From: Pyrococcus horikoshii OT3 | GTDB taxonomy: Archaea; Methanobacteriota_B; Thermococci; Thermococcales; Thermococcaceae | Direction of reading: 5' to 3' | Assembly: GCF_000011105.1 (NCBI RefSeq) | Contig: NC_000961.1 | Coordinates: 1 to 64,000 of the forward strand | DNA length: 64,000 nucleotides | In this document: piece by piece, positions 1 through 64,000 of the stretch | Layout of the letters: each line of letters starts with the position of its first letter | How positions within the stretch are numbered: position 1 is the stretch's first letter | Notes under the pieces: generated by a model | The model's database searches: none | What the model was told of the DNA's origin: nothing | Seen by the model: the letters and a program-made list of their open reading frames with translations, nothing else | Made by a program: the position numbers and the translations under genes

Positions 1-52
1 GGGCTTTAGCCTCCTTCACCGCTTCCACGATTTTCTGCCTGTCAAAGGCCAT
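1..52 (-). CDS. rpl1: Ribosomal protein L1, N-terminal fragment cut by the window edge
   Basis: The minus strand reads ATG at 52..50 and then MAFDRQKIVEAVKEAKA before the window ends, which is how archaeal L1 begins. L1 is the L1-stalk protein of the large subunit and binds 23S rRNA and, in many archaea, its own mRNA. A purine-rich GGAGGGATG lies directly upstream as ribosome binding site. The gene follows L11 in the same direction, the usual euryarchaeal order. Only 17 codons are visible, so the identification rests on this N-terminus and on synteny. Confidence 0.85.
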   Translation of the reverse strand, partial: MAFDRQKIVEAVKEAKA

Positions 53-125
53 TCTAGACATCCCTCCTTAGTTTTTATATTAAAAATTCAAGGGGGAGTA
101 AAAGAGGATATTTTTAAACTTTTCC

Positions 126-620
126 TCACTCCTTCTCGGCCTTCTCAAAAAGTTCGTCATAAACCCCCTCATCAATTTCCCTTTGTACAATCCTCGGATC
201 CTTCCCTTCAACCGTAACCCCCATGCTTAAGGCCGTTCCAATGACCTCCTTAGCTGCCGCTTTTAATGTTAGTGCGAGCATTTGACTTCTCTTCATCTTG
301 GCTATTTTTATAACCTGTTCCATGGTTAAGTTACCAACGATGTTGTGCTTAGGTTCTCCACTTCCCTTCTCAAGTCCAAGTTCCTTCTTTATCAACTGAC
401 TCGTCGGTGGAACACCGACCTCAATTTCGAACTGCTTTGTTACTGGATCAACTATTATCTTCACTGGAACCTGCATTCCGGCGAATTCCTTAGTCGCTTC
501 GTTTATCTTATCAACGACTTGCTTTACATTTAATCCAAGTGGTCCTATCGCGGGACCAAGAGGAGGACCGGGAGTTGCCTTTCCTCCCTCAACTAGAACC
601 TCAACGACCTGCTTCTTCAT
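126..620 (-). CDS. rpl11: Ribosomal protein L11
   Basis: The 164-residue protein carries the L11 N-terminal signature [18 protein letters not shown] (about residues 12-29) and the rRNA-binding C-terminal domain with [24 protein letters not shown]11 binds the GTPase-associated centre of 23S rRNA, where elongation factors act. The length and acidic tail are normal for archaea. It lies between Spt5/nusG and L1 in one transcription unit with short gaps, which supports co-transcription from ftsZ through L1. Confidence 0.98.
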
Positions 621-631
621 TCCCTCTCACC

Positions 632-1090
632 TCATTCCTCCTTCTGACGCTTGCTTATAAGCCTAACGTATTCCCCTCTAACAGTTACTGGAATCGGTAC
701 TATAGCTCCAATAAGCTCAACTACTATCTCATCCTTGCTTTCATCAACCCTAACAACCTTTGCCTTTTCACCCTTGAAGGGTCCAGAGATTAGTTCAACG
801 ATATCTCCAGGTTCAAGGCCACTAACAGCAGGCTTCTCCTCGAGGAAATGTTCGATCTCGCTAAAGGGAATCTCTCCGGGTAAAACACCTCTCGCATGCC
901 TTATTCCCCTAATAGCTTCATCTACAACACTCTTTTCGGGAGCTTCTATGAAGATGTAACCTTTAACCTTTGAAGGGGCTAAAATGGCATAAATTGGAAG
1001 ATTATAAGTTTTAACCTTACTGTAGATAAGTCTCGCAGTATTCTCTTCCTGCCCCTGGGTAACTCTCACTGCAAATATTTTTCCACCCAT
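632..1090 (-). CDS. spt5: Transcription elongation factor Spt5 (NusG family)
   Basis: The protein has an N-terminal NGN domain ([12 protein letters not shown] at the start, then the [11 protein letters not shown] region) and a C-terminal KOW domain ([24 protein letters not shown]). It binds the RNA polymerase clamp and keeps it processive, probably together with Spt4. An upstream start at 1099 would overlap the secE stop as ATGA, but GGAGG abuts that ATG. The ATG at 1090, which begins [10 protein letters not shown], has proper spacing and matches the family's usual N-terminus, so I chose it. It is translationally coupled to secE. Confidence 0.95.
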
Positions 1091-1095
1091 TTTTT

Positions 1096-1281
1096 TCATC
1101 CTCCAAGCATTAAAATTCCTATAATTCTAATTAGCATACCAACAAGCCCTATGACAAGTATCCCTAAGCCTGTAATTTTAGCTGCCTTTTTGTACTCCTC
1201 CCATCCGGGCTTCTTCGTTACCAGGAACACTCTCTTCGACTCCTTGAAAAAGTTCCTGACCCTCTCCTGGAACTCTGGCAT
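1096..1281 (-). CDS. secE: Preprotein translocase subunit SecE/Sec61-gamma
   Basis: This small protein of 61 residues has an amphipathic N-terminal part ([35 protein letters not shown]) and a single C-terminal transmembrane helix ([21 protein letters not shown]). That is the canonical archaeal SecE/Sec61-gamma layout. It clamps the two halves of SecY in the translocon. It is placed between ftsZ and nusG, as in other euryarchaea, and its stop codon overlaps the upstream candidate start of spt5. Confidence 0.96.
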
Positions 1282-1332
1282 CTCCTACCCCCACAACTTG
1301 ATGGTTATTTAATTTAAAAATTTTAAGAAAAG

Positions 1333-2451
1333 TTAGAGCTCTGGTATATCAATCTTCACAGGTGTTGTCTCCTCCTCGGAGGGAGCTGGTGTTTCTTCCT
1401 GGAACGTGACGTATCTTGAAGTGATACCCGTGACTATCACCATAACCCTAATCGTCTTTTCAAGCTCAGGCTCAAGCTGAATTCCCCAAATTACTTGGGC
1501 TTTAGGATCTACGTTTCTAGTAACGTACTCTATGATCTGCTGGGCTTCCTCAAGCTTTACATCCGCGCCACTTATACTTATGAGTGCCCCCTTAGCACCG
1601 CTTATATCAACGTCTAGGAGGGGACTATTAAGGGCCTGTTCAGCTGCCTCTAAGGCTCTCTTTTCGCTATCGCTTTCACCAATTCCAATCATGGCTACCC
1701 CGCCATCCTTCATGACGGCCCTAACGTCGTTAAAGTCTAAGTTAACTAATCCTGGCTTAGTTATTAGCTCAGTTATCCCCTTAACGGCCTGAACGAGTAT
1801 CTCATCAGCCACCTTAAAGGCCATTTGGATCGGTAACTTAGGGGCGACCTCAAGTAGCTTATCGTTCGGAATTACTATCACAGTGTCAGAAGCCTTTGCA
1901 AGCCTTTTAAGACCGTATTCAGCATTCTTAGCTCTCCTTATCCCCTCCATTGTAAACGGTAGCGTTACTACTGAAACCGTCAGAGCACCCATTTTTCTCG
2001 CCATCTCGGCTATAACTGGGGCCGCACCAGTTCCAGTTCCACCGCCGAGACCACAAGTTACGAAGACCATGTCGGCCCCTTCTAGGGCTTCTCTAATCTC
2101 CCTCTCACTTTCCTTTGCAGCTTCTTCACCAATTTTAGGATCATTACCAGCTCCAAGCCCTCTCGTAATTTCCTTACCTATTAGTATCTTCTGATGAGCT
2201 TTAACCTTGAGCAGGTCTTGAGCATCGGTGTTGACAGCTATAATCTTGGCCCCGGTAACACCAACCTCCATCATCCTATTCACAGTGTTACAACCGGCAC
2301 CTCCAACTCCAACTACATGTATTCTTGCCTTGATCTGTTCCACTATCTTTTTAAGCTCCTCATCTATACTAGACTGAGGAACTTGAACTTCCTGAACTTT
2401 TGTCTCTTCCGAAGACACTCTTTCAACGACGTTTTCAACGAGCTTTAGCAT
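1333..2451 (-). CDS. ftsZ: Cell division GTPase FtsZ
   Basis: This 372-residue tubulin homologue polymerises into the division ring. Visible motifs are [16 protein letters not shown] (about 45-60), the tubulin signature [10 protein letters not shown] (about 136-145), and the T7-loop region with [10 protein letters not shown]. The poorly conserved N-terminal extension of about 40 residues and the short acidic tail ending KIDIPEL are typical of euryarchaeal FtsZ1. It is the first gene of the ftsZ-secE-spt5-L11-L1 unit, and a TATA-like element lies about 60 bases upstream. Confidence 0.97.
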
Positions 2452-2505
2452 ACTCCAACCCTCCCTATCATTGAAGTTAATCTAGGAGAGAATTTGAAGA
2501 GAGGA

Positions 2506-2519
2506 AATATATAAATTTT
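2506..2519 (-). promoter_or_regulatory. Probable promoter (TATA box) of the ftsZ operon
   Basis: On the minus strand this reads AATTTATATATTTCC-like sequence about 55-65 bases before the ftsZ start codon. That would place transcription initiation near 2480 and give a leader of roughly 30 bases. It touches the stop codon of the preceding gene, so transcription could also read through from there. Confidence 0.5.
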
Positions 2520-2935
2520 CACTCTCCCCTTACGACAGCTCTCGGAAGTGGCACTGGATATGGAATTCTCATCTCTTTAGCTATGTACATTGCAATTGGC
2601 ATCAATTCAGAGGTCGTAAAGTTCACAACCTCAGCTACTAGCTCTCCGGGGAGAACTTTCCTATCCTCCCACTCATCTAGTATGTTGTCTATGTCCTCCT
2701 TGTTCCTGGGAACGTAAAAAACCCTTACCTTTATAGAAGCCCTCGCAACCTCTGGAGAGTACGTGATAATGTAGTCCACATCAACTTCAATTCCCTTGAC
2801 CTTCCCAGATGGGAGATGCATCTCCCCAAGCCTCAGGTTCCTTATCGTTGGACGTAGGGAAACCTCTATCTTGCCTCCAAGAGTTTGCAACTTTTCGAAT
2901 TCAATCTTTAGGATGTTATGCCCAAGTATCGGCAC
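2519..2935 (-). CDS. Conserved hypothetical protein, 138 aa
   Basis: I do not recognise the family. The protein is soluble, with no signal peptide or membrane segment. It alternates predicted beta strands in the first 95 residues (ILKIEFEKLQTLGG, IEVDVDYIITYSPEVARASIKVRVFYVP) with a helix-rich acidic middle (NKEDIDNILDEWEDRK) and ends in VVNFTTSELMPIAMYIAKEMRIPYPVPLP. The strand-rich half followed by a helix is loosely reminiscent of SecB-like folds, which is only a resemblance of pattern. It sits directly upstream of the ftsZ-secE operon in the same direction. Confidence 0.7.
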   Translation of the reverse strand: MPILGHNILKIEFEKLQTLGGKIEVSLRPTIRNLRLGEMHLPSGKVKGIEVDVDYIITYSPEVARASIKVRVFYVPRNKEDIDNILDEWEDRKVLPGELVAEVVNFTTSELMPIAMYIAKEMRIPYPVPLPRAVVRGE

Positions 2936-2964
2936 ACCTTTTCACCGAATTTAGGGAAATTTCT

Positions 2965-3258
2965 CTACTTATTAATGTTTTCATGGATTCTAAACCTGAT
3001 ATTCTTGATAGCATCCTCCTTCTTTATCTCTGGATTTACAGAGTATATAGCGAAGATCTCATTTAAAATGTAAAAAAGCTTTTCAAGAGCATCCTTGCCA
3101 GAATTCCAGGGAGTTGCATACCGATACTGGATTAGGTCAACCAACTCATCTAACTCAAACCTTGCTATCTCCTCTTTCTGGCATGGGCCTATGGTTCTTG
3201 CAACTATAATACTATTACCATCTATACCTAAAACTATCTTCGTCTCCATTTCTTTCAC
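2965..3258 (-). CDS. Hypothetical protein, 97 aa
   Basis: No family is recognised. The N-terminus (TKIVLGIDGNSIIVARTIGPCQ) looks like a beta hairpin, followed by a helical part with DELVDLIQYRYATPWNSGKDALEKLFYILNEIFAIY and a basic C-terminus. The first codon is GTG at 3258, and an in-frame ATG three codons later (3249) is an equally possible start. It runs in the same direction as its neighbours with gaps of 30-40 bases, so it is likely expressed with them. Confidence 0.6.
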   Translation of the reverse strand: MKEMETKIVLGIDGNSIIVARTIGPCQKEEIARFELDELVDLIQYRYATPWNSGKDALEKLFYILNEIFAIYSVNPEIKKEDAIKNIRFRIHENINK

Positions 3259-3298
3259 ATAGTTTATCTTTGATGTCCAAGTAAATTAACTTTATGGA

Positions 3299-4123
3299 TT
3301 AATCCTTTATGAATTCCAAACCAAGTTCCTGGGCCAGGGACTTAGCTAACTGTCTAGTTTCACCCCTACTTCCTTTCCAGTCTACGTATATTGCCTCAAC
3401 TTTCTCTCCAAACCTATTCAGTGCCTTGATCATGACATCCCTTGAAACCGGCTGAGCGTACTTCGGGAGTATGTGTCCAAATGCTAAATCTCCTTCCAAC
3501 GCTCTCTTAGTTTGCTTTGGAGCATAATGACCTCCACCAATGCCAAGAGCTACTTTAAACTTGGATCTTCCCTTTTCATAATTATCTAAAACATAAATTA
3601 TCGTCTCGGCTATTATCTCGCCGGCCCTATCGTTTATCCACTCCTCCTCGCTTGAACCTATCTCAATGAAAAAGCTTGGGACTTCAAGTTCAGTTGGCCC
3701 ATGATGAGTGGCTTCATAGCACACAGTCCAACCAAGATCGTTAAGCTCGCTCATCTTAAGCAAGGAAAGCTTCATCGCTGAAGGGATGGCAACAGCAAAG
3801 CTTTCATCTTTTCCTCCATACATCGCTTTTCCCCAGTTTCCTGTAACGTGAGTTGTTAAAGCAGGAAGCTTCTGCTTACTAGAATGCCTAGAAGCAAATG
3901 CAATTATCTCAGGTTTAAAGCCAAGTTGATTCTCGATTTCTCGATCTAAGTAGTCATAATATATCATCTCATCATTTGTTGTCAGGATTAGAACATCACC
4001 CCTCTTATAGACTGGATTCCCATCGAAAACATACTCAGTTTCCTTGAAACCGAAGTTCTCTATAAGCTTGTTCATTATATTCATTGAAGCCTTGTCAACC
4101 TTAGTCGTCATTATGACCTTCAT
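3299..4123 (-). CDS. dtdA: D-aminoacyl-tRNA deacylase, archaeal/plant type (DTD2)
   Basis: The enzyme hydrolyses the ester bond between D-amino acids and tRNA, a proofreading step of translation. The 274-residue length and conserved family segments are present: [21 protein letters not shown] (about 90-110), [28 protein letters not shown], and [12 protein letters not shown] near 195-206, whose His residues are candidates for zinc or catalytic roles. Archaea use this unrelated enzyme in place of bacterial DTD. The gene is divergent from the nucleotidyltransferase at 4197. Confidence 0.93.
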
Positions 4124-4155
4124 TTCACCACCTATCTCCCATCATTTGACAACCC

Positions 4156-4162
4156 TTATAAA
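4156..4162. promoter_or_regulatory. TATA-like core between divergent dtdA and nucleotidyltransferase genes
   Basis: The 73-base divergent spacer contains a single good AT element, CTTATAAATCC on the plus strand. Its core TTATAA is its own reverse complement. Measured outward it lies about 25-38 bases from both start regions, so it could serve one or both genes. Confidence 0.4.
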
Positions 4163-4196
4163 TCCTTATTAACCATTACAACGCTAAAAAGAGTCG

Positions 4197-4895
4197 ATGC
4201 CAAGGGAGAAAGTCGTTAGGATCTGGGATGAGAGAGAAGTTGTGTATACACCTAAAAGATGGAGGATTCTATGGGAAAAGCGAGAAAAAGCGTTAAAAAT
4301 AATGGAACTACTCAAGGATTTTGATCCCCACGTTTATGGGAGCGTTGCCAGGGGAGATGTTAGGAGGGATAGCGACATAGACATAGTCATCCCCTACAGG
4401 GTTCCAAGTTATTTAATAGAGCTGGCCCTGGGAGATCTAATTCAGAGAAGAAGGATAGTTATGGCAACCCCCTGGCACCTAATAAAAGGTCACATAGAGG
4501 TAGATGAGGAAACAACGGTAACATTTTTCTTGGTTAATCCAACTGATAGGGAGCTAGAATTTTATAAGTGGGGAGGAATGCTCGACTTGTGGGGAGTAAA
4601 GACTAAGCAGAGGGTTCCAGGAGTTAACAAAAGATTAATCCTAATAATTCCAACGGATAAGGGGCATATAGAAAGGGAAGTCATAGGAAGGGAACCTGAA
4701 GTGGCTAAGATCCTAGGGGTTAGTATTGACATAGTTGAAGAGAGGGTTAAGGTTCTAACTAGGAGGGACAGAATCGGGAGAACTGGAATTTATCTTGACG
4801 AAGAAGTTCCTGACTGGAAGAGCTTCGAGGAGTTCCTCAAAGAGCTCGCCGATAGGGATCCAAATATAAGGAGAAGGGTAAGGGAATCCCTATAG
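4197..4895 (+). CDS. Predicted nucleotidyltransferase (polymerase-beta superfamily)
   Basis: The hallmark GSVARGDVRRDSDIDIVI (about residues 47-64) is the GS-x(n)-DxD motif that binds nucleotide and two metals. The rest of the 232-residue protein is a helical C-terminal half with VTFFLVNPTDRELEFYKWGGMLDLWGVKTKQ. It is larger than the toxin-antitoxin MNT proteins (about 100 aa), and no HEPN partner gene is adjacent, so a stand-alone archaeal nucleotidyltransferase is more likely. The substrate is unknown. It converges with the amidohydrolase gene, overlapping by six bases. Confidence 0.82.
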   Translation: MPREKVVRIWDEREVVYTPKRWRILWEKREKALKIMELLKDFDPHVYGSVARGDVRRDSDIDIVIPYRVPSYLIELALGDLIQRRRIVMATPWHLIKGHIEVDEETTVTFFLVNPTDRELEFYKWGGMLDLWGVKTKQRVPGVNKRLILIIPTDKGHIEREVIGREPEVAKILGVSIDIVEERVKVLTRRDRIGRTGIYLDEEVPDWKSFEEFLKELADRDPNIRRRVRESL

Positions 4896-6032
4896 GTTGG
4901 CCTCGTGTATTAGCTCTCCTTCAGCAAAGACATGAGTTGGATAATTTTCCAAGTTAAATGGATCCCCATTCCAGACAACTAAGGAAGCCCACTTGCCCTT
5001 CTCAAGACTACCTAACTTATCTTCTATTCCAAGGATTTTCGCATTGTTGTAAGTTATGAGTTTAATGGCTTCTGCCTTACTCATTCCAAGCCTTATAAAG
5101 TGTCTGAGCTGGAGATAAAGGTTCGCCTGAATTGAGAATGGGTGATCGCTCATAAGTCCGAAGAATGGCTTAACTTCAAGAAGGTACTTCGCATTCTTCC
5201 AATCTTCATGCTTAAGCTCAACCTTATAGGGGTGAGCATCGAGGGGACCATAGACTAGGGGAACTCCTTCCCTCTTAATTTTTTCAAATGTCTCCTTACT
5301 GTGAACATCAGCGGCATGCTCTACAGTGACTTTAAGGTTAAACTTCCTCTTTATCATTAATAAGACCGCTATGTCATCCTCCTTATGGGCGTGAACCCTT
5401 AACGGCATTTCACCTTTTAACACTGGAATAAGGGCTTCTATAACCGGATCGATTTCTTCAGGATCCTTCTTACCTTTCTCAAGCAAACTTATAGTTTTCT
5501 TTGTCTTGATGAGCCAGTTGAATAAAATTCCTATTGCTCCCATCCTTGTGCTTGGCCTGAGTCCTTTCCAATTTGTTGTCGAACGGGGATTATAGCCAAA
5601 AGCCGCTTTAACGCCAACGTACTTTATGAATGCATCCTCTATATCCCTTCCATAGTTTCTTATTAAGACACCCTTACCGCCGATTATATTTCCACTCCCA
5701 GGAAGGATGGAAGAATATAAAACGCCAAACTCTATTGAATGCTTAAACGCTTTATCATCCATGTATATTGAATATAACGCATCCGCAAGGGGTAATACAG
5801 AATCCATCTGCTCATTGAGCTCACTTTCCTGGTACGGTTCCCCATAGCGATCCATTCCTATGTGACTGTGGGCATCTATAAAAGCCGGCGTTACGACACC
5901 TTCAGCGACTACCTCAACATCTTTAGGCTTCTCTCTTGTTATGTTAACAATATCCTTATCAAAAATAATGTATACATTTTTCTCTATGTTACCTAACCCA
6001 TCGTACATTAAAGTTGCCTTGACGGCCTTCAT
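4890..6032 (-). CDS. Amidohydrolase-superfamily metal-dependent hydrolase
   Basis: The protein has the superfamily metal ligands in order: DAHSHIG (HxH, about residues 52-58), a histidine in RVHAHKEDD, VEHAADVH, and MSDHPF near residue 293. The C-terminal TYNNAKILGIEDKLGSLEKGKWASLVVWNGDPF is the classical beta-sandwich end of imidazolonepropionase/dihydroorotase-like enzymes. Length (380 aa) is normal. The superfamily hydrolyses cyclic amides and related substrates. The actual substrate cannot be told from the sequence, and there is no pathway partner next to it. Confidence 0.88.
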   Translation of the reverse strand: MKAVKATLMYDGLGNIEKNVYIIFDKDIVNITREKPKDVEVVAEGVVTPAFIDAHSHIGMDRYGEPYQESELNEQMDSVLPLADALYSIYMDDKAFKHSIEFGVLYSSILPGSGNIIGGKGVLIRNYGRDIEDAFIKYVGVKAAFGYNPRSTTNWKGLRPSTRMGAIGILFNWLIKTKKTISLLEKGKKDPEEIDPVIEALIPVLKGEMPLRVHAHKEDDIAVLLMIKRKFNLKVTVEHAADVHSKETFEKIKREGVPLVYGPLDAHPYKVELKHEDWKNAKYLLEVKPFFGLMSDHPFSIQANLYLQLRHFIRLGMSKAEAIKLITYNNAKILGIEDKLGSLEKGKWASLVVWNGDPFNLENYPTHVFAEGELIHEANL

Positions 6033-6090
6033 TACGATTCACCACAAAGAATACCATATAAACGTTTAAATGCTTATCTGTTAGAAAGAT

Positions 6091-6098
6091 TTATAACT
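6091..6098 (+). promoter_or_regulatory. TATA box of tRNA-Pro
   Basis: TTTATAAC lies about 30 bases before the first base of the tRNA, in the AT-rich spacer after the divergent amidohydrolase gene. The spacing suits an archaeal promoter that starts transcription a few bases before the mature 5' end. Confidence 0.5.
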
Positions 6099-6124
6099 AA
6101 ACTTAAAAACATTTCTCCCAGGAA

Positions 6125-6202
6125 GGGGCCGTAGGGTAGCTTGGCCCATCCTGCGGGCTTCGGGAGCCCGTGACCCGGGTTCAAATCCCGGCGGCCCCAC
6201 CA
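6125..6202 (+). tRNA. tRNA-Pro (anticodon CGG)
   Basis: The sequence folds as a full cloverleaf. The acceptor stem is GGGGCCG pairing with CGGCCCC. The anticodon stem CGGGC/GCCCG encloses the loop TTCGGGA (anticodon CGG, reading CCG proline codons). The T arm is CCGGG-TTCAAAT-CCCGG. The discriminator base is A, and the terminal CCA is encoded. No intron is visible. It is unusually close (15 bases) to the convergent AT-rich DUF262-HNH gene. Confidence 0.96.
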
Positions 6203-6217
6203 TTAAGAAATTACAAA

Positions 6218-7735
6218 CTAACATCTATTAATATATTGAGAGATATCTCTAACTCCAAATCTCCGATTGCAGGTGGAATGTGCTAAAGTAAGATTATGGA
6301 TATAAGTCTGTCCTCCAAATGCCAATGGACGAATGTGAGCTAAATCAGCGACAGAAATATCACTAATTGGTTCTTTACAATAAGGACAAACTGGATTAGA
6401 CACGCGTGATGCTCTGAATTTTTCATAAAGGAGACGTTTGAGGTTATCCTTTGTTATGTTGTCCTCTTTTGTTATTATCTTTTTATACGTTAATTTCGCT
6501 AATTCCAGCTTATTTGCAACGGATCTAAAAGTGGAGGTGCTTCTTGAGAATAACTCATCATTTTCTATAAGTGACGTTAAAATTACATGCTTTATAAAAT
6601 CTTTATTTTCATATATAAGTTCAGAATGTCCATTATCCTTTAACAACTTAAATATAGCAACTTCATATAAGAATACGGCTTCGTTGATATCATTTCCACT
6701 AGGTCTTATTAAAGCATATTGACATTCGTTTCCAATAGTTGGTCGTCTAAAAGTAAATTCCCCAAGAACATAGGTTATCATCTTTAATATTTCCTTATAT
6801 TCTCTCTCTAGATAGTCTAAAAATTTCTTTAACTCACCCTTATTGTTTTTAAAAACTTTCCTTCTATTCTCTAATACGAAGATTTTCACTTTCTTTAATG
6901 TAGTTTTCTGTGAGAATATTACAGCTCCAAGCTTAGCATCCTTGGGAATGTAATTTGGAGGGGTTATTAATCCATTTATAAGGACATCAAATGTGAGTAT
7001 AAATTCATCTATTCTAAATCTCTCCAGTTTCTGCCTCGATATTTTTCCATTAGAAACTTCATATATTTTAGCAACGGTATACCTTGCAAGTTCATTTAGT
7101 TTATGAAAGTACTCCTCGATATCTTTCCCATAATACACTCTCCAAAGTTCCATGGCACTAAGTTTAACAGATCCTTGATTTATTCTTAGGAAAATATCCG
7201 TTAATATATATTCTTTACCAGAGGAAATTGATATGTGCTGAACTGGAATTGAGAGAGATTCAAAGTATTGCCTAAAGTCCTTGGTAAAGTATTTATAATT
7301 AAACTCCTTTGGATGATTACCAAATATTATTTTTTTAATTATTGCCTCGGATAAATTAGTTACCCCATATTCATTATAATTTTCCGCAAGCTCTTTAATT
7401 GGGACTCTTAAAGGTCCCAATTTCTCTAACAGTTCATTATCCTCACCCAAGAACCATAATATAGTTCTTATCCTTTGTTGACCATCAACTACATAAAACT
7501 TTCCACTAAGTTCTATAATAAAAATAGGAGGTATTGGAAAACCTTGAAGAAGAGACATTATAAATCGTCTAGCCTTTTCCTCATTCCAAACATACCCTCT
7601 TTGAATCTTAGGTATTACAAGGTGGCCATTTTTATATTGTTGAACTATCATCCCAACAGTCCAAAAAGTAGTTGAAGTGTGAATACCCTTAAGTTTTAAC
7701 TCTGAAGGTGAAAACTTTCCTTCATAATCCTCCAT
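6218..7735 (-). CDS. DUF262 protein fused to a C-terminal HNH endonuclease domain (GmrSD-like defence protein)
   Basis: The N-terminal DUF262 domain, a ParB/Srx-like nucleotide-processing fold, shows IPKIQRGYVWNEEKARRF (about 42-59) and the signature VVDGQQRIRTI (about 82-92). A long helical middle follows. The last 70 residues form an HNH domain: CPYCKEP, LAHIRPLAFGG, HNLTLAHSTCN. Families with this architecture are mostly restriction or anti-phage proteins, such as the type IV GmrSD group. The gene is distinctly richer in A+T than its neighbours and abuts a tRNA, consistent with lateral acquisition. No partner gene is adjacent. The defence role is inferred. Confidence 0.85.
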   Translation of the reverse strand: MEDYEGKFSPSELKLKGIHTSTTFWTVGMIVQQYKNGHLVIPKIQRGYVWNEEKARRFIMSLLQGFPIPPIFIIELSGKFYVVDGQQRIRTILWFLGEDNELLEKLGPLRVPIKELAENYNEYGVTNLSEAIIKKIIFGNHPKEFNYKYFTKDFRQYFESLSIPVQHISISSGKEYILTDIFLRINQGSVKLSAMELWRVYYGKDIEEYFHKLNELARYTVAKIYEVSNGKISRQKLERFRIDEFILTFDVLINGLITPPNYIPKDAKLGAVIFSQKTTLKKVKIFVLENRRKVFKNNKGELKKFLDYLEREYKEILKMITYVLGEFTFRRPTIGNECQYALIRPSGNDINEAVFLYEVAIFKLLKDNGHSELIYENKDFIKHVILTSLIENDELFSRSTSTFRSVANKLELAKLTYKKIITKEDNITKDNLKRLLYEKFRASRVSNPVCPYCKEPISDISVADLAHIRPLAFGGQTYIHNLTLAHSTCNRRFGVRDISQYINRC

Positions 7736-7877
7736 AAGCCTTTCCCTATTAGTTTTATTTATATCTCCCTTTAAAACTTTATCTGGTAAATAAGTAATAA
7801 AATGATATTAAGCTTTTAAATCTATTATCTATAAAGCAAAGCTGAGAGTAGACAAATTAGACTAGGAGTGTGAGAGT

Positions 7878-8498
7878 GTGGTTTTTAAGATTAAAGATGA
7901 GTGGGGAGAATTCCTGGTCAGGCTCGCAAGGAGAGCTATAGAAGAATACCTCAAAACAGGAAAAGAGATAGAGCCTCCAAAAGATACTCCACCAGAGTTG
8001 TGGGAGAAGATGGGAGTCTTCGTCACGCTAAATAGGTACAATGTCCCACCACAAACAGCTTTAAGGGGATGCATAGGCTTTCCAACGCCAATCTATCCTC
8101 TAGTTGAGGCGACTATAAAAGCCGCAATATACTCAGCGGTCGATGATCCGAGATTCCCACCGGTGAAGCTTGAAGAGATGGATAACTTAGTTGTAGAGGT
8201 TAGCGTTCTAACTCCCCCAGAACTTATTGAAGGGCCACCTGAAGAGAGGCCCAGGAAGATAAAGGTCGGTAGAGATGGCCTTATAGTTGAGAAAGGAATA
8301 TATAGTGGATTATTGCTTCCCCAAGTTCCAGTAGAATGGGGCTGGGATGAAGAGGAATTTCTGGCAGAAACCTGCTGGAAAGCTGGATTACCACCAGATT
8401 GCTGGCTGGATGAGGATACAAAAGTCTATAAGTTTACTGCAGAGATATTTGAGGAGGAATACCCAAGGGGGCCAATTAAGAGGAAACCCTTGGTTTGA
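7878..8498 (+). CDS. AMMECR1-domain protein
   Basis: This 206-residue protein has the AMMECR1 hallmark LRGCIGF (about residues 63-69), followed by AVDDPRFPPV and LTPPELIEG, and the conserved PQVPVEWGWDEEEFLAETCWKAGLP. The domain is universal in archaea and eukaryotes. Its biochemical role is unsettled, with an RNA or nucleotide role proposed from the fold and conserved surface. The start is GTG at 7878. A CTTTTAAATC TATA-like element lies near 7812-7821. The 3' end overlaps nadC convergently by 23 bases. Confidence 0.93.
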   Translation: MVFKIKDEWGEFLVRLARRAIEEYLKTGKEIEPPKDTPPELWEKMGVFVTLNRYNVPPQTALRGCIGFPTPIYPLVEATIKAAIYSAVDDPRFPPVKLEEMDNLVVEVSVLTPPELIEGPPEERPRKIKVGRDGLIVEKGIYSGLLLPQVPVEWGWDEEEFLAETCWKAGLPPDCWLDEDTKVYKFTAEIFEEEYPRGPIKRKPLV

Positions 8499-9327
8499 CT
8501 ATCTCTAAGCTAACATCGAAGTTCCTCACGGAGTGGGTTAGGTAACCTAAGCTTATAACGTCAACATCAAGCTTTGCATACTCCTCTATATTTTCCGGAG
8601 TAATCCCTCCAGAGACCTCTATCTTAACTCCATCTCTAAGCCCTAGCTCCCTTAGCTTTTCAATTACTTCTTTAATCTCCTGGGGTTTCATGTTGTCGAG
8701 CATTATTACATCGGCCCCAGCTTTAGCGGCCTTCACGGCATCTTCAAGGTTCTCAACTTCAACCTCAACCACTTTATAAACGGAGAACTCCTTAGCCCTC
8801 TTTATAGCTTCCTCCAGAGGAACCAAAGCTAGATGATTATCCTTTATTAAGATAGCATCACTGAGTGAGAATCTATGAGGCTCACCGCCACCGATCATAA
8901 TAGCCCTCTTATCTATAAGCCTTAGAAGACTCTTCCTCGTTCCAGCAACCTTTACCCTTGGATTAACCTTCCTAACCTTTTCAACAAGCTTCCTGGTTTC
9001 TGTAGCTATCCCACTCATCCTTCCAATTATATTGAGGGCCGTCCTCTCCACGAGAAGAATCGCTCTCGCATTCCCCTTAACTTCAGCTATAACCTCCCCC
9101 TTTTTTACGTATTCCCCATCTTTTTTCAATACATTAACTTTAACCCCAAAGTGCTCAAAGAGAACCCTTGCCTCCTCAACTCCAGCTATGACTCCATCTT
9201 GCTTTGCTATTATAACTGCTTCAGCATTCATATCCTCTGGAATTATGGCCTCGCTCGTTACATCTCCATAAGGACTATCCTCGTATACGAACCTAAGGAG
9301 GTACTCTAGGGGTATCACAGTGATCAC
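8476..9327 (-). CDS. nadC: Nicotinate-nucleotide pyrophosphorylase (quinolinate phosphoribosyltransferase)
   Basis: The enzyme converts quinolinate and PRPP to nicotinate mononucleotide, the last step of de novo NAD ring synthesis. Family motifs are ERTALNIIGRMSGIAT (about 96-111), VAGTRKSLLRLIDKRA for RKT-type PRPP/quinolinate binding, GGGEPHRFSLSDAILIKDNHLAL, VEVEVENLEDA, and VSGGITPENIEEYA near the C-terminus. The size (283 aa) is standard. Its start overlaps the GNAT gene's stop by four bases, placing it at the 3' end of the NAD operon. Confidence 0.97.
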   Translation of the reverse strand: MITVIPLEYLLRFVYEDSPYGDVTSEAIIPEDMNAEAVIIAKQDGVIAGVEEARVLFEHFGVKVNVLKKDGEYVKKGEVIAEVKGNARAILLVERTALNIIGRMSGIATETRKLVEKVRKVNPRVKVAGTRKSLLRLIDKRAIMIGGGEPHRFSLSDAILIKDNHLALVPLEEAIKRAKEFSVYKVVEVEVENLEDAVKAAKAGADVIMLDNMKPQEIKEVIEKLRELGLRDGVKIEVSGGITPENIEEYAKLDVDVISLGYLTHSVRNFDVSLEIVKPRVSS

Positions 9328-10133
9328 CCCTTAGCGTAAGCTAGTATTCCGTAATAAATATCAACTTTCTCCTCAATTTTAGATCCAAGCCTCATCCTCA
9401 TGCACGACGTTACTTGAGAGGGCTTAAATATCTTTATTAGCTCTAAAGCATCTTTATTTACTTCGGGAATTATTATTTCTCTGGCCCCTAGCTGAAAAGC
9501 TTTAAGGAGTATTTTCTCCGCAACCCTCGGAGAGTCAGCAACTAGGGGACCTATCTTTCCTCTGTACACGAGACCAAAGCCTTCATTCTCAGCACATAAA
9601 AGCCTCGCTCCTCTCCTCATATAGGCTTCTAACACCCTAATTCTGTCATCCCCAAAGGCTTTCTTATCAATTTCTTTAACCCAATTAGGAATTTTATTAA
9701 CTTCGACAACCCCTTCTACCCTTTTAATCGGCCTCTCCATTAGCTCATATCTAACAGTTCTATACTCATCTACAAATTTGAACTTCTTATAAAGGCCATA
9801 TCCCTGGGAACTAGCGTCAAGCCTAATCGTGTCAACTTTTCTTCTTCCAATTTCAAGTAACCTTCTGAATACTTCCGTTCCAATTCCTCTCCTCTGATAG
9901 GCCTTCTTCACCCCCATTAACCCTATCCAAGCTTGCTTATTGTAAAAGAATATGCAACCCATTCCTACAGGTTCATCCTTAAGAAAAGCCAGGAGACAAC
10001 CGTCGGGTTGAACTTCCAGGGAAATTTCAAAGGAGGATTTAACGCTTTCCCTGGGCCCAGGAAAGTTATAGGCATCAATAAATATTGAAACCATATCCTC
10101 TATATCATCAGGAGTTGCATACCTTATTATCAT
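9324..10133 (-). CDS. GNAT-family N-acetyltransferase, two-domain
   Basis: The first half is a canonical GNAT domain with the acetyl-CoA pyrophosphate loop [21 protein letters not shown] (about 80-99) and [23 protein letters not shown]. The second half (about 130-269) resembles the degenerate GNAT-like C-terminal domain seen in tandem archaeal acetyltransferases. The substrate is unknown. It overlaps nadC and nadA by four bases on each side, so it is co-translated with NAD synthesis enzymes. A direct role there is a guess from position. Confidence 0.85.
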
Positions 10134-11032
10134 TTGCTCATCTCCAGCATTCTTTCTATGGCTTTCCTAGCCTTCCTAGCGATCTCCTCCGGAACCTCAA
10201 CTTTGTACTTCATATCCTTGAGGGATTCGTAGATATTCTTGAGGGTTATAGCCTTCATCCCAATGCAGAATGCATCCTCCCTTGCAGGGTAAAACTTCTT
10301 TTGGGGATATAGTTTCCTAAGCCTGTAGACCATCTCCCTCTCCGTGAAGACTACCCACTCATCCCACTCGCACGCCCTCTTTATCATTCCGCCAGTAGAG
10401 GCTATAATATCAGCTTTCTCCTGAACCTCTGGGATGCACTCAGGATGGATCATTAGCTTTGCATTTGGGTGCAGTTTCTTAGCCCTCTCAACGTCATCAA
10501 GGGTGAACTTCTGGTGAACGTAGCAATGACCCTTAGATGGAACTGGGATAATCTTTTTTCCAGTCATCTTAGCTACATAATGAGCAAGATTCTTATCGGG
10601 GCCAAATATTACTACATCTGAATCAAGCTTCTTGACTACCTCAACGGCGTTCGCTGACGTAACTGTAACGTCAGCATAGGCCTTAGCTTCAGCCGTACTA
10701 TTCACGTAGAGAACAACTGGAGCATTGGGATACTTCCTCTTAGCTTCCAGGATGTGCTCAACCTTAAGCATGTTAGCCATTGCACAAGTAGCTTCCCTAG
10801 AGGGAATGAGAACGACTTTATCTGGATTTAAAATCTTAGCGGTTTCGGCCATGAAATCCACTCCGGCGAATACTATGACGTCGGCATCTACCCTAGTAGC
10901 CCTCCTTGCAAGTTCAAGGCTATCCCCTATAAAATCCGCAATGTCTTGAACTTCAGGAAGCTGATAATTATGGGCCAGTATTATCGCATTCCTTTCCTCT
11001 TTAAGCCTCAAAATTTCTTCAACTAAATCCAT
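10130..11032 (-). CDS. nadA: Quinolinate synthase A
   Basis: NadA condenses iminoaspartate with dihydroxyacetone phosphate to quinolinate using a [4Fe-4S] cluster. The three ligands expected for the family are visible: Cys in [11 protein letters not shown] (near 83), SKGHCYVHQ (near 170) and DAFCIGMK (near 256). Also present are [24 protein letters not shown] at the N-terminus, [20 protein letters not shown] and [11 protein letters not shown]. The 300-residue length is normal. It is oxygen-sensitive, as expected for an anaerobe, and lies in the nad operon. Confidence 0.97.
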
Positions 11033-11075
11033 TTCAACATCCCCATCAACGGATTAATTTGCATGCATATAAAAA

Positions 11076-12263
11076 TCATAAGATTGAGACTATGTACATG
11101 AGACCAACAATGAAAAATACTAAACTTGGGAGGAGCATCTTTCTGTAGACCTTCCTAAGCTCCGCTCCGTAGTATTCCGCTGAAAATACAAGACAAAGGT
11201 GAACTGGACTAAAGAGTATCCCCATGTAACCTCCCAAGTATGCCAGGGCCACCTTATCAAAGCCCGTAAAGAAAGGTTCTAGAAGAGGAAATACCATAGC
11301 AACGTAGGCGAAGCTTATCCCCGTCATTAACCCAATTATAAAGGGTGTCAAGGTAAGAACTAACGCTACTGGAACATGAAAACTTAGCATTAATTTTGGG
11401 ATTGAGTTAACCAACCCACTAACTTCTATAACTTCCTTAAAGTACATAACCGCTATTAAAAGGAATACTATCCTAGGCTGGAAGGCTCTCTCCAGAACCT
11501 CCTTAAGGTTAATCCTCATAAAATTTGGGATTAAAATTGATAGGAAGCCCAGGAAAGATCCATAAAGCATGTCTACTCCAAAAATAACTGATATTACAAT
11601 GATAATGACGATTGGATATATAGATTCAATTAGCATTCTTAAACCCTTCATTTTATTCTTGTCGCTTTTTTCGTTTTCTTTTAGGGGATGTATAAAGAAT
11701 ACATAGCCAATTAAGGCCATTAAAATCGTCAAGGGAAACATCTTCACACTTATCTCCCTAATTGATAAACCGAGTATCGCTGACATCAAAACTATAGCTT
11801 GATACATAGGCCAGGATAGCTCCCAGATATGCCTGAACCAGTAGTTTATGAACGTTTTAACCTCTGGGTTTAACTTGAACTTTTTAGCCACACCTTCTAT
11901 CATTGGGGCCGAGACTAAAGCTCCAGCGGGCATGGGCATTAACCCTATTAGGGCAGGTAAAGTCCAGAGAGAGTGCTTAGCCTTTGGAAAAAGGTGAAGA
12001 GTGCCCTCTTCCATTTTCTTTAGATATCCGATCTGAGAAAAGACCTCAGTTATTCCCATTATGAATGCTATTATCAAGATAAGCCTCATGGTATCCCACG
12101 AGATTGTAGCTAAGTAAAGTGATTTTAAGGTACCACTAATTCCAAGTCCAGATAGCAGGGCCAAGGTCAAAGCCCCGGTGAATATTGAGATTCCTATATT
12201 AACCTTAAGCCATATCAAGACTATAACGACCGCGAAGGAAATGAGAAGTAGGGTTATTCCCAT
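11076..12263 (-). CDS. Membrane permease of the DUF401 type within the NAD operon
   Basis: The 395-residue protein is almost entirely hydrophobic, with about ten predicted membrane segments. It has the family-like stretches GLMPMPAGALVSAPMIEG and GYMGILFSPVHLCLVFSAEYYGAELRKVYRKM, which I associate with DUF401, a relative of gluconate/dicarboxylate-type transporters. The substrate is not known. It lies between nadA and nadB in the same direction, so a link to aspartate, a dicarboxylate or an NAD precursor is suggested by context only. Confidence 0.75.
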   Translation of the reverse strand: MGITLLLISFAVVIVLIWLKVNIGISIFTGALTLALLSGLGISGTLKSLYLATISWDTMRLILIIAFIMGITEVFSQIGYLKKMEEGTLHLFPKAKHSLWTLPALIGLMPMPAGALVSAPMIEGVAKKFKLNPEVKTFINYWFRHIWELSWPMYQAIVLMSAILGLSIREISVKMFPLTILMALIGYVFFIHPLKENEKSDKNKMKGLRMLIESIYPIVIIIVISVIFGVDMLYGSFLGFLSILIPNFMRINLKEVLERAFQPRIVFLLIAVMYFKEVIEVSGLVNSIPKLMLSFHVPVALVLTLTPFIIGLMTGISFAYVAMVFPLLEPFFTGFDKVALAYLGGYMGILFSPVHLCLVFSAEYYGAELRKVYRKMLLPSLVFFIVGLMYIVSIL

Positions 12264-12297
12264 TTAACCACCTAGATTGAAATGGTAAGATGAAAAT

Positions 12298-13683
12298 TTA
12301 AACGTTAGGGTAGAAGAAGCTAGAATGCTCAAACTCTTTTCTCATGAAGGGGTAGTCCTTCCTATAGTGGGCCCCCCTGCTTTCTTCCCTCTTGAGGGCT
12401 GAAATTATAACGGCCTTAGCAACTAACTTAAGTCTCTCATCTACTTCTATCTCTTTAAGCTTTCTCAGCCCTTCTCTAAGTGACCATTCATCCCTAACTA
12501 TCCCAGCATGGTTCCAGAGTACCTCCCTTATCGAATCAACGTCTCCAAGTTCATTAAAAGAGTAAGGAGCATCGTTCACCTCCCTCTTGGGTTTTTCCCT
12601 TGATATAGTTCTCGCAACCTCCAGGCCGGAAACTACGCACTCTAGGAGAGAGTTACTGGCCAACCTATTTGCCCCATGGAAACCATTGCAAGCAGATTCT
12701 CCAATAGCGTATAAACCCTTAATCCTCGTTCTATAGAAAGCGTCTACACTTATCCCGCCTATAGTGTAGTGGGCTACTGGAGTTATCGGAATTAAATCCT
12801 TCTCAGGATTTATCCCTTCTCCCCTAAGAACCGAGTAAATGTAGGGAAATCTATCCTTGAAGTTTTCTATCCCTCTAGCGTCAAGGAAGACTCCTTTACC
12901 CTCGAGCATCTTCATGTAGATTGCTCTGGCAACTATATCCCTAGTTTCCAGTTCATTAACGAACCTCTCACCGTCTCCAGTGACAAGCTTTGCTCCAGCC
13001 CCCCTAACGGCCTCGGTAATTAGGTAAGTCCTTTTCCCTATAAATCCAGTTGGATGAAACTGAACAAACTCCATATCCCTCAATGGAACACCTTTAAGTG
13101 CTACATCCCCAATTAGCAGGCCAATGTTATTCTTAACCCCTGCGGTAAACCTATAGAGACCTGAAAATCCGCCGGCAGCTATTACAACAGCGTCAAATTT
13201 AAGCAACTCTCCCTGAAGGAAAACTCCAGCAAGCTTCCCATTGTTTATCCCTATTTCCTCAACAAAACCCCTTATGAAGTTAACGTCGAGTTCCCTGGCA
13301 TGCTTTTCCAGAATAGGAATGATATGCTTTCCTGTTTCGCTTTTAATCGTGAATATCCTGGGGTAAGAATGACCACCTTCAAGTTCGTTTCCAGTGAAAG
13401 TTACACCATGAGATGTTAAGAAGTCATGAGCCTCGCTGGATTTGGAGATTACATTCCAAACGATCTCCTCATCGTTTATGTACTTCCCAGCCTTTATCGT
13501 GTCAAGGACGTGGATCCTTATTGAATCTCCCTCTAATAGGGGAAGTGCTATTCCGGCCTGAGCTAAGTAGGAGTTTGAATCAGTTGACCTAGGTCCAATT
13601 ATTGAAACATCGAATCCCTTTTCAGCTAGAGCTATCGCAGCAGTCAATCCAGCGAGACCACCTCCTACGATACCAACCCTCAT
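12298..13683 (-). CDS. nadB: L-aspartate oxidase
   Basis: This FAD enzyme oxidises aspartate to iminoaspartate, which NadA uses. The dinucleotide-binding start MRVGIVGGGLAGLTAAIALAEKG, the active-site segment MEFVQFHPTGF, EAVRGAGAKL, and the FAD C-terminal signature YAIGESACNGFHGANRLASNS are all visible. In anaerobes fumarate rather than oxygen is the likely electron acceptor. The reading frame also has an ATG three codons upstream (13692). I chose 13683 because the FAD-binding strand begins right after it. It follows the PEP carboxylase gene closely. Confidence 0.95.
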   Translation of the reverse strand: MRVGIVGGGLAGLTAAIALAEKGFDVSIIGPRSTDSNSYLAQAGIALPLLEGDSIRIHVLDTIKAGKYINDEEIVWNVISKSSEAHDFLTSHGVTFTGNELEGGHSYPRIFTIKSETGKHIIPILEKHARELDVNFIRGFVEEIGINNGKLAGVFLQGELLKFDAVVIAAGGFSGLYRFTAGVKNNIGLLIGDVALKGVPLRDMEFVQFHPTGFIGKRTYLITEAVRGAGAKLVTGDGERFVNELETRDIVARAIYMKMLEGKGVFLDARGIENFKDRFPYIYSVLRGEGINPEKDLIPITPVAHYTIGGISVDAFYRTRIKGLYAIGESACNGFHGANRLASNSLLECVVSGLEVARTISREKPKREVNDAPYSFNELGDVDSIREVLWNHAGIVRDEWSLREGLRKLKEIEVDERLKLVAKAVIISALKREESRGAHYRKDYPFMRKEFEHSSFFYPNV

Positions 13684-13688
13684 CTCCA

Positions 13689-15098
13689 TCATCCCAGGAA
13701 TCCCCTAATTTGGGCCAACTTCATAACATCCCCCTGTCCCCTAAACACTAGTTCCGCTTCCCTTACATACTCATCATCTATGTCGGGCTTAAATTCTTTA
13801 ACTTTCTCAGACAATTCCCTAAGACCAACTCTCTCGGCAACTTTAAAGCTGAAGAACCTCATGGCAAACTCTAGGTCATCATATAAGTTTTTGTAGTATT
13901 CAGATATACTATCGAGTTGGTTATCACTTAACTCATTAAGTCCAAGTAGCTCAGGAGGAAGTCCAATAGAGTACAGAGAAGCCGTGAACTTTATAACCCT
14001 TGGAAGAGATAAACCGCCTACATTCCTGGAATATCCAAAGAGTCCAATGTGAAGCTTTCTTTTTCTTCTGTCAGGGATCCTCGTGACGATGTTCCTTATA
14101 TAGGGAGCTAAAATTTTGAGTTGCTTCTGGTATTCTATCTCATAGAGCTGAATGAATTCTGGAATATCCAAAGGGTCGGGAGCTTCACGCTTTTTCGACT
14201 TAACGATTTCCACGGCCTTCACGACATCCTTAGTTGGATGGTCATATTTGAAGCTACTCTGGATTGTATATGTCTGAACGCTTGGATACTCCTTGAGAAC
14301 TTTTTTAACGTTCTCCGGCCTCATCCCACCTCTAAACGGTGGGCTTCCTACCCCAATTATTGGATATATAGGGGTTGAGGTCTCCTCCTCGACCTCGCCG
14401 ACCTGCTCAAGGGCCTTCTTAACGTATGTTACAGCGGAAAGGAGACCGTAGTTCATCGCAGGGTCGCTCCTTGCAAAGAAGACTCTCAAGTATTCTGGCC
14501 TTTTCCTTCCTATGTACTCCCTAATTATCCTTCCAGACTTTAACAAGGCAACTTTTGTCTCAAAAAGAGGTATAACATTTATCTCTTTTGGATAAAATTC
14601 ACCTATCCATTCCTTAACGGTTACGTCATATATTACCTCCCCTGAGAGGGAGACTATCTTCCTATAAAGCTCATGAACTCTTAACATCTCGGCTAAACTC
14701 GTTGTCATTGGGAGTATTACCTCAAAGATTGGAGCTATGTTATCAAGGTAGAAAACCCTCGCATAGTCAGCAGCCCTAGTTATTCCTTGCAAGGTTTCAA
14801 GTAACAGCTTAGCCTCCGCCTTCTCAACGCTTGGGTTTGGAACCCTAGGCGTTAACCTTAAGTCCTCGCCCAAGATATTTTCTTTAAAAAATGTTGGATA
14901 CCTCTCAAGTAATTTCTTAACGACAAACTCGTCAACCTCTTTTCCTTCGAAATCCCACATTTGTTCATCTGCTCCGAGAACACTAAAGGCATAGAAGGCT
15001 TCAGTTATCTCATCCTCCCCTCCGAGTATGGGTGAACTTGCAAAGAATGGTATCGAGTAGTTGTCAGGATGTTGAGTACTCATTATTCTAGGTATCAT
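13689..15098 (-). CDS. ppcA: Phosphoenolpyruvate carboxylase, archaeal type
   Basis: The enzyme carboxylates PEP to oxaloacetate. The protein starts MIPRIMSTQHPDNYSIPFF, the hallmark N-terminus of the short archaeal PEPC (about 470-500 aa against 900 in bacteria), and contains FEGKEVDEFVVKKLL, IGVGSPPFRGGMRPENV and FRGQGDVMKLAQ. The open frame extends to 15116, but a CTTTTAAATA TATA element near 15128-15138 places initiation near 15108, favouring the ATG at 15098. Oxaloacetate can be aminated to aspartate, the NadB substrate, which explains its place before nadB. Confidence 0.93.
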   Translation of the reverse strand: MIPRIMSTQHPDNYSIPFFASSPILGGEDEITEAFYAFSVLGADEQMWDFEGKEVDEFVVKKLLERYPTFFKENILGEDLRLTPRVPNPSVEKAEAKLLLETLQGITRAADYARVFYLDNIAPIFEVILPMTTSLAEMLRVHELYRKIVSLSGEVIYDVTVKEWIGEFYPKEINVIPLFETKVALLKSGRIIREYIGRKRPEYLRVFFARSDPAMNYGLLSAVTYVKKALEQVGEVEEETSTPIYPIIGVGSPPFRGGMRPENVKKVLKEYPSVQTYTIQSSFKYDHPTKDVVKAVEIVKSKKREAPDPLDIPEFIQLYEIEYQKQLKILAPYIRNIVTRIPDRRKRKLHIGLFGYSRNVGGLSLPRVIKFTASLYSIGLPPELLGLNELSDNQLDSISEYYKNLYDDLEFAMRFFSFKVAERVGLRELSEKVKEFKPDIDDEYVREAELVFRGQGDVMKLAQIRGFLG

Positions 15099-15127
15099 AA
15101 CGCCCTTGCTTCTCATCCAAATTAGTC

Positions 15128-15138
15128 ATATTTAAAAG
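15128..15138 (-). promoter_or_regulatory. TATA box upstream of ppcA-nad operon
   Basis: The minus strand reads CTTTTAAATATGAC about 30-40 bases before the preferred ppcA start. This would make the ppcA transcript nearly leaderless and argues against the upstream in-frame ATG at 15116. Confidence 0.5.
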
Positions 15139-15184
15139 TATTGGGATAAATTTTGAAGAAAAGGCAAAATACTAGTGTTAGCTT

Positions 15185-15430
15185 TCAATTGCTCCAAGCT
15201 TCCAGAGAGCACTCCAAGTGATCTACCTCGCCCTGAAGGGTGATGTTTTCGAAGAGAAAATATAAATTTTTGAAGTAGCTCTCCTCACGATTCCCCCAGA
15301 GAGATATTGAAAAACATACCATCAGCGTAGCAAAGATTTCCAATTTTCTTTAGAAAGTTCACACATGCCAAAGTAATAGATCATCCTGCGGCAATGGGGC
15401 AAGTAGCTCTCTTGCCTTGTCAGAACTTCT
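15185..15430 (-). pseudogene. Remnant of a small protein gene broken by two frameshifts
   Basis: The 406-base gap between ppcA and the thermosome gene has no intact frame but carries protein-like segments in consecutive minus-strand frames. They are KARELLAPLPQDDLLLWHV (about 15368-15425), NFLKKIGNLCYADGMFFNIS... up to about 15290, and EESYFKNLYFLFENI continuing to ...LECSLEAWSN and a stop at 15187..15185. Shifting frame near 15368 and near 15290 yields one continuous chain of roughly 80 residues. The family is not recognised. It may be a true pseudogene or two sequence errors. Nothing else is evident in the gap. Confidence 0.4.
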
Positions 15431-15522
15431 ACATTTAATGTTCGCTTAGAACTAAAGAATTTAGACAAACCTTTAACTTTAATTTGCTAAAGTAAGAAAC
15501 TTAAGAGAAGAGGGGAAAGACT

Positions 15523-17172
15523 TCAGTCTAGGTCGCTACTACCGCTGAATTCCTCGCTTCCTCCTCCCTTCTCTCCTTCCTTCTCCTTCTCGAGCTTGCT
15601 GGCTGCGATGACATCGTCGATTCTGAGTATCATTATAGCAGCTTCACTGGCACTCTTAATAGCCTGCTTCTTGACTCTCACAGGCTCGATGACTCCCCTC
15701 TCCATCATATCAGCTGGCTCACCCTCATAGACGTCGATACCTATGGTTTGTCCCTTCTCCTTGTGGGCAGCGATGACCTTAACTAGTGTCTCAATTGGAT
15801 CGAGACCAGCATTCTCAGCTAGTGTCCTTGGAATAACCTTGAGGGCCTCTGCGAAGGCTTCGATAGCTAACTGCTCCTTGCCACCGACTTCCTTTGCGTA
15901 CTCGTCGAGCTTGATGCTGAGCTCTATTTCACTAGCACCTCCACCTGCGATTATCTTTCCATCCTCAAGTATGTCCTTGACTACCTTAATGGCATCCTCA
16001 AGGGCCCTCTCGACTTCGTCAACTACGTGCTCAGTTCCACCCCTGATGAGTATCGTCACGGCCTTGGGGTTCTTGCAGCCCTCGACGAAGATCATGTTCT
16101 CTCCAGCAACCTTTCTCTCTTCTACGAGTTCTGCTTCACCGAGGTCCTCTGGTGTGAGATCCCTGATGTTGGTTACGATCTTAGCTCCAGTGGCCTTAGC
16201 AAGCTTCTCCATGTCACTCTTCTTAACCCTTCTTACGGCCAATATTCCGTACTTAGCTAGGTAGTGCTGGGCTAGGTCGTCAATTCCCTTCTGGACGAAC
16301 ACTACGTTAGCTCCGACCTCCTTGATCTTGTCGACCATCTCTTTGAGCATCTTCTCCTCTTGCTCTAGGAAGGCCTGGAGCTGCTCTGGGCTGGTAATTC
16401 TTATCTCAGCATCTGTCTCGGTCTCCTTGACTTCAAGGGCATCGTTAATGAGTGCAATCTTAGCGTTCTCAATTCTCTTTGGCATTCCTGGGTGAACTAC
16501 CTCCTTGTCAATGACTACACCTCTAATTAACCTTGTGTCTCTGACAGCCCCACCTTCCTTCTTCTCGAGCTTGATGTTGTCAATGTCAACCTTAAGCTTA
16601 CCATCCTTCTCCTCTGCGACTAGCTTAACGGCCTCGACTGCGAGCTTAGCTAAGTACTCCCTCTCCTCCTCGGCCGCTTTACCGGTTATTGCTGTCATTG
16701 CCGCTTTAAGGAGAACCTCCTCATCGTCAGGCTTGACTTCCTTGGCTATGCTGTCAAGTATCTCCTGGGCCTTTTGAGATGCTAAGGTGTATCCCTTGAT
16801 GATTATGCTTGGGTGAATGTTCTGGTCAAGTAATTCTTCAGCCTTCTTTAAGAGCTCACCAGCAATAACTACTGCTGTAGTTGTTCCATCACCGGCCTCC
16901 TTGTCCTGGGTCTTTGCAACCTCGACCATCATCTTAGCTGCTGGGTGCTGGATATCCATCTCATCGAGAATTGTAGCACCGTCATTTGTAATTACAATGT
17001 CACCAAGGCTGTCAACGAGCATCTTATCCATTCCCTTCGGACCGAGTGTTGTTCTTACGGTTTCAGCTATTATTCTAGCTGCGAGAATGTTCATTCTCTG
17101 AGCATCTCTACCAACATACCTTTGGGTTCCTTCAGGTAAAATCAGAATTGGTTGACCTGCTAACTGTGCCAT
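15523..17172 (-). CDS. thsA: Thermosome subunit (group II chaperonin)
   Basis: This 549-residue ATP-dependent folding chaperonin forms double-ring hexadecamers with a built-in lid. The equatorial ATP-binding motifs [26 protein letters not shown] (about 45-70) and [16 protein letters not shown] (about 92-107), the apical domain, and the C-terminal [34 protein letters not shown] are all present. The C-terminal tail is short and acidic ([10 protein letters not shown]) and lacks the GGM repeats of many group II chaperonins. It is the only chaperonin gene in the window. Confidence 0.98.
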
Positions 17173-17260
17173 CTCAACCCACCTCCCTTATTTTTACGTT
17201 TACTCAGCTTTTAGATTTTAGTTACCTAATGTGTCTTCCATACATAGGTTCCTTTGTGTT

Positions 17261-17272
17261 GCTTATAAATTT
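17261..17272 (-). promoter_or_regulatory. TATA box of the thermosome gene
   Basis: The minus strand reads AAATTTATAAGC here, roughly 90-100 bases before the start codon. This predicts a leader of about 60-65 bases, long for this genome and therefore a place for heat-shock control. I do not see a convincing Phr-type operator. Confidence 0.45.
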
Positions 17273-17333
17273 TTCGGTACTTTAAAGCAAAGGGCTTATA
17301 TATGCTCTGGAGAAGGGAAGACTGGTGTAATGC

Positions 17334-18062
17334 ATGAAAAAACTCCTTCTCGTCAGCGCGGTATTGCTCACCCTGATTGTAGCTGGATGTATAGGGGGAA
17401 CAACCACAGAAACCAAAGTCTCCAGGAGCGATCTATATTCCAAACTAAAGAACGAAACGACGCTGGCCGTTACATGGAGTATGGAGCTTTTAAACTCCAC
17501 AAATGGAGATGTTCTCGCGAGATCTAATGGAAAGGCCGTCGTATATCCTAACTTGATTATATCTTATAGGGAAAGTAGGGGTAATAATTGGCTCTCCAAG
17601 TCATTAATAACATGGAAGGATAACCATGGGAAATTGATAATGCTAATGACAATCGACAATCAGACTAAAAAGTTCGAGGATTCCAAGGAATTTAACGTGA
17701 CGATAGCTAGGATGATGGCATTTCCTAGAGGGGAACTCGAGATGCTTCTCCTGGATAACCTAAAGTTCAACTCCACGAGAGTTAAAACCTCATGTAACGA
17801 TAAGTGTACCCTCAACATAGTAAGGGAGAGAAGCCAGGTTTTATTCAACGCTCGGGGAGAAGCTTGGAGCATAATTTACATGGAAGGAAACGTAACCTTC
17901 AATCCAGATAATTGGGAAATATCACAGGTAGTTATTTTTATGAAAACATCGGAAGATCTCGCCGAGAGGATAACTTATCAGTTTTATAGAGAGGGGGAGG
18001 TTGATAAATTAAAGGAGGAAATAGAAAAGGCAGGAGAAGAGATTGCTAAGGGTAACTCTTAA
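17334..18062 (+). CDS. Predicted lipoprotein, 242 aa
   Basis: The N-terminus MKKLLLVSAVLLTLIVAGCIGG is a lipoprotein signal with lipobox LIVAGC (Cys about residue 19), so the protein should be anchored outside the membrane. The mature part is Thr/Ser/Asn-rich, mostly beta, with several NxS/T sequons, and ends in a charged helix (DKLKEEIEKAGEEIAKGNS). Two cysteines (CNDKC) may form a disulfide. The family is not recognised; the fold may resemble LolA-like lipid carriers, a guess. A CTTATATATG promoter element lies at 17295-17303. It converges on nrdG with a 17-base overlap. Confidence 0.75.
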   Translation: MKKLLLVSAVLLTLIVAGCIGGTTTETKVSRSDLYSKLKNETTLAVTWSMELLNSTNGDVLARSNGKAVVYPNLIISYRESRGNNWLSKSLITWKDNHGKLIMLMTIDNQTKKFEDSKEFNVTIARMMAFPRGELEMLLLDNLKFNSTRVKTSCNDKCTLNIVRERSQVLFNARGEAWSIIYMEGNVTFNPDNWEISQVVIFMKTSEDLAERITYQFYREGEVDKLKEEIEKAGEEIAKGNS

Positions 18063-18762
18063 CGATAACTTTCTCTATCCCTAAGCTTTTTAAGAGGTCT
18101 TTTAGTTTTTCAACTTCATTTCTTGGCCAGCAGTGCTCCGCACACCATTCTTTATCCCTTGGATCCGTAAGGGGAGGCCCAACGAGAGGATTCAAGACAA
18201 CGTAAAAATCCGTGTTTATTCTCTCTATTCCTTCCTCTATCCAGGGTTTGATGTCTTCAACTTTAAATCCCCTGCTTACAGGTATCCTAAGCTCCAATGG
18301 GATTGAATAATTAGAAACTATACTTAAACCATCCAGGAAAAGCTTCCAAAGCTTAATGGAGCTCTCCCTTGGAAGTCCATAGAGCTCAGTTGGAGGAACC
18401 TTCAAGTCAGTTGCTACGTGGTCTAAAAACTCTATAACGCGCTCAAGCGGTTTTACTAAGGTTAGATTCGAATTCAAACTTATAGGTAAGTATCTCCTTA
18501 CATCGACCAATAAGTTCCTAAGCTCCTTCCACTGAATTAGAGGTTCTCCTCCTGTAATGTGGAAGCAGTCAACGAGAAAAGAGTTCGCATCAACTTCAGC
18601 TATTAATTCCTCCCTGTTAAGCTTAAAGCATCCCTCTCCCTGAGCTATCCTCCAGTTATGGCAGAATGGACATCTAAGATTACAGCCACAGAGCCAAAGG
18701 GTGAACGTCGTTTTCCCGTGAACGTCAACCATGCTAACTTCCTTCCATCCGCTGACGAGCAT
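18046..18762 (-). CDS. nrdG: Anaerobic ribonucleotide reductase activating protein (radical SAM)
   Basis: The radical SAM cluster motif CNLRCPFC (Cx3Cx2C, about residues 27-34) and the SAM-binding FHITGGEPLI (about 68-77) are present. The protein is a 238-residue YjjW/NrdG-like activase. It is predicted to install the glycyl radical in NrdD, whose gene is immediately upstream with a ten-base gap. It is longer than the E. coli NrdG, and the C-terminal CAEHCWPR may bind a second metal site. A different glycyl-radical partner is unlikely given the gene pair. Confidence 0.9.
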   Translation of the reverse strand: MLVSGWKEVSMVDVHGKTTFTLWLCGCNLRCPFCHNWRIAQGEGCFKLNREELIAEVDANSFLVDCFHITGGEPLIQWKELRNLLVDVRRYLPISLNSNLTLVKPLERVIEFLDHVATDLKVPPTELYGLPRESSIKLWKLFLDGLSIVSNYSIPLELRIPVSRGFKVEDIKPWIEEGIERINTDFYVVLNPLVGPPLTDPRDKEWCAEHCWPRNEVEKLKDLLKSLGIEKVIVKSYP

Positions 18763-18772
18763 CGGTGATCCC

Positions 18773-20608
18773 TCATGCGACGTAATGCTTCCTACTCCAG
18801 AACTCCTTCCTCCTATAAGGGTTCCAGTTCCTTAACGGTCTGTAGTAGCCTATGATCCTGCTCCAAATCTCAACGTCTTTACTACCACATCTAGGGCATC
18901 TCGTATATAGGCCAGTAAATGAAGCCTTGCACGAGTTGCAGACCGTAATTGCTGGAGTGTAGCTCCAATAGACTAACTTAGTCCTCATGAGTTTTTTAGT
19001 TAACTGAGCTAACGCCTCTGGATCCGGTTCTTCCCCCAGGAATATGTGCATCATAACTCCACCCGTGAAGCTACCCTGAACCATCTCCTCGATCTTAACC
19101 CTATCCCCCAGCTCAAGGGAACCATAATAGGGAGCTATGCTCGTTGAATATATCGGATTATCAGGATCCTCAAGGTAATCCTTAAGTTCAGGAAATTCTT
19201 TCATATCCCTAATTGCAAGTTTAGCAGCAGCGCTCTCCCCTGGAACCTCCTCAACGTTCCACGGAGTTCCTGTAGCCCTCATCCATTCCCTAGCCTTAGC
19301 TGTGGCGAATTCTACCATCTTTTTCATCAGCCTAGCAGATTCGATCCAATCCCTTCTATTACCCTCTTTCCATAGTTCGGGCGAATTCATGTAGATAGCT
19401 ACCGCCTCGGGAAGGCCAAGAATTCCTATAGTATTGAAGTGACTCATGGGGAACTCCTCGAGGTACTCCTTTATCATACTATACATGTGTGGATAGGAGG
19501 ATATCAGCTTGATGTACCTTTCCCTAAACCAATCCGTCGTGATTCTCACTATCTCAAGGATCCTCTCGTACTCCTCCCAGAATTTATCGTCATCCTTAGC
19601 TTTAAGGGCTATCCTCGGAAGGTTAACGGTAGTGACATTCACTGAACCAGTTATATCAGGCATCGCCCAGAGACCGCCAAATCTCTGTCTCTCGAGCTTT
19701 TCCAATGTTTCTTCTTCACTGCTTTTCCCGCTAACTTCAAAAGCGTAAGTTAACTCCCTCTTATCTATGTTAAGCCTGCAACACATCGCATAGCTCGCAT
19801 CAGGGTCAACAACATTCGTGTTAAGCCAGTAAAAGCTTCCCCTTTTAGCAGCAGTTGTAAATATGGCCTCGAAAACTTCCGGATCATCCCAGATCATCTT
19901 AGCCGTAACCATCAATGTAGGAATTGGAAAAGTGAACGGCTGCCCTAAAGCGTCACCCTCCCTCAAAACCTCTGAAAGGGCTATTATGAACATCTTAGCT
20001 TCTTTCTCATATTCCCCTAGGGGGGCAACTTTCTTCCCATTATATATTGCATAATCACCCTCGAGCATCTTCCTGGGAGCGTCTAAAGTTACCGTAAAGT
20101 TCGTGAACGGCGTTTGGAGCCCTATCCTCGTTGGATAGTTTAGGTTATAGATCAGCCTTTGAATATTCTGCTTCACCTTCCTTGAGTTAAGGCCTTCCCT
20201 CCTTATAAAAGGACCAGCGTACCATTCAACGCTTGAAAAGGCCTGAGCTCCTGAGAAGTAGTGCTGCAGAGTGATCAGGTAGTTGGCCACGTGATCAACG
20301 AACGTATCGAAGTGCTTAGCAGGTTTCGAGGTTATCGTCGGGGTTTTTAGACCTTTCTCAAGTAACCTTGCAATACTGTGTCCAGTGCAATAGGGTATGT
20401 ATAGACTGTAAGGGAGCTTGTGGATGTAAATATCTCCAGAGAGATGGGCCTTTAGGCCGATCTCAGGTATTAAGCTTAGACTGTTGTTTAGGGCTTCTTC
20501 CATTACGTAGGCAAAGAAACCGCTTGGCCCTGGGTACCTATTAGCATTTTCTAAAACATCGAGACTTCCCCACCTTGCATATTCATGGATTATATCGGCC
20601 TTCTCCAT
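18773..20608 (-). CDS. nrdD: Anaerobic ribonucleoside-triphosphate reductase, class III
   Basis: The protein reduces ribonucleotides to deoxyribonucleotides through a glycyl radical. The zinc site CNSCKASFTGLYTRCPRC and the glycyl-radical loop SRIIGYYRPLRNW lie near the C-terminus. Substrate-site segments such as QTPFTNFTVT and NTIGILGLPEA are also present. There is no obvious N-terminal ATP-cone, so allosteric control may differ. The frame is open to 20656, but ATG at 20608 is preceded by AGGTGA at correct spacing, so I chose it. Operator-like palindromes lie upstream. Confidence 0.94.
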   Translation of the reverse strand: MEKADIIHEYARWGSLDVLENANRYPGPSGFFAYVMEEALNNSLSLIPEIGLKAHLSGDIYIHKLPYSLYIPYCTGHSIARLLEKGLKTPTITSKPAKHFDTFVDHVANYLITLQHYFSGAQAFSSVEWYAGPFIRREGLNSRKVKQNIQRLIYNLNYPTRIGLQTPFTNFTVTLDAPRKMLEGDYAIYNGKKVAPLGEYEKEAKMFIIALSEVLREGDALGQPFTFPIPTLMVTAKMIWDDPEVFEAIFTTAAKRGSFYWLNTNVVDPDASYAMCCRLNIDKRELTYAFEVSGKSSEEETLEKLERQRFGGLWAMPDITGSVNVTTVNLPRIALKAKDDDKFWEEYERILEIVRITTDWFRERYIKLISSYPHMYSMIKEYLEEFPMSHFNTIGILGLPEAVAIYMNSPELWKEGNRRDWIESARLMKKMVEFATAKAREWMRATGTPWNVEEVPGESAAAKLAIRDMKEFPELKDYLEDPDNPIYSTSIAPYYGSLELGDRVKIEEMVQGSFTGGVMMHIFLGEEPDPEALAQLTKKLMRTKLVYWSYTPAITVCNSCKASFTGLYTRCPRCGSKDVEIWSRIIGYYRPLRNWNPYRRKEFWSRKHYVA

Positions 20609-20619
20609 ACTTTCACCTC

Positions 20620-20636
20620 TTGGATATTTTGTCCAA
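20620..20636. promoter_or_regulatory. Palindromic operator candidate in the nrdD leader
   Basis: TTGGATATTTTGTCCAA is an inverted repeat with one mismatch, 11 bases before the nrdD start and next to its ribosome binding site. A closely related perfect palindrome lies about 70 bases further upstream, which suggests a common regulator. Confidence 0.45.
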
Positions 20637-20689
20637 CTTGGAGATAGCAGATTCAAGGCTTTTAGGATTTATGGCATGAGGGCTTGAGA

Positions 20690-20708
20690 ATTGGATAAAA
20701 TATCCAAT
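20690..20708. promoter_or_regulatory. Perfect palindrome upstream of nrdD
   Basis: ATTGGATA, three A bases, and TATCCAAT form a perfect 8+3+8 inverted repeat. It shares the TTGGATA half-site with the element at 20620-20636, and a weaker relative (GTTGATATTTTGTTCAAC on the minus strand) lies at 20806-20823. The spacing between the two main sites is about seven helical turns. A deoxynucleotide or redox regulator is possible; its identity is unknown. Confidence 0.45.
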
Positions 20709-20822
20709 AATATTTAGTCAAAATTCTAAAAATTGCAGTTATATTTTGTACATAAGACGGATACATTATTATCAAATAGATGAAAGTAAATCAATAAAGC
20801 GAAAAGTTGAACAAAATATCAA

Positions 20823-21917
20823 CTAGACTATCGCCTTCTCAGTATCTTTGTCAAACACGTGGATCATATCTAAGTCCATGATCACCTTGACCTCTCTACC
20901 AGGCTCTATGGGAATGTGTCCAGGAAGTTTAACCTTCACGAGTTCATCCCCAAACTTCACGTGAAGTATTGTATCAGTTCCCAACGCTTCAACGAAGTCA
21001 ACCTTTCCAATAAGTCTGGCCGTTCTCTTCATGTGAGCTAGCTCACTTACGCCTTCAACTGTCATGTGCTCAGGCCTAATCCCGAACAATACCGTTTTCC
21101 CTACGTAATCCTTCAGGAGATCCATTAAGTCTTGTGGAAGCTCTATTCTGAATCCTCTACCCTCCAAGTAGCCATCCCCTACTGAAACCTCAAGTATGTT
21201 CATCTCAGGGGCCCCTATGAAGGTTGCCACAAATACTGAGTTAGGCCTTAAGTAAACTTCAGTCGGCGATCCTATCTGAAGTAGTTGGCCCCTGTTCATG
21301 ACGGCTATTCTATCACCCATCGTCATGGCCTCAACCTGATCATGGGTAACGTAAATGGTTGTGACCTTAAGCTTCTGCTGCAACTTCTTTATCTCGGCCC
21401 TCATAGCAACCCTTAGCTTAGCGTCTAAGTTGCTCAATGGCTCATCCATTAGCAAAACATCAGGCTCAACTACAATAGCTCTAGCTACAGCAACCCTCTG
21501 CCTCTGACCTCCAGAGAGCTGGGCTGGATACCTATTCAACAATTCCTCTATCTGTAAAAGCTCCGCGGCCCATCTAACCCTCTTGTCAATTTCATCCTTT
21601 GGAAACTTCTTTATCTTGAGAGGAAAAGCTATATTCTCATAAACGGTCATGTGGGGCCATACTGCATAGCTCTGGAACACCATGCTTATATTCCTATCCT
21701 TAGGTGGAAGATACGTGACATCTCTATCACCGAAGTATATCCTCCCCTCCGTCGGTTCTTCCAACCCAGCTATCATTCTCAACGTAGTTGTTTTACCGCA
21801 ACCGCTGGGCCCTAATAAAACCAGAAATTCCCCATCCTTAATTGTTAGGTTAAGCTTATTAACGGCCGTAAAGTTCCCGAACCTTTTCGTTAAATTTTCG
21901 AGTTTAACTTCAACCAT
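20823..21917 (-). CDS. ABC transporter ATP-binding protein for multiple sugars (MalK/UgpC type)
   Basis: Walker A GPSGCGKTT (about 37-45), the Q-loop FQSYAVWPHMTV, ABC signature LSGGQRQRVAVARAI, Walker B VLLMDEP and the H-loop YVTHDQ are present. A C-terminal OB-fold/TOBE regulatory domain follows (ILHVKFGDELVKVKLPGHIP). It energises the adjacent permeases. The frame is open to 21944, but GGTGATC precedes ATG 21917 (MVEVKLENLTKRFG) at good spacing. I recall a P. horikoshii ABC ATPase structure with this sequence start, from memory. Confidence 0.93.
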   Translation of the reverse strand: MVEVKLENLTKRFGNFTAVNKLNLTIKDGEFLVLLGPSGCGKTTTLRMIAGLEEPTEGRIYFGDRDVTYLPPKDRNISMVFQSYAVWPHMTVYENIAFPLKIKKFPKDEIDKRVRWAAELLQIEELLNRYPAQLSGGQRQRVAVARAIVVEPDVLLMDEPLSNLDAKLRVAMRAEIKKLQQKLKVTTIYVTHDQVEAMTMGDRIAVMNRGQLLQIGSPTEVYLRPNSVFVATFIGAPEMNILEVSVGDGYLEGRGFRIELPQDLMDLLKDYVGKTVLFGIRPEHMTVEGVSELAHMKRTARLIGKVDFVEALGTDTILHVKFGDELVKVKLPGHIPIEPGREVKVIMDLDMIHVFDKDTEKAIV

Positions 21918-21922
21918 CTTGA

Positions 21923-22756
21923 TCACCTCAATGTTATTCCCCACATCGTAACTAGGTACCTCCTAGCAAAGAATATGAACAGCATCGCCGGTAGAGTCAT
22001 TATAAATGCCGCTGCGAACTTATAATAAGCCGGAGCAGCTCCTCCTGCAGCTCCAGCTACTATGGAAAGAATCTGGGCGGGTAAAGTTCTGTTCTTAAGC
22101 GTTAATATGGAGGCAACAAATACTTCATTCCAGCTCATGACGAAGGTAAACATGGCGGCCGCTGCTAGGCCCGGTAAGGCCAATGGGAGTGTTATGTTCC
22201 TGAAGGCCCCCCACCTGGTAAGTCCGAAGACCATGCCGGCTTCCTCAAGTTCCTTGTCAACCCCAGCGAAGATGCTCGAAGTTATCAATACGACAAAGGG
22301 GAGGGCCATTGCTGTGTGAGCTAAGGCAACTCCAAAGAGGGTGTCTATCAGCTTTAGCTTTATATATAGAACCACCAAAGGAATGGCCATCACCGGAATT
22401 GGGAACATTCTCAGGGCTACTATCGACAGCTTTATCGTATCTTTTCCCTTAAAGGCAAATCTAGCTATTGCATAACCTGCCGGTATCCCAAGTATGAAGC
22501 TTATAATTATCGTAAGGGTTGCTACAATTACACTATTCTTGATTCCATCCCAGGCTCCCAGGACGTAGAGAATTGTTTTAACCCATTCATCTGTAAAGCT
22601 CGTAGGTATGACTTTACGTGGATCGTAATAATCGGTTTTCGTAGAAAAAGCATATAGAGCAGAAACGATTATCGGTATTACTATCCAAGCAACTACCGTA
22701 AATATGAAAGCATAGAAAGCAACTTTCTTCAGCATGAAAACAGTCTTCTCATTCAT
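21923..22756 (-). CDS. Sugar ABC transporter permease (MalG type)
   Basis: The 277-residue protein has six predicted membrane helices and the coupling EAA loop EEAGMVFGLTRWGAFRNITLPLALPG (about 185-210), typical of MalG-type permeases. It ends with the WGITLR C-terminus that in MalG proteins approaches the ATPase. It overlaps the MalF-type gene by four bases and lies five bases from the ATPase start, so all are co-translated. Confidence 0.93.
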   Translation of the reverse strand: MNEKTVFMLKKVAFYAFIFTVVAWIVIPIIVSALYAFSTKTDYYDPRKVIPTSFTDEWVKTILYVLGAWDGIKNSVIVATLTIIISFILGIPAGYAIARFAFKGKDTIKLSIVALRMFPIPVMAIPLVVLYIKLKLIDTLFGVALAHTAMALPFVVLITSSIFAGVDKELEEAGMVFGLTRWGAFRNITLPLALPGLAAAAMFTFVMSWNEVFVASILTLKNRTLPAQILSIVAGAAGGAAPAYYKFAAAFIMTLPAMLFIFFARRYLVTMWGITLR

Positions 22757-23607
22757 GTTCTCACCTCCAAGTATTCGGCCTTCAGGAATTTAACGTATAG
22801 GGCCCCTAGTGCTAGGGAAAGTAGTGCTATCGTTAAGGCATATATTGAGGCAACGCCATAATCCTTTATCTCGGTAAGCTGGTAGAATCCCTCCCCAGCT
22901 AATACTGGGATATCCCTCCCAGCTAAGATCCAGACAACTCCAAAGACCTGCATTGCGAAGAGCGTTCTAATTATGAGGGCACTCTGAATGCTAGGCTTTA
23001 GCATGGGAATTACTATCTTCCTTAGCCTTGTCCAGTATCCAGCTCCAAAGACTTCCGCGGCTTCCAGATACTCTCTACTTATCATCTGAAGTCCAGCTAG
23101 GATTATCACGAAAACTATGGCCGTAGCCCTCCAAACTTCAGCGATCACTATTGCCAGGAACTCCATGGTCCTATATTCATATCCAAAGAAATGTATTGGA
23201 TTCGAGAGTAAACCCAAGTTAAGGAACAACTTATTAATAAAACCATAATCAGCTAGCATCGTGTACCATATCAAACCAGCAGCAACATCGCTTATCGTTA
23301 GGGGAATTACAAGGGCGTAAATTGCTAGATCTCTACCCTTAAAGGTTCTATTAACGGCAAGTGCAAGAATTAAAGCTAAAACTAGCTGAATAGGGACTAT
23401 CACAATAGCTAAAAGTATAGTATATTTTAAGGCTTCCCAAAAAGTTGGATCAGAAGTAGCCCTCCTAACCGTATCCAACGAGAAGGCCCCATTCTTAGTA
23501 AAAGCAAGGTACAAGGCCTGAACCAAGGGATAACCGATGAAGAATAACAAGTACGCAACGGCCGGAATGAGAAGGAGGTATGGGATATACTTAGACTTGA
23601 ACTTCAT
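22753..23607 (-). CDS. Sugar ABC transporter permease (MalF type)
   Basis: This 284-residue protein has six predicted transmembrane segments, an N-terminal YLLLIPAVAYLLFFIGYPLVQALYLAF and the EAA loop EYLEAAEVFGAGYWTRLRKIVIPML (about 186-210). It forms the heterodimeric channel with the MalG-type subunit. It lies downstream of the binding-protein gene with a 36-base gap and overlaps the next gene by four bases. Confidence 0.93.
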   Translation of the reverse strand: MKFKSKYIPYLLLIPAVAYLLFFIGYPLVQALYLAFTKNGAFSLDTVRRATSDPTFWEALKYTILLAIVIVPIQLVLALILALAVNRTFKGRDLAIYALVIPLTISDVAAGLIWYTMLADYGFINKLFLNLGLLSNPIHFFGYEYRTMEFLAIVIAEVWRATAIVFVIILAGLQMISREYLEAAEVFGAGYWTRLRKIVIPMLKPSIQSALIIRTLFAMQVFGVVWILAGRDIPVLAGEGFYQLTEIKDYGVASIYALTIALLSLALGALYVKFLKAEYLEVRT

Positions 23608-23643
23608 TTTAACGCCCTCCCAGATAAAAAAGAAATAGAGAAA

Positions 23644-24924
23644 TCAGGGTTCTTCAACTCCCTGCTCCTTAAAGAGCTGGTGTAGTTTAGGCCCGAGTTC
23701 GTTAAGAACCTTCTCTGGATCTTCTCCCTGCAGGATTATCCTCTTGAAGGCATCCCTGTATATTCCACTGAACTCTCCACCCTTTGCTCCAAGGTTCGGT
23801 ATCATAACTATTAGGGCATCCTTGGTTGAGCTCTGAGCTGTTACGCCCTTCACTAGGATCTTAAGCGGCCCCTCTGGAACCGCATTCTCTGCCTCTTTAA
23901 CGGTTGGGAAGAATCCAACTTTCTCAAGCACCTTCACCTGGGTTTCTGGCTTCGTTAGGTAATCAATAAGCTTCCAAGCTTCATCGGGATGTGGAGCGTT
24001 CTTGGGAATTGCAAGCCCAGCGAGAACTACTATGAACCCCCTTCCCTTTGGCCCTCTTGGTACCGGAACGACGACGAATTGATCGGGCTTTGTGGTTATT
24101 GCATTCTTTATTCTGGCGGTGTGATCCCAAGCAATTAAAACTTCACCTTGAAGTAAGGGATCAGCCATGGCATCCCATGTGGTTGAAGCTGGGTTAGTGT
24201 ACTTCCAAAGCTCCTTGAAGTAGTTCCACATCTCTACAGCTTCGGGACTCTCAAACTTCTTAGCTTCATAACCGGTGAAGCTTGGGTATAGGTAACCGTG
24301 GATGAATCTGTGGAGCAACCCCTTTGGACCCGCAGGTAATCCAAAGGCCTTCTTACCTGTCTGCTCGTAAATGTTCTTTACCCATGCCAATAATGCATCA
24401 TACGTCCACTTGTCGGTACCTTTAATTACATCCTCCTCGGTGAGCCCCGAGGGTAGGTACTTAAAGGCTTCCTTGTTGACAACCATGACGTAAGTTGCGC
24501 TCATCCATGGAATGTAGAATACCTTACCGTTCTTATCGGTGGCATACTTCATGTAGCTCTCGATGAACGTTCTACCTTCAAGCTTCTTTCCGCTCAAATC
24601 CTGAAGCCATCCCTTGGCGTTGAAGTAATCGAGCCCCCCGTGGAGATCTGCAACGACATCAATGGTCACCTTTCCCGACTGCATCTCACCTTCCATCCTG
24701 GTTGCCAGGTCAGAATAGCTTATCGGAACGAACTCAACGTCAATCCCGGTTTTCTCTTTAAATCCTGGTATAAGCTCGTTAAGAACGAATGCCCTCTCTT
24801 CTGGTGGGTTAAGTTGAGTTGATGCCCAAACGATCTTTGCAGGCCCTCCCCCACCGATGCAACCACTTACCACTACGGCCATTCCTATCAGGGCCGCAAT
24901 GAGAACCTTCAAACCTGACCTCAT
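23644..24924 (-). CDS. Extracellular sugar-binding lipoprotein (ABC importer)
   Basis: The signal MRSGLKVLIAALIGMAVVVSGCIGGGG contains a lipobox (VVSGC, Cys about residue 22), so the protein is anchored outside the cell. The rest is a family-1 solute-binding protein: WASTQLNPPEERAFVLNELIPGFKEKTGIDVEFVPI, QSGKVTIDVVADLHGG, and PDEAWKLIDYLTKPETQ. It is the first gene of the four-gene import operon and probably captures an oligosaccharide. The exact sugar cannot be told. No glycosidase gene is adjacent. Confidence 0.92.
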   Translation of the reverse strand: MRSGLKVLIAALIGMAVVVSGCIGGGGPAKIVWASTQLNPPEERAFVLNELIPGFKEKTGIDVEFVPISYSDLATRMEGEMQSGKVTIDVVADLHGGLDYFNAKGWLQDLSGKKLEGRTFIESYMKYATDKNGKVFYIPWMSATYVMVVNKEAFKYLPSGLTEEDVIKGTDKWTYDALLAWVKNIYEQTGKKAFGLPAGPKGLLHRFIHGYLYPSFTGYEAKKFESPEAVEMWNYFKELWKYTNPASTTWDAMADPLLQGEVLIAWDHTARIKNAITTKPDQFVVVPVPRGPKGRGFIVVLAGLAIPKNAPHPDEAWKLIDYLTKPETQVKVLEKVGFFPTVKEAENAVPEGPLKILVKGVTAQSSTKDALIVMIPNLGAKGGEFSGIYRDAFKRIILQGEDPEKVLNELGPKLHQLFKEQGVEEP

Positions 24925-25105
24925 GGATGGTTCACCAAAGATCCCTTATGCCCTAAATCTTTATTTATTTTTCTGTTTTTGCCTTTGAAAACAAAACTAA
25001 TGCCTAATTTACATTAAAAACAGATAACAAAGCTAACATAATAGATTTGAATTTTAGGAAGATACATTTTTAATTGGTAAATTTAAGCCCTTTGTGGTGG
25101 GAAAG

Positions 25106-26110
25106 ATGAATGAATGGGAACTTGCACTCAAGAATAAGGATTGTAAAAAATTATTGGAGCTATTTGATGATTATTTCGATGAAGTTAGTGAGGATAAGCT
25201 TGAAGAAGAGCTTAAAAGGGTTGGAGAAGTCGCGGTTGAATGCGAAGACTTCGATCTAATCCACGAGATAGCCCACATATATGAACACTTAGGGGAAGCT
25301 GAGAAGGGAATAGACCTGTATAAAAGGATCGTAGAAAAGAGAAAAGGTAGAAACACGGAAGATTATGCAGAGGCGTTATACTATCTCGCTGACGCTTATG
25401 ACCACTTTGGAATGCCAGAAGAGGCCCTAAAGACGTATGAAGAACTTCTAGAGTTAGAAAAGAGAATTGGTAACAAGAGGGAAATCGGGTTAACATTAGC
25501 GAACCTGGCCATAATCAAAGACGAGCTGGGGAACGTTGAAGAGGCCATAAAGCTTATGGAAGAAGCTAGAAAAATATTTGAAGAGCTAAAAGATGAGAAC
25601 AACTACCTCATAAGCCTGATAGATTTAGCACACTTTAAGTACGAGCTCGGCGAGTACGAAGAGGCCATGAAGCTGATAAGGGAAGTTCTTAGGAATCCCG
25701 TGGATAAGGAGATAGAGGTAAACGCAAGACTTGTTGAGAGCGAGATATATGCAGGAGAAAGGAAGTACAAAGAGGCCGCAATTTCGCTTAGAAACGCTCT
25801 TCAAAGATCTGAAGACGATGAAGAATTATTCAGTTTGGTGTTTGACTCTCTCACAGAATTTTTAGAAGGACTCTTCAACGAAAGTAGGTACAGGGAACTA
25901 GTGGAGGTATCACCACTGTTCGCTGAGCTTTTCGAAGATGATACAAAGTACTTCTTCAACGCAATAAAGGGACTAGCGGAGTGGAGACTGGGAAATGAAA
26001 AAGCCAGAGAGGAGTTTGAAGAGAATTACAAAAACATTCAAAATGAGGAATTGAAAGCATTGCTTGACGAGTGGAGAAGGCCCAAGCTAAGCCTTGGTTT
26101 AAATCTTTAA
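25106..26110 (+). CDS. TPR-repeat protein
   Basis: The protein is entirely helical with at least four tetratricopeptide repeats, for example AEALYYLADAYDHFGMPEEALKTYEELLELE, GLTLANLAIIKDELGNVEEAIKLMEEARKIFEEL and ISLIDLAHFKYELGEYEEAMKLIREVL. It is acidic and cytoplasmic and probably mediates protein contacts. Its partner is unknown. GTG codons at 25094 and 25097 are in frame, but GGTGG precedes ATG 25106 at proper spacing, so I start there. It converges with the aEF1-beta gene (4-base overlap). Confidence 0.88.
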   Translation: MNEWELALKNKDCKKLLELFDDYFDEVSEDKLEEELKRVGEVAVECEDFDLIHEIAHIYEHLGEAEKGIDLYKRIVEKRKGRNTEDYAEALYYLADAYDHFGMPEEALKTYEELLELEKRIGNKREIGLTLANLAIIKDELGNVEEAIKLMEEARKIFEELKDENNYLISLIDLAHFKYELGEYEEAMKLIREVLRNPVDKEIEVNARLVESEIYAGERKYKEAAISLRNALQRSEDDEELFSLVFDSLTEFLEGLFNESRYRELVEVSPLFAELFEDDTKYFFNAIKGLAEWRLGNEKAREEFEENYKNIQNEELKALLDEWRRPKLSLGLNL

Positions 26111-26382
26111 ATCCTTGAAACTGTCTCCACTTCAGCGCTTTCTACGTTCTCAACTTCTTCAAACTTCTCGGCCACTTCATCGAAGGAATAGCCTTCCTCA
26201 TCCCTTCCAAGAACGTAGAACTTTAGAGCTACCAAGCCAAAGGCTATTGGTTCCCTCTCTACCTTCGCCAAACCGTACTTTTCTGGAATCACTTTTTTAA
26301 GCTTCTCCTCTAACTCGTCAAGGTTTACGTCTGGATCCGTTGGCATTACCCTAATGACACCAACTAAGTTGAAGTCGCTCAT
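26107..26382 (-). CDS. ef1b: Translation elongation factor aEF1-beta
   Basis: The 91-residue protein matches the archaeal EF1-beta guanine-exchange domain: VGVIRVMPTDPDVNLDELEEKLKKVIP, IAFGLVALKFYVLGRDEEG and ENVESAEVETVSRI. It recharges aEF1-alpha with GTP during translation. It follows the zinc-ribbon gene without a gap, the usual pairing in Thermococcales and other euryarchaea. Confidence 0.95.
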   Translation of the reverse strand: MSDFNLVGVIRVMPTDPDVNLDELEEKLKKVIPEKYGLAKVEREPIAFGLVALKFYVLGRDEEGYSFDEVAEKFEEVENVESAEVETVSRI

Positions 26383-26574
26383 TCAAGGTCCCTCCCATCC
26401 GCACTTAGGACATTTATAAGGCTTTGCTAACAATCTGCAGGTTTCACATCTCCATATTATCGCTTCGCCACAGTTTGGGCATACGAAATGAGTAGCATGC
26501 TCCCTTGGTGTTATCTCTCTACCACATGAGGTGCACACGGGTATCTCAAACTTCAACTCTACCTTCTCCGCCAA
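26383..26574 (-). CDS. Small zinc-ribbon protein (DUF1610-like, RNA-binding predicted)
   Basis: The protein has four CxxC knuckles in about 60 residues: CTSCG, CPNCG, CETC and CPKCG, enough for two zinc ribbons. It is co-transcribed with aEF1-beta, so a translation-related RNA-binding role is plausible. The open frame starts at a TTG at 26607. GGAGGTG six bases before an internal TTG (26574) favours the shorter start with [18 protein letters not shown], which fits the family's usual length of about 60. Confidence 0.85.
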
Positions 26575-26669
26575 CTCCCACACCTCCAGAAGGGAAGTTT
26601 TTCTCAATCGTCATCGGGTTGAAGCAGTTATTTATAAACCTTTCCTTTAAATAAGGACTGGGGGATAAG

Positions 26670-27503
26670 GTGGAACCCAAGGCTTTCGTTGAGATTATGA
26701 GACCCCACAACTGCATCCTAGCAGGGATCGTTGGGATACTAGGTAGCTTAGTTGCCTACGAAGGTATCCCCCCTGTTCAAAAATTGATCCTCATATTCCT
26801 GGTCGTCTACTTCGGTTGCTCAGCAGGGAATACAATAAATGACTACTTCGATGTTGAGATTGACAAGATCAATAGGCCTAATAGGCCGATACCAAGGGGG
26901 GCTATTACAAGGAAAGCGGCTTTTTACTATGGAGTGCTCCAATACTTCATTGGCCTAATAATTGCACTCCTCCTTGGATGGAGTGCATTTCTCTTCGCCC
27001 TGGGAGCTTACTTTCTAACGTTCGTATATGCCTGGAAGCTTAAGCCACTTCCATTCATAGGGAACGTCACTGTGGCACTGCTAACGGCCGCTACCCCAAT
27101 TTACGGAGCAGTTGGTGTTGGAAGAATTGACCTAGCCGGATACTTGGCGATTTGCGCATTCTTAGTTAACGTTTCCAGGGAGATAATGAAGGATATAGAA
27201 GACTTCGAAGGGGATAAAAGACTCGGAGCAAGGACACTACCCATAATGATTGGTAAAAAGAAGTCCGGAATTATAGCATCGATTTTCGGATTTTTAACTA
27301 TAATATCCTCGTTCCTACCCGTTAAGGTTGGAATAGGACTTGGTTATCTCCCGATAATTATCGTTGACATTATGATAGCAAAAGCGAGCATTGACGTACT
27401 AGTTAATCCCGAGAAGGCCGGAAAAGGACAGAAAATTTTGAAGTTTGCTACATTCATAGCAGTTATAAGCTTCCTATTAGGAGCATTAACTAGGGAGGTG
27501 TGA
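26670..27503 (+). CDS. Digeranylgeranylglyceryl phosphate synthase (UbiA prenyltransferase)
   Basis: The protein has eight to nine predicted transmembrane helices and the two aspartate-rich motifs of UbiA enzymes: NDYFDVEIDKINRPNRPIPRG (about 57-77) and DIEDFEGDKRLGARTLPI (about 171-188). In archaea this group transfers the second geranylgeranyl chain to form the core ether lipid. A quinone-type prenyltransferase is less likely because Thermococcales lack quinones. The start is GTG at 26670. The next gene follows after three bases. Confidence 0.9.
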   Translation: MEPKAFVEIMRPHNCILAGIVGILGSLVAYEGIPPVQKLILIFLVVYFGCSAGNTINDYFDVEIDKINRPNRPIPRGAITRKAAFYYGVLQYFIGLIIALLLGWSAFLFALGAYFLTFVYAWKLKPLPFIGNVTVALLTAATPIYGAVGVGRIDLAGYLAICAFLVNVSREIMKDIEDFEGDKRLGARTLPIMIGKKKSGIIASIFGFLTIISSFLPVKVGIGLGYLPIIIVDIMIAKASIDVLVNPEKAGKGQKILKFATFIAVISFLLGALTREV

Positions 27504-27506
27504 AGG

Positions 27507-27884
27507 TTGATTGAAAAGGTTATAAAGGAAAACATTGAAAGGGAACAACCCTGGCTCATTATAACGTTTAAAACACCATATGGGCCCCCAGATACTCTAG
27601 AAATTCTAGAAAATGCAGTCAGGGAAACTGGATGGGAGATAACATTTAAGGCTAACTGGTGGACTGCAGATATTCCCTACGGCCTTGCCAGGATAGATGC
27701 AAAGAAGGAGGAGAGGGAGAAGATAATCCTGGGAAGGTGGATACTAGGTAAAAAGCTTGAAATCATAAAAGTTGAGAACTTAGACTTCGAAAGAGGAAAA
27801 GAAGAATTCTTCAGAAGCGTTGATAGCATAACGTCAACCCTAATCTACGATCCAGTTATAAGGACTATGAGGGAACAATATTAA
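27507..27884 (+). CDS. Conserved hypothetical protein, 125 aa
   Basis: No family is recognised. The sequence is soluble with aromatic-rich strands (PWLIITFKTPYGPPDTLEIL, GWEITFKANWWTADIPYGLARID) and a helical C-terminus (ERGKEEFFRSVDSITSTLIYDPVIRTMREQY), suggesting a small alpha/beta fold. It starts at TTG 27507, supported by GGGAGGTG six bases upstream, and follows the prenyltransferase by three bases, so the two are probably co-translated. Any role in lipid synthesis is only a contextual guess. Confidence 0.7.
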   Translation: MIEKVIKENIEREQPWLIITFKTPYGPPDTLEILENAVRETGWEITFKANWWTADIPYGLARIDAKKEEREKIILGRWILGKKLEIIKVENLDFERGKEEFFRSVDSITSTLIYDPVIRTMREQY

Positions 27885-27887
27885 AAA

Positions 27888-29744
27888 TCAAAGGTTTAAC
27901 CTAGTTTTAACAACTTCCAGGGCTCTCCTTGCATCTTCAGCAAATTCGGGATAGCCCAGTTTTTCTAGAGTTTCAGGCAATGGAACGCCAAGCTCCTCAT
28001 GCCACCCTCTAAGCCTATAGAATTCCCTTCTAGACTCTATAAAGTCGTTGTAATCTATGAAAGCAGCGTTACCCTTAGCGGGCCCCTCAGGTTCCGGCTC
28101 CCACCATCTAGGCGGGATAACATCGTCAATTGGTGGAGTCACCCAGTCCAGTGCATCATGAATTCTAGCTATACTCTCAACGGCCCAGGCTACCTTCCTC
28201 AGCTTATCAACGTTCCATTCTTCACCAGTGGTCAGGGAGTAGAATCTCGCTAAGTCCTCCATCTTATACGGAACGAATTTACAGACGCCCAGCATGTCGG
28301 TTATGTAGCTCTCATCCCTCCCCTCGATCAGGGAGGGAACAAGATCCTTAGCTGGTCCCTGATTTGGCAACTGATGTGGGCTTGGCCATCCCCTGAGGTG
28401 ACTTGCCCCAACATCTGCAGTTGCATAGCTAAGCCCGTAAGTCCTTCTTCCCCTAGGATCCCAGGCCGGGGCTTCCAATCCCTTAACGTGAACCGCGAAC
28501 TCGCAACCCCTTCCAAGGATCTCGCAGGCCCTCTTAACTCCCTCAGCGAGCACCGCACCGATACCTTTCCTTTCCGCCATCAAGTGCAGCAACTTCTCCT
28601 CAGCTTCCTCATCGCCAAAGCCTTCTACCCTGAACCCTATCTCTTCTTCACTTATCAATCCCCTCTCAACAAGCTCAAAGAGCCAACCAATAACGTTTCC
28701 GCTTGCTATACTATCTAGACCGAGGTCGTTTGCTAACCAATTAAAGTAGGCCACGGCTTTTAAGTTGAAAACTCCCGTGGCGGCACCAAGCATTGCTAGG
28801 CTTTCGTACTCTGGCTTAACCCTGATCTTCCTTCCCTTGTACTCAACTTCTATGTACCTGGCACATTTTATTGGACAGCTCTTCCCGTGAATGTACCATT
28901 CGGGCTCCACCTCGTACTTCTTAACCTCATCACCAGCAAGCTTACTCGCAAGCTCCTCGGGAATGTAGGGCCTGGAGAAGTTGTAAGCTGGACTCATTCC
29001 AAGGGATGCAGAGCTCCTTAATCCATCTGTGGTTCCATAATTCCTGCTGTGCTCGTACTTAGGATCCGTGGAAAACCTCTCGTAGAATTCATTCCAGAGG
29101 GCTTCAAACTCCTCAGGATTAGCAACCTCAGGTTTTTCTCCTGGCTCAACAACTATGGCCTTAAGCTTCTTACTCCCCATAACCGCTCCAAGGCCACCTC
29201 TTCCACTGGCTCTCTGGGTATCGTAGATTATATTAGCTATCCTTACGAGCCTCTCTCCGGCCGGACCTATGGAGGCTATACTTGCTTCAGGATACTTCTT
29301 CCACAGTTCCCTAGCTGTTTCATAGTTCCCCTTTCCCCAGAGCTCTCCGGCCGGAAGGATATCAACCCCGCCATCATGGATGTATAGGTAAACGGGCTCT
29401 TCACTCTTACCCTCTATTATAAGGGCGTCAAAGTGTCCCTTAAGCTTGGGGCCGAAGGCATCACCACCACTTGAGTCCGTTATAAGTCTAGTCTCGGGGC
29501 TCTTGCTTACGGTTATTACCTTACTGGAACCAGGAATTAACCCGGTCAAACCCCCAGGGGCAAAGACTATCTTATTTCCGGGGCTTAAAGGATCCGTCCC
29601 TGGAGGAACCTCCTTGTATATTATGTAATATCCCAGCCCCTTACCCCCGATGAACTTTCTTATCACATCATCATCCAACCTCTCATACTTAACCTCTCCA
29701 TTGGTTAGGTTAACCCTTGCGATCCTATTCTTATACCCCCTCAT
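27888..29744 (-). CDS. Tungsten-containing aldehyde ferredoxin oxidoreductase family protein (WOR type)
   Basis: The protein aligns with AOR/FOR enzymes: IGGKGLGYYIIYKE, GRGGLGAVMGSKKLKAIVV (tungstopterin binding), DSIASGNVIGWLFELVERG and CKFVPYKMEDLARFYSLTTG. Such enzymes oxidise aldehydes to acids with ferredoxin. The iron-sulfur motif is unusual: HGKSCPIKC retains CxxxC, while the Cys expected three residues earlier is Gly, and the distal Cys is in LGVCKF. GGAGGTG precedes ATG 29744, not the upstream GTG. Its stop region is close to the convergent gene, and its start overlaps the aldo/keto reductase stop. Confidence 0.9.
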   Translation of the reverse strand: MRGYKNRIARVNLTNGEVKYERLDDDVIRKFIGGKGLGYYIIYKEVPPGTDPLSPGNKIVFAPGGLTGLIPGSSKVITVSKSPETRLITDSSGGDAFGPKLKGHFDALIIEGKSEEPVYLYIHDGGVDILPAGELWGKGNYETARELWKKYPEASIASIGPAGERLVRIANIIYDTQRASGRGGLGAVMGSKKLKAIVVEPGEKPEVANPEEFEALWNEFYERFSTDPKYEHSRNYGTTDGLRSSASLGMSPAYNFSRPYIPEELASKLAGDEVKKYEVEPEWYIHGKSCPIKCARYIEVEYKGRKIRVKPEYESLAMLGAATGVFNLKAVAYFNWLANDLGLDSIASGNVIGWLFELVERGLISEEEIGFRVEGFGDEEAEEKLLHLMAERKGIGAVLAEGVKRACEILGRGCEFAVHVKGLEAPAWDPRGRRTYGLSYATADVGASHLRGWPSPHQLPNQGPAKDLVPSLIEGRDESYITDMLGVCKFVPYKMEDLARFYSLTTGEEWNVDKLRKVAWAVESIARIHDALDWVTPPIDDVIPPRWWEPEPEGPAKGNAAFIDYNDFIESRREFYRLRGWHEELGVPLPETLEKLGYPEFAEDARRALEVVKTRLNL

Positions 29745-30562
29745 GAGAAGCACCTCCTAGCCTTTTCCCTATCCTCTCTCGAAAGCCTCCATCCCATAGC
29801 ACCAAAGTTTTCATCCACATGATCCTTTCTTCCAGCCTTTGGAATAGCTATAACGTTATCCTCCCAAATTAAATAGTTAAGGGCCACTTGAGCTGCTGTC
29901 TTTCCATAAGCCCTACCGATCTCGGTGAGGCACGGATCCCTAGCAAGGGTTCCCTTTTCAAGCGGCGTGTAAGCTATGAGGGCAATTTTCTCCCTTTTCA
30001 TGTAATCGAGCAGACCAGATGTTTCCGGCCACCTATCGCGGATTGAATACTTGACCTCGTTGGCCACTATCTCGTACCTCCTCATCGCCTCCTGAGAGCG
30101 TTTTAGCAATTCCAAATCAAAGTTGCTAACCCCTATGTACCTTATCAACCCTTCATCAACCAAATCCTCAAGAGCATGGAGGGTTTCCTCTATCTTCCCC
30201 CAGCTATCCCCAGGCCAATGGAGGAGGTAGAGATCTATATAGGTGCCGAGCCTCTTTGCACTAGCCTTAGCTGCTTTCTTTGCTTTTTCATAGCCAAAGT
30301 GACTCGGCCAGACCTTGCTTATTATAAATATCTCCTCCCTATTGAAACCCTCTATAGCCTTCCCAACGAGCTCCTCGGAGTGGCCAGCACCGTAAAATTC
30401 AGCGGTATCTATTAAGTTAATCCCAAGCTCCAAACCGTACCTTAGAACCTCAATGCTCTCTCTATCCCTGGAATAATCCGGGACTTCATACCCCCCAATG
30501 CCCCAAGTTCCCATACCTATGGCCGTAACCTCATCCGAGCCTATTAGCTTTACATCCCTCAT
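29741..30562 (-). CDS. Aldo/keto reductase
   Basis: This NADPH-dependent oxidoreductase of 273 residues shows the family features LIDTAEFYGAGHSEELVGKAI (catalytic Asp and Tyr, about 51-71), a Lys in IISKVWP, and His in YLLLHWPGD (about 112-120), with the cofactor segments IGVSNFD and IPKAGRKDHVDENFGAM. It may reduce aldehydes or ketones. Overlap (ATGA) with the tungsten oxidoreductase suggests coupled expression, an aldehyde-handling pair. Confidence 0.92.
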   Translation of the reverse strand: MRDVKLIGSDEVTAIGMGTWGIGGYEVPDYSRDRESIEVLRYGLELGINLIDTAEFYGAGHSEELVGKAIEGFNREEIFIISKVWPSHFGYEKAKKAAKASAKRLGTYIDLYLLHWPGDSWGKIEETLHALEDLVDEGLIRYIGVSNFDLELLKRSQEAMRRYEIVANEVKYSIRDRWPETSGLLDYMKREKIALIAYTPLEKGTLARDPCLTEIGRAYGKTAAQVALNYLIWEDNVIAIPKAGRKDHVDENFGAMGWRLSREDREKARRCFS

Positions 30563-30577
30563 ATGCAGATGTTGGAA

Positions 30578-31690
30578 TTACTCGGTTTTTAACGTTTTTA
30601 TTGTGATCAAATAGGATATGAGAGATGAAAGCAACAGTCCTGGAATAACTTTTGGAGTTACACCAGTTTCAAACATTAATAATATCGGAGTCAGGGGAGC
30701 TTTGTACACTCCAGCCAGAACGCCAACCATCCCAGGAACTACAAACTTCTTTCCTAAAATGCTTCCGATAATTGCACCCATTGCTAAACTAGGGCAGAAA
30801 AGACCTCCAGGAGCATCGCTTGCAGCAGAAAATAATGTATGGATTGATTTCAAAATAAGGAGAAGGATTAAGATATCTAAGCTTACAATGCTTTCCTTCA
30901 TCAAAGACCAAAGTAACAGCTTACCCCCACCTAGGACTTGAGGTAGTAGGAGGATGAAAAACCAGCTAAAGAGTAGGGAAGGAACGAACTTATAGGATCT
31001 TTTTACAAGGAATTTTCTGAGTTTAAAGAGCAATTGCATGAATGCTGAAGAATAAAGACCAGTAAAGATTCCAAGGAGAAGGATAAGCAGATAATCAAAC
31101 AATCCGTAAGAGTATTCAAATGAAGGCCAAAACCTCATAGGAAACATGAGCTTAGACACCAGTGCTGCTGGAACTGAAGCGAAGAGCAAGGTAACTATCT
31201 TGTATAACGTTGGCCTAATTTTAAACACTTCGAGCGTAAAAACAACTCCCGTTATGGGGGCTTCAAGTGTCGCTGCAACTCCCGCAGCTATCCCAGCATC
31301 TATTAACCCTTCCCCTAAGACCATGGCCAAGGAACCCCCTAGTTGAACCGAGGGCCCTACCCTCCCCAGGGAAAACCCGCTCATAATGACCAGTAGAGAA
31401 CCAAAAATCTTAGTTAGAATGACCTTCACAGGGTTATATCTTAAGATCCCGTGTAATACTAAATACATCTGGTTGATTCCCCCGCTGGAAGCTGCAGGTT
31501 CTTTCTTTAACATGACCTCAACAGTGAAAATTGCAAGTACCGTAAAGAGAAACCATAAAAGTGCAAACCTTATATCTCTCCTTATTCCTTCTGAGATCGC
31601 CGGATATAGATCTCCAACTAAGCATACAAGCACCTTATAAGCACCTACAATCAATCCGACCAGAATACCAACTAAGATTAACTTCAGCAT
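30578..31690 (-). CDS. CLC-family chloride channel/transporter lacking the gating glutamate
   Basis: The 370-residue membrane protein has CLC landmarks: SLGRVGPSVQLGGSLAMVLG (the GREGP motif, about 108-127), EAPITGVVFTLEVF, and GGLFCPSLAMGAIIGS (GxFxP motif, about 293-308). The gating Glu of GREGP is Val, and the second Glu expected after FTLE is also Val. The first motif, usually GSGIP, reads SSGGIN. It is shorter than typical CLCs (about 440) because of a short N-terminus. These changes favour a passive chloride channel over an H+/Cl- antiporter. Confidence 0.85.
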   Translation of the reverse strand: MLKLILVGILVGLIVGAYKVLVCLVGDLYPAISEGIRRDIRFALLWFLFTVLAIFTVEVMLKKEPAASSGGINQMYLVLHGILRYNPVKVILTKIFGSLLVIMSGFSLGRVGPSVQLGGSLAMVLGEGLIDAGIAAGVAATLEAPITGVVFTLEVFKIRPTLYKIVTLLFASVPAALVSKLMFPMRFWPSFEYSYGLFDYLLILLLGIFTGLYSSAFMQLLFKLRKFLVKRSYKFVPSLLFSWFFILLLPQVLGGGKLLLWSLMKESIVSLDILILLLILKSIHTLFSAASDAPGGLFCPSLAMGAIIGSILGKKFVVPGMVGVLAGVYKAPLTPILLMFETGVTPKVIPGLLLSSLISYLITIKTLKTE

Positions 31691-31722
31691 ACTAATATTT
31701 TTGTTTATAAAATATAAAAGGA

Positions 31723-32733
31723 TTAACGGAGACCCATAAGCCTCTCGTAAAGTTCCTCAACTTTCTTGCTAACATCCTCTGGAGAGTAACCAGCCTTTAC
31801 AGCTAACCACGTTGCCCCTCCCGCTCCGACGCCTTCCTTAACGTAGCCCCTCTCATAATCCCTTAACCCCTTAAACTTACTCTTGGAGAAGTCAAGCTCA
31901 GCTACATAGCTTATGATCCCTATTTCCCTCGCAGTCTCGATGAACGTCGCAGAGGGATCCTCCACAACCCAGCGGGTTGTGGCTATCATGAACCTACTCA
32001 AGTCTTCGCCCAAGCTCTTGAGGAGGGCCGAAACGGCCAGCATCTGAGTTCCACCGGCCAGGACAACATCTCCTCCGAATCCCAGGGAAAGGCCGAGAAC
32101 CGTGGCGATCATTGGATCTCCAAACTCCTTCAAGGCTTCAAGTGGTTTATCTTTAAGCCCACCCTTCTCTATTCCAACCCTCTTAAATCCCTCTTTTATA
32201 ACCTTCTCCTTAAGTTCCTGAGGATTTTCCGGAGATGCTGAGGAAGTCTTAGCCTCATAACCCAAAGCCCAGAGGATTGCTTGAGCAGTTGTTGTTCCTC
32301 CTGGAGTCGATTCTCCTATGACGATCTCATTTGCAATTTTTTCAAGTTCTTTACCAAGTAACTTAGCCCTCTCAATTATAACCTCAACCTCTGGGAGAGC
32401 GGGTTCCCTCCTGAAATCCCTTCCAACTACATTACTTATGTGAACGTGAGGAATTAGAGGGGCCAGATAAGTTCCCCCTCTAACAACGAGTATCGGAAAA
32501 TTTGAGAGTTCTCTAGCGGCCTTGGTTATTATAGCAGGAGTTGGATGTCCTTCTGGGGTCACGGGAATGGTATCTATCGTCAGGGGTTTCTCATAAAAGA
32601 GGTATTCCGCATCGGCAACAGGGGTTATTTTAGTCAACTCAGGTGTTGCTCCAGCAACGCTTATCCCAGGAATTGTGCTTATTTCCGTATTTCCCAGGAC
32701 AAGAAGGAACAAGCTCTTCACCTTTTTCACCAA
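31723..32733 (-). CDS. CobT-like phosphoribosyltransferase family protein (UPF0284 type)
   Basis: The 336-residue protein resembles the archaeal branch of nicotinate-nucleotide-dimethylbenzimidazole phosphoribosyltransferases: [48 protein letters not shown] and [20 protein letters not shown]. Bacterial CobT activates the lower ligand of cobalamin. The archaeal homologues are of unproven substrate. A cobalamin adenosyltransferase gene at 63.5 kb supports corrinoid salvage in this organism. Its promoter region borders the distal end of the CRISPR array, which is read in the same direction. Confidence 0.85.
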
Positions 32734-32807
32734 TGGAAATTTTGTCCAAGTGCCTTAAATAGTATATGCCTCCACATTCAACACCTTAGGAGAATCACTG
32801 GGCCAGT

Positions 32808-34081
32808 ACTTCACACTATTTTAGTTCTACGGAAACTAGAATCAAGGGGGTGAATAGCTCGAAGGAAGTCTGGGACATAGCATGTAATACAGCAGAAAAG
32901 GTTTGTTTCCACACTACTAAGTTCTACGGAAACGTGATTATCTTTATACAAGCGAACCACAAGATGACCAACTTTCCACACTATTTAGTTCTACGGAAAC
33001 GCTAGGGCATTACTAGAAAGAGCAAAAAGCAGGTACATCTTTCCACACTATTTAGTTCTACGGAAACAAGAAGTCAGGGATTTCATAAGAGACGAGGATT
33101 CTCAACTTTCCACACTATTTAGTTCTACGGAAACTCATAGCCATCGGCTGGCTTAGACGTAAGCCTGATTTCTTTCCACACTATTTAGTTCTACGGAAAC
33201 CTCACATTCCTCGAGCAGAACCCGCACTTACTCACCTTCTTTCCACACTATTTAGTTCTACGGAAACTTTGGCGATGATGGATCAGGAACAAAAGGACGC
33301 ATTCTTCCTTTCCACACTATTTAGTTCTACGGAAACAATACTATGAGTGCATAATTAGTATCGAGGTGATCTTTCCACACTATTTAGTTCTACGGAAACG
33401 TAAGGGAGGCTTTCGCGACGGCAATGGTTACATATAGCTTTCCACACTATTTAGTTCTACGGAAACCTTATAGACGGGAAAGAGATACACGTTATAAAAG
33501 AGCTTCTTTCCACACTATTTAGTTCTACGGAAACGCTATTGGAGCAAGGGAAATTCAGCTATACAGAAGACATCTTTCCACACTATTTAGTTCTACGGAA
33601 ACTGGAATAGTGTTATTGCTAGAGTTTTTAGTGGAATTGTTGAGACTTTCCACACTATTTAGTTCTACGGAAACGAGTTAAGAAGAGAGGCATTAATGTT
33701 TGCAGAATATCTTCTTTCCACACTATTTAGTTCTACGGAAACATGAAAGCAGAAACTTGGAAGAACATACTGTACATGTCAGCTTCTTTCCACACTATTT
33801 AGTTCTACGGAAACGAACGATGTTGATATGAAGTTCTCATGCCAGATTATCCTTTCCACACTATTTAGTTCTACGGAAACCTAGGGAATACCTAAGTGCT
33901 ACTAACTCAAGAACACTTTCTTTCCACACTATTTAGTTCTACGGAAACAGCTTAAATCACTGGGTTATGAGGTTGAACCTATGACCTTTCCACACTATTT
34001 AGTTCTACGGAAACTTACGAACTTCTTGAGTAAAGAAATCACGCAGGCAGGTCTTTCCACACTATTTAGTTCTACGGAAAC
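32808..34081 (-). CRISPR. CRISPR array, 19 repeats of 29 bases with 18 spacers
   Basis: On the plus strand the repeat begins CTTTCCACACTATTTAG and ends TTCTACGGAAAC. The sense strand is minus, where the repeat ends GTGTGGAAAG, the Pyrococcus crRNA handle type. Repeats start at 32808, 32905, 32972, 33039, 33106, 33172, 33239, 33308, 33371, 33438, 33506, 33574, 33646, 33714, 33786, 33852, 33920, 33986 and 34053. The first two are degenerate and mark the old, distal end. Spacers are 34-43 bases except the last interval (68). No cas genes are in the window, so Cas proteins must act in trans. Confidence 0.99.
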
Positions 34082-34700
34082 TTTTGGGTTTTTTGCTTTA
34101 TTCGTTTAATAAAAGCCTCTCAAGGTTTATATAATTTACTCACTGTGAAGACCGGTAATACTGGACTTCATTTATAAACCTGACACAAAAATCTAGAAGT
34201 CACGAGAAAGCCCAAACAAACTATCAACCAAAAATCCAAGTAACCCAACTGGAAAGGAGAGATCGAAATTAAATTAAGTTAATTTAACACGCTAACACTA
34301 AAAGCCTTTAAAAACAAACCCCCAACAAGACTCCTAGACTATCCAATTAAGGTGTCAAAATCCTTCAAAGTCAAAATAAAGCCTTGAGAAGAATCGAATT
34401 CCAAATGAACACAATTGACAAGAAATTACCACTATAGTGGTAAACAAAAAACAAAAATCCCAATGAGAGGATTAAACTAAAAACAAGGGAGTAAAAACAC
34501 CCTGTTGCGAAATTCAGACCCGAGCAGAGTATTAAACCAAAAACAAGAGAAAACAAAAAGAGAAAACAAAAACCCGTAACACGAAAACAAAAACAAATGA
34601 AAAAGAATTAAAATAATTAGGTAGGTAATATGAAACTTAGTAACATCTACAAAAATCTAAAGAGAATCCCGGAATTGGAATAATACCCATTAACTTCCCT
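34082..34700 (-). other. CRISPR leader, A-rich on the plus strand
   Basis: The non-coding stretch beyond the youngest repeat is about 600 bases long and strongly biased to A on the plus strand (T-rich in the sense direction), with C-containing A runs such as AAAACAAAAAC. Pyrococcus arrays are known for long leaders. It contains a TATA-like element next to the array, two inverted repeats (34146-34170 and 34426-34443), and an imperfect duplication (GATTAAACTAAAAACAAG near 34470 and TATTAAACCAAAAACAAG near 34531). No plausible gene is present. Confidence 0.75.
34124..34139 (-). promoter_or_regulatory. Promoter of the CRISPR precursor RNA
   Basis: The minus strand reads GTAAATTATATAAACC, a good archaeal TATA box with a following CC. 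It is about 45-55 bases from the first repeat, which puts the predicted transcript start roughly 15-20 bases before that repeat. Confidence 0.6.
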
Positions 34701-34777
34701 TTAACCAGTGATATCTCACTTATGCAGAGAGTAACACATATATTTTTACTCCTAAACCTTAGATTTGGTGGTAAAAT

Positions 34778-35224
34778 ATGAAGGGAAAGATATTAGCCCT
34801 ATTACTGATACCCCTCTTAATAGGAATGGTTAAACCAGCTACCGCCTTAACATCGACCAGCACCAGGAACATATACAACGCTTACTCGACAATAGGAATG
34901 TACTACGAGTATAGCATTGAGAGCGGGATGCTACCGAGGATAGAGAAGCTTGAGGAACTAGTATCCAACATGACCCTCTCCGAGAATGCAACTAAGCACC
35001 TTGAGTTAGCTAGGGAGTACAAGAAAATGGGAGATGAAAAGCTTGAACGTGCCAAGGTAATGAGCGGCTTTGGAAAATTCATAATGCTCAGGGCAGCATT
35101 TATATACTATAAGCAGGCAATTGTAGAGTATCTAAAGGCCATTAAGGGCGAGAACGTAGAGATCCCCAAGTATGCATCGCCAAGAACACTATGCGAGCTT
35201 GTCGATGAGGTAATTAGCTCCTGA
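34778..35224 (+). CDS. Secreted helical protein, 148 aa
   Basis: The start MKGKILALLLIPLLIGMVKPATA is a signal peptide with a likely cleavage after ATA (about residue 23). The mature 125 residues are helical (IEKLEELVSNMTLSENATKHLELAREYKKMGDEKLERAKVM, AFIYYKQAIVEYLKAIKGE), somewhat like a TPR/four-helix unit, with two potential N-glycosylation sites. The function is not recognised. It lies directly after the CRISPR leader and converges on the phosphoglycerate mutase gene. Confidence 0.8.
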   Translation: MKGKILALLLIPLLIGMVKPATALTSTSTRNIYNAYSTIGMYYEYSIESGMLPRIEKLEELVSNMTLSENATKHLELAREYKKMGDEKLERAKVMSGFGKFIMLRAAFIYYKQAIVEYLKAIKGENVEIPKYASPRTLCELVDEVISS

Positions 35225-35248
35225 TTTTAAAGTAAATAAAAAGGAAGC

Positions 35249-36487
35249 TCAAGCTCCAAATTTTTCGCTCCTGTTCATAAGATCCATCATTATCGGAACT
35301 ATGTCATGGCCCCTTATCCTTCCTAACCCTCCCTTCATTGCTTCCCTTTCCCCGAACCTTTTAGTGTCATCAGTTCTAACCCCTCCACCCGCTATTAACA
35401 GCGGGACGGGATCGCCGCTATGGTTCATGACTTCGCACGGCGTGGAGTGATCCCCTGTTATCGCTATTACTACCTCTTCAAGATCCACATGATCCAGGAT
35501 GTAACCTATCATTCTGTCGGCCCTCTCTATTAGCTCGGCCTTAAGTTTGGGCTTGTTGTCGTGACCCGCTGCATCGGTTGGCTTGAAGTGGAGGAAAACG
35601 AAGTCGTAATCCTTGAGAAGCTCGACGGCTTTCTTAGCCTTCGCCATCTCATTGGTATTGTACTCTCCAGTAGCCCCCTCTGGTGTGTAAACGTCGAAGC
35701 CCACGGCCCTGGCTACTCCTTTAACCAATGCAACGGCTATAACTCCTGCAGCTTTGACCTTCCACTGCTCCGTGAACTTCATCGGTATGTTCGGATAAGT
35801 GCCAGCACCGCGGATAAGGAGGTAGTTGGCAATTGGCTTACCTTCTTTCCTCCTCCTCTCGTTTATGGGGTGCTTCTCCAATACCTCCTGGGCCTTTTTG
35901 ACGAACTCCTCCAATATCTCGGCCACCTTCTTACTGTCCTCATCCTCATAGCTGAACTTGAGGGGAGGCTTCCCTGCTTCATGCGGATCGTTATCCCCAA
36001 CCTTATACCCCCTGGACATTCCCTTTAGGACGAGAACGGCCCTGTGACCTGTGGCCCCTTTAAATATGAAATCAACGCCAATGTCAACTTCCTCCTGTAT
36101 AGCTCTAGCCAGCTCGTGGGCTTCCTCAGTGCTTATCCTTCCAGCCCTCCTATCCGTTATTATTCCATTCTCGAGGGTTGCGAAGTTAACTCTAAAGGCT
36201 AGGTCATCCTTGCTCAGGTCAAGACCGACTCCAAGGGCCTCAAAGAATCCCCTCCCCCTGTAAGTTTCGTAAGGATCATAACCGAAGATGCTCAGGTGAG
36301 CAGTATCGCTACCTGCGGGTTGGCCCGGCTTTATGGGATCTTGTTGCCCTAAGATACCAATCTCTGCGAGCTTATCCATGTTTGGAGTGTTCGCATATTC
36401 CAGCGGAGTTAAACCGTTTAACTCCTTTATTGGCCTATCTCCGAGTCCATCCAAAATTATTAAAAGGCCTTTCCTCTTTAGCACCAT
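35249..36487 (-). CDS. apgM: 2,3-bisphosphoglycerate-independent phosphoglycerate mutase, archaeal
   Basis: The enzyme interconverts 3- and 2-phosphoglycerate. It belongs to the alkaline-phosphatase superfamily, seen in LIILDGLGDRP (metal Asp), GSDTAHLSIFGYDP (catalytic Ser nearby) and the metal-binding HFKPTDAAGHDNKP, AITGDHSTPCEVMNHSGDPVPLLI. The length of 412 residues is normal for archaeal ApgM. It is monocistronic by appearance and convergent with the secreted protein gene. Confidence 0.96.
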   Translation of the reverse strand: MVLKRKGLLIILDGLGDRPIKELNGLTPLEYANTPNMDKLAEIGILGQQDPIKPGQPAGSDTAHLSIFGYDPYETYRGRGFFEALGVGLDLSKDDLAFRVNFATLENGIITDRRAGRISTEEAHELARAIQEEVDIGVDFIFKGATGHRAVLVLKGMSRGYKVGDNDPHEAGKPPLKFSYEDEDSKKVAEILEEFVKKAQEVLEKHPINERRRKEGKPIANYLLIRGAGTYPNIPMKFTEQWKVKAAGVIAVALVKGVARAVGFDVYTPEGATGEYNTNEMAKAKKAVELLKDYDFVFLHFKPTDAAGHDNKPKLKAELIERADRMIGYILDHVDLEEVVIAITGDHSTPCEVMNHSGDPVPLLIAGGGVRTDDTKRFGEREAMKGGLGRIRGHDIVPIMMDLMNRSEKFGA

Positions 36488-36522
36488 ACTATCACCAAAC
36501 TTCGTGAATGAGCGACGGTAAG

Positions 36523-37461
36523 TTAAAGGTTTTGCTCGTCTATAGTTGAAAGTATGAAATCCGCTATAGCCTTTGCTAATGGGGGAGGAACGGCTTCCCC
36601 AACGCTATCGAACTGAACGTTCCTCCCACCCAGGAAAACGAAGTAGTCTGGAAATCCCATGAGCCTTGCTTGTTCCCTAACGGTGAGTGGCCTATCTTCG
36701 AAGGGATGAATGAACCTGCTATTCCCCCTAACCGTTGGAGCGGGCTTGTAAGGGTGCAACCTTATCCAGTTCTGGAATCTCCCAAACCTCTGGCCCGCTT
36801 CCCCCCACCTTAGGTATGGAATTTTCCTAGCTATCCTTGAGGGAGGGTTCCAAATTTCATTGTTTGGAGCACCTGGAGGGATATCCCTTAGAGCATCCCA
36901 AACCCTCTTTCTAGATCTGATCTTCCTGGGCTTAAGCTCAATGTTCGAGATAAAGACCCTCCTCCTAACCTGTGGAACACCGTAGTCTAGAGCGTTAAAA
37001 ACGTTGAAGTAAACGTCATATCCAGCCCTCTCGAACTCTCTCCTTATGTATCTTTCAACCTCCATTATCTGGGGAACGTTCTCCATGACGAATACCTTAG
37101 GCTTCAGCTCCCTGACGAACCTTATAAACTCGAGAACGAGCCTCCCTATAGGATCCTTGTACAACCTATCCCTAGGATGTTCCCTCCTCCTGGAGTTTAT
37201 AGCGGTGAAGGGCTCGCAGGGAGGGCCTCCTATTATCACATCAACTTTCTCGGCAATTTCCCTGGGATTAACAGCCTTTATATCCCTTACAACGACTTTT
37301 GCCTCAGGAAAATTTATGGAGTATGTCTCGGCCTTTGGCCTAAAGCTTTCAATTGCAGAAACTATCCTGAATCCAGAAAGTTTAAATCCAAGAGAAAATC
37401 CCCCAGCTCCTGCAAAAAGATCTATAACGGAGGGATTCAGCTCTTCACTACCTTTTCCCAA
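36523..37461 (-). CDS. DNA (cytosine-5) methyltransferase
   Basis: All core C5-methyltransferase motifs are present in order: [13 protein letters not shown] (motif I), GGPPCEPF with the catalytic Cys (IV), VMENVP (VI), [10 protein letters not shown] (VIII), a short target-recognition region, and [15 protein letters not shown] (X). It transfers methyl from SAM to a DNA cytosine. The start is TTG at 37461 within the rpoL frame (25-base overlap). No restriction endonuclease gene is recognisable next to it, so it is solitary here. The recognition site cannot be read from sequence. Confidence 0.94.
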
Positions 37462-37724
37462 GCGTCCAGGACCTCCTTAGCTCTGTTAAAGATCTTCCTT
37501 GCAGCTTCTTCTAAGGCCTTCTCGGGCGTTACCTTTCCATCAGTCACAACCCTGAACCTTGGCTTCCTTGCCATCGTTATTGGGTGCTCTATCGTGTAAG
37601 CAACGAACTTAACGTGCGGATCTTCCCTAAGAACTTCCGTGAGGAGGTTAGCGAACGTATGATCCTCACCTTCCAGGTAAAATTCAAGCATGTCTTCTTC
37701 CTTTTTTATAACCTCAATCTTCAT
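37437..37724 (-). CDS. rpoL: DNA-directed RNA polymerase subunit L
   Basis: RpoL (homologue of RPB11/AC19) pairs with RpoD in the polymerase assembly platform. The protein has the hallmark [34 protein letters not shown]. The frame starts with a GTG at 37733, but GGTGAGG before ATG 37724 ([11 protein letters not shown]) gives the likely start. It lies in a tight cluster with DUF2067, Csl4 and the helicase, upstream of the methyltransferase. Confidence 0.96.
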
Positions 37725-38343
37725 CTCCCTCACCCTTCAAGTGGTTTAACAATGTCTCGAGGGCCTGCTCCTTGTTCTTTATAAGTTCATATTTAAACTT
37801 ATCCTCCTTGTATTCAGCAACCCCAAGGTCAACCAGTATGTTCAGGAGATCCTCTGGATCGAGATCGTAAACCACCGAGACTGGAACTACGACCTCCCTT
37901 ATCTGCCTCGTGGTTTGTAGAGCTATCTCAGCTGTTACCTCGCTAAGCCTTCTTACGAGCTCCACCATCTCCTTCCAAGGCATAGATGTCCTTATGTAAT
38001 CCTCCTTGACCTCCACCCTCTCCCCCATGAGTTCCAAGGCTTTTATGAGTATGGGAACCGATACGTTAGCGCTGGCTTCCTTGAAGATATCCTCGGGGTA
38101 GTAAGTGTACAATCCCTGTCTATCGGGGTAAAGTCTACCCCTAACCCTCTTGTGAGCTTCCCTAATCGCCCTTATGGCTTCCCTTATCTCATCTTTAGTC
38201 CCCTGAATGTTCACCTTAAGGGAGTTCAGCTTTCCATGGATATAGACGAAGGCCGAAAGGTTCATCCTCTGGATCTCTTTCATGAACTCCTCTTTTTCAA
38301 CGTCATCCTTAACGTGTAGCACTATAACCTTCTTCGCCCTCAT
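37714..38343 (-). CDS. DUF2067 family protein
   Basis: This 209-residue archaeal protein ([24 protein letters not shown]...) is a family of unknown function that I associate with DUF2067. Its N-terminal half looks like a ferredoxin-like alpha/beta domain. The central part, [27 protein letters not shown], is basic. The gene overlaps csl4 by four bases and rpoL by about ten, so it is co-translated with exosome and RNA polymerase subunits, and an RNA-related role is a fair inference. Confidence 0.8.
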
Positions 38344-38942
38344 ATCTTCACCTTCCTATACAGGTTTGAGATTTTCCTAGTCTCTACGTTTCCACACTTG
38401 GGACAGACTAGCTGGTTACCCTTCCTCACTAGGGGAGTCCTGCACTTAGAACAGAGAGCATAAACAACTCCTAGGTCTGGATCCTTTGTTGTAAGCTGTA
38501 TTGGACTTTTTTCGTCAGCTATAACCCTGGCCCTAACTATGTCTCCTACCTTAAACTCGTTCCTCAAGTCCTCAACGAACCCATCCTTAACCTGGGAGAT
38601 GTGAATTCCAGCAAGTTTTGACGTTGCTATCTCCCTATTACCTTCCTGCCCCTCAATCTTTATCATTTTCAGAAGAACGGCCTGTTGCTTAACCTCAAGG
38701 ACTCTTGCATAAACTATATCCCCCTTCTTAGGTACTGGAGGTACTTTGGATGCCGGCTCCAGGCTAATCTCAATTTTATCCTTATTTATCCTAACCCATC
38801 CGGCCCTGGTAGAGTATAAGTTTCCATCCTCAGCTATAACACCATCCCCAGGAAGGTATTCCTCTATTACCCCCAGGTAATCCCCGGGAAGCACGAAATC
38901 ACCATCTTTTATAGTCTTCTTTCTCTCGCTATTTTCTTCCAC
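38340..38942 (-). CDS. csl4: Exosome RNA-binding subunit Csl4
   Basis: The protein has the Csl4 three-domain layout. An N-terminal domain with GDFVLPGDYLGVIEEYLPGDGV is followed by an S1 domain around KKGDIVYARVLEVKQQAVLLKMIKIEG, and a C-terminal zinc ribbon CSKCRTPLVRKGNQLVCPKC. Csl4 forms the RNA-entry cap of the archaeal exosome with Rrp4. The 5' end overlaps the Ski2-like helicase gene by 34 bases, which fits their cooperation in RNA decay. Confidence 0.96.
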   Translation of the reverse strand: MEENSERKKTIKDGDFVLPGDYLGVIEEYLPGDGVIAEDGNLYSTRAGWVRINKDKIEISLEPASKVPPVPKKGDIVYARVLEVKQQAVLLKMIKIEGQEGNREIATSKLAGIHISQVKDGFVEDLRNEFKVGDIVRARVIADEKSPIQLTTKDPDLGVVYALCSKCRTPLVRKGNQLVCPKCGNVETRKISNLYRKVKI

Positions 38943-41476
38943 CTTTCCTCCCCTCCCTTAAGTTTATCTTTACCCCGTACTTTAAATCTTCTCCCCTCTT
39001 CTAATTCCTTCTTAACGAGAAGAGCTTCATTTTCGACCTCTTTCTTTTTGAACACTCCAGCTATCCTTTGAATAGCCTCAAGCTTCCTTATAAGTCCATC
39101 GAGCCATGTGAATACATCCCCAGGATAAAGTATTAAACCATAAACCTTTCTAAAGTACTCTGAGATCTTTGAGGGCTCATACCCATCCCTTCTCAACTCA
39201 GCTATCTTCCTACTCAACATTTCCATCGCAAATTCAGTACAATCCTGCTCGAGGCAGTTAAAGAAGTCCTGGTAGATTAGGAATAGTCTATCAGCGGCGT
39301 TGGGACTTATCTCAGGTATTATCTTATCTAACTCCTCAAGCACTGAAGCGAAGGAACTCGAAAATATGTTGGAGCTTATCCTTCCCCTCACGGCAGATTC
39401 TATCTCCCTCTGAAGGAACCCAGGAAGGTAAGCGTTCTCAAAGGGGAGCAAGTGAATAGCCATTCCAAGGGGATCCATGCTTTCAAGGTTCTCCCTTATG
39501 AACTCGCCCTCGCTTGGGAGCAAAAAGCTCATGCTAACGGCCCTTCCGTAAGGGGTTACCCTGACGATGTCTCCCCTGATGCTTACCATTCCAAGCTCTT
39601 CAAGCTTCTCTAGGACTTTTTTAGCACTCCTGTTAGCGCCGAGGGTTAGAGAGTTAACCTCCTCTATAACGCTAAGCCTGTTAAACACGCATGCATGGGC
39701 GAGCACATTATCTTCCTCTATTTCATCGCTCCATTCAACGATTACGGGCTCTATAGGAGATGTAAGTAGCTTTAGGGCAACTTCATCCTCAGTTTCATCC
39801 ATCTGAGCCGAATACTTTTTTCCAGGCTCAACTATTAAATAGACCTTCCCCTTTTCGTGATAAAGCGGTCTCCCGGCCCTCCCAAGCATTTGATGGAATT
39901 CCCTAACGCTAAGCCACTTATTCCCCATGGCTAGGCTTTCGAATATCACTTGGCTCGCCGGGAAGTCTACACCAGCTCCAAGGGCTGCTGTGGTTACGAC
40001 GACATCTATCATTTGAGCTTGAAACTCCATCTCAGTTATCTTTCTCTGCTTATAGGGTAAACCCGAGTGGTAGGGCTTGGCCTTTAATCCCTTTCCAGTT
40101 AGGAAGGAGGCCAATTCATGGCACCTCTTCCTTGAGTACGTAAAGACTATCGTCTGACCCTTAAACCCCTTTGAGCTTTTCCTCATAACTTCAGCTTTGC
40201 AAAGCTTAGCTATTATCCTCCACTTCTCGCTCTCGTTCCTCGCTATTATAAGGTGCCTCTCCAAATCCACGGGTCTCTCATCATAAAGGACAAGCTTCAT
40301 TCCCAGGGATCTAGCTAACTCTTGAGGATTACCAACGGTTGCGGAGAGCCCAATAAATTGGGCTTTAGGATAGAGCTTTCTTAGCCTTGCGATTAAACCA
40401 TCTAACCTTGGCCCCCTCTCCTCGTCATCTATCATGTGAATCTCATCTATAACCACCGTTCCCACGTTTCCTATTTTCTTTCCAGACCTCAGTAGGTAGT
40501 CTACCCCCTCGTACGTTCCCACTATTATGTCGGCATCTATCCCGGTATCAACTACTACAGGTTCCTCCCTTGTTTTTATCCTACTCATACCAACCCTTAT
40601 TGCAACCTTGAGGCCAAGCTTCGAATACCTCCTTTTAAAGTCTTCATACTTTTGATTGGCCAGGGCCACCAGAGGAACAAGGAACAGCATTTTCTTCCCT
40701 TCTAAGGCCTTTGGAATTCCGGCAAGCTCCCCTATGAGGGTCTTACCGCTCGCGGTTGCTGAGACCACCAAAAGATTTTCCCCCTTTAAAAGGCCATTCT
40801 TTATAGCTAAAACCTGAACTGGGAGTAACTCAGTAATCCCTTCCAACTTTAGGACATTTTTGAAGCTCTCAGGGATATCCACTTCATCAACCTTCATCCT
40901 CTCAACTCTAACGTGCTTGGCCTTGAGCTCATCCCACTTTGTAACCTCAGGATGCTCAGTTGGATCGAACCTTGGATCGAATGCATAGAGAACCTTGTCA
41001 AGATCTCTAAACTTAGCTAAAAGTCTTTTTGCTTGCTCCAGCATTCCCAGAGAGTTAAACCTTACCCTAAGTTCGTTTTTTAGTTCTTCTTCAGCACACC
41101 TCTCGCATATGTACTCGTTCCTGTACTTTATCCTATTTCCCTCAGTTAGAACAGTTATTCTCCCCTCAAGGAGACAGAGCCTACAGAGGGATGCCTTCTC
41201 AACGTTCTTATTCATTAGCTTTTTCCTGAAGTAGTCTTCCCACTCATCAGCGTCGGCCAAAATTATCCTTGAGCTCCTTAAGAGCTTCTCAATTTCTTTA
41301 GGATTCCTATATTGACTCCCCTCCAGAACTTTAAATAACCTTCCATCCCTCATTATTAATCTAAAGATCCTATCGGCTTTAACATTCCTAATTTGTGAGA
41401 GCTTCTCGGGAGGATTTTCGATTAAAAATGCTTCAAGCTCTCCCTTTTTCCTCCCTTCCCTTATTACGAATAGCAT
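38909..41476 (-). CDS. Ski2-like DEAD/DEAH helicase with N-terminal zinc finger (ASH-Ski2 candidate)
   Basis: The 855-residue SF2 helicase has Walker A SATASGKTLIGE, a DEIH box VVIDEIHMID, SAT motif IGLSATVG, and motif VI QMLGRAGRP. The N-terminal CRLCLLEGRI-to-CERCAEEEL zinc finger distinguishes it from Hel308. Thermococcal ASH-Ski2 is reported to act with aRNase J and the exosome, and the overlap with csl4 matches that role. A DNA-repair helicase is the alternative, less likely given this context. Confidence 0.88.
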   Translation of the reverse strand: MLFVIREGRKKGELEAFLIENPPEKLSQIRNVKADRIFRLIMRDGRLFKVLEGSQYRNPKEIEKLLRSSRIILADADEWEDYFRKKLMNKNVEKASLCRLCLLEGRITVLTEGNRIKYRNEYICERCAEEELKNELRVRFNSLGMLEQAKRLLAKFRDLDKVLYAFDPRFDPTEHPEVTKWDELKAKHVRVERMKVDEVDIPESFKNVLKLEGITELLPVQVLAIKNGLLKGENLLVVSATASGKTLIGELAGIPKALEGKKMLFLVPLVALANQKYEDFKRRYSKLGLKVAIRVGMSRIKTREEPVVVDTGIDADIIVGTYEGVDYLLRSGKKIGNVGTVVIDEIHMIDDEERGPRLDGLIARLRKLYPKAQFIGLSATVGNPQELARSLGMKLVLYDERPVDLERHLIIARNESEKWRIIAKLCKAEVMRKSSKGFKGQTIVFTYSRKRCHELASFLTGKGLKAKPYHSGLPYKQRKITEMEFQAQMIDVVVTTAALGAGVDFPASQVIFESLAMGNKWLSVREFHQMLGRAGRPLYHEKGKVYLIVEPGKKYSAQMDETEDEVALKLLTSPIEPVIVEWSDEIEEDNVLAHACVFNRLSVIEEVNSLTLGANRSAKKVLEKLEELGMVSIRGDIVRVTPYGRAVSMSFLLPSEGEFIRENLESMDPLGMAIHLLPFENAYLPGFLQREIESAVRGRISSNIFSSSFASVLEELDKIIPEISPNAADRLFLIYQDFFNCLEQDCTEFAMEMLSRKIAELRRDGYEPSKISEYFRKVYGLILYPGDVFTWLDGLIRKLEAIQRIAGVFKKKEVENEALLVKKELEEGRRFKVRGKDKLKGGEERWKKIARERRL

Positions 41477-41484
41477 CTCACCAC

Positions 41485-41952
41485 CTACTTCAAGGTTACT
41501 CCGGCCTCTTTAAAATTCTCGAGCACTATTGAGATCCTTGTTCTCCTTGCGAGGTTCCTTAGATAGTTCCTCTTTAGATCCTTTAAAAAGGTGTTTAGGG
41601 ATTCAACATCCCTAAATGTCCCCCTTATAACTAGATGGAACTCACCAGTTTTCTTATAAACATCACTAATGTTCCTCATCTTCAAAATAGGGGTTAAAAT
41701 CCTGGGAAGATCTGGAGAATCAGGATCAATAAGCTCGATTTCTATAACAGCGGTGAGGAACTCGCCAAAGAAGGAAGGATCTACAACAGCGGAATAACCT
41801 TTAATGACGCCAAGCTTCTCAAGCTTTTCGATCCTGTTCTTTACCGCGGATGCAGTTAAGCCGACTTTCCTCCCCAACTCAGTCAGGGTTATCCTACTAT
41901 TCTTCCTGAGTTCCCGAACTATTACTTCGTCAATTTCATCTATCCCGGCCAT
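41485..41952 (-). CDS. Lrp/AsnC-family transcription regulator
   Basis: The first 60 residues form the family's helix-turn-helix (DEVIVRELRKNSRITLTELGRKVGLTASAVKNRIEKLEKLGVIKGY), and the remainder is the RAM-type ligand-binding domain (TAVIEIELIDPDSPD, VYKKTGEFHLVIRGTFRDV). Such proteins form octamers and often sense amino acids. It lies four bases from the HTH gene upstream and nine from the helicase, so these three may be co-expressed. Targets are unknown. Confidence 0.92.
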   Translation of the reverse strand: MAGIDEIDEVIVRELRKNSRITLTELGRKVGLTASAVKNRIEKLEKLGVIKGYSAVVDPSFFGEFLTAVIEIELIDPDSPDLPRILTPILKMRNISDVYKKTGEFHLVIRGTFRDVESLNTFLKDLKRNYLRNLARRTRISIVLENFKEAGVTLK

Positions 41953-41955
41953 GCT

Positions 41956-42297
41956 TCATGACCCACTCTGATTTTTGAATTCCTTTTCCAGCTCCTCGAT
42001 GCTCTTCATTATGTGTTCTCTAATCCTTTGGAGTATCTCAAGCGGTGAAACGGCCGTGTAGATATAACCCAACCATCCCTTTTGAACGAGTTCCCTCTTT
42101 AACAGCCCCTTCCTGTACAGGCTAAGGACATGAGCCCTCACGCTCCTCTCACTTATCCCCAGCTCTCTCTGTATCTCCCTAATTCTCATTCCCCTCTTCT
42201 TCTCAACTAAGAGGTTGTATATCATTATTTCGTTCTTTTTAAGACCCATAGTCCTTAATAAAGACTCAAGCTTCCTCAACTTTTCCTCTTGTTTCAT
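41956..42297 (-). CDS. Small HTH transcription regulator, 113 aa
   Basis: The winged-helix part reads LRTMGLKKNEIMIYNLLVEKKRGMRIREIQRELGISERSVRAHVLSLYRKGLLKRELVQKGWLGYIYTAVSPLEI, similar to TrmB/MarR-type DNA-binding domains. A coiled helical tail, IREHIMKSIEELEKEF, probably dimerises. No ligand domain is present, so it may act as a simple repressor. It is co-oriented and nearly contiguous with the Lrp-type gene. Confidence 0.82.
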   Translation of the reverse strand: MKQEEKLRKLESLLRTMGLKKNEIMIYNLLVEKKRGMRIREIQRELGISERSVRAHVLSLYRKGLLKRELVQKGWLGYIYTAVSPLEILQRIREHIMKSIEELEKEFKNQSGS

Positions 42298-42387
42298 TAT
42301 TTTCCCACCTACGAAACTTTAGTTACATACACAAATTAGGGTAAAAGACTAAAAAAGGTTTTCAAAATATTTAAAGTTTTAAAAAAA

Positions 42388-42756
42388 TTACTCTTGCCAC
42401 TCGTCATCAGGTATTGCTTCCCTCTTTGCTGGTATCAGGCAGACAAATTCAAAAGTTTCCGAATCCTCATTCTTGTAGCCGTGAGGCTCATTTGGAGGAA
42501 TATAAATGTAACTTCCAGGGACTACCTTGAACCAATTCTTTCCATCCTTTGTTAGGTACCCCTCACCCTTCACCACAAATATCTCATGCTCCCAATCGTG
42601 CTGGTGAATTGGAATCTCTCCACCCTTCTTTATAACGAAGTACCTCATTGCAAAGTTCTTTGCTCCAACCTTTGGACTTATCAGCCATCTTATCGTAGTC
42701 CCCTTAGCGTTTGGAACATCCTTCTCGGGGGTATCCTTAACATGTCCGATGTACAT
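42388..42756 (-). CDS. Single-domain cupin protein
   Basis: The 122-residue protein is a double-stranded beta-helix with the cupin metal motifs GGEIPIHQHDWEHEIFVVKGEGYL (two His and a Glu, about 50-73) and PPNEPHGYKNE (final His). Metal-dependent cupins isomerise or oxygenate small molecules, or bind sugars. No specific role can be assigned. It is divergent from the M28 peptidase gene across a 40-60-base spacer. Confidence 0.87.
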   Translation of the reverse strand: MYIGHVKDTPEKDVPNAKGTTIRWLISPKVGAKNFAMRYFVIKKGGEIPIHQHDWEHEIFVVKGEGYLTKDGKNWFKVVPGSYIYIPPNEPHGYKNEDSETFEFVCLIPAKREAIPDDEWQE

Positions 42757-42817
42757 TTTATATCACCAAGGGATTTTTAAGCGGGGAAGTATTTAAATGC
42801 TTCTCGAGGTGCTTACC

Positions 42818-44494
42818 ATGAAGGAGTTCCTCAAGGCCGCAGATAAGTTCAATCCCGAGAACGTTTTTAGGGATGTAGTAGAGATCTCTAAATTCCACAG
42901 GATCCAAGGATCAAGGGATATTGTAAAGGCTACTGAATACGTGGCAAGCAGGCTTGAAGAACTTGGAATTGATTACAAGTTTCTAAACGACATCTATGAT
43001 GGGAAGTCATACCATCTAACCCTACCATCTCCGATAGGGTGGGAGATTGTAGAGGGAAGCTTGAAGTTCAAAGAAAAGGAGTTAACAACGTCAAATTCTC
43101 CCCTCCTGGTTATGGCCCATTCCCCCTCAGGAGAAGCGAAGGGTGAAGTAATCCCCATCTTTAGGGAAGAAGACTGGGAAAAAGCAGATGGGAAGATAGT
43201 CCTCGTAGGGGAAGATTGGAGGGAGGCGTATAGGAAGGCCAACGAACACGGGGCAAAGGCTTTTATAGCGTACAGGAAAGGTACGGGAGATGCTTTTCCA
43301 TACATAGGGTTATTTTTAACGAAGAAGGATCTTGAGTGGGCAAAAATACCAGCGTTAACTGTTCCTGAGAGCGTGGCTAATGAATTAATAGAGAAGAGCA
43401 AGAAGGGAGGAGTGGAAGTAGAGGTATCCGTAAAAACCGAGATTAAAGACAGGGAAACGTTACCACTATTATACGCTAAAATAGGAGAACCACCCTACCT
43501 CCTCTTCTCGGCCCACATATGCCATCCAAAACCGGGAGCAAACGATAACGCCTCAGGTTCAGCTATGCTAATAGAGCTGGCTAGGATACTAAAAGGAAAT
43601 GAAGGAAGAATAGGCTTCGCCTTCCTCTGGATCCCAGAATATCATGGAACCCAGGCTTTTATTCCCAAGGTGAATCTCAATGAAATATATGCGAACATAA
43701 ACCTGGACATGGTGGGGGGAAGCGAAGATAGGTCTAATTCCACAATAATGCTCGTTAGAACTCCACTCTCCAGGTTCTCGTTAGTTCCAGGAGTCCTGGA
43801 GTTGTTCCTTAAAGAGGTTAACGCCGAAGGAAAGAGTTTCTCAGGATCCCCGCTCCCAAGCGTTAAATTCAAGGAGTATCCGTACGAGATGGGAAGTGAT
43901 CATGATATATTCAACTTCTATAGCATTCCTGGGGTCATGCCGATTACATGGCCCGACAGGTACTACCATACATCAGCGGATACACCGGAGAAGCTTAGTC
44001 TAAGAACCCTTAGCATAATCGGTAGAGCTGTTGTTGCAACGGGATTGTTCATTGCGAAGGCCGAAAAAGAGGAAGTGGAGAGGGTTGCAAGGGGTTTTGC
44101 CATGAAGTACCTTGGAGAATTAAGCATGCAGAGGAAGATCGAGGTCGCAGAATCCTTAGTCATGAACGGCCTCAGCAGGGATTCAGGGTTCCTGGGATTG
44201 AACGTTGGGCATGAACTCGAAAGCAATGGATGGGTGAAATGGAAGGAGAAGGGAATAATAAGCATAAAGGGTCTAGAATACAAGAACGAAAGCATAGCCA
44301 GGAGGTTAAAGGAGATCGTAGAAGAGGATAGGATGATAAACGTTCACCTTCATGAGTACCTAATGCTCAGCGAACTACTGGATAATGAAAAAGCCATGAA
44401 AGCCTTAAAGGATGAATACGGTGAAGTCAAGGAAGAGAAAATAATGAGGGGAGTAGAACTTCTGGAGGAGGCAAAGATCATTGAGCCCATGTAA
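42818..44494 (+). CDS. M28-family zinc aminopeptidase with inserted PA-like domain
   Basis: This 558-residue protein has the co-catalytic zinc motifs SAHICHPKPGANDNASG (about 230-246), WIPEYHGTQAF (Glu) and a C-terminal HTS-type PDRYYHTSADTPEKL. The segment IVLVGEDWREAYRKANEHGAKAFIAYRKG is a PA-like insertion. Without a signal peptide it should act inside the cell on peptides. The frame opens at 42797, but ATTTAAATG at 42791-42799 is a TATA box, so transcripts start near 42816. ATG 42818 with GAGGTG just upstream is therefore preferred. Confidence 0.88.
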   Translation: MKEFLKAADKFNPENVFRDVVEISKFHRIQGSRDIVKATEYVASRLEELGIDYKFLNDIYDGKSYHLTLPSPIGWEIVEGSLKFKEKELTTSNSPLLVMAHSPSGEAKGEVIPIFREEDWEKADGKIVLVGEDWREAYRKANEHGAKAFIAYRKGTGDAFPYIGLFLTKKDLEWAKIPALTVPESVANELIEKSKKGGVEVEVSVKTEIKDRETLPLLYAKIGEPPYLLFSAHICHPKPGANDNASGSAMLIELARILKGNEGRIGFAFLWIPEYHGTQAFIPKVNLNEIYANINLDMVGGSEDRSNSTIMLVRTPLSRFSLVPGVLELFLKEVNAEGKSFSGSPLPSVKFKEYPYEMGSDHDIFNFYSIPGVMPITWPDRYYHTSADTPEKLSLRTLSIIGRAVVATGLFIAKAEKEEVERVARGFAMKYLGELSMQRKIEVAESLVMNGLSRDSGFLGLNVGHELESNGWVKWKEKGIISIKGLEYKNESIARRLKEIVEEDRMINVHLHEYLMLSELLDNEKAMKALKDEYGEVKEEKIMRGVELLEEAKIIEPM

Positions 44495-45539
44495 TATGCC
44501 TATTGAAGATGTACCTAACCACAAACGAAGCCCCAATGCCGAAGAGATTTGCCAAAAGATAGTGAATGCCCAGAAAAAGAAGGATCCAGTAAACCAGAAA
44601 CTGAGCAACCGCTCCCACGAAAGCGGCTACGTGAAACTTAGCTAATCTTTCGATCACGCTTCCCTTCTTTATATCTTTAAAAGTCCACAAATCATTCCAA
44701 AGGAAGTTGTTTAATATGGAAAGCTCAGTTGAAGGGATCACGCCAAGCTCTTTTGAAATATGGAAGAAATTGACAAAGAGCCAGAGAAATCCTTCATTTA
44801 CACCAACTCCCGACAATCCGACTATAGAGAACTTTAAAATGCGATCTACCTCTCCCTCCCATTTCATCAGCCTGTAAACATGCCTTAGATAGTTTACCAT
44901 AGTCTTACCCTTCAGCTTACTCTCACCAAATTTCCTAGTTGAGAAAGTGAACGGGACTTCAGTTACTCTAGAATATTTTCCCTTTATCAGGATTTCCATA
45001 AGTATCTTAAATCCTATGGGGTTAAGCTTAACCCCCTCAACTACACTCCTCTTCAAGGCGAAGAAGCCACTCACGGGATCTTTTATTCCGGCTATCTTAG
45101 GTAAGGCCAACCTCCCAATAATTATAGCACCCCTCGAGATTAATCTCCTATAGAAAGGCCAATTCTCAACTTTCCCGCCCTTAACGTATCTACTCGCAAT
45201 TGCAATATCATTTCCCTTCTCTATCTCCCTGAGAAGGCTAGGAATGACCTCGGGGGGATGCTGAAGGTCGGCATCCATAACGACGAATACATCACCACTA
45301 GCCTCCGAAAAGCCCCTTATCACGGCCGAGGAAAGTCCCTTTTCGTTCACCCTTCTTATAACTTTAACGGGATAGAGCTTCGAGAGTTCCATCGCTTTCT
45401 CCCAGGTTTTATCCGGTGAATCATCATCTACAATTATTATTTCGTAATCATATCCCTTTAATGCCGAACTTATCCTAGAGAAGAGTTCTTCAAGATTATC
45501 CCTTTCGTTGTAAGTTGGTACTATTATTGAGACTTTCAT
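44478..45539 (-). CDS. Dolichol-phosphate sugar synthase (GT2) with GtrA-like membrane domain
   Basis: An N-terminal GT-A domain shows IIVPTYNERDNLEELF, DDDSPDKTW and the metal-binding VMDADLQHPPE (about 93-103), followed by SGFFALKRSV and a FTFSTRKFGESKLKG loop. The C-terminal 130 residues carry four predicted membrane helices of GtrA type. I recall that P. furiosus dolichol-phosphate mannose synthase has the same 350-residue architecture. The protein feeds mannose-type donors into N-glycosylation or other glycoconjugates. It converges with the peptidase gene (17-base overlap). Confidence 0.93.
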   Translation of the reverse strand: MKVSIIVPTYNERDNLEELFSRISSALKGYDYEIIIVDDDSPDKTWEKAMELSKLYPVKVIRRVNEKGLSSAVIRGFSEASGDVFVVMDADLQHPPEVIPSLLREIEKGNDIAIASRYVKGGKVENWPFYRRLISRGAIIIGRLALPKIAGIKDPVSGFFALKRSVVEGVKLNPIGFKILMEILIKGKYSRVTEVPFTFSTRKFGESKLKGKTMVNYLRHVYRLMKWEGEVDRILKFSIVGLSGVGVNEGFLWLFVNFFHISKELGVIPSTELSILNNFLWNDLWTFKDIKKGSVIERLAKFHVAAFVGAVAQFLVYWILLFLGIHYLLANLFGIGASFVVRYIFNRHITWAQ

Positions 45540-45575
45540 TATTTTACCACCAATATAAAATAGAAAAGGGGTATT

Positions 45576-46259
45576 TCAAGTTTTTCTAACCACAAAGAGT
45601 GCGTGATCCTTCTCGTAGGGTTCCAAGTTAAGCCTCTCTATAACCTCAAAGTATTCGCTCAGCTCCCTCTCAACCTCCCTGAACACCTGCTCTGGCTCCT
45701 TTGTAACGTCAATGCTCCTGCTCTTAACGGCTATCATCCCGTAACCACCCCTCTTTAGGTATACTTCAGCATTGTCAATGAGTATCTTAGCCTGCGTTGG
45801 CTGGGCTACATCCTCAAATATAACGTCAACCTTAGGTACCAAAGCCCTGTATTCTTCCGGCTTAGTTGCATCCCCAAGGATTGGGACTATGTTCCTCCTC
45901 TCCTCAACTATAGGGACGAGCTCCCTAAGAACCCTTGGAGAAAATTCAATTCCAAATATCTTCCCCTCCCATCCAACTATGTCACTAACGTGAGAAGCCG
46001 TGGTACCGCTAGCAATTCCCAAGTAAAGAACGCTCTTTCCTGGTTTTATCGGGAAGTTTTTGAGCCCATTCATTATCGCTGCACCAAGCTTTGAACGGTT
46101 AGGGTTCCAAATCCTGTACTCCTCTCCTTCCCACTTTATAACCCTCTCCCCGTAAACCCTCTGTCCTGGGACTAGGTTTTTAGTTGCTATCCTCTCGCTT
46201 CCATCATCGTCAATAACTGTGTAAACACCAGGAAACTTATGCTTTTTTACCTCAACCAT
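45576..46259 (-). CDS. flpA: Fibrillarin-like rRNA/tRNA 2'-O-methyltransferase
   Basis: The 227-residue enzyme has the SAM-binding motif [21 protein letters not shown] (about 74-94), [14 protein letters not shown] and [10 protein letters not shown], with catalytic Lys in AVKSRSIDV. As the catalytic subunit of C/D RNPs it methylates the ribose that the guide RNA specifies, with Nop5 and L7Ae. It is placed immediately downstream of nop5 (six-base gap), the standard archaeal pair, in a window with several C/D RNAs. Confidence 0.98.
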
Positions 46260-46264
46260 TCAGC

Positions 46265-47470
46265 TCACCTCCTTCCACCTTTCTTCTTCTTTTTCTTCTT
46301 CTTTTTCTCCTTCCAGGGCTTTCTACCTTTTCTCTCCTCCTTCCTTCTCTTGGGTGGTCTTGGATACTTCTCCTTAATCTCTTTTATTCTAGCTTCCAAC
46401 TCCTTCTTTAGCTCTTCTGCAATGTATTCACCAGAGAAGTAATCAACTCTAGCAGCTATCGCCAATTTTCCAGCTAGAGCTCTAGCTATCTTACCCCTCT
46501 GCCACCATGGAGAGCGATTTATTGCAGGATACTGGTAGATTACTCCGTGCTTTGGCGGCTTTGCACCAGTTCTCAAGTGTCTAAATAGGGCCTTCTCCGC
46601 ACCTAAGACCTGAATCGTTGAGGATGGTAGCATGGCTAATTCTTTCAAACCGCCAGCTAGGCTTATGAGCCTTGCACCGAGCTTGGCCCCAACTAGGGCC
46701 TTTAGGTTTGGAGCGACGTCATCCATGGCCTTGTCTATGTAATCCTCGAGTTCTTTCCTCAGTTTGTAAAGTCTATCTATCTCCTCCGCGAAGTGTTGGA
46801 CGATTGCTATATCGGTTTCATCCATCCATGCTCCCATTGTCTTCTCTTTAGCCTCAATAATCTTTTTTATCTTTTCATCGCTTAAGCCGAGTTCTCTAAG
46901 CTTCTCTTCATCAACGTTATCCCTGTGTCCTATCGCCTTTACAAAAGCCACGTACTGTGGATGCCTGGGGAGGATCTCATCTAGTTCAGGGAAATGAAGG
47001 GAATACCACTCCCTCAACCTTGAAACGAGAAGGTTTATGACTTTATCAACATCATCCAATGCTTCTATGGCTTGGATTACCATCTTATCCCTCGCACCGC
47101 TCTGCTCTTGAATCCTCATCCTGGTCAAGGCAACGCCCACGTTGTAATAATCATCAAACCAATTCTCACCCAAGAACTCCTCTGGGTTACTTCTGAGCCT
47201 CTCTCCCGCTAGGTTTGGAAACTCCGTGGTGGCGTTAAAGCCGAGCTCCTTAGCCTTTCTACTCAGCTCTGGATGCTCAAATATGAACTCATCGTATCCC
47301 TTCTCCCTAAGCTCGTTAAGAAACTCCTCCAGATCCTTAACTAGCTCCCCCTTGAGAAGCCCGTCCAAGATCTTCTCTGGCTTATCTGTGAAGTACCTCT
47401 TCCCTACCAGCTTCCCATCCTCATCAAAGGCATAGATACCCCTGACATTTTCAGCAATAAATGCCCTCAT
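46265..47470 (-). CDS. nop5: Nop5 (Nop56/Nop58) C/D RNP scaffold
   Basis: The protein has the N-terminal fibrillarin-binding domain, a central coiled coil and the C-terminal Nop domain with VGAKLGARLISLAGGLKELAMLPSSTIQVLGAEKALFRHLRTGAKPPKHG (about 267-316). The tail ends in a run of nine lysines and GGRR, a disordered RNA-binding extension. Four start codons in a row (GTG ATG ATG ATG) precede RAFIAENVRG; the AGGTG site best fits the last ATG at 47470. It forms one operon with fibrillarin. Confidence 0.97.
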   Translation of the reverse strand: MRAFIAENVRGIYAFDEDGKLVGKRYFTDKPEKILDGLLKGELVKDLEEFLNELREKGYDEFIFEHPELSRKAKELGFNATTEFPNLAGERLRSNPEEFLGENWFDDYYNVGVALTRMRIQEQSGARDKMVIQAIEALDDVDKVINLLVSRLREWYSLHFPELDEILPRHPQYVAFVKAIGHRDNVDEEKLRELGLSDEKIKKIIEAKEKTMGAWMDETDIAIVQHFAEEIDRLYKLRKELEDYIDKAMDDVAPNLKALVGAKLGARLISLAGGLKELAMLPSSTIQVLGAEKALFRHLRTGAKPPKHGVIYQYPAINRSPWWQRGKIARALAGKLAIAARVDYFSGEYIAEELKKELEARIKEIKEKYPRPPKRRKEERKGRKPWKEKKKKKKKKKGGRR

Positions 47471-47555
47471 CATCATCACCTACCACTGCATTCAGCTCTA
47501 AGTATAAAAGAGTTGAGCTCTTAATTAAAAAGAGTATCGGAAGAAAAGGGAATAA

Positions 47556-48533
47556 CTAAAGTAGTGACAAAAGTTTGTCACCATAGTGGAACGTTCCCGA
47601 TATCCCTCCAGTATGGATAAAGAGAATCTTCTCCCCCAACTCCCCTTTCCTAGCTAGATCAACGAGCCCATAGAATGCCTTCCCCGTATATACGGGATCC
47701 AGTATTATTCCTTCCCTCGTTCCAACTTTCCTTATAATTTGAGCAACTTCACCGGTTATCTTACCGTACTCTCCAAAGCTGTAGTCGTATAACTCCGGCC
47801 TTACCTCAACCTTTACTCCAAGTAACTCCGCAGCTTCTTTAATTAAGTTGTCCAGCTTACTAGTCATTACTTCACCGAATCTACCAACTGCGATTCCTAC
47901 GGGTCTAATATCTTCATTAAGGATCGACAAGCCCAGGGATAATCCTGCAAGCGTACCTCCACTTCCAGCTGCTACAACTATGCTATCGAATTTAACTTCG
48001 CTCTGCGTTGCAATCTCTCCAACGGCCCTAACGTAACCAAGCGTCCCTATTGGGGATGCTCCTCCCGGTGGAATAACATAGGGCTTCCTACCCTCTCTTT
48101 TCAATTCCTCCGCGATCTCCTCAGCATACTTCATGAGCTCAAAGGAGTCCTTTGCATCATACACCCTTGTTTCGATGCCCATGATCTTATCTAGAAGGTA
48201 GTTTCCTTTCAGCTCTTCCTTCCCCCTTAAAACTAGGATTGCATCAAGCCCAAGTTTCTTGGCGGCTAGTCCAGTAACGAATGCATGATTGGAATGCACT
48301 GCTCCCACAGTTATTACGACGTCTGCTCCTTTAGAGAGAGCGTCACCCAGGAGATATTCGAGCTTCCTTATTTTATTCCCCCCAATTCCGAGACCAGTTA
48401 GATCATCCCTTTTGATATATACGTCGGCTCCTATTTCTCTACTTATGTTAGGAAGGTACTGTATGGGTGTCTCCCAGGGGATTAACTCAACCCTTGGAAA
48501 TTTAGCAAGAAGAGCAAAGATCTTCGGATGCAT
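47556..48533 (-). CDS. PLP-dependent ACC-deaminase/D-cysteine desulfhydrase homologue
   Basis: This fold-type II PLP enzyme has the cofactor Lys region YIKRDDLTGLGIGGNKIRKLEYLL (about 41-64), TVGAVHSNHAFVTGLAAKKLG and the phosphate-binding AAGSGGTLAGLSLG. I recall a P. horikoshii protein with this sequence studied as an ACC deaminase homologue. D-cysteine desulfhydrase or another beta-elimination may be the physiological reaction. GGTGGTGAAT precedes ATG 48533, so the upstream in-frame GTG (48542) is not used. Confidence 0.93.
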   Translation of the reverse strand: MHPKIFALLAKFPRVELIPWETPIQYLPNISREIGADVYIKRDDLTGLGIGGNKIRKLEYLLGDALSKGADVVITVGAVHSNHAFVTGLAAKKLGLDAILVLRGKEELKGNYLLDKIMGIETRVYDAKDSFELMKYAEEIAEELKREGRKPYVIPPGGASPIGTLGYVRAVGEIATQSEVKFDSIVVAAGSGGTLAGLSLGLSILNEDIRPVGIAVGRFGEVMTSKLDNLIKEAAELLGVKVEVRPELYDYSFGEYGKITGEVAQIIRKVGTREGIILDPVYTGKAFYGLVDLARKGELGEKILFIHTGGISGTFHYGDKLLSLL

Positions 48534-48558
48534 ATTCACCACCTAATTCTAGCTTTAG

Positions 48559-48878
48559 CGGCGGCGGGCACGCCCGAGGGTGGGAACCCTCCACCGCCTC
48601 CTTTCACCAGGGCCTACCTCATCCCCGCACCCCCGCGAGCGTGCTCCGTGGCCCCTACCGCTGCTCCCTTCCGGGCCTTGCGGGGTTTGGGGCCCAAAGG
48701 GGGTTAGCACGGCCCTTCAGCCGTGCCTCCCCCACCGGGCACCCCGCGGGACGAGGACTCATCGTTCGGCCCTGGCTTCCAGAGGCGGCTTCGGGAACCG
48801 CCCCTCGGGCTTCGGCCCCGGCATATCGGCGGTTTCCGGTTACAGGGGACGCCGAACCCCCCGGCCTAGCCCGCCGCC
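48559..48878 (-). ncRNA. 7S SRP RNA
   Basis: This GC-rich 320-base segment in an AT-rich context folds end to end: GGCGGCGGGC at its 5' end pairs with GCCCGCCGCC at its 3' end. It contains the helix 8 landmarks GGAAGGGAGCAGC and the GTAACCGGAAACCGCC part of the Alu domain. SRP RNA binds SRP19 and SRP54 and targets membrane proteins to SecYE. The 5' end at 48878 agrees with a TATA box 27 bases upstream. Spurious long frames on the plus strand only reflect the GC bias. Confidence 0.96.
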
Positions 48879-48897
48879 AATTATGTACTAACTAAAT

Positions 48898-48914
48898 GTA
48901 ATATATAAAGGTTT
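48898..48914 (-). promoter_or_regulatory. Promoter of the SRP RNA gene
   Basis: The minus strand has AAACCTTTATATATTAC with the TATA centre about 27 bases before the predicted 5' end of the RNA, the canonical archaeal spacing. Confidence 0.7.
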
Positions 48915-49017
48915 GGGCGATGATATCTATATTGACAAATTTTAGTTGAAAATATTTAAAATGTAAAATCAAGTTGTATGTACTGTGCTAAAATCAGCTT
49001 TTCTACCTCAAATCAAA

Positions 49018-49082
49018 AGGCAATGAGGAATGAATCCAATGCTGAGCTTAGGCAATGATTGGCCCCAGAGTGGCCGAGCCTT
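49018..49082 (+). ncRNA. Candidate C/D box guide RNA
   Basis: A box C-like ATGAGGA (49023-49029), D' CTGA (49042-49045), C'-like ATGATTG (49055-49061) and D CCGA (49074-49077) have the spacing of archaeal C/D RNAs. The flanks AAGGC and GCCTT can form the terminal stem. The guides are ATGAATCCAATG (before D') and GCCCCAGAGTGG (before D). Boxes C and C' deviate from the consensus, so this is the weakest of the five candidates. It abuts the stop of the ThiF-like gene. Confidence 0.5.
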
Positions 49083-49774
49083 CATATCTCCACAATTTCA
49101 AATATATTATTCGCTAAATCCACTAGAAGCAGTTTGTTGAGGAGTGGTTCTCCATAACCTGTTATAAGCTTAACAACTTCCGCAACCTGTATAGAAGCTA
49201 TAACCCCAGCAGTTGCCCCCAAAATTGGAAATTTACCTGTCTTTTTGATCTTTGGGAATATATCCCTCAACCTTTTAGTTTTTCCTGGGACTATAGTTGT
49301 CACTTGGCCATACATCCCCTCGACGGCACCGTGAACTAATGGGATCCCTACTTTATGGGCATAGTCATCTAAGAGGTACCTTGTCTCGAAGTTATCGAGA
49401 CAGTCAACGATTACGTCAACACCATCTAAAACCTCATTCACGTTCTCCTCGGTTAGTTTACCCACATAGGTTTCTACCCTCACATCTGAGTTAAATCGCT
49501 CAAGCTTCCATTTAGCCGATAATGGCTTTGGATTCTTTCCTACATCCTCCTCCCAGTGAAGTATTTGCCTATTCAAGTTGCTCAACTCAGGGATTTGATC
49601 ATCAATTAAGAGTACCCTCCCAACGCCAGCTGCTACAAGATAGTAAGCCACAGGACTACCAAGCCCACCGACTCCGGCAACGGCCACCTTGGCCCTCTTC
49701 AGTTTCTCCTGGCCTTCAACGCCGAATAACATTATCTGCCTATCGTATCTCTCAAGTTCCCTCTCGCTCAGCAT
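49082..49774 (-). CDS. ThiF/MoeB-like E1 adenylyltransferase without zinc cysteines
   Basis: The Rossmann ATP-binding start VAVAGVGGLGSPVAYYLVAAGVGRVLLIDDQIPELSNLNRQILH (about 30-73) and DVIVDCLDNFETRYLLDDYA are typical of E1-like enzymes that adenylate the C-terminal glycine of ubiquitin-like or sulfur-carrier proteins. The two CxxC pairs that bind zinc in MoeB/ThiF are missing; the region reads KRLRDIFPKIKKTG instead. The protein (230 aa) is short, without rhodanese domain. It may serve SAMP, MoaD or ThiS homologues. It overlaps the HIT gene by 23 bases. Confidence 0.88.
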   Translation of the reverse strand: MLSERELERYDRQIMLFGVEGQEKLKRAKVAVAGVGGLGSPVAYYLVAAGVGRVLLIDDQIPELSNLNRQILHWEEDVGKNPKPLSAKWKLERFNSDVRVETYVGKLTEENVNEVLDGVDVIVDCLDNFETRYLLDDYAHKVGIPLVHGAVEGMYGQVTTIVPGKTKRLRDIFPKIKKTGKFPILGATAGVIASIQVAEVVKLITGYGEPLLNKLLLVDLANNIFEIVEI

Positions 49775-50258
49775 TCTCTATCTCCTCTAAGGCCTTCTTA
49801 AGTTCTTCATAAGCCTGCTCCAAAGATTCGGGAATCACCTTCGTGTCGGCTATAACCGGCATGAAGTTTGTGTCTCCATTCCACCTAGGTACTATGTGAA
49901 GGTGAACGTGACCATCAACTCCTGCACCCGCAACTTTTCCTATATTAAACCCAAGATTAAAGCCATCCGGCTTCATAACTTTCCTTATGGCTTTCATTAT
50001 TAAAGCTGCAAGCTTCATTATTTCCAGCATCTCCTCATCGGTCAAATCCTCAATGCTCGCCACGTGCCTATAGGGGGCCACCATTACGTGTCCTGGATTG
50101 TAGGGATAGTTGTTCATGATTATAAAGGCATGTTTTCCCCTGTACAGGATTAACCTCTCCTTATCCCTATTTTCCTTTGGAAAGTCACAGAATATGCAGC
50201 CTTCATGTTTTGGCGATCTTATGTATTCAATTCGCCACGGTGCCCATAGGACCTTCAT
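49752..50258 (-). CDS. HIT-family hydrolase
   Basis: The triad DGHVHLHIVPRW (HxHxH, about residues 95-106) and the zinc-type CIFCDFPKENRD near the N-terminus identify a HIT protein of the Ap4A hydrolase/GalT-related group. These enzymes cleave nucleotide phosphoanhydrides or AMP conjugates. I use ATG 50258 (MKVLWAPWRIEYI) because GGTGATC lies just upstream and the 18 preceding residues are not family-like. Co-translation with an AMP-forming E1-like enzyme is notable. Confidence 0.92.
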   Translation of the reverse strand: MKVLWAPWRIEYIRSPKHEGCIFCDFPKENRDKERLILYRGKHAFIIMNNYPYNPGHVMVAPYRHVASIEDLTDEEMLEIMKLAALIMKAIRKVMKPDGFNLGFNIGKVAGAGVDGHVHLHIVPRWNGDTNFMPVIADTKVIPESLEQAYEELKKALEEIENAEREGT

Positions 50259-50349
50259 AGGATCACCAAACTTAGAGGGAGAGGGGATTTTTAAAATGTT
50301 TATTGTACACAAACCTTTTAAATGAAACTATCAATCATGCGGCGAAAGG

Positions 50350-50373
50350 GACGGCCGGCATTCGCTGGCCGTC
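50350..50373 (+). promoter_or_regulatory. Perfect stem-loop in the 5' leader of the S15 gene
   Basis: GACGGCCGGC, loop ATTC, and GCTGGCCGTC form a ten-base-pair stem (one G-T pair) 20 bases before the S15 start codon and ten bases before its GGGGAGGTGG. A CCTTTTAAATG promoter element at 50313-50322 would give a transcript that includes it. It may serve S15 feedback control. Confidence 0.55.
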
Positions 50374-50392
50374 ACCAGGGGAGGTGGTGTAA

Positions 50393-50869
50393 ATGGCGAG
50401 GATGCATGCTAGGAAGAGGGGTAAGAGCGGATCAAAGAGGCCACCAAGGACCGCTCCTCCAATTTGGCTCGATTACACTGTAGAGGATATAGAAAACCTC
50501 GTTGTTAAGCTAAGAAAGGAGGGATACAGCACCGCAATGATAGGAACGATACTTAGGGATCAATATGGGATTCCAACGGTAAAGTTGTTTAGGGATCCAG
50601 ACAACCCAAACAGAAAGCTTACAATAACTAGGATCCTGGAAAAGCATGGACTCGCTCCCGAAATACCAGAGGACTTGATGTTCCTCATTAGGAGGGCCGT
50701 GAACCTAAGGAAGCACCTAGAGCAGCATCCAAAGGATCTCCATTCAATGAGGGGCCTTCAACTTATAGAGAGCAAGATAAGGAGACTTGTCAAATATTAC
50801 AAGAGGAAGGGGAAGCTTCCAAGGGACTGGCGCTACGATCCAGAGCAAGCAAAGCTACTCGTGCGCTGA
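50393..50869 (+). CDS. rps15: Ribosomal protein S15
   Basis: The 158-residue protein is the archaeal/eukaryotic S15 form. A basic N-terminal extension ([26 protein letters not shown]) leads into the rRNA-binding helices with [39 protein letters not shown]. It binds the central domain of 16S rRNA. It heads the S15-RecJ-Pcc1-S3Ae operon common in euryarchaea, and its leader carries a stable hairpin. Confidence 0.97.
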
Positions 50870-50899
50870 TCCTTTATTAATTTTCCTTCGGTGTTCTTG

Positions 50900-52327
50900 A
50901 TGGATAAGGAGGGGTTTTTGGAGAAGATAAGAGAAGCAGTTGATTTAGTAAAATTTCACATCGAGTTAGGGCACACCATAAGGATAATCTCCCATAGGGA
51001 TGCAGATGGAATAACGTCAGCGGCCATACTGGCAAAGGCCTTAGCGAGGGAAGGTGCTAAGTTCCACATAAGCATAGTTAAGCAGGTAAGTGAAGAGCTC
51101 GTTAGACAGCTTAAGGATGAAGAGTACAAGATTATAATATTCTCCGACCTGGGAAGCGGATCCCTTAGTCTAATAGGAGAGCATCTCAAGGATAAGAGCG
51201 TTGTGATCCTTGATCACCACCCCCCGGAACCCGTTGAAACCCACGAAAAGCACATTCTTGCAAATCCCGTCCAGTTCGGTGCGAATAGTGTTAGAGACCT
51301 CAGCGGTTCCGGAGTTTCATACTTCTTCGCCAGGGAACTTAATGAAATGAACAAAGATCTAGCCTACATAGCAATAGTGGGAGCTGTCGGCGATATGCAG
51401 GAGAACGATGGAGTATTCCATGGGATGAACCTCGACATAATAGAAGATGGTAAATCCCTGGGGATACTTGAGGTAAGGAAAGAACTTAGATTATTTGGAA
51501 GGGAAACTAGACCATTGTACCAAATGCTGGCTTACGCAACGAATCCCGAGATCCCAGAGATAACTGGGGATGAAAGAAAGGCCATTGAATGGCTTAGAAA
51601 CAAAGGTTTTGATCCAGACAAGAAATATTGGGAGCTCAGCGATGAGGACAGGAAAAAGCTTCACGATTACTTGGTTATCCATATGATCAAGCACGGGGCC
51701 GGAAAAGAAGAAATAGATAAACTTATTGGAGACGTTGTCATAAGCCCCCTCTATCCCCAGGGAGATCCAAGGCATGAAGCAAGGGAGTTCGCAACACTCC
51801 TAAACGCAACCGGCAGACTTAACCTTGGAAACCTTGGAGTAGCGGTATGCTTAGGGGATGAAGAGGCTTTTAGAAAAGCCATGAAGATGGTGGAGGAGTA
51901 CAAGAAGGAACAAATAGAGGCGAGAAAGTGGCTACTCCAAAACTGGGAAAAGGAGGTTTGGGAGGGAGAAAATGTCTACATCTTGTACGTGGGCAAGAAC
52001 ATTAGGGATACCCTCGTAGGGATAGCTGCAAGCATGGCCATAAATGCGGGACTTGCAAACCCTGAGAAGCCCGTAATAGTCTTTGCTGACACGGACGAAG
52101 ATCCTAACCTGATCAAGGGATCCGCCAGGACAACAGAGAAAGCCCTGGAAAGGGGTTATCACTTAGGAGAGGCCTTAAGGAAAGCTGCTGAGATAATCGG
52201 AGGAGAAGGTGGAGGGCACGCTATAGCTGCAGGAATTAGGGTACCCAAAGCTAGATTCGCCGAATTCAGAAAGCTTATAGACAAGCTGCTTGGAGAACAG
52301 GTGAAAAAGAATGAAGATCAAGGTTGA
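50900..52327 (+). CDS. recJ: RecJ-like DHH-family exonuclease
   Basis: The N-terminal DHH domain shows [18 protein letters not shown] (about 33-50) and the DHH motif in [10 protein letters not shown]. The C-terminal DHHA1 part has [16 protein letters not shown] (about 427-442). The archaeal RecJ homologues degrade single-stranded DNA or RNA; the P. furiosus counterpart beside S15 has, as I recall, 3'-5' exonuclease activity on RNA. The frame opens at GTG 50891, but a GGTG at 50890-50893 fits ATG 50900. Confidence 0.92.
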
Positions 52328-52562
52328 AGCTGAGTTGGTATGGGAGTATGAAAGTGAAGAGGTAGCCGAAGCTATCGCAAAAGCGGTAAACGTTGATAAT
52401 GTTTCAATTCCCGAAAGCCTTAAGAAAAGTTTAAATTTAATCACGTTTCCCGATGGTGCGAAAGTGGTAACAAAAGTTAAATATGAAGGGGAGATTGAAA
52501 CCCTAATAGTCGCTCTCGATGATTTAATATTTGCGATCAAAGTAGCCGAGGAGGTGTTATGA
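52311..52562 (+). CDS. pcc1: KEOPS complex subunit Pcc1
   Basis: The 83-residue alpha/beta protein matches the Pcc1 family: [25 protein letters not shown] and [28 protein letters not shown]. In KEOPS it dimerises and binds Kae1 for the N6-threonylcarbamoyl modification of A37 in tRNAs. It overlaps recJ by 17 bases and S3Ae by a few bases, so it is tightly coupled to ribosomal genes. Confidence 0.9.
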
Positions 52563-53158
52563 TGGCCGCGAAAAAGAGGGTAACCGCTGCTAAAGATAAA
52601 TGGAAGCTTAAGCAATGGTACATCATCTATGCTCCCGACTTCTTTGGGGGTGTTGAGGTAGGATTAACACCAGCTGATGACCCGGAGAAAGTCATGAATA
52701 GGGTCGTTGAGGTCACGCTAAAGGATATAACGGGAGACTTCACGAAGGGACACGTGAAGCTGTACTTCCAGGTTTACGACGTCAAGGGGCAGAATGCTTA
52801 CACAAAGTTTAAGGGAATGAAGCTTGCGAGGAGCTACATAAGGTCACTCGTCAGGAGGAGGACAACAAGGATTGATGGAATCTTTAACATCACAACCAAG
52901 GATGGATACAGGCTTAGAGTCATGGCCATGGCCATTGCAATGAGGAGAATCCAGACAAGCCAAGAAAGGGCTATAAGAAAGATAATGCAGGAAATAATTT
53001 ACAAGAAGGCCGAGGAACTTAACTTCAAGGACTTCGTTTTAGAGGCCGTTAACGGTAAGATCGCTGCAGAGATAGCAAAAGAGGGTAAGAAGATCTATCC
53101 ATTAAAGAAAGCAGAAATAAGGAAAATAAAAGTTCTTGGAGAGCCCGAGGCCGCTTAG
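52562..53158 (+). CDS. rps3ae: Ribosomal protein S3Ae
   Basis: The protein (about 198 residues) has the archaeal/eukaryotic S3Ae features: [48 protein letters not shown], and [46 protein letters not shown]. It is a small-subunit protein absent from bacteria. Two ATGs are adjacent (52559 and 52562); GGAGGTG spacing slightly favours the second. It is the last gene of the S15 operon and convergent with an Lrp regulator. Confidence 0.96.
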
Positions 53159-53601
53159 ATTATTTCAAATTTTCTAACCTCGCTAATCAATATAACCTCC
53201 ACGTTTTCTGCATTTTTAATCCTTTGAAGAAATTCACTTATCAAGTTTTCAGCATCTTTAATGTCTTTTGGTAAGAGAAGCCTTACTATTATGTTATACC
53301 TTCCAACACCCTTTTCAACACTCTTAACGTACTCGATATCTGAAATCTCAGAGATGACTTTATCAGCATCGGAGGGAACCTTCGATTTAATTAGGACAAT
53401 CGCATACATGTAACCCAATTTATCGATATCTGGAATTATTGTAAATTTTCTAATAATTCCAAGTTTTTTCAACTTATCGATTCTCCTAGCAATCCTTTGC
53501 CTAGTCGTGTTTAAGATATCAGCAAGTTCTCTATAAGTAAGTCTCGAATTCTCGGAAAGGATTTTAACAAGCTGCATATCCACCCTATCTAGCTTTCTCA
53601 T
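53155..53601 (-). CDS. Lrp/AsnC-family transcription regulator
   Basis: The protein contains the helix-turn-helix [46 protein letters not shown] followed by a RAM domain ([41 protein letters not shown]). GGGTGG precedes ATG 53601, favoured over the GTG at 53610. Its regulon and ligand cannot be deduced. It is the second Lrp-type gene in the window and lies close to MazG and ArsR genes in the same direction. Confidence 0.9.
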
Positions 53602-53682
53602 GCAATCCACCCTCTCCTAAGAAATGTGAAGATATATAAAAACGTTTCGTATGTTTTCCAAAATTCAAAAGTTAGTACAATA

Positions 53683-53961
53683 CTATAAATCTCTCGCCGA
53701 ATATTTTTTAATAGTTTCCATTAAAGCATCCTCCATATCAACTTCGAAATAATTAGCTATGCAGATCAACGCAAAAAGTACATCTCCAAGTTCCTCCTTT
53801 AGCTTATCATGATCCTTTACTCCCTTGACCCCCTCAAAAGATAAAATAACATCGGCAAGTTCTCCAACTTCCTCCACCAAAGCAGTCAGCATCTGAGAGG
53901 GGGTCCAATATCCACCCATTTTCCTTATTAATTCATCAACCCTCCTTTGCAACTCCTTCAT
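53683..53961 (-). CDS. MazG-type nucleotide pyrophosphohydrolase
   Basis: The 92-residue single-domain protein has the all-alpha NTP-PPase metal motif EEVGELADVILSFEG (EExxE type) and KLKEELGDVLFALICIANYF (ExxD). Such enzymes remove unwanted nucleoside triphosphates. The start at 53961 overlaps the ArsR stop by about 25 bases, so both are translated from one message. Confidence 0.9.
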   Translation of the reverse strand: MKELQRRVDELIRKMGGYWTPSQMLTALVEEVGELADVILSFEGVKGVKDHDKLKEELGDVLFALICIANYFEVDMEDALMETIKKYSARDL

Positions 53962-54340
53962 ACCCTAGTTCCTCCATCATTTCTCTCATGTACTCCATAA
54001 GCTTCTCCTTGTTAACCCTGTAAAATCTAAGTTTTCCTTCCCTCTTCTCCTCCAAAAGATCTATCTCTTTAAGTATCCTTATATGATGGCTAACCAGCGT
54101 CTGATCAACGTCTAAGGCTTTAGCTATTAGACATACACACATCCACTTATCTATCAACATCTTGACTATTCCATATCTAATTGGATTTGATACAACTTTT
54201 AAAAATCTCTTAACTTCCTCTTTCGGATATGGGTTAACTTCCTCTTCGAGATCATATATTCCACATCTCTCAAGGCAATTCATAACTGTCCTTCTTTGTT
54301 TTTCACTAAGACTTTCAACTAACTCCCTGAGCTTCATAGG
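53936..54340 (-). CDS. ArsR-family transcription regulator
   Basis: The winged helix reads VKRFLKVVSNPIRYGIVKMLIDKWMCVCLIAKALDVDQTLVSHHIRILKEIDLLEEKREGKLRFYRVNKEKLMEYM. ArsR proteins typically sense metals or redox state. Cys at CLERC near the N-terminus and MCVC in the recognition region could form such a sensor. GGTGGAG precedes ATG 54340; the upstream ATG at 54349 is the alternative. It is co-oriented with MazG. Confidence 0.88.
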   Translation of the reverse strand, partial: PMKLRELVESLSEKQRRTVMNCLERCGIYDLEEEVNPYPKEEVKRFLKVVSNPIRYGIVKMLIDKWMCVCLIAKALDVDQTLVSHHIRILKEIDLLEEKREGKLRFYRVNKEKLMEYMREMMEELGYEGVAKEG

Positions 54341-54453
54341 CTCCACCATCTTAAGGTTTTGAACTTAAAGTATAAAAAATTTGTTTCATCTGAAATGCAC
54401 TTACAAACCAAAATTATTTTCAAAGTAGATGCTAAAGATTATGGGGGATCACG

Positions 54454-55218
54454 ATGACAGGAGATATCGTCGAGTTCACGCTAAAGCTCGGAGGATTAGA
54501 GGTTGGCGAAGCCCCAAAGGAATTAAGAGAAGATCAAATTGCAATATTCTTAGCAAGGGTTTCAAATACCGTAAGACATGAGATTCCTAAATATTTACAG
54601 GAGAGAATAGACGTAGACAGAATGCTAAAGGAGCTAACTATCAATGGGGCATTAGAAGAAAAGTTAAAGAAGTTAAAATCTCCAGGAACATCGAGAAAAA
54701 TAAATAGCTACATCCTTGAAGATGACAGGAAACTTAAGAAGTTGCTCTTGGATGTTGCAAAGGTAATCCTAGTGTGGAACACCCTTAAAGATGACCTACC
54801 CATTGACTTTCCCGTTGGAAAGATAAGCGAGCTAAAGATAACCCCCAGATATAAGGAGGATCATATTAATTTTACGGCCAAATATGGAAGATGGATCGTC
54901 GTAAAAAGATTAATAATCGATGAGAAGACTCCAAAGCTTGACATAGCTAGACTTCTAGCAAGCATAAATGAGACTGCTGTAAACAAGATTCCCGAGTTCG
55001 CAGGCATAGATATAGGGAGAATTAGAGAGCATTTTAGGGACTTCAAGAAAGTTAAAAAAGAGGAGGAAATAAAAAGATTAATGGAAAAATTCAGGAGCTT
55101 TAAACCCACCAACGAACTTGAGGTAAGATACGCCATTAGCGAGATGATATCCAAGCTTGGATTGAGCATAGATATACCATCCAAGAACTTAGAGAAATAC
55201 CTTGAAAAAACGGGATGA
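54454..55218 (+). CDS. Conserved hypothetical protein, 254 aa
   Basis: No domain family is recognised. The sequence is soluble and highly charged, mostly helical, with repeated Lys-Lys segments (LEEKLKKLKSPGTSRKINSY, KVKKEEEIKRLMEKFRSFKP), a central strand pair (DHINFTAKYGRWIVVKRLII) and a C-terminal helix ending LEKYLEKTG. Basic patches suggest nucleic-acid contact, without further proof. The 3' end of the frame lies within the first box of a C/D guide RNA candidate, and the PrsW gene follows. Confidence 0.7.
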   Translation: MTGDIVEFTLKLGGLEVGEAPKELREDQIAIFLARVSNTVRHEIPKYLQERIDVDRMLKELTINGALEEKLKKLKSPGTSRKINSYILEDDRKLKKLLLDVAKVILVWNTLKDDLPIDFPVGKISELKITPRYKEDHINFTAKYGRWIVVKRLIIDEKTPKLDIARLLASINETAVNKIPEFAGIDIGRIREHFRDFKKVKKEEEIKRLMEKFRSFKPTNELEVRYAISEMISKLGLSIDIPSKNLEKYLEKTG

Positions 55219-55267
55219 GGAAGCCGAGGACACCTGAAGGATGATGACTCTTCGCTTCGCCGACCGG
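55211..55267 (+). ncRNA. Candidate C/D box guide RNA overlapping a stop codon
   Basis: Boxes are C ATGAGGA (55215-55221), D' CTGA (55234-55237), C' ATGATGA (55241-55247) and D CCGA (55260-55263), three bases between D' and C'. The guides are AGCCGAGGACAC (before D') and CTCTTCGCTTCG (before D). The predicted methylated partners would be in rRNA or tRNA segments containing GTGTCCTCGGCT or CGAAGCGAAGAG; I cannot place them. Box C overlaps the stop codon of the upstream gene, and the PrsW start codon follows ten bases later. Confidence 0.65.
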
Positions 55268-55277
55268 CGGTGATATC

Positions 55278-55991
55278 GTGGGAAACCTAACCACAATCTT
55301 ATACTTCGCATACGCCCCTGCTTTAGCATTACTTTGGTACTTTTATCATCAGGATAGGCTTGAACCTGAGCCAAAGAGGGTCGTTATAGGGACGTTTATC
55401 CTGGGAGGAACTCTCTCCGTTAGTGTAGCCTTAATTGTTGAGAGTCTCCTCGTTCCAAGATGGTTTCCAAGAATACCAGCATTGCTCCCCGCAACCTTCC
55501 TTTACATCTCTCTAATTGCAGGAATAGTAGAGGAGCCAGCCAAAGCGCTAGCAATAAAGTACGCTTATAACTCAGGCCACCTCTATGGAATAATGGATGG
55601 GGTTGTGTACGGCGTTGCAGCCGGGCTTGGATTCGCGGCCACTGAAAATTTACTCTACGGACTTGGATATGGAGTACATGTTACGATCCAAAGGGCTTTG
55701 CTGACTCCAATAGGTCATGCAACCTGGAGCGCAATAGTTGGAGTTGGGTATGGGTTAAAAGCCGAGGGAAAGGTATATACGCTCGCCCCTTATTTCACAT
55801 TGGCCGTGTTGCTCCACTTTCTATGGGATTACTATGCCTTTATGAGCAGCATATCTCCCGTATACTATGGAATCGTCCTCCTAATATTCACGATAAATGT
55901 ACTAATAATTAGGTGGTTGATAATTCTAGGGAGAAAGGAAGATATGGAAAGGTTCTGGTGGTACAGAATCTTAGGTGGGAGGAGATGGTGA
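55278..55991 (+). CDS. PrsW-family intramembrane protease
   Basis: The 237-residue protein has seven to eight membrane helices and the PrsW metal/active-site motifs: AGIVEEPAKALAIKY (EExxK type), GLGFAATENLLYG (ExxN), a His in PIGHATWSAIVGVGYG and another in LLHFLWDYYA. PrsW relatives cleave membrane-anchored regulators in bacteria; archaeal substrates are unknown. It starts with GTG 55278 and overlaps the following coiled-coil gene by seven bases, so that protein may be its partner. Confidence 0.9.
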   Translation: MGNLTTILYFAYAPALALLWYFYHQDRLEPEPKRVVIGTFILGGTLSVSVALIVESLLVPRWFPRIPALLPATFLYISLIAGIVEEPAKALAIKYAYNSGHLYGIMDGVVYGVAAGLGFAATENLLYGLGYGVHVTIQRALLTPIGHATWSAIVGVGYGLKAEGKVYTLAPYFTLAVLLHFLWDYYAFMSSISPVYYGIVLLIFTINVLIIRWLIILGRKEDMERFWWYRILGGRRW

Positions 55992-56197
55992 GGGAAGAAG
56001 TTGAAGAGGTATTAAAAGATGTTAGGCCCTACATAGAGTATTATAAGGAGTTAAGAGAGTTAATAGAGAAACTCTCAGGAAAAACGCTAAGCATATCTGA
56101 GCTAATAGAAGAGCTGAGAAAAGAAGAAGAGAAAGCCGAGGAACCTTTTAAAACCGATATTAGAATTTTAATTAATAAACTTGAAACCCTCAGGTGA
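55985..56197 (+). CDS. Small coiled-coil protein, 70 aa
   Basis: The product VREEVEEVLKDVRPYIEYYKELRELIEKLSGKTLSISELIEELRKEEEKAEEPFKTDIRILINKLETLR is nearly all charged helix and predicted to be coiled coil. The ATG at 55985 is preceded by GGTGGGAGG, so the longer frame to 55913 is not used. It is translationally coupled to the PrsW protease. The C-terminal codons coincide with an antisense C/D RNA on the minus strand. Confidence 0.7.
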   Translation: MVREEVEEVLKDVRPYIEYYKELRELIEKLSGKTLSISELIEELRKEEEKAEEPFKTDIRILINKLETLR

Positions 56198-56246
56198 TGC
56201 GGACGTCATCATTCGATCAGCCGGTTGATCCGTCATCATTGGTTAA
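56186..56246 (-). ncRNA. C/D box guide RNA antisense to a coding 3' end, targeting 16S rRNA
   Basis: On the minus strand the order is C ATGATGA (56239-56233), guide CGGATCAACCGG, D' CTGA (56220-56217), spacer TCGA, C' ATGATGA (56212-56206), guide CGTCCGCATCAC and D CTGA (56193-56190). All four boxes match the consensus. The first guide is the exact complement of CCGGTTGATCC at the very 5' end of archaeal 16S rRNA, so the RNA should direct 2'-O-methylation of U8 (E. coli numbering). It lies opposite the last codons of the preceding gene. Confidence 0.85.
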
Positions 56247-56299
56247 TAGGGGATAACCCCATAAAGGTTTAAGATACTGTCGGATAATAAATTAGGGAA

Positions 56300-56362
56300 C
56301 ATCCGATGATGGGAACAGGGTAGCTGCCGAGTTGATGAGGAAGCCGTTCCAGACTGAGGAAA
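56300..56362 (+). ncRNA. C/D box guide RNA
   Basis: Boxes are C ATGATGG (56306-56312), D' CCGA (56327-56330), C' TTGATGA (56332-56338) and D CTGA (56354-56357). The guides are GAACAGGGTAGCTG (before D') and GGAAGCCGTTCCAGA (before D), predicting methylation in targets with CAGCUACCCUGUU (at U) and UCUGGAACGGCUUCC (at the second G). I could not assign these segments. A CATTTTGTAAAAACC stretch and the small gene at 56412 follow. Confidence 0.75.
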
Positions 56363-56411
56363 GAAAAAGATTTTTAGGATGACATTTTGTAAAAACCTTA
56401 GGTGGTGGAGT

Positions 56412-56624
56412 ATGTACCTGGCCGAATTCAAGCTTAGGTTTGGAACCAGAAAGTGGTACGTCAGAAGGATAGTAGAGGCGGAAAGCTATGAAAAAGCTGT
56501 CGAGATAGCTAAGAGATACGCGGAGCTTATGAACAGGGGAGAAGTTAAGTGGGAACTCGCAGATGTTTATGAGGCCGAGAGACCACTAATGCTTGGAGAA
56601 GAAGAGCTCAAGAAACTCGAGTAA
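56412..56624 (+). CDS. Small conserved-looking protein, 70 aa
   Basis: The frame from ATG 56412, after GGTGGTGGAG, gives [70 protein letters not shown], a strand-strand-helix pattern like small RNA-binding or DNA-associated proteins. No family is named. It converges with the asparaginase gene and overlaps it by 17 bases. Because it has a good ribosome binding site and typical composition, I regard it as a real gene. Confidence 0.7.
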
Positions 56625-57594
56625 GTTCCCCAGTTATGTTTTTCCCCATTAATTGTTTAACTTCCTCTATATTCTTTGTATGACCAAGGATCCACATTAG
56701 CTTTGTTATCGTGGCCTCCTTCGTCATATCACCCGCAGGGATTACGCCTGCTTCAAGGGCTATCCTTCCAACTTTGTATCTTTGCAGATCCACCCCATCG
56801 TAAATAGCCTGAGTTGTGAGAACCACAGGGATCCTTTTGGATATTGAAGATACAACCTCAAAGAGATCGGTGCCCCTATACGGAATACCACCAACCCCAT
56901 ACCCTTCAAGAATTATTCCCTTATAACCTAACCTTAATGCTTCTCTCACGATGTCACCAGATAAACCTGGGATTAACTTGATCACTAAAACTTTCGGTTC
57001 ATATTTTATGTCAGAGAAAAATTCATCCCCATAGAAATCCGGAATATGAAGAATCCTAAGTTTATCATCCTTTATTTCAGCGACGTTTGGATAGTTTATG
57101 CTCTCAAAGGCATCAAAGCCCATGCTCCTGATCTTTGATGCTCTAACCCCGAGCATTACCTTCCCATTGAAGGCAATGTATATTCCCCTAATTCCCAGCT
57201 TAACGAACTCTAAAGCGGTGCGTAAGTTAAAAGGGGCATCGCTATTTTTCTCAGTTATGGGGAGCATAGATCCCGTTAAAACTATTGGAATCGGAGGGTT
57301 TCTAAGCATGAAGCTGAGCATAGAAGCAGAGTAAGCCATTGTATCCGTTCCATGGGTTATAACTATTCCATCGTACTCCCACACTTCCTTCTCTATTTCT
57401 TTAGCCAACCTCTCCCAATCTGATGGTTGAATTAGCGTGCTATCAACGTTCATTAAATCTCTTGCCTCTATTTTAGCTTCAGAACTTATTCCCGCCAATT
57501 TGAGTATTTTACTCACGGATAGAGCACTTTCATATCCCCTCTCCCCTTTAACACTCGCTATAGTTCCACCCATCCCAAGGATCAATATCCTCAT
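56608..57594 (-). CDS. L-asparaginase, type I
   Basis: The enzyme hydrolyses asparagine to aspartate and ammonia. Catalytic motifs are GMGGTIAS (first Thr, about residues 7-14) and [15 protein letters not shown] (second Thr and Asp, about 79-93), with [23 protein letters not shown] and [13 protein letters not shown]. The 328-residue length fits type I archaeal enzymes that I recall from P. horikoshii and P. furiosus. Aspartate produced could feed the NAD cluster. Confidence 0.95.
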
Positions 57595-57681
57595 TTGACC
57601 ACCAACTCAAATTCTAATAAGTAAGATTTAGAATTTTTGGCAAATACTATGAAAGAGATTTATAAAAGGGTGGTTAAAGTG

Positions 57682-57852
57682 TCAAGATTTTGAAGTTATT
57701 TCGAACACCATAAACCTTCTAACGAGGGGATTTGGATAGAGCTCCCACTTAATTCCCTGAGGAACTTCGGTTTTCACTTCACCATAGAGCCCACCTTCCC
57801 TGGGATCTAGGCTCTTCCCAATTATTTTATCTTTCTTAATTTCAACCTCCAT
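57682..57852 (-). CDS. C-terminal part of a frameshifted DUF4152 protein
   Basis: This 56-codon frame reads MEVEIKKDKIIGKSLDPREGGLYGEVKTEV..., ending NPLVRRFMVFEITSKS. It overlaps the end of the upstream frame by 31 bases. Adding one G in the G-run (CCC at 57865-57867 on the plus strand) joins both into ...GLLVGLPRYMEVEIKK..., a continuous domain. So it is the missing C-terminal third of the DUF4152 protein and not an independent gene. Whether the shift is a mutation or a sequence error cannot be told here. Confidence 0.7.
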   Translation of the reverse strand: MEVEIKKDKIIGKSLDPREGGLYGEVKTEVPQGIKWELYPNPLVRRFMVFEITSKS

Positions 57853-58370
57853 ATACCTGGGTAACCCACTAATAAGCCCCCTTTCTCTTTAACGTTATCC
57901 AATGCCCACTTAACCGAAAATATTCCAGCATAAATCTCGGCTATCCTAACTGGAACGCTACTTTTACCTATTGCAATGATTTCTATTCCAGTCTCTTCCC
58001 AGAATTTTTTTGCCAGGGGTTGTAAGTCCTTGGAAAGCTCTTTCCATATTTCCTTTCCTCTATCTGAAATTTGGAGAGCATCTATTGTTGATTCATCCAG
58101 CTTCCTTACTTCTATCCCTCCAAGCGTGGAATCTAAATGGATAACGTCAGGACTTACCTCCCTTGCGAGTTCAATCGCTAGCTCAATTTCATCCCTAATA
58201 GCCTGCCTTCCTGAGAGATCATAATTATAAGGATCAGCGTATTTAACCAGGAACCTTTTAGAGGTTTTATAGGGCTTTTCTACCAGAACGGCCACGGTAG
58301 CTATCAAGCCAACAGGCTGAAAACTTTCATCAAGAACTGCTCCTCCAGTATCAGCCGCAACGATTCTCAT
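57822..58370 (-). CDS. DUF4152 RNase H-like nuclease, N-terminal part (frameshifted)
   Basis: The frame encodes MRIVAADTGGAVL, then YADPYNYDLSGRQAIRDEIELAIELAREVSPDVIHLDSTLGGIEVRKLDES and GKSSVPVRIAEIYAGIFSVKWALDN, with acidic residues arranged like an RNase H fold. I recall a P. furiosus homologue next to its asparaginase gene with single-strand nuclease activity. The frame stops after GIWRLKLRKIK, while the continuation is in the next frame (57682-57852). ATG 58370 follows GGGGGATG; ATG 58376 and the frame to 58400 are alternatives. Confidence 0.8.
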   Translation of the reverse strand: MRIVAADTGGAVLDESFQPVGLIATVAVLVEKPYKTSKRFLVKYADPYNYDLSGRQAIRDEIELAIELAREVSPDVIHLDSTLGGIEVRKLDESTIDALQISDRGKEIWKELSKDLQPLAKKFWEETGIEIIAIGKSSVPVRIAEIYAGIFSVKWALDNVKEKGGLLVGYPGIWRLKLRKIK

Positions 58371-58435
58371 TTTCATCCCCCAGAAAGCGTTAATAACCAA
58401 TTACTTAAGCATTTTCATTAACAAATTAGTATTAG

Positions 58436-58897
58436 GTGAAGGATACGGTAGGTACAGTTGAGACCGTTGTGGGTTCCTATGTTAAGGATCTATGCGAAGG
58501 TGTAAAGGTACTAATGGCTAGAGGCGTGGCTTATCTTCTAATAGGAAAAAAGAAGTATCCGATAATTGAAGGATCGACTCCACCACTCCTTCATTTTTAC
58601 GTTAGGGATGGATGTTTGACCGTGTATTCCTTTTGGAGAGATAAAGGGGAGGAGCATGAAGCAGCCATCAAGGTAACACTTGATAAAGTTCATATAATTA
58701 AGGATGGCATCCTGGTAGAACCACACGGTGCACTAAAGAAGTTTGATGCATTTGTGCTAATCAAGATCACAGAGCCAAAGGGAATATCCAACCTTTTGGA
58801 TACGATAATCAAAGAGGAGGAGTGGAAAGGAGTAGGTGGAGGGGAAGTAGCATCAACGTATCTGGAGGAGTATTTAAAAAAGGTCGGGCAAGTATAA
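58436..58897 (+). CDS. Hypothetical protein, 153 aa
   Basis: I recognise no family. The sequence is mixed: VETVVGSYVKDLCEGVKVLMARGVAYLLIGKKKYPIIEG, a strand-rich centre (LLHFYVRDGCLTVYSFWRDKGEEHEAAIKVTLDKVHII) and a helical end (GISNLLDTIIKEEEWKGVGGGEVASTYLEEYLKKV). It starts with GTG 58436 and may be leaderless, since TTACTTAAG lies about 30 bases upstream. A C/D guide RNA follows directly. Confidence 0.7.
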   Translation: MKDTVGTVETVVGSYVKDLCEGVKVLMARGVAYLLIGKKKYPIIEGSTPPLLHFYVRDGCLTVYSFWRDKGEEHEAAIKVTLDKVHIIKDGILVEPHGALKKFDAFVLIKITEPKGISNLLDTIIKEEEWKGVGGGEVASTYLEEYLKKVGQV

Positions 58898-58900
58898 AAT

Positions 58901-58959
58901 GGAGATGATGAGCTTGGCCGCTACCCGAGTGATGAGGGCCAAACTCCGGTGCTGATCAC
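58901..58959 (+). ncRNA. C/D box guide RNA
   Basis: Boxes are C ATGATGA (58905-58911), D' CCGA (58925-58928), C' GTGATGA (58929-58935) and D CTGA (58952-58955). The guides are GCTTGGCCGCTAC (before D') and GGGCCAAACTCCGGTG (before D), predicting targets GUAGCGGCCAAGC (at the first C) and CACCGGAGUUUGGCCC (at the first G). The first resembles the CCAAGCGUUCAUAGCGAC region of archaeal 23S rRNA as I remember it. The 3' end overlaps the stop of the convergent glycogen synthase. Confidence 0.78.
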
Positions 58960-60296
58960 ATTGCAAAGTCAAAAATCCTGTCGATATTCCCTTTATATGC
59001 CCTTAAATACCTTTTTGCCGAATTCTCCCAGGAAAATGACTTTGCTCTTTTCTTGCAGTTATCCCTTAATTTCTCCACAAACTCATTATCCATTGCGATA
59101 CTGTGCATCCTAAGAATTGCATTAGCTAGATCCCATGGGTCTCCAGGTTTTACTAGTAATCCGGTACCATCAACGTGATCTTCATCTATACTCACAATGA
59201 CATCCCTAAGTCCACCAACTGATGAAGCTATGGGAATGGCCCCGAGACACATCGCCTCTAGGGAAACTAGTCCAAATGGTTCAAAATATGAAGGGATTAT
59301 TACGAAGTCTACCGAACCATAGAGTTCTCTCACGAATTCTCTGCTGAGCATTTCCGTTAATACCCTAACGTTGTCATACCTCTTTTCTAATTCCCTGGCC
59401 CAGTTTTCCAACTCTGGATCCCCCATTCCAATGATGATAAATCTCATTTCCTTAAACTCAGGTCTCTCGGATAGAAGCTCTATGGCCCTGAGCAAAGTAT
59501 CAACTCCCTTCTGCCTTCTATCAAACCTTCCTATGAACATGAAAGTTATCCCATCACTCATTCCAAATTTCGCAAGTATGGAGCTCCTTCTTTCCTTCCT
59601 GGAACCCTTTAGATAATTCTCATTCCAAAAACTACAATCTATTCCATTGAAAACGTAGGTTACCTTTCCATTGAAGTTCCTAAAGAAGTCCCACTCATCC
59701 AGGAGGTACCCCCTACTAACCGTTGTCACTATGTCAGCTATGTAACCTCCAGTGTGCTCAGGGTCTAGATCCGGATAAGGAGCGAGCTCAGGTAATCCCG
59801 CTTCATGGAAATAAAATGCTGGGATCTTCGACTTGTTAAGCCTATGGATTGTGAATACCGCTGGAATCCTAAAGTACTTTTTAATTAAAGCTCCAGCAAA
59901 TACGGTGTGCCAGTCATGGAAGTGGAGAACATCGGGAAGGTCTTCACTCTTTAAGAGTTCATTCAGCAAGAGAACGCTAGCTTTCCCAAATATAACGGTT
60001 TTCCTTATCAAACCCTCCCATCCTGGGCCGTATACGTCTTGATGATCTAACAACCCCCCGCCAATTCTATAGATCCTCAAATTTCCATTCTCCTCCAAGT
60101 GAACTTTGATGGCAACTTTCCCCCCAAAAGCTTTTATAATCCCAATTTCTGAACCCTGAAACCTTCCATGGGAAGGCGTGAAGACTAGGACTTCATGTCC
60201 TAAAGAGGCGAGGGCTTCTGCAATGGAAGTTAAAGCTTCAGCCAAGCCTCCCACTTTTACAGGGAGATATTCAAACCCCATGATGAGTATCTTCAT
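58956..60296 (-). CDS. glgA: Glycogen/starch synthase (GT5)
   Basis: The enzyme transfers glucose from ADP- or UDP-glucose to glycogen. The GT-B features are EYLPVKVGGLAEALTSIAEAL (KVGGL, about 9-29), HDWHTVFAGALIKKYFRIPAVFTIH, MFIGRFDRRQKGVDTLLRAIELL, and SYFEPFGLVSLEAMCLGAIPIASSVGGLRD near the C-terminus. Length (446 aa) is slightly shorter than bacterial GlgA, as in other Thermococcales. The frame opens at 60326, but ATG 60296 (MKILIMGFEYLPVK) fits the family's N-terminus. Confidence 0.93.
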   Translation of the reverse strand: MKILIMGFEYLPVKVGGLAEALTSIAEALASLGHEVLVFTPSHGRFQGSEIGIIKAFGGKVAIKVHLEENGNLRIYRIGGGLLDHQDVYGPGWEGLIRKTVIFGKASVLLLNELLKSEDLPDVLHFHDWHTVFAGALIKKYFRIPAVFTIHRLNKSKIPAFYFHEAGLPELAPYPDLDPEHTGGYIADIVTTVSRGYLLDEWDFFRNFNGKVTYVFNGIDCSFWNENYLKGSRKERRSSILAKFGMSDGITFMFIGRFDRRQKGVDTLLRAIELLSERPEFKEMRFIIIGMGDPELENWARELEKRYDNVRVLTEMLSREFVRELYGSVDFVIIPSYFEPFGLVSLEAMCLGAIPIASSVGGLRDVIVSIDEDHVDGTGLLVKPGDPWDLANAILRMHSIAMDNEFVEKLRDNCKKRAKSFSWENSAKRYLRAYKGNIDRIFDFAM

Positions 60297-60378
60297 TTTA
60301 AAACCCCATTGAGAGTTCATCCTCACTTTTTTAAATTTTCAGAAAGGTTAATAAGATTAAGGATGAAGGGAGCTTCCG

Positions 60379-61206
60379 ATGAGGGGATATCTTCTTGTTT
60401 TCTTAGCAGCTTCCATGTGGGGAACGTTGGGAATATTTGCGAAGTTCCTGTATAGGTATAACTTATCTACCTACACGATAGTCTTTTATAGGGTGATATT
60501 CGCCCTAATATTCCTCTTCATCTATCTTAAAATTAAGAAAATACCGATCCTTATCCCTAAGGAGAGGTTAAAGTTCTATATTGCTTATGGATTCTTTAGC
60601 ATATTCCTATTCTACTCCCTGTACTTTTACACCGTAAAGATATCCTCGGTCTCATTTGCCGTTCTAATGCTGTATACTGCTCCCGCATATTCAACGATCC
60701 TTGGAAAGCTGATATTCAACGAGGAGATAAATAAGAAAAAGCTTCTTGCCGTTATACTCGTCATAGGTGGAGTTATTAGTCTAAACTATGGGGGGATAAG
60801 TTTCAGCTTAAAGGCCATTGTAGCCGGATTGACCAGCGGGTTTACTTACGCCCTTTACGGTGTATTCGCCAAGATGGCCGTTAGCAAAGAGGAACCGGAG
60901 AGGGTGCTTTTTAATGTTCTCTTAATAGGGGCAATTTTTCTAATACCCTTTACGGATTTTAAAATCCCCCCAGAATCGCTCCCCTATCTGATTGCTCTAG
61001 CATTTTTCCCAACCTTTCTAGGCTATATCCTCTACAATACAGCATTAAAAACCGTTGAAGTTAGTAAAGCATCCGTGATAGCCACGATTGAACCAGTAGT
61101 AGCTATGACCTTAGCATTCATAATTTTTGGAGAAGAGTTAAGTATTGTCCAGTTAATAGGGGCCTCGATGATAATCGGTGGAGCTTTACTAGCTAAAACA
61201 GCTTAG
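60379..61206 (+). CDS. EamA/DMT-superfamily transporter
   Basis: The 275-residue protein has ten predicted transmembrane helices with the duplicated EamA layout: [25 protein letters not shown] and [22 protein letters not shown] each begin a half, and the second half ends with [34 protein letters not shown]. Such transporters export or import amino acids or other metabolites. The substrate is unknown. It ends four bases into the convergent DUF99 gene. Confidence 0.9.
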
Positions 61207-61784
61207 TCTTTTTTACTCTCCCCACACATCACAGCTGAAGCTATCATGTGGGCCAATCTTAAGGCCTCTGGAACCATGGAATTCCTACTGGTGACCTGTA
61301 TCACCTCAGCTGCCTTGTCATAACTAATTCCAATCGCTTGATAGTAGAGCTTCCCAGGAATAAGTTCAACTAGCTTTCCTGCACTTCTCAATAATTTAAT
61401 CCTTACTTCATAATCGTCGAAATGCTTTCTAAGTGCTGATTCCATCGCCCCTATATCCGGCTTTTTCCTGACCACGACTATAACAGGAAGTCCCGTCTCC
61501 TTGAAAACCCTGCTAACGTCAACAATGTTAAAACCCGCATAGGTTATGCCCTTAAGCAATACTACCCTTAAGTCTTTAAACCTGCTCGAGTTAATGGCAT
61601 CGATTATAGCGTCTGTAACGTCGAGACCATCTATGGTTATCCACCTAGTGACAATGCCAACGACATCGGAGGAGCCCTTCATAATAACTCCAACTAAGAT
61701 TACCTTATCTCCCCGAGACTTAAATTTAAACGTACCATCGTCAAATCCTATTACCCTAATTTCCTTCTTCACTTTCCTGATCAT
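61203..61784 (-). CDS. DUF99 (UPF0215) family protein
   Basis: The 193-residue protein shows the family segments [47 protein letters not shown] and a C-terminal [20 protein letters not shown]. It is an RNase H-like domain found mainly in archaea; a DNA-cleaving activity on deoxyuridine has been reported for the family, as I recall, so nuclease function is possible. The frame opens at 61793; I use the ATG at 61784 (MIRKVKK). It is divergent from the MobA-like gene. Confidence 0.85.
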
Positions 61785-61826
61785 CAAGACCAAGAATTTA
61801 AATACTCCAAGATTAAGTTTGCGATT

Positions 61827-62417
61827 ATGATGCTTGGGTTGATTTTTGCGGTAAAGCTAAAACCCACAGACAACTATTTAATCCCAATAAACGATGAACC
61901 CATGATTAGAATACTTGAATCAAGGCTTAGACAAGCAAAGAGAATTGAAGATGTTATAACCCTGGTGAAGAAGGGGCAAGAGAAGAAATACTCTCTCCAT
62001 GTTGAAAAAGTAAAGCCGGTTAAAGGTAGGACTATCATAGACGTCCTTCTCGAGGGCCTTCCAAGTGGAGGGGATATATTCCTTATAAAGGGAAATATGC
62101 CCCTTGTAATGCCATTCTTCGTTAATTATATGAGCACTATTTTCATTGAAGAATCCCCAGATGCCCTGATACCTAAGTGGAAGGATGGTAGAATAGAACT
62201 ATTTCATGCAATTTACAATGCTAGGGCCCTTAGAAATGCACTAGAAGGTATGAAAGCTGAAGGGGAAAAGAACATCGGTAATTTACCGAGATACTTGGAT
62301 GCTGAATATCTATGCGTTGATGAACTTCTTGGAAGAAACGAAAAATTAATGTGGAGCTTTTTTGCAATTAGGGGTTCAGAAGATTTAAGGATCGTACTTA
62401 AAAGTGGCATAATTTAG
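61827..62417 (+). CDS. MobA-like nucleotidyltransferase homologue, 196 aa
   Basis: The protein is reminiscent of molybdopterin guanylyltransferase-type enzymes: [36 protein letters not shown] (the D-x-P strand) and [24 protein letters not shown], a motif of MobA proteins. The nucleotide-binding LAGGxxxR loop at the N-terminus is absent ([11 protein letters not shown]), so catalysis may be altered. A tungsten cofactor link is attractive because the genome encodes a tungsten oxidoreductase. TATA ATTTAAAT at 61796 suggests a leaderless message starting at ATG 61827. Confidence 0.72.
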
Positions 62418-62492
62418 CGGATCACTTTTAACCATAGATGAGGAAAATATAAAAGCCTCAAAGTTTATTCTAATACGGTATCTCGCTCGTAT

Positions 62493-62509
62493 CACCTATT
62501 TCATAGGTG
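62493..62509 (+). promoter_or_regulatory. Hairpin covering the ribosome binding site of the first NYN gene
   Basis: CACCTAT, loop TTC and ATAGGTG form a perfect seven-base-pair stem whose 3' arm contains the AGGTGG ribosome binding site for ATG 62516. The message may be translationally gated by it. Confidence 0.5.
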
Positions 62510-62515
62510 GCAACG

Positions 62516-63094
62516 ATGGCCCGCTGGGAGAGAATAGTTGAAGGAGTAAAAAGCATAGCATTGATTAAGCGTAAGATCATAAGTAGGGGAAAAAGGATTG
62601 CTCTCCTCGTTGATGGTCCCAATATACTTAGGAAAGAGCTTGGAGTTCATCTGGAGGATATAGTGGAGGCCCTAAGTAGCCTTGGTAACATCAGGGTTGC
62701 AAAGGTAATCCTCAATCAATACGCTCCTCAAAGTCTAATTGAAGCGGTGTCAAATCAAGGTTTTGAACCAGTAATTGTTGCCGGAGAAATAGGGGTAAAG
62801 CTTGCAGTAGAAGCCATGAGAGAGGTTTACAATCCGAACATAGACATAATAGCTCTAGCAACAAGAAACACGGAATTCGTGCCAATAATACTCAAGGCAA
62901 AGGAGAAAGGAAAAGAAACCGCAATAATAGGGGTAGAGCCTGGTTTTAGTTCGGCATTAAAGCATGCAGCAGATTATGTGATAGTACTAGAGTCGAGAGG
63001 TGAGTTGAGTGAAGAGGGTAATATCGAAGATATTGAAGAAGGAAAAGGAGAAGGAGGAAGAGGTAGAAGAAAAAACGATAGGCTTGATAATTGA
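62516..63094 (+). CDS. NYN-domain protein, probably inactive paralogue
   Basis: The NYN domain (PIN-like nuclease fold) is shown by [41 protein letters not shown] and [20 protein letters not shown]. The acidic residues expected for catalysis are partly lost: the GDTDV of its neighbour is GEIGV here, and ATRDADF is ATRNTEF. ATG 62516 follows AGGTGG; the GTG at 62507 is less likely. The C-terminal 28 residues overlap the next gene in another frame. A regulatory partner of the active paralogue is plausible. Confidence 0.85.
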
Positions 63095-63500
63095 TGGACC
63101 GAACATTCTTAGAAAGGAATTTGGGATAAAGCTTGAGGACATAAAGAAGGCCTTAGAAAAAATTGGAAAGATCAGAGTAGCTAAAGTTGTTTTAAACCAG
63201 TACGCCCCTCAAGGATTGATAGAGGCCGTTGTTAATCAAGGTTTTGAACCCATAATCGTTGCAGGAGACACCGATGTTAGAGTGGCCATAGAGGCTATGG
63301 AACTAATTTACAATACAGACGTTGACGTTATAGCACTTGCAACCAGGGATGCAGATTTCCTACCCTTAATAAGTGAAGCCAAGAGAAAGGGAAAAGAAAC
63401 TGTGGTAATTGGGGTAGAACCGGGCTTTTCAGTGGCCCTACAGAATGCTGCAGATTATATAATAAAGATGGAGAAGAAAAAAGAAGCTGAAGGGTATTAG
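63009..63500 (+). CDS. NYN-domain nuclease, active paralogue
   Basis: The 163-residue protein has the NYN acidic residues: [17 protein letters not shown] (first Asp), [12 protein letters not shown], and [27 protein letters not shown]. It is closely related to its upstream neighbour and is probably a metal-dependent RNase. GTG at 63009 is preceded by GAGAGGTGA; the gene overlaps the first NYN gene by 86 bases in another frame. The N-terminus is a charged Lys/Glu segment ([13 protein letters not shown]). RNA substrate unknown. Confidence 0.88.
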
Positions 63501-64000
63501 TATTCTACTCCTCTTCTGGCCAAAATTCCCCTTTGATAGGGGTGTTTTATCTCCCTCATTTCGGTAACATAATCAGCTAACTCGTAAAGTTCCTTGGGAC
63601 AGTATCTCCCAGTTAATACGAGTTCAGTATTCTTAGCTTTCTCTTGGATAAGCTCTTTGACTTCCTCAATATTTAGCATTCCAAAGCCCAAGGCCACACA
63701 TATCTCATCAAGTATCACTAGATCCCATTCACCGCTTTTTACAACTTCTCTAGCCCTTTCCAAAGCCCTTTTAGCTGCTTTAATGTCTTCCTCATCGGGC
63801 TTTCCGTGAACGAACTTAGGAAGACCATAAGATTCTATCTTAAAGTTACATTTTTCGGCCATAAAGTATTCCCCATAGACCTTGGGAGCTTTCATGAACT
63901 GGATTATGATAACCTTCCCGCCAGAACCAAGCATTCTAAGGGCTAGACCCAAAGCGGCCGTGGTTTTACCTTTTCCATTTCCAGTGTATATATGAATCAT
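63497..64000 (-). CDS. cobO: Cob(I)alamin adenosyltransferase (CobA/CobO type)
   Basis: The P-loop [21 protein letters not shown] (about 7-27) and the signature [18 protein letters not shown] and [41 protein letters not shown] are typical of corrinoid adenosyltransferases, which transfer the adenosyl group of ATP to cobalamin. The ATG coincides with the last base of the window, and the protein begins [14 protein letters not shown], as family members do, so the frame is probably complete (167 aa). It ends four bases into the NYN gene. Confidence 0.93.

Follow-up and report, generated by a model that had tools for sequence, protein, structure and literature searches.

The 64,000-nt stretch of Pyrococcus horikoshii OT3 DNA analysed here (contig NC_000961.1, positions 1 to 64,000, hereafter the window) carries on its minus strand a locus that can be assigned with high confidence to sR14, a guide RNA of the archaeal box C/D type that is predicted to direct 2'-O-methylation of native 16S U8 via its D' guide (Table 1). 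Archaeal box C/D sRNAs are recognised as RNAs of about 50-70 nt in which the boxes C (RUGAUGA), D' (CUGA), C' (UGAUGA) and D (CUGA) follow one another in this order. Here all four boxes are at consensus in a core of 50 nt, which reads ATGATGA-CGGATCAACCGG-CTGA-TCGA-ATGATGA-CGTCCGCATCAC-CTGA from 56239 to 56190. Such a minus-strand guide RNA with four consensus boxes had been proposed in a sequence-only reading of this DNA, and the proposal is borne out by the match to the Rfam family RF01145 (sR14), which scores 59.3 bits (gathering score 38; E 3.9e-13) and spans the whole model (positions 1-54 of 54), and by a strict C/D'/C'/D pattern, whose one match in the window is the sR14 locus. The boxes are short, and their chance assembly at the end of a protein gene, with no RNA gene behind it, could in principle produce a similar arrangement. 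The probability left to this explanation is negligible, given that the pattern is absent from 150 dinucleotide shuffles of the window, that the Rfam E value is as low as stated, and that the locus is conserved across genera in differing gene contexts, with an expressed orthologue; conservation by itself already refutes it.

Table 1. Positions of the sR14 gene, its elements and surrounding features within the window.
Feature	Position	Strand	Remarks
Box C/D sRNA sR14	56188..56243	minus	Rfam RF01145; C-to-D core 56239..56190
C box	56233..56239	minus	ATGATGA
D' guide	56221..56232	minus	CGGATCAACCGG, 12 nt; 11 nt pair with 16S nt 4-14
D' box	56217..56220	minus	CTGA
D'-C' spacer	56213-56216	minus	TCGA, 4 nt
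C' box	56206..56212	minus	ATGATGA
D guide	56194..56205	minus	CGTCCGCATCAC, 12 nt
D box	56190..56193	minus	CTGA
Convergent coiled-coil ORF	55913..56197	plus	94 aa; TGA stop 56195-56197 opposite D guide
A+T-rich spacer	56244..56301		between divergent sR14 (-) and sR22 (+)
Box C/D sRNA sR22	56302..56359	plus	RF01275; divergent from sR14, about 60 bp away
C/D sRNA sR45	55211-55265	plus	Rfam
C/D sRNA sR32	58901-58957	plus	Rfam
C/D sRNA sR46	49019-49079	plus	Rfam
SRP RNA	48562-48876	minus	
Fibrillarin and Nop5 genes	45576-47479	minus	

sR14 is an already known, ordinary RNA of a curated family, so that the gene itself adds nothing new. The P. horikoshii copy has the same boxes and guides as the Pyrococcus members of RF01145, and differs from most other members in having a D'-C' spacer of 4 nt instead of 3, and in an A instead of G before the C box. 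Gaspin et al. (2000) are said to list Pyrococcus C/D RNAs. A second genome match of the sR14 model, at 220696-220750, belongs to another family, sR49. Folding of the free sR14 strand revealed no unusual stability (z 0.18), a measure that is uninformative for C/D RNAs.

The D' guide is the part of sR14 with a convincing target. It forms 11 of 11 Watson-Crick pairs, with neither gap nor wobble, with nt 4-14 of the genome's own 16S rRNA (CCGGTTGATCC), so that the 11-base match to the 16S 5' end noticed from the sequence alone holds. The guide expected of a C/D sRNA, that is, an antisense match to rRNA or tRNA that abuts box D or D' and covers the fifth nucleotide, is thus provided by these 11 bp. 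The target CCGGTTGATCCTGCC has a single match in the P. horikoshii genome, which is the start of the 16S gene (contig 190978). Among 3000 shuffled D' guides, none equalled the real match on 16S, and 10 did so over the first 5 kb of the rRNA operon. Methylation takes place at the fifth nucleotide upstream of D or D' (PMC7089733), and the fifth guide nucleotide from D' pairs with native 16S U8; judged from the sequence, the D' guide would very probably direct the methyl group onto this residue. In the literature examined, neither direct evidence nor a published measurement of 2'-O-methylation at U8 was found. RiboMeth-seq data for P. furiosus exist in GEO (PMC7758197); in this method 3' read ends are lost over the first 20 nt, which leaves the 5' read ends as the informative ones at U8. 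The target had been given as U8 in E. coli numbering; U8 stands as the native position, and the numbering has to be corrected, because nt 8 of E. coli 16S is an A and native U8 aligns with E. coli U13, as revealed by the shared TTGATC motif and a free-end alignment. A global MAFFT alignment that placed native nt 8 on E. coli nt 8 was discarded as an end-gap artefact. The corrected position is mildly useful, as E. coli U13 is a member of a conserved base triple in the central pseudoknot (PMC3914948, whose text is inconsistent on the third partner). The H/ACA guide RNA Pab19 lies just upstream of the 16S gene (L033:239-340), about 135 bp before the 16S start.

The proposed mechanism is that of a canonical guide RNP. 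sR14 would fold into a k-turn at C/D and a k-loop at C'/D', and would be bound by L7Ae, Nop5 and fibrillarin. Its D' guide would then pair with 16S nt 4-14, allowing fibrillarin to 2'-O-methylate native U8, the equivalent of E. coli U13 and a residue of the central pseudoknot. As for the host machinery, the fibrillarin and Nop5 genes are located in the window itself, and L7Ae, the k-turn binder, is described as universal in archaea (PMC5539422).

Conservation argues for the same assignment. Of the family's 94 genomes, 74 have a match to the sR14 model and 77, all nine Pyrococcus genomes among them, contain the pattern made up of the C box, D' guide and D' box. The pattern had no match in the other 17 genomes, several of which are incomplete assemblies, and a looser search in these 17 returned only scattered partial matches. 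The commonest variant of the D' guide, GGATCAACCGG to GGATTAACCGG, keeps the pairing as a G-U wobble, and the 16S target is exact in 20 of 20 genomes checked. Outside the family, the only match found was one with two mismatches, from a different family that belongs to the same class. In the Rfam control set, Sulfolobus acidocaldarius has a match too. In genus g5, the gene context of sR14 is quite unlike that of Pyrococcus, and the open frame of a HAD-like hydrolase starts inside the sR14 gene on the same strand (L015:818-1525 (-); also L013, L014, L016, L017 and L026).

The orthologue in T. kodakarensis, located by the sR14 model at 316134-316188(-), coincides with sR15 of PMC9014305. The 16S start of the genome searched (G023), at 2022867, is in agreement with the rRNA coordinates of NC_006624.1 in that paper. 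This 62-nt RNA (316130-316191), whose start site was placed at 316202 by earlier work, is represented by 1,629,229 aligned small-RNA reads and by 698 circular reads, a number that dropped to 8 in the RNA ligase mutant (PMC9014305). Given these read counts, the orthologue is a real and abundant RNA. Stable small-RNA expression is thus documented for the T. kodakarensis gene, and sR14 of P. horikoshii would be expressed by analogy. Both RNAs share the same D' guide, and the T. kodakarensis RNA (sR15 / Tko-sR16), which is expressed and partly circular, differs in having its own D guide, CATCGGTCTTGT, a D' box that reads CCGA and a different gene neighborhood.

The D guide behaves differently from the D' guide. 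Its sequence, GTCCGCATCAC, is invariant in eight Pyrococcus sequences, while in the Pyrococcus genome G011 it is replaced by CATCAGCCTTGG, with its best site at native G861 (E. coli 902), and in Thermococcus and genus g5 genomes the D guides are ATCGGTCTTGT-like or GGTCCAGGAGG-like. Since D guides differ in this way across lineages, the second arm has been replaced while the D' arm stayed. Across Thermococcaceae-family genomes, one guide of this RNA is thus held fixed, and the other has undergone at least two replacements.

In P. horikoshii, the D guide has no exact complement in the genome beyond its own gene, and a tRNA or 5S target was discarded, as no good match was present among the scanned tRNAs or in 5S. 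On rRNA it scores best at native 16S U775 (E. coli U820), with a match of 9 bp that includes one G-U and leaves the two first positions unpaired, and that extends up to 10 bp in relatives. It could be argued from this that sR14 is a double guide, also methylating U775 and thereby linking two remote regions of 16S as the rRNA folds. For archaeal sRNAs, pairs of widely spaced targets have been proposed (Dennis et al. 2015, PMC4644070), and sR14 resembles such RNAs in that each of its two guides may bind its own region of a single rRNA; it differs from them in that its D' target alone is convincing. U775 (U776 in G007) is the best-scoring site in all seven Pyrococcus genomes with the GTCCGCATCAC guide, with one tie, the pairing in G004 reaches 10 bp (p 0.02 on 16S and 0.07 on 5 kb of rRNA operon), and the differing D guides of other lineages often have their best sites in 16S. 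However, the Pyrococcus guides are of common descent and are therefore not independent tests, and 48% of shuffled D guides equal the 9-bp match of P. horikoshii over 5 kb of the rRNA operon, which makes it not significant. Methylation of U775 by a double guide is accordingly a tentative reading, to which we give somewhat less than an even chance. The data are suggestive of a D guide that probably addresses a second 16S site differing between lineages, and this second target is only a suggestion because the share of shuffled guides that do equally well is 48% for P. horikoshii and 7% for G004. A bolder and rather unlikely extension makes sR14 a folding chaperone whose second arm can be exchanged: the ancient, fixed D' guide would mask and methylate the central pseudoknot of 16S on its 5' strand (E. 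coli U13), and a fast-swapping D guide would reach a different 16S segment in each lineage (E. coli ~820, 902, 511).

Some nucleotides of the D guide double as the stop codon of the convergent 94-aa coiled-coil ORF, and this second duty may help to keep the guide constant in Pyrococcus. This arrangement had led to the suggestion that the sRNA lies opposite the last codons and stop of the coiled-coil gene and could act as an antisense transcript on its mRNA. The first part is correct in that the stop codon faces the D guide, although the overlap with the sR14 core is just 8 nt (56190-56197). The second, according to which sR14 would be, also or instead, a cis-antisense regulator of this ORF, is very improbable. 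Seven of eight Pyrococcus loci have an overlap of 15-16 nt (57-nt frame), which, like the opposed stop codon, could be taken in its favor, but the eighth locus, that of the Pyrococcus genome G008 (L008), has none, and at the Thermococcus and genus g5 loci examined, where the sRNA is present, the convergent gene was not found. The conserved and substantial mRNA overlap, independent of any other function, by which cis-antisense RNAs are recognised is thus missing, and the 8 nt shared with the core include the D box, which would be covered by the RNP. Overlap of snoRNA-like genes with gene 3' ends is, moreover, ordinary in a compact genome and common in Thermococcales, since 16 of the 17 antisense snoRNAs of T. 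kodakarensis are so placed (PMC4247193). Antisense regulation was consequently rejected as the main reading, its context not being conserved, and the locus is best described as that of the guide RNA sR14. As to the ORF itself, it follows a PrsW-like protease gene (55278-56197 (+) for the two together). The listed GTG probably lies upstream of the true start of the ORF, because the part conserved in Pyrococcus begins at about residue 29.

On its other side, sR14 adjoins the divergent sR22 in all eight Pyrococcus loci examined, including that of G011, and sR45 lies about 1 kb from sR14 in the same eight loci. The A+T-rich spacer between sR14 and sR22 presumably holds the promoters of both genes. 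In P. furiosus, promoters that work in both directions from a single TATA box are documented (PMC6640164), and sR14 and sR22 may share one such promoter. Together with sR22, sR45, sR32 and sR46, sR14 makes up a group of five C/D sRNAs within 10 kb, close to the SRP RNA and the fibrillarin-Nop5 genes. Elsewhere in the window, a CRISPR array with 29-base repeats (Rfam CRISPR-DR41) occupies 32905-34081 (+).
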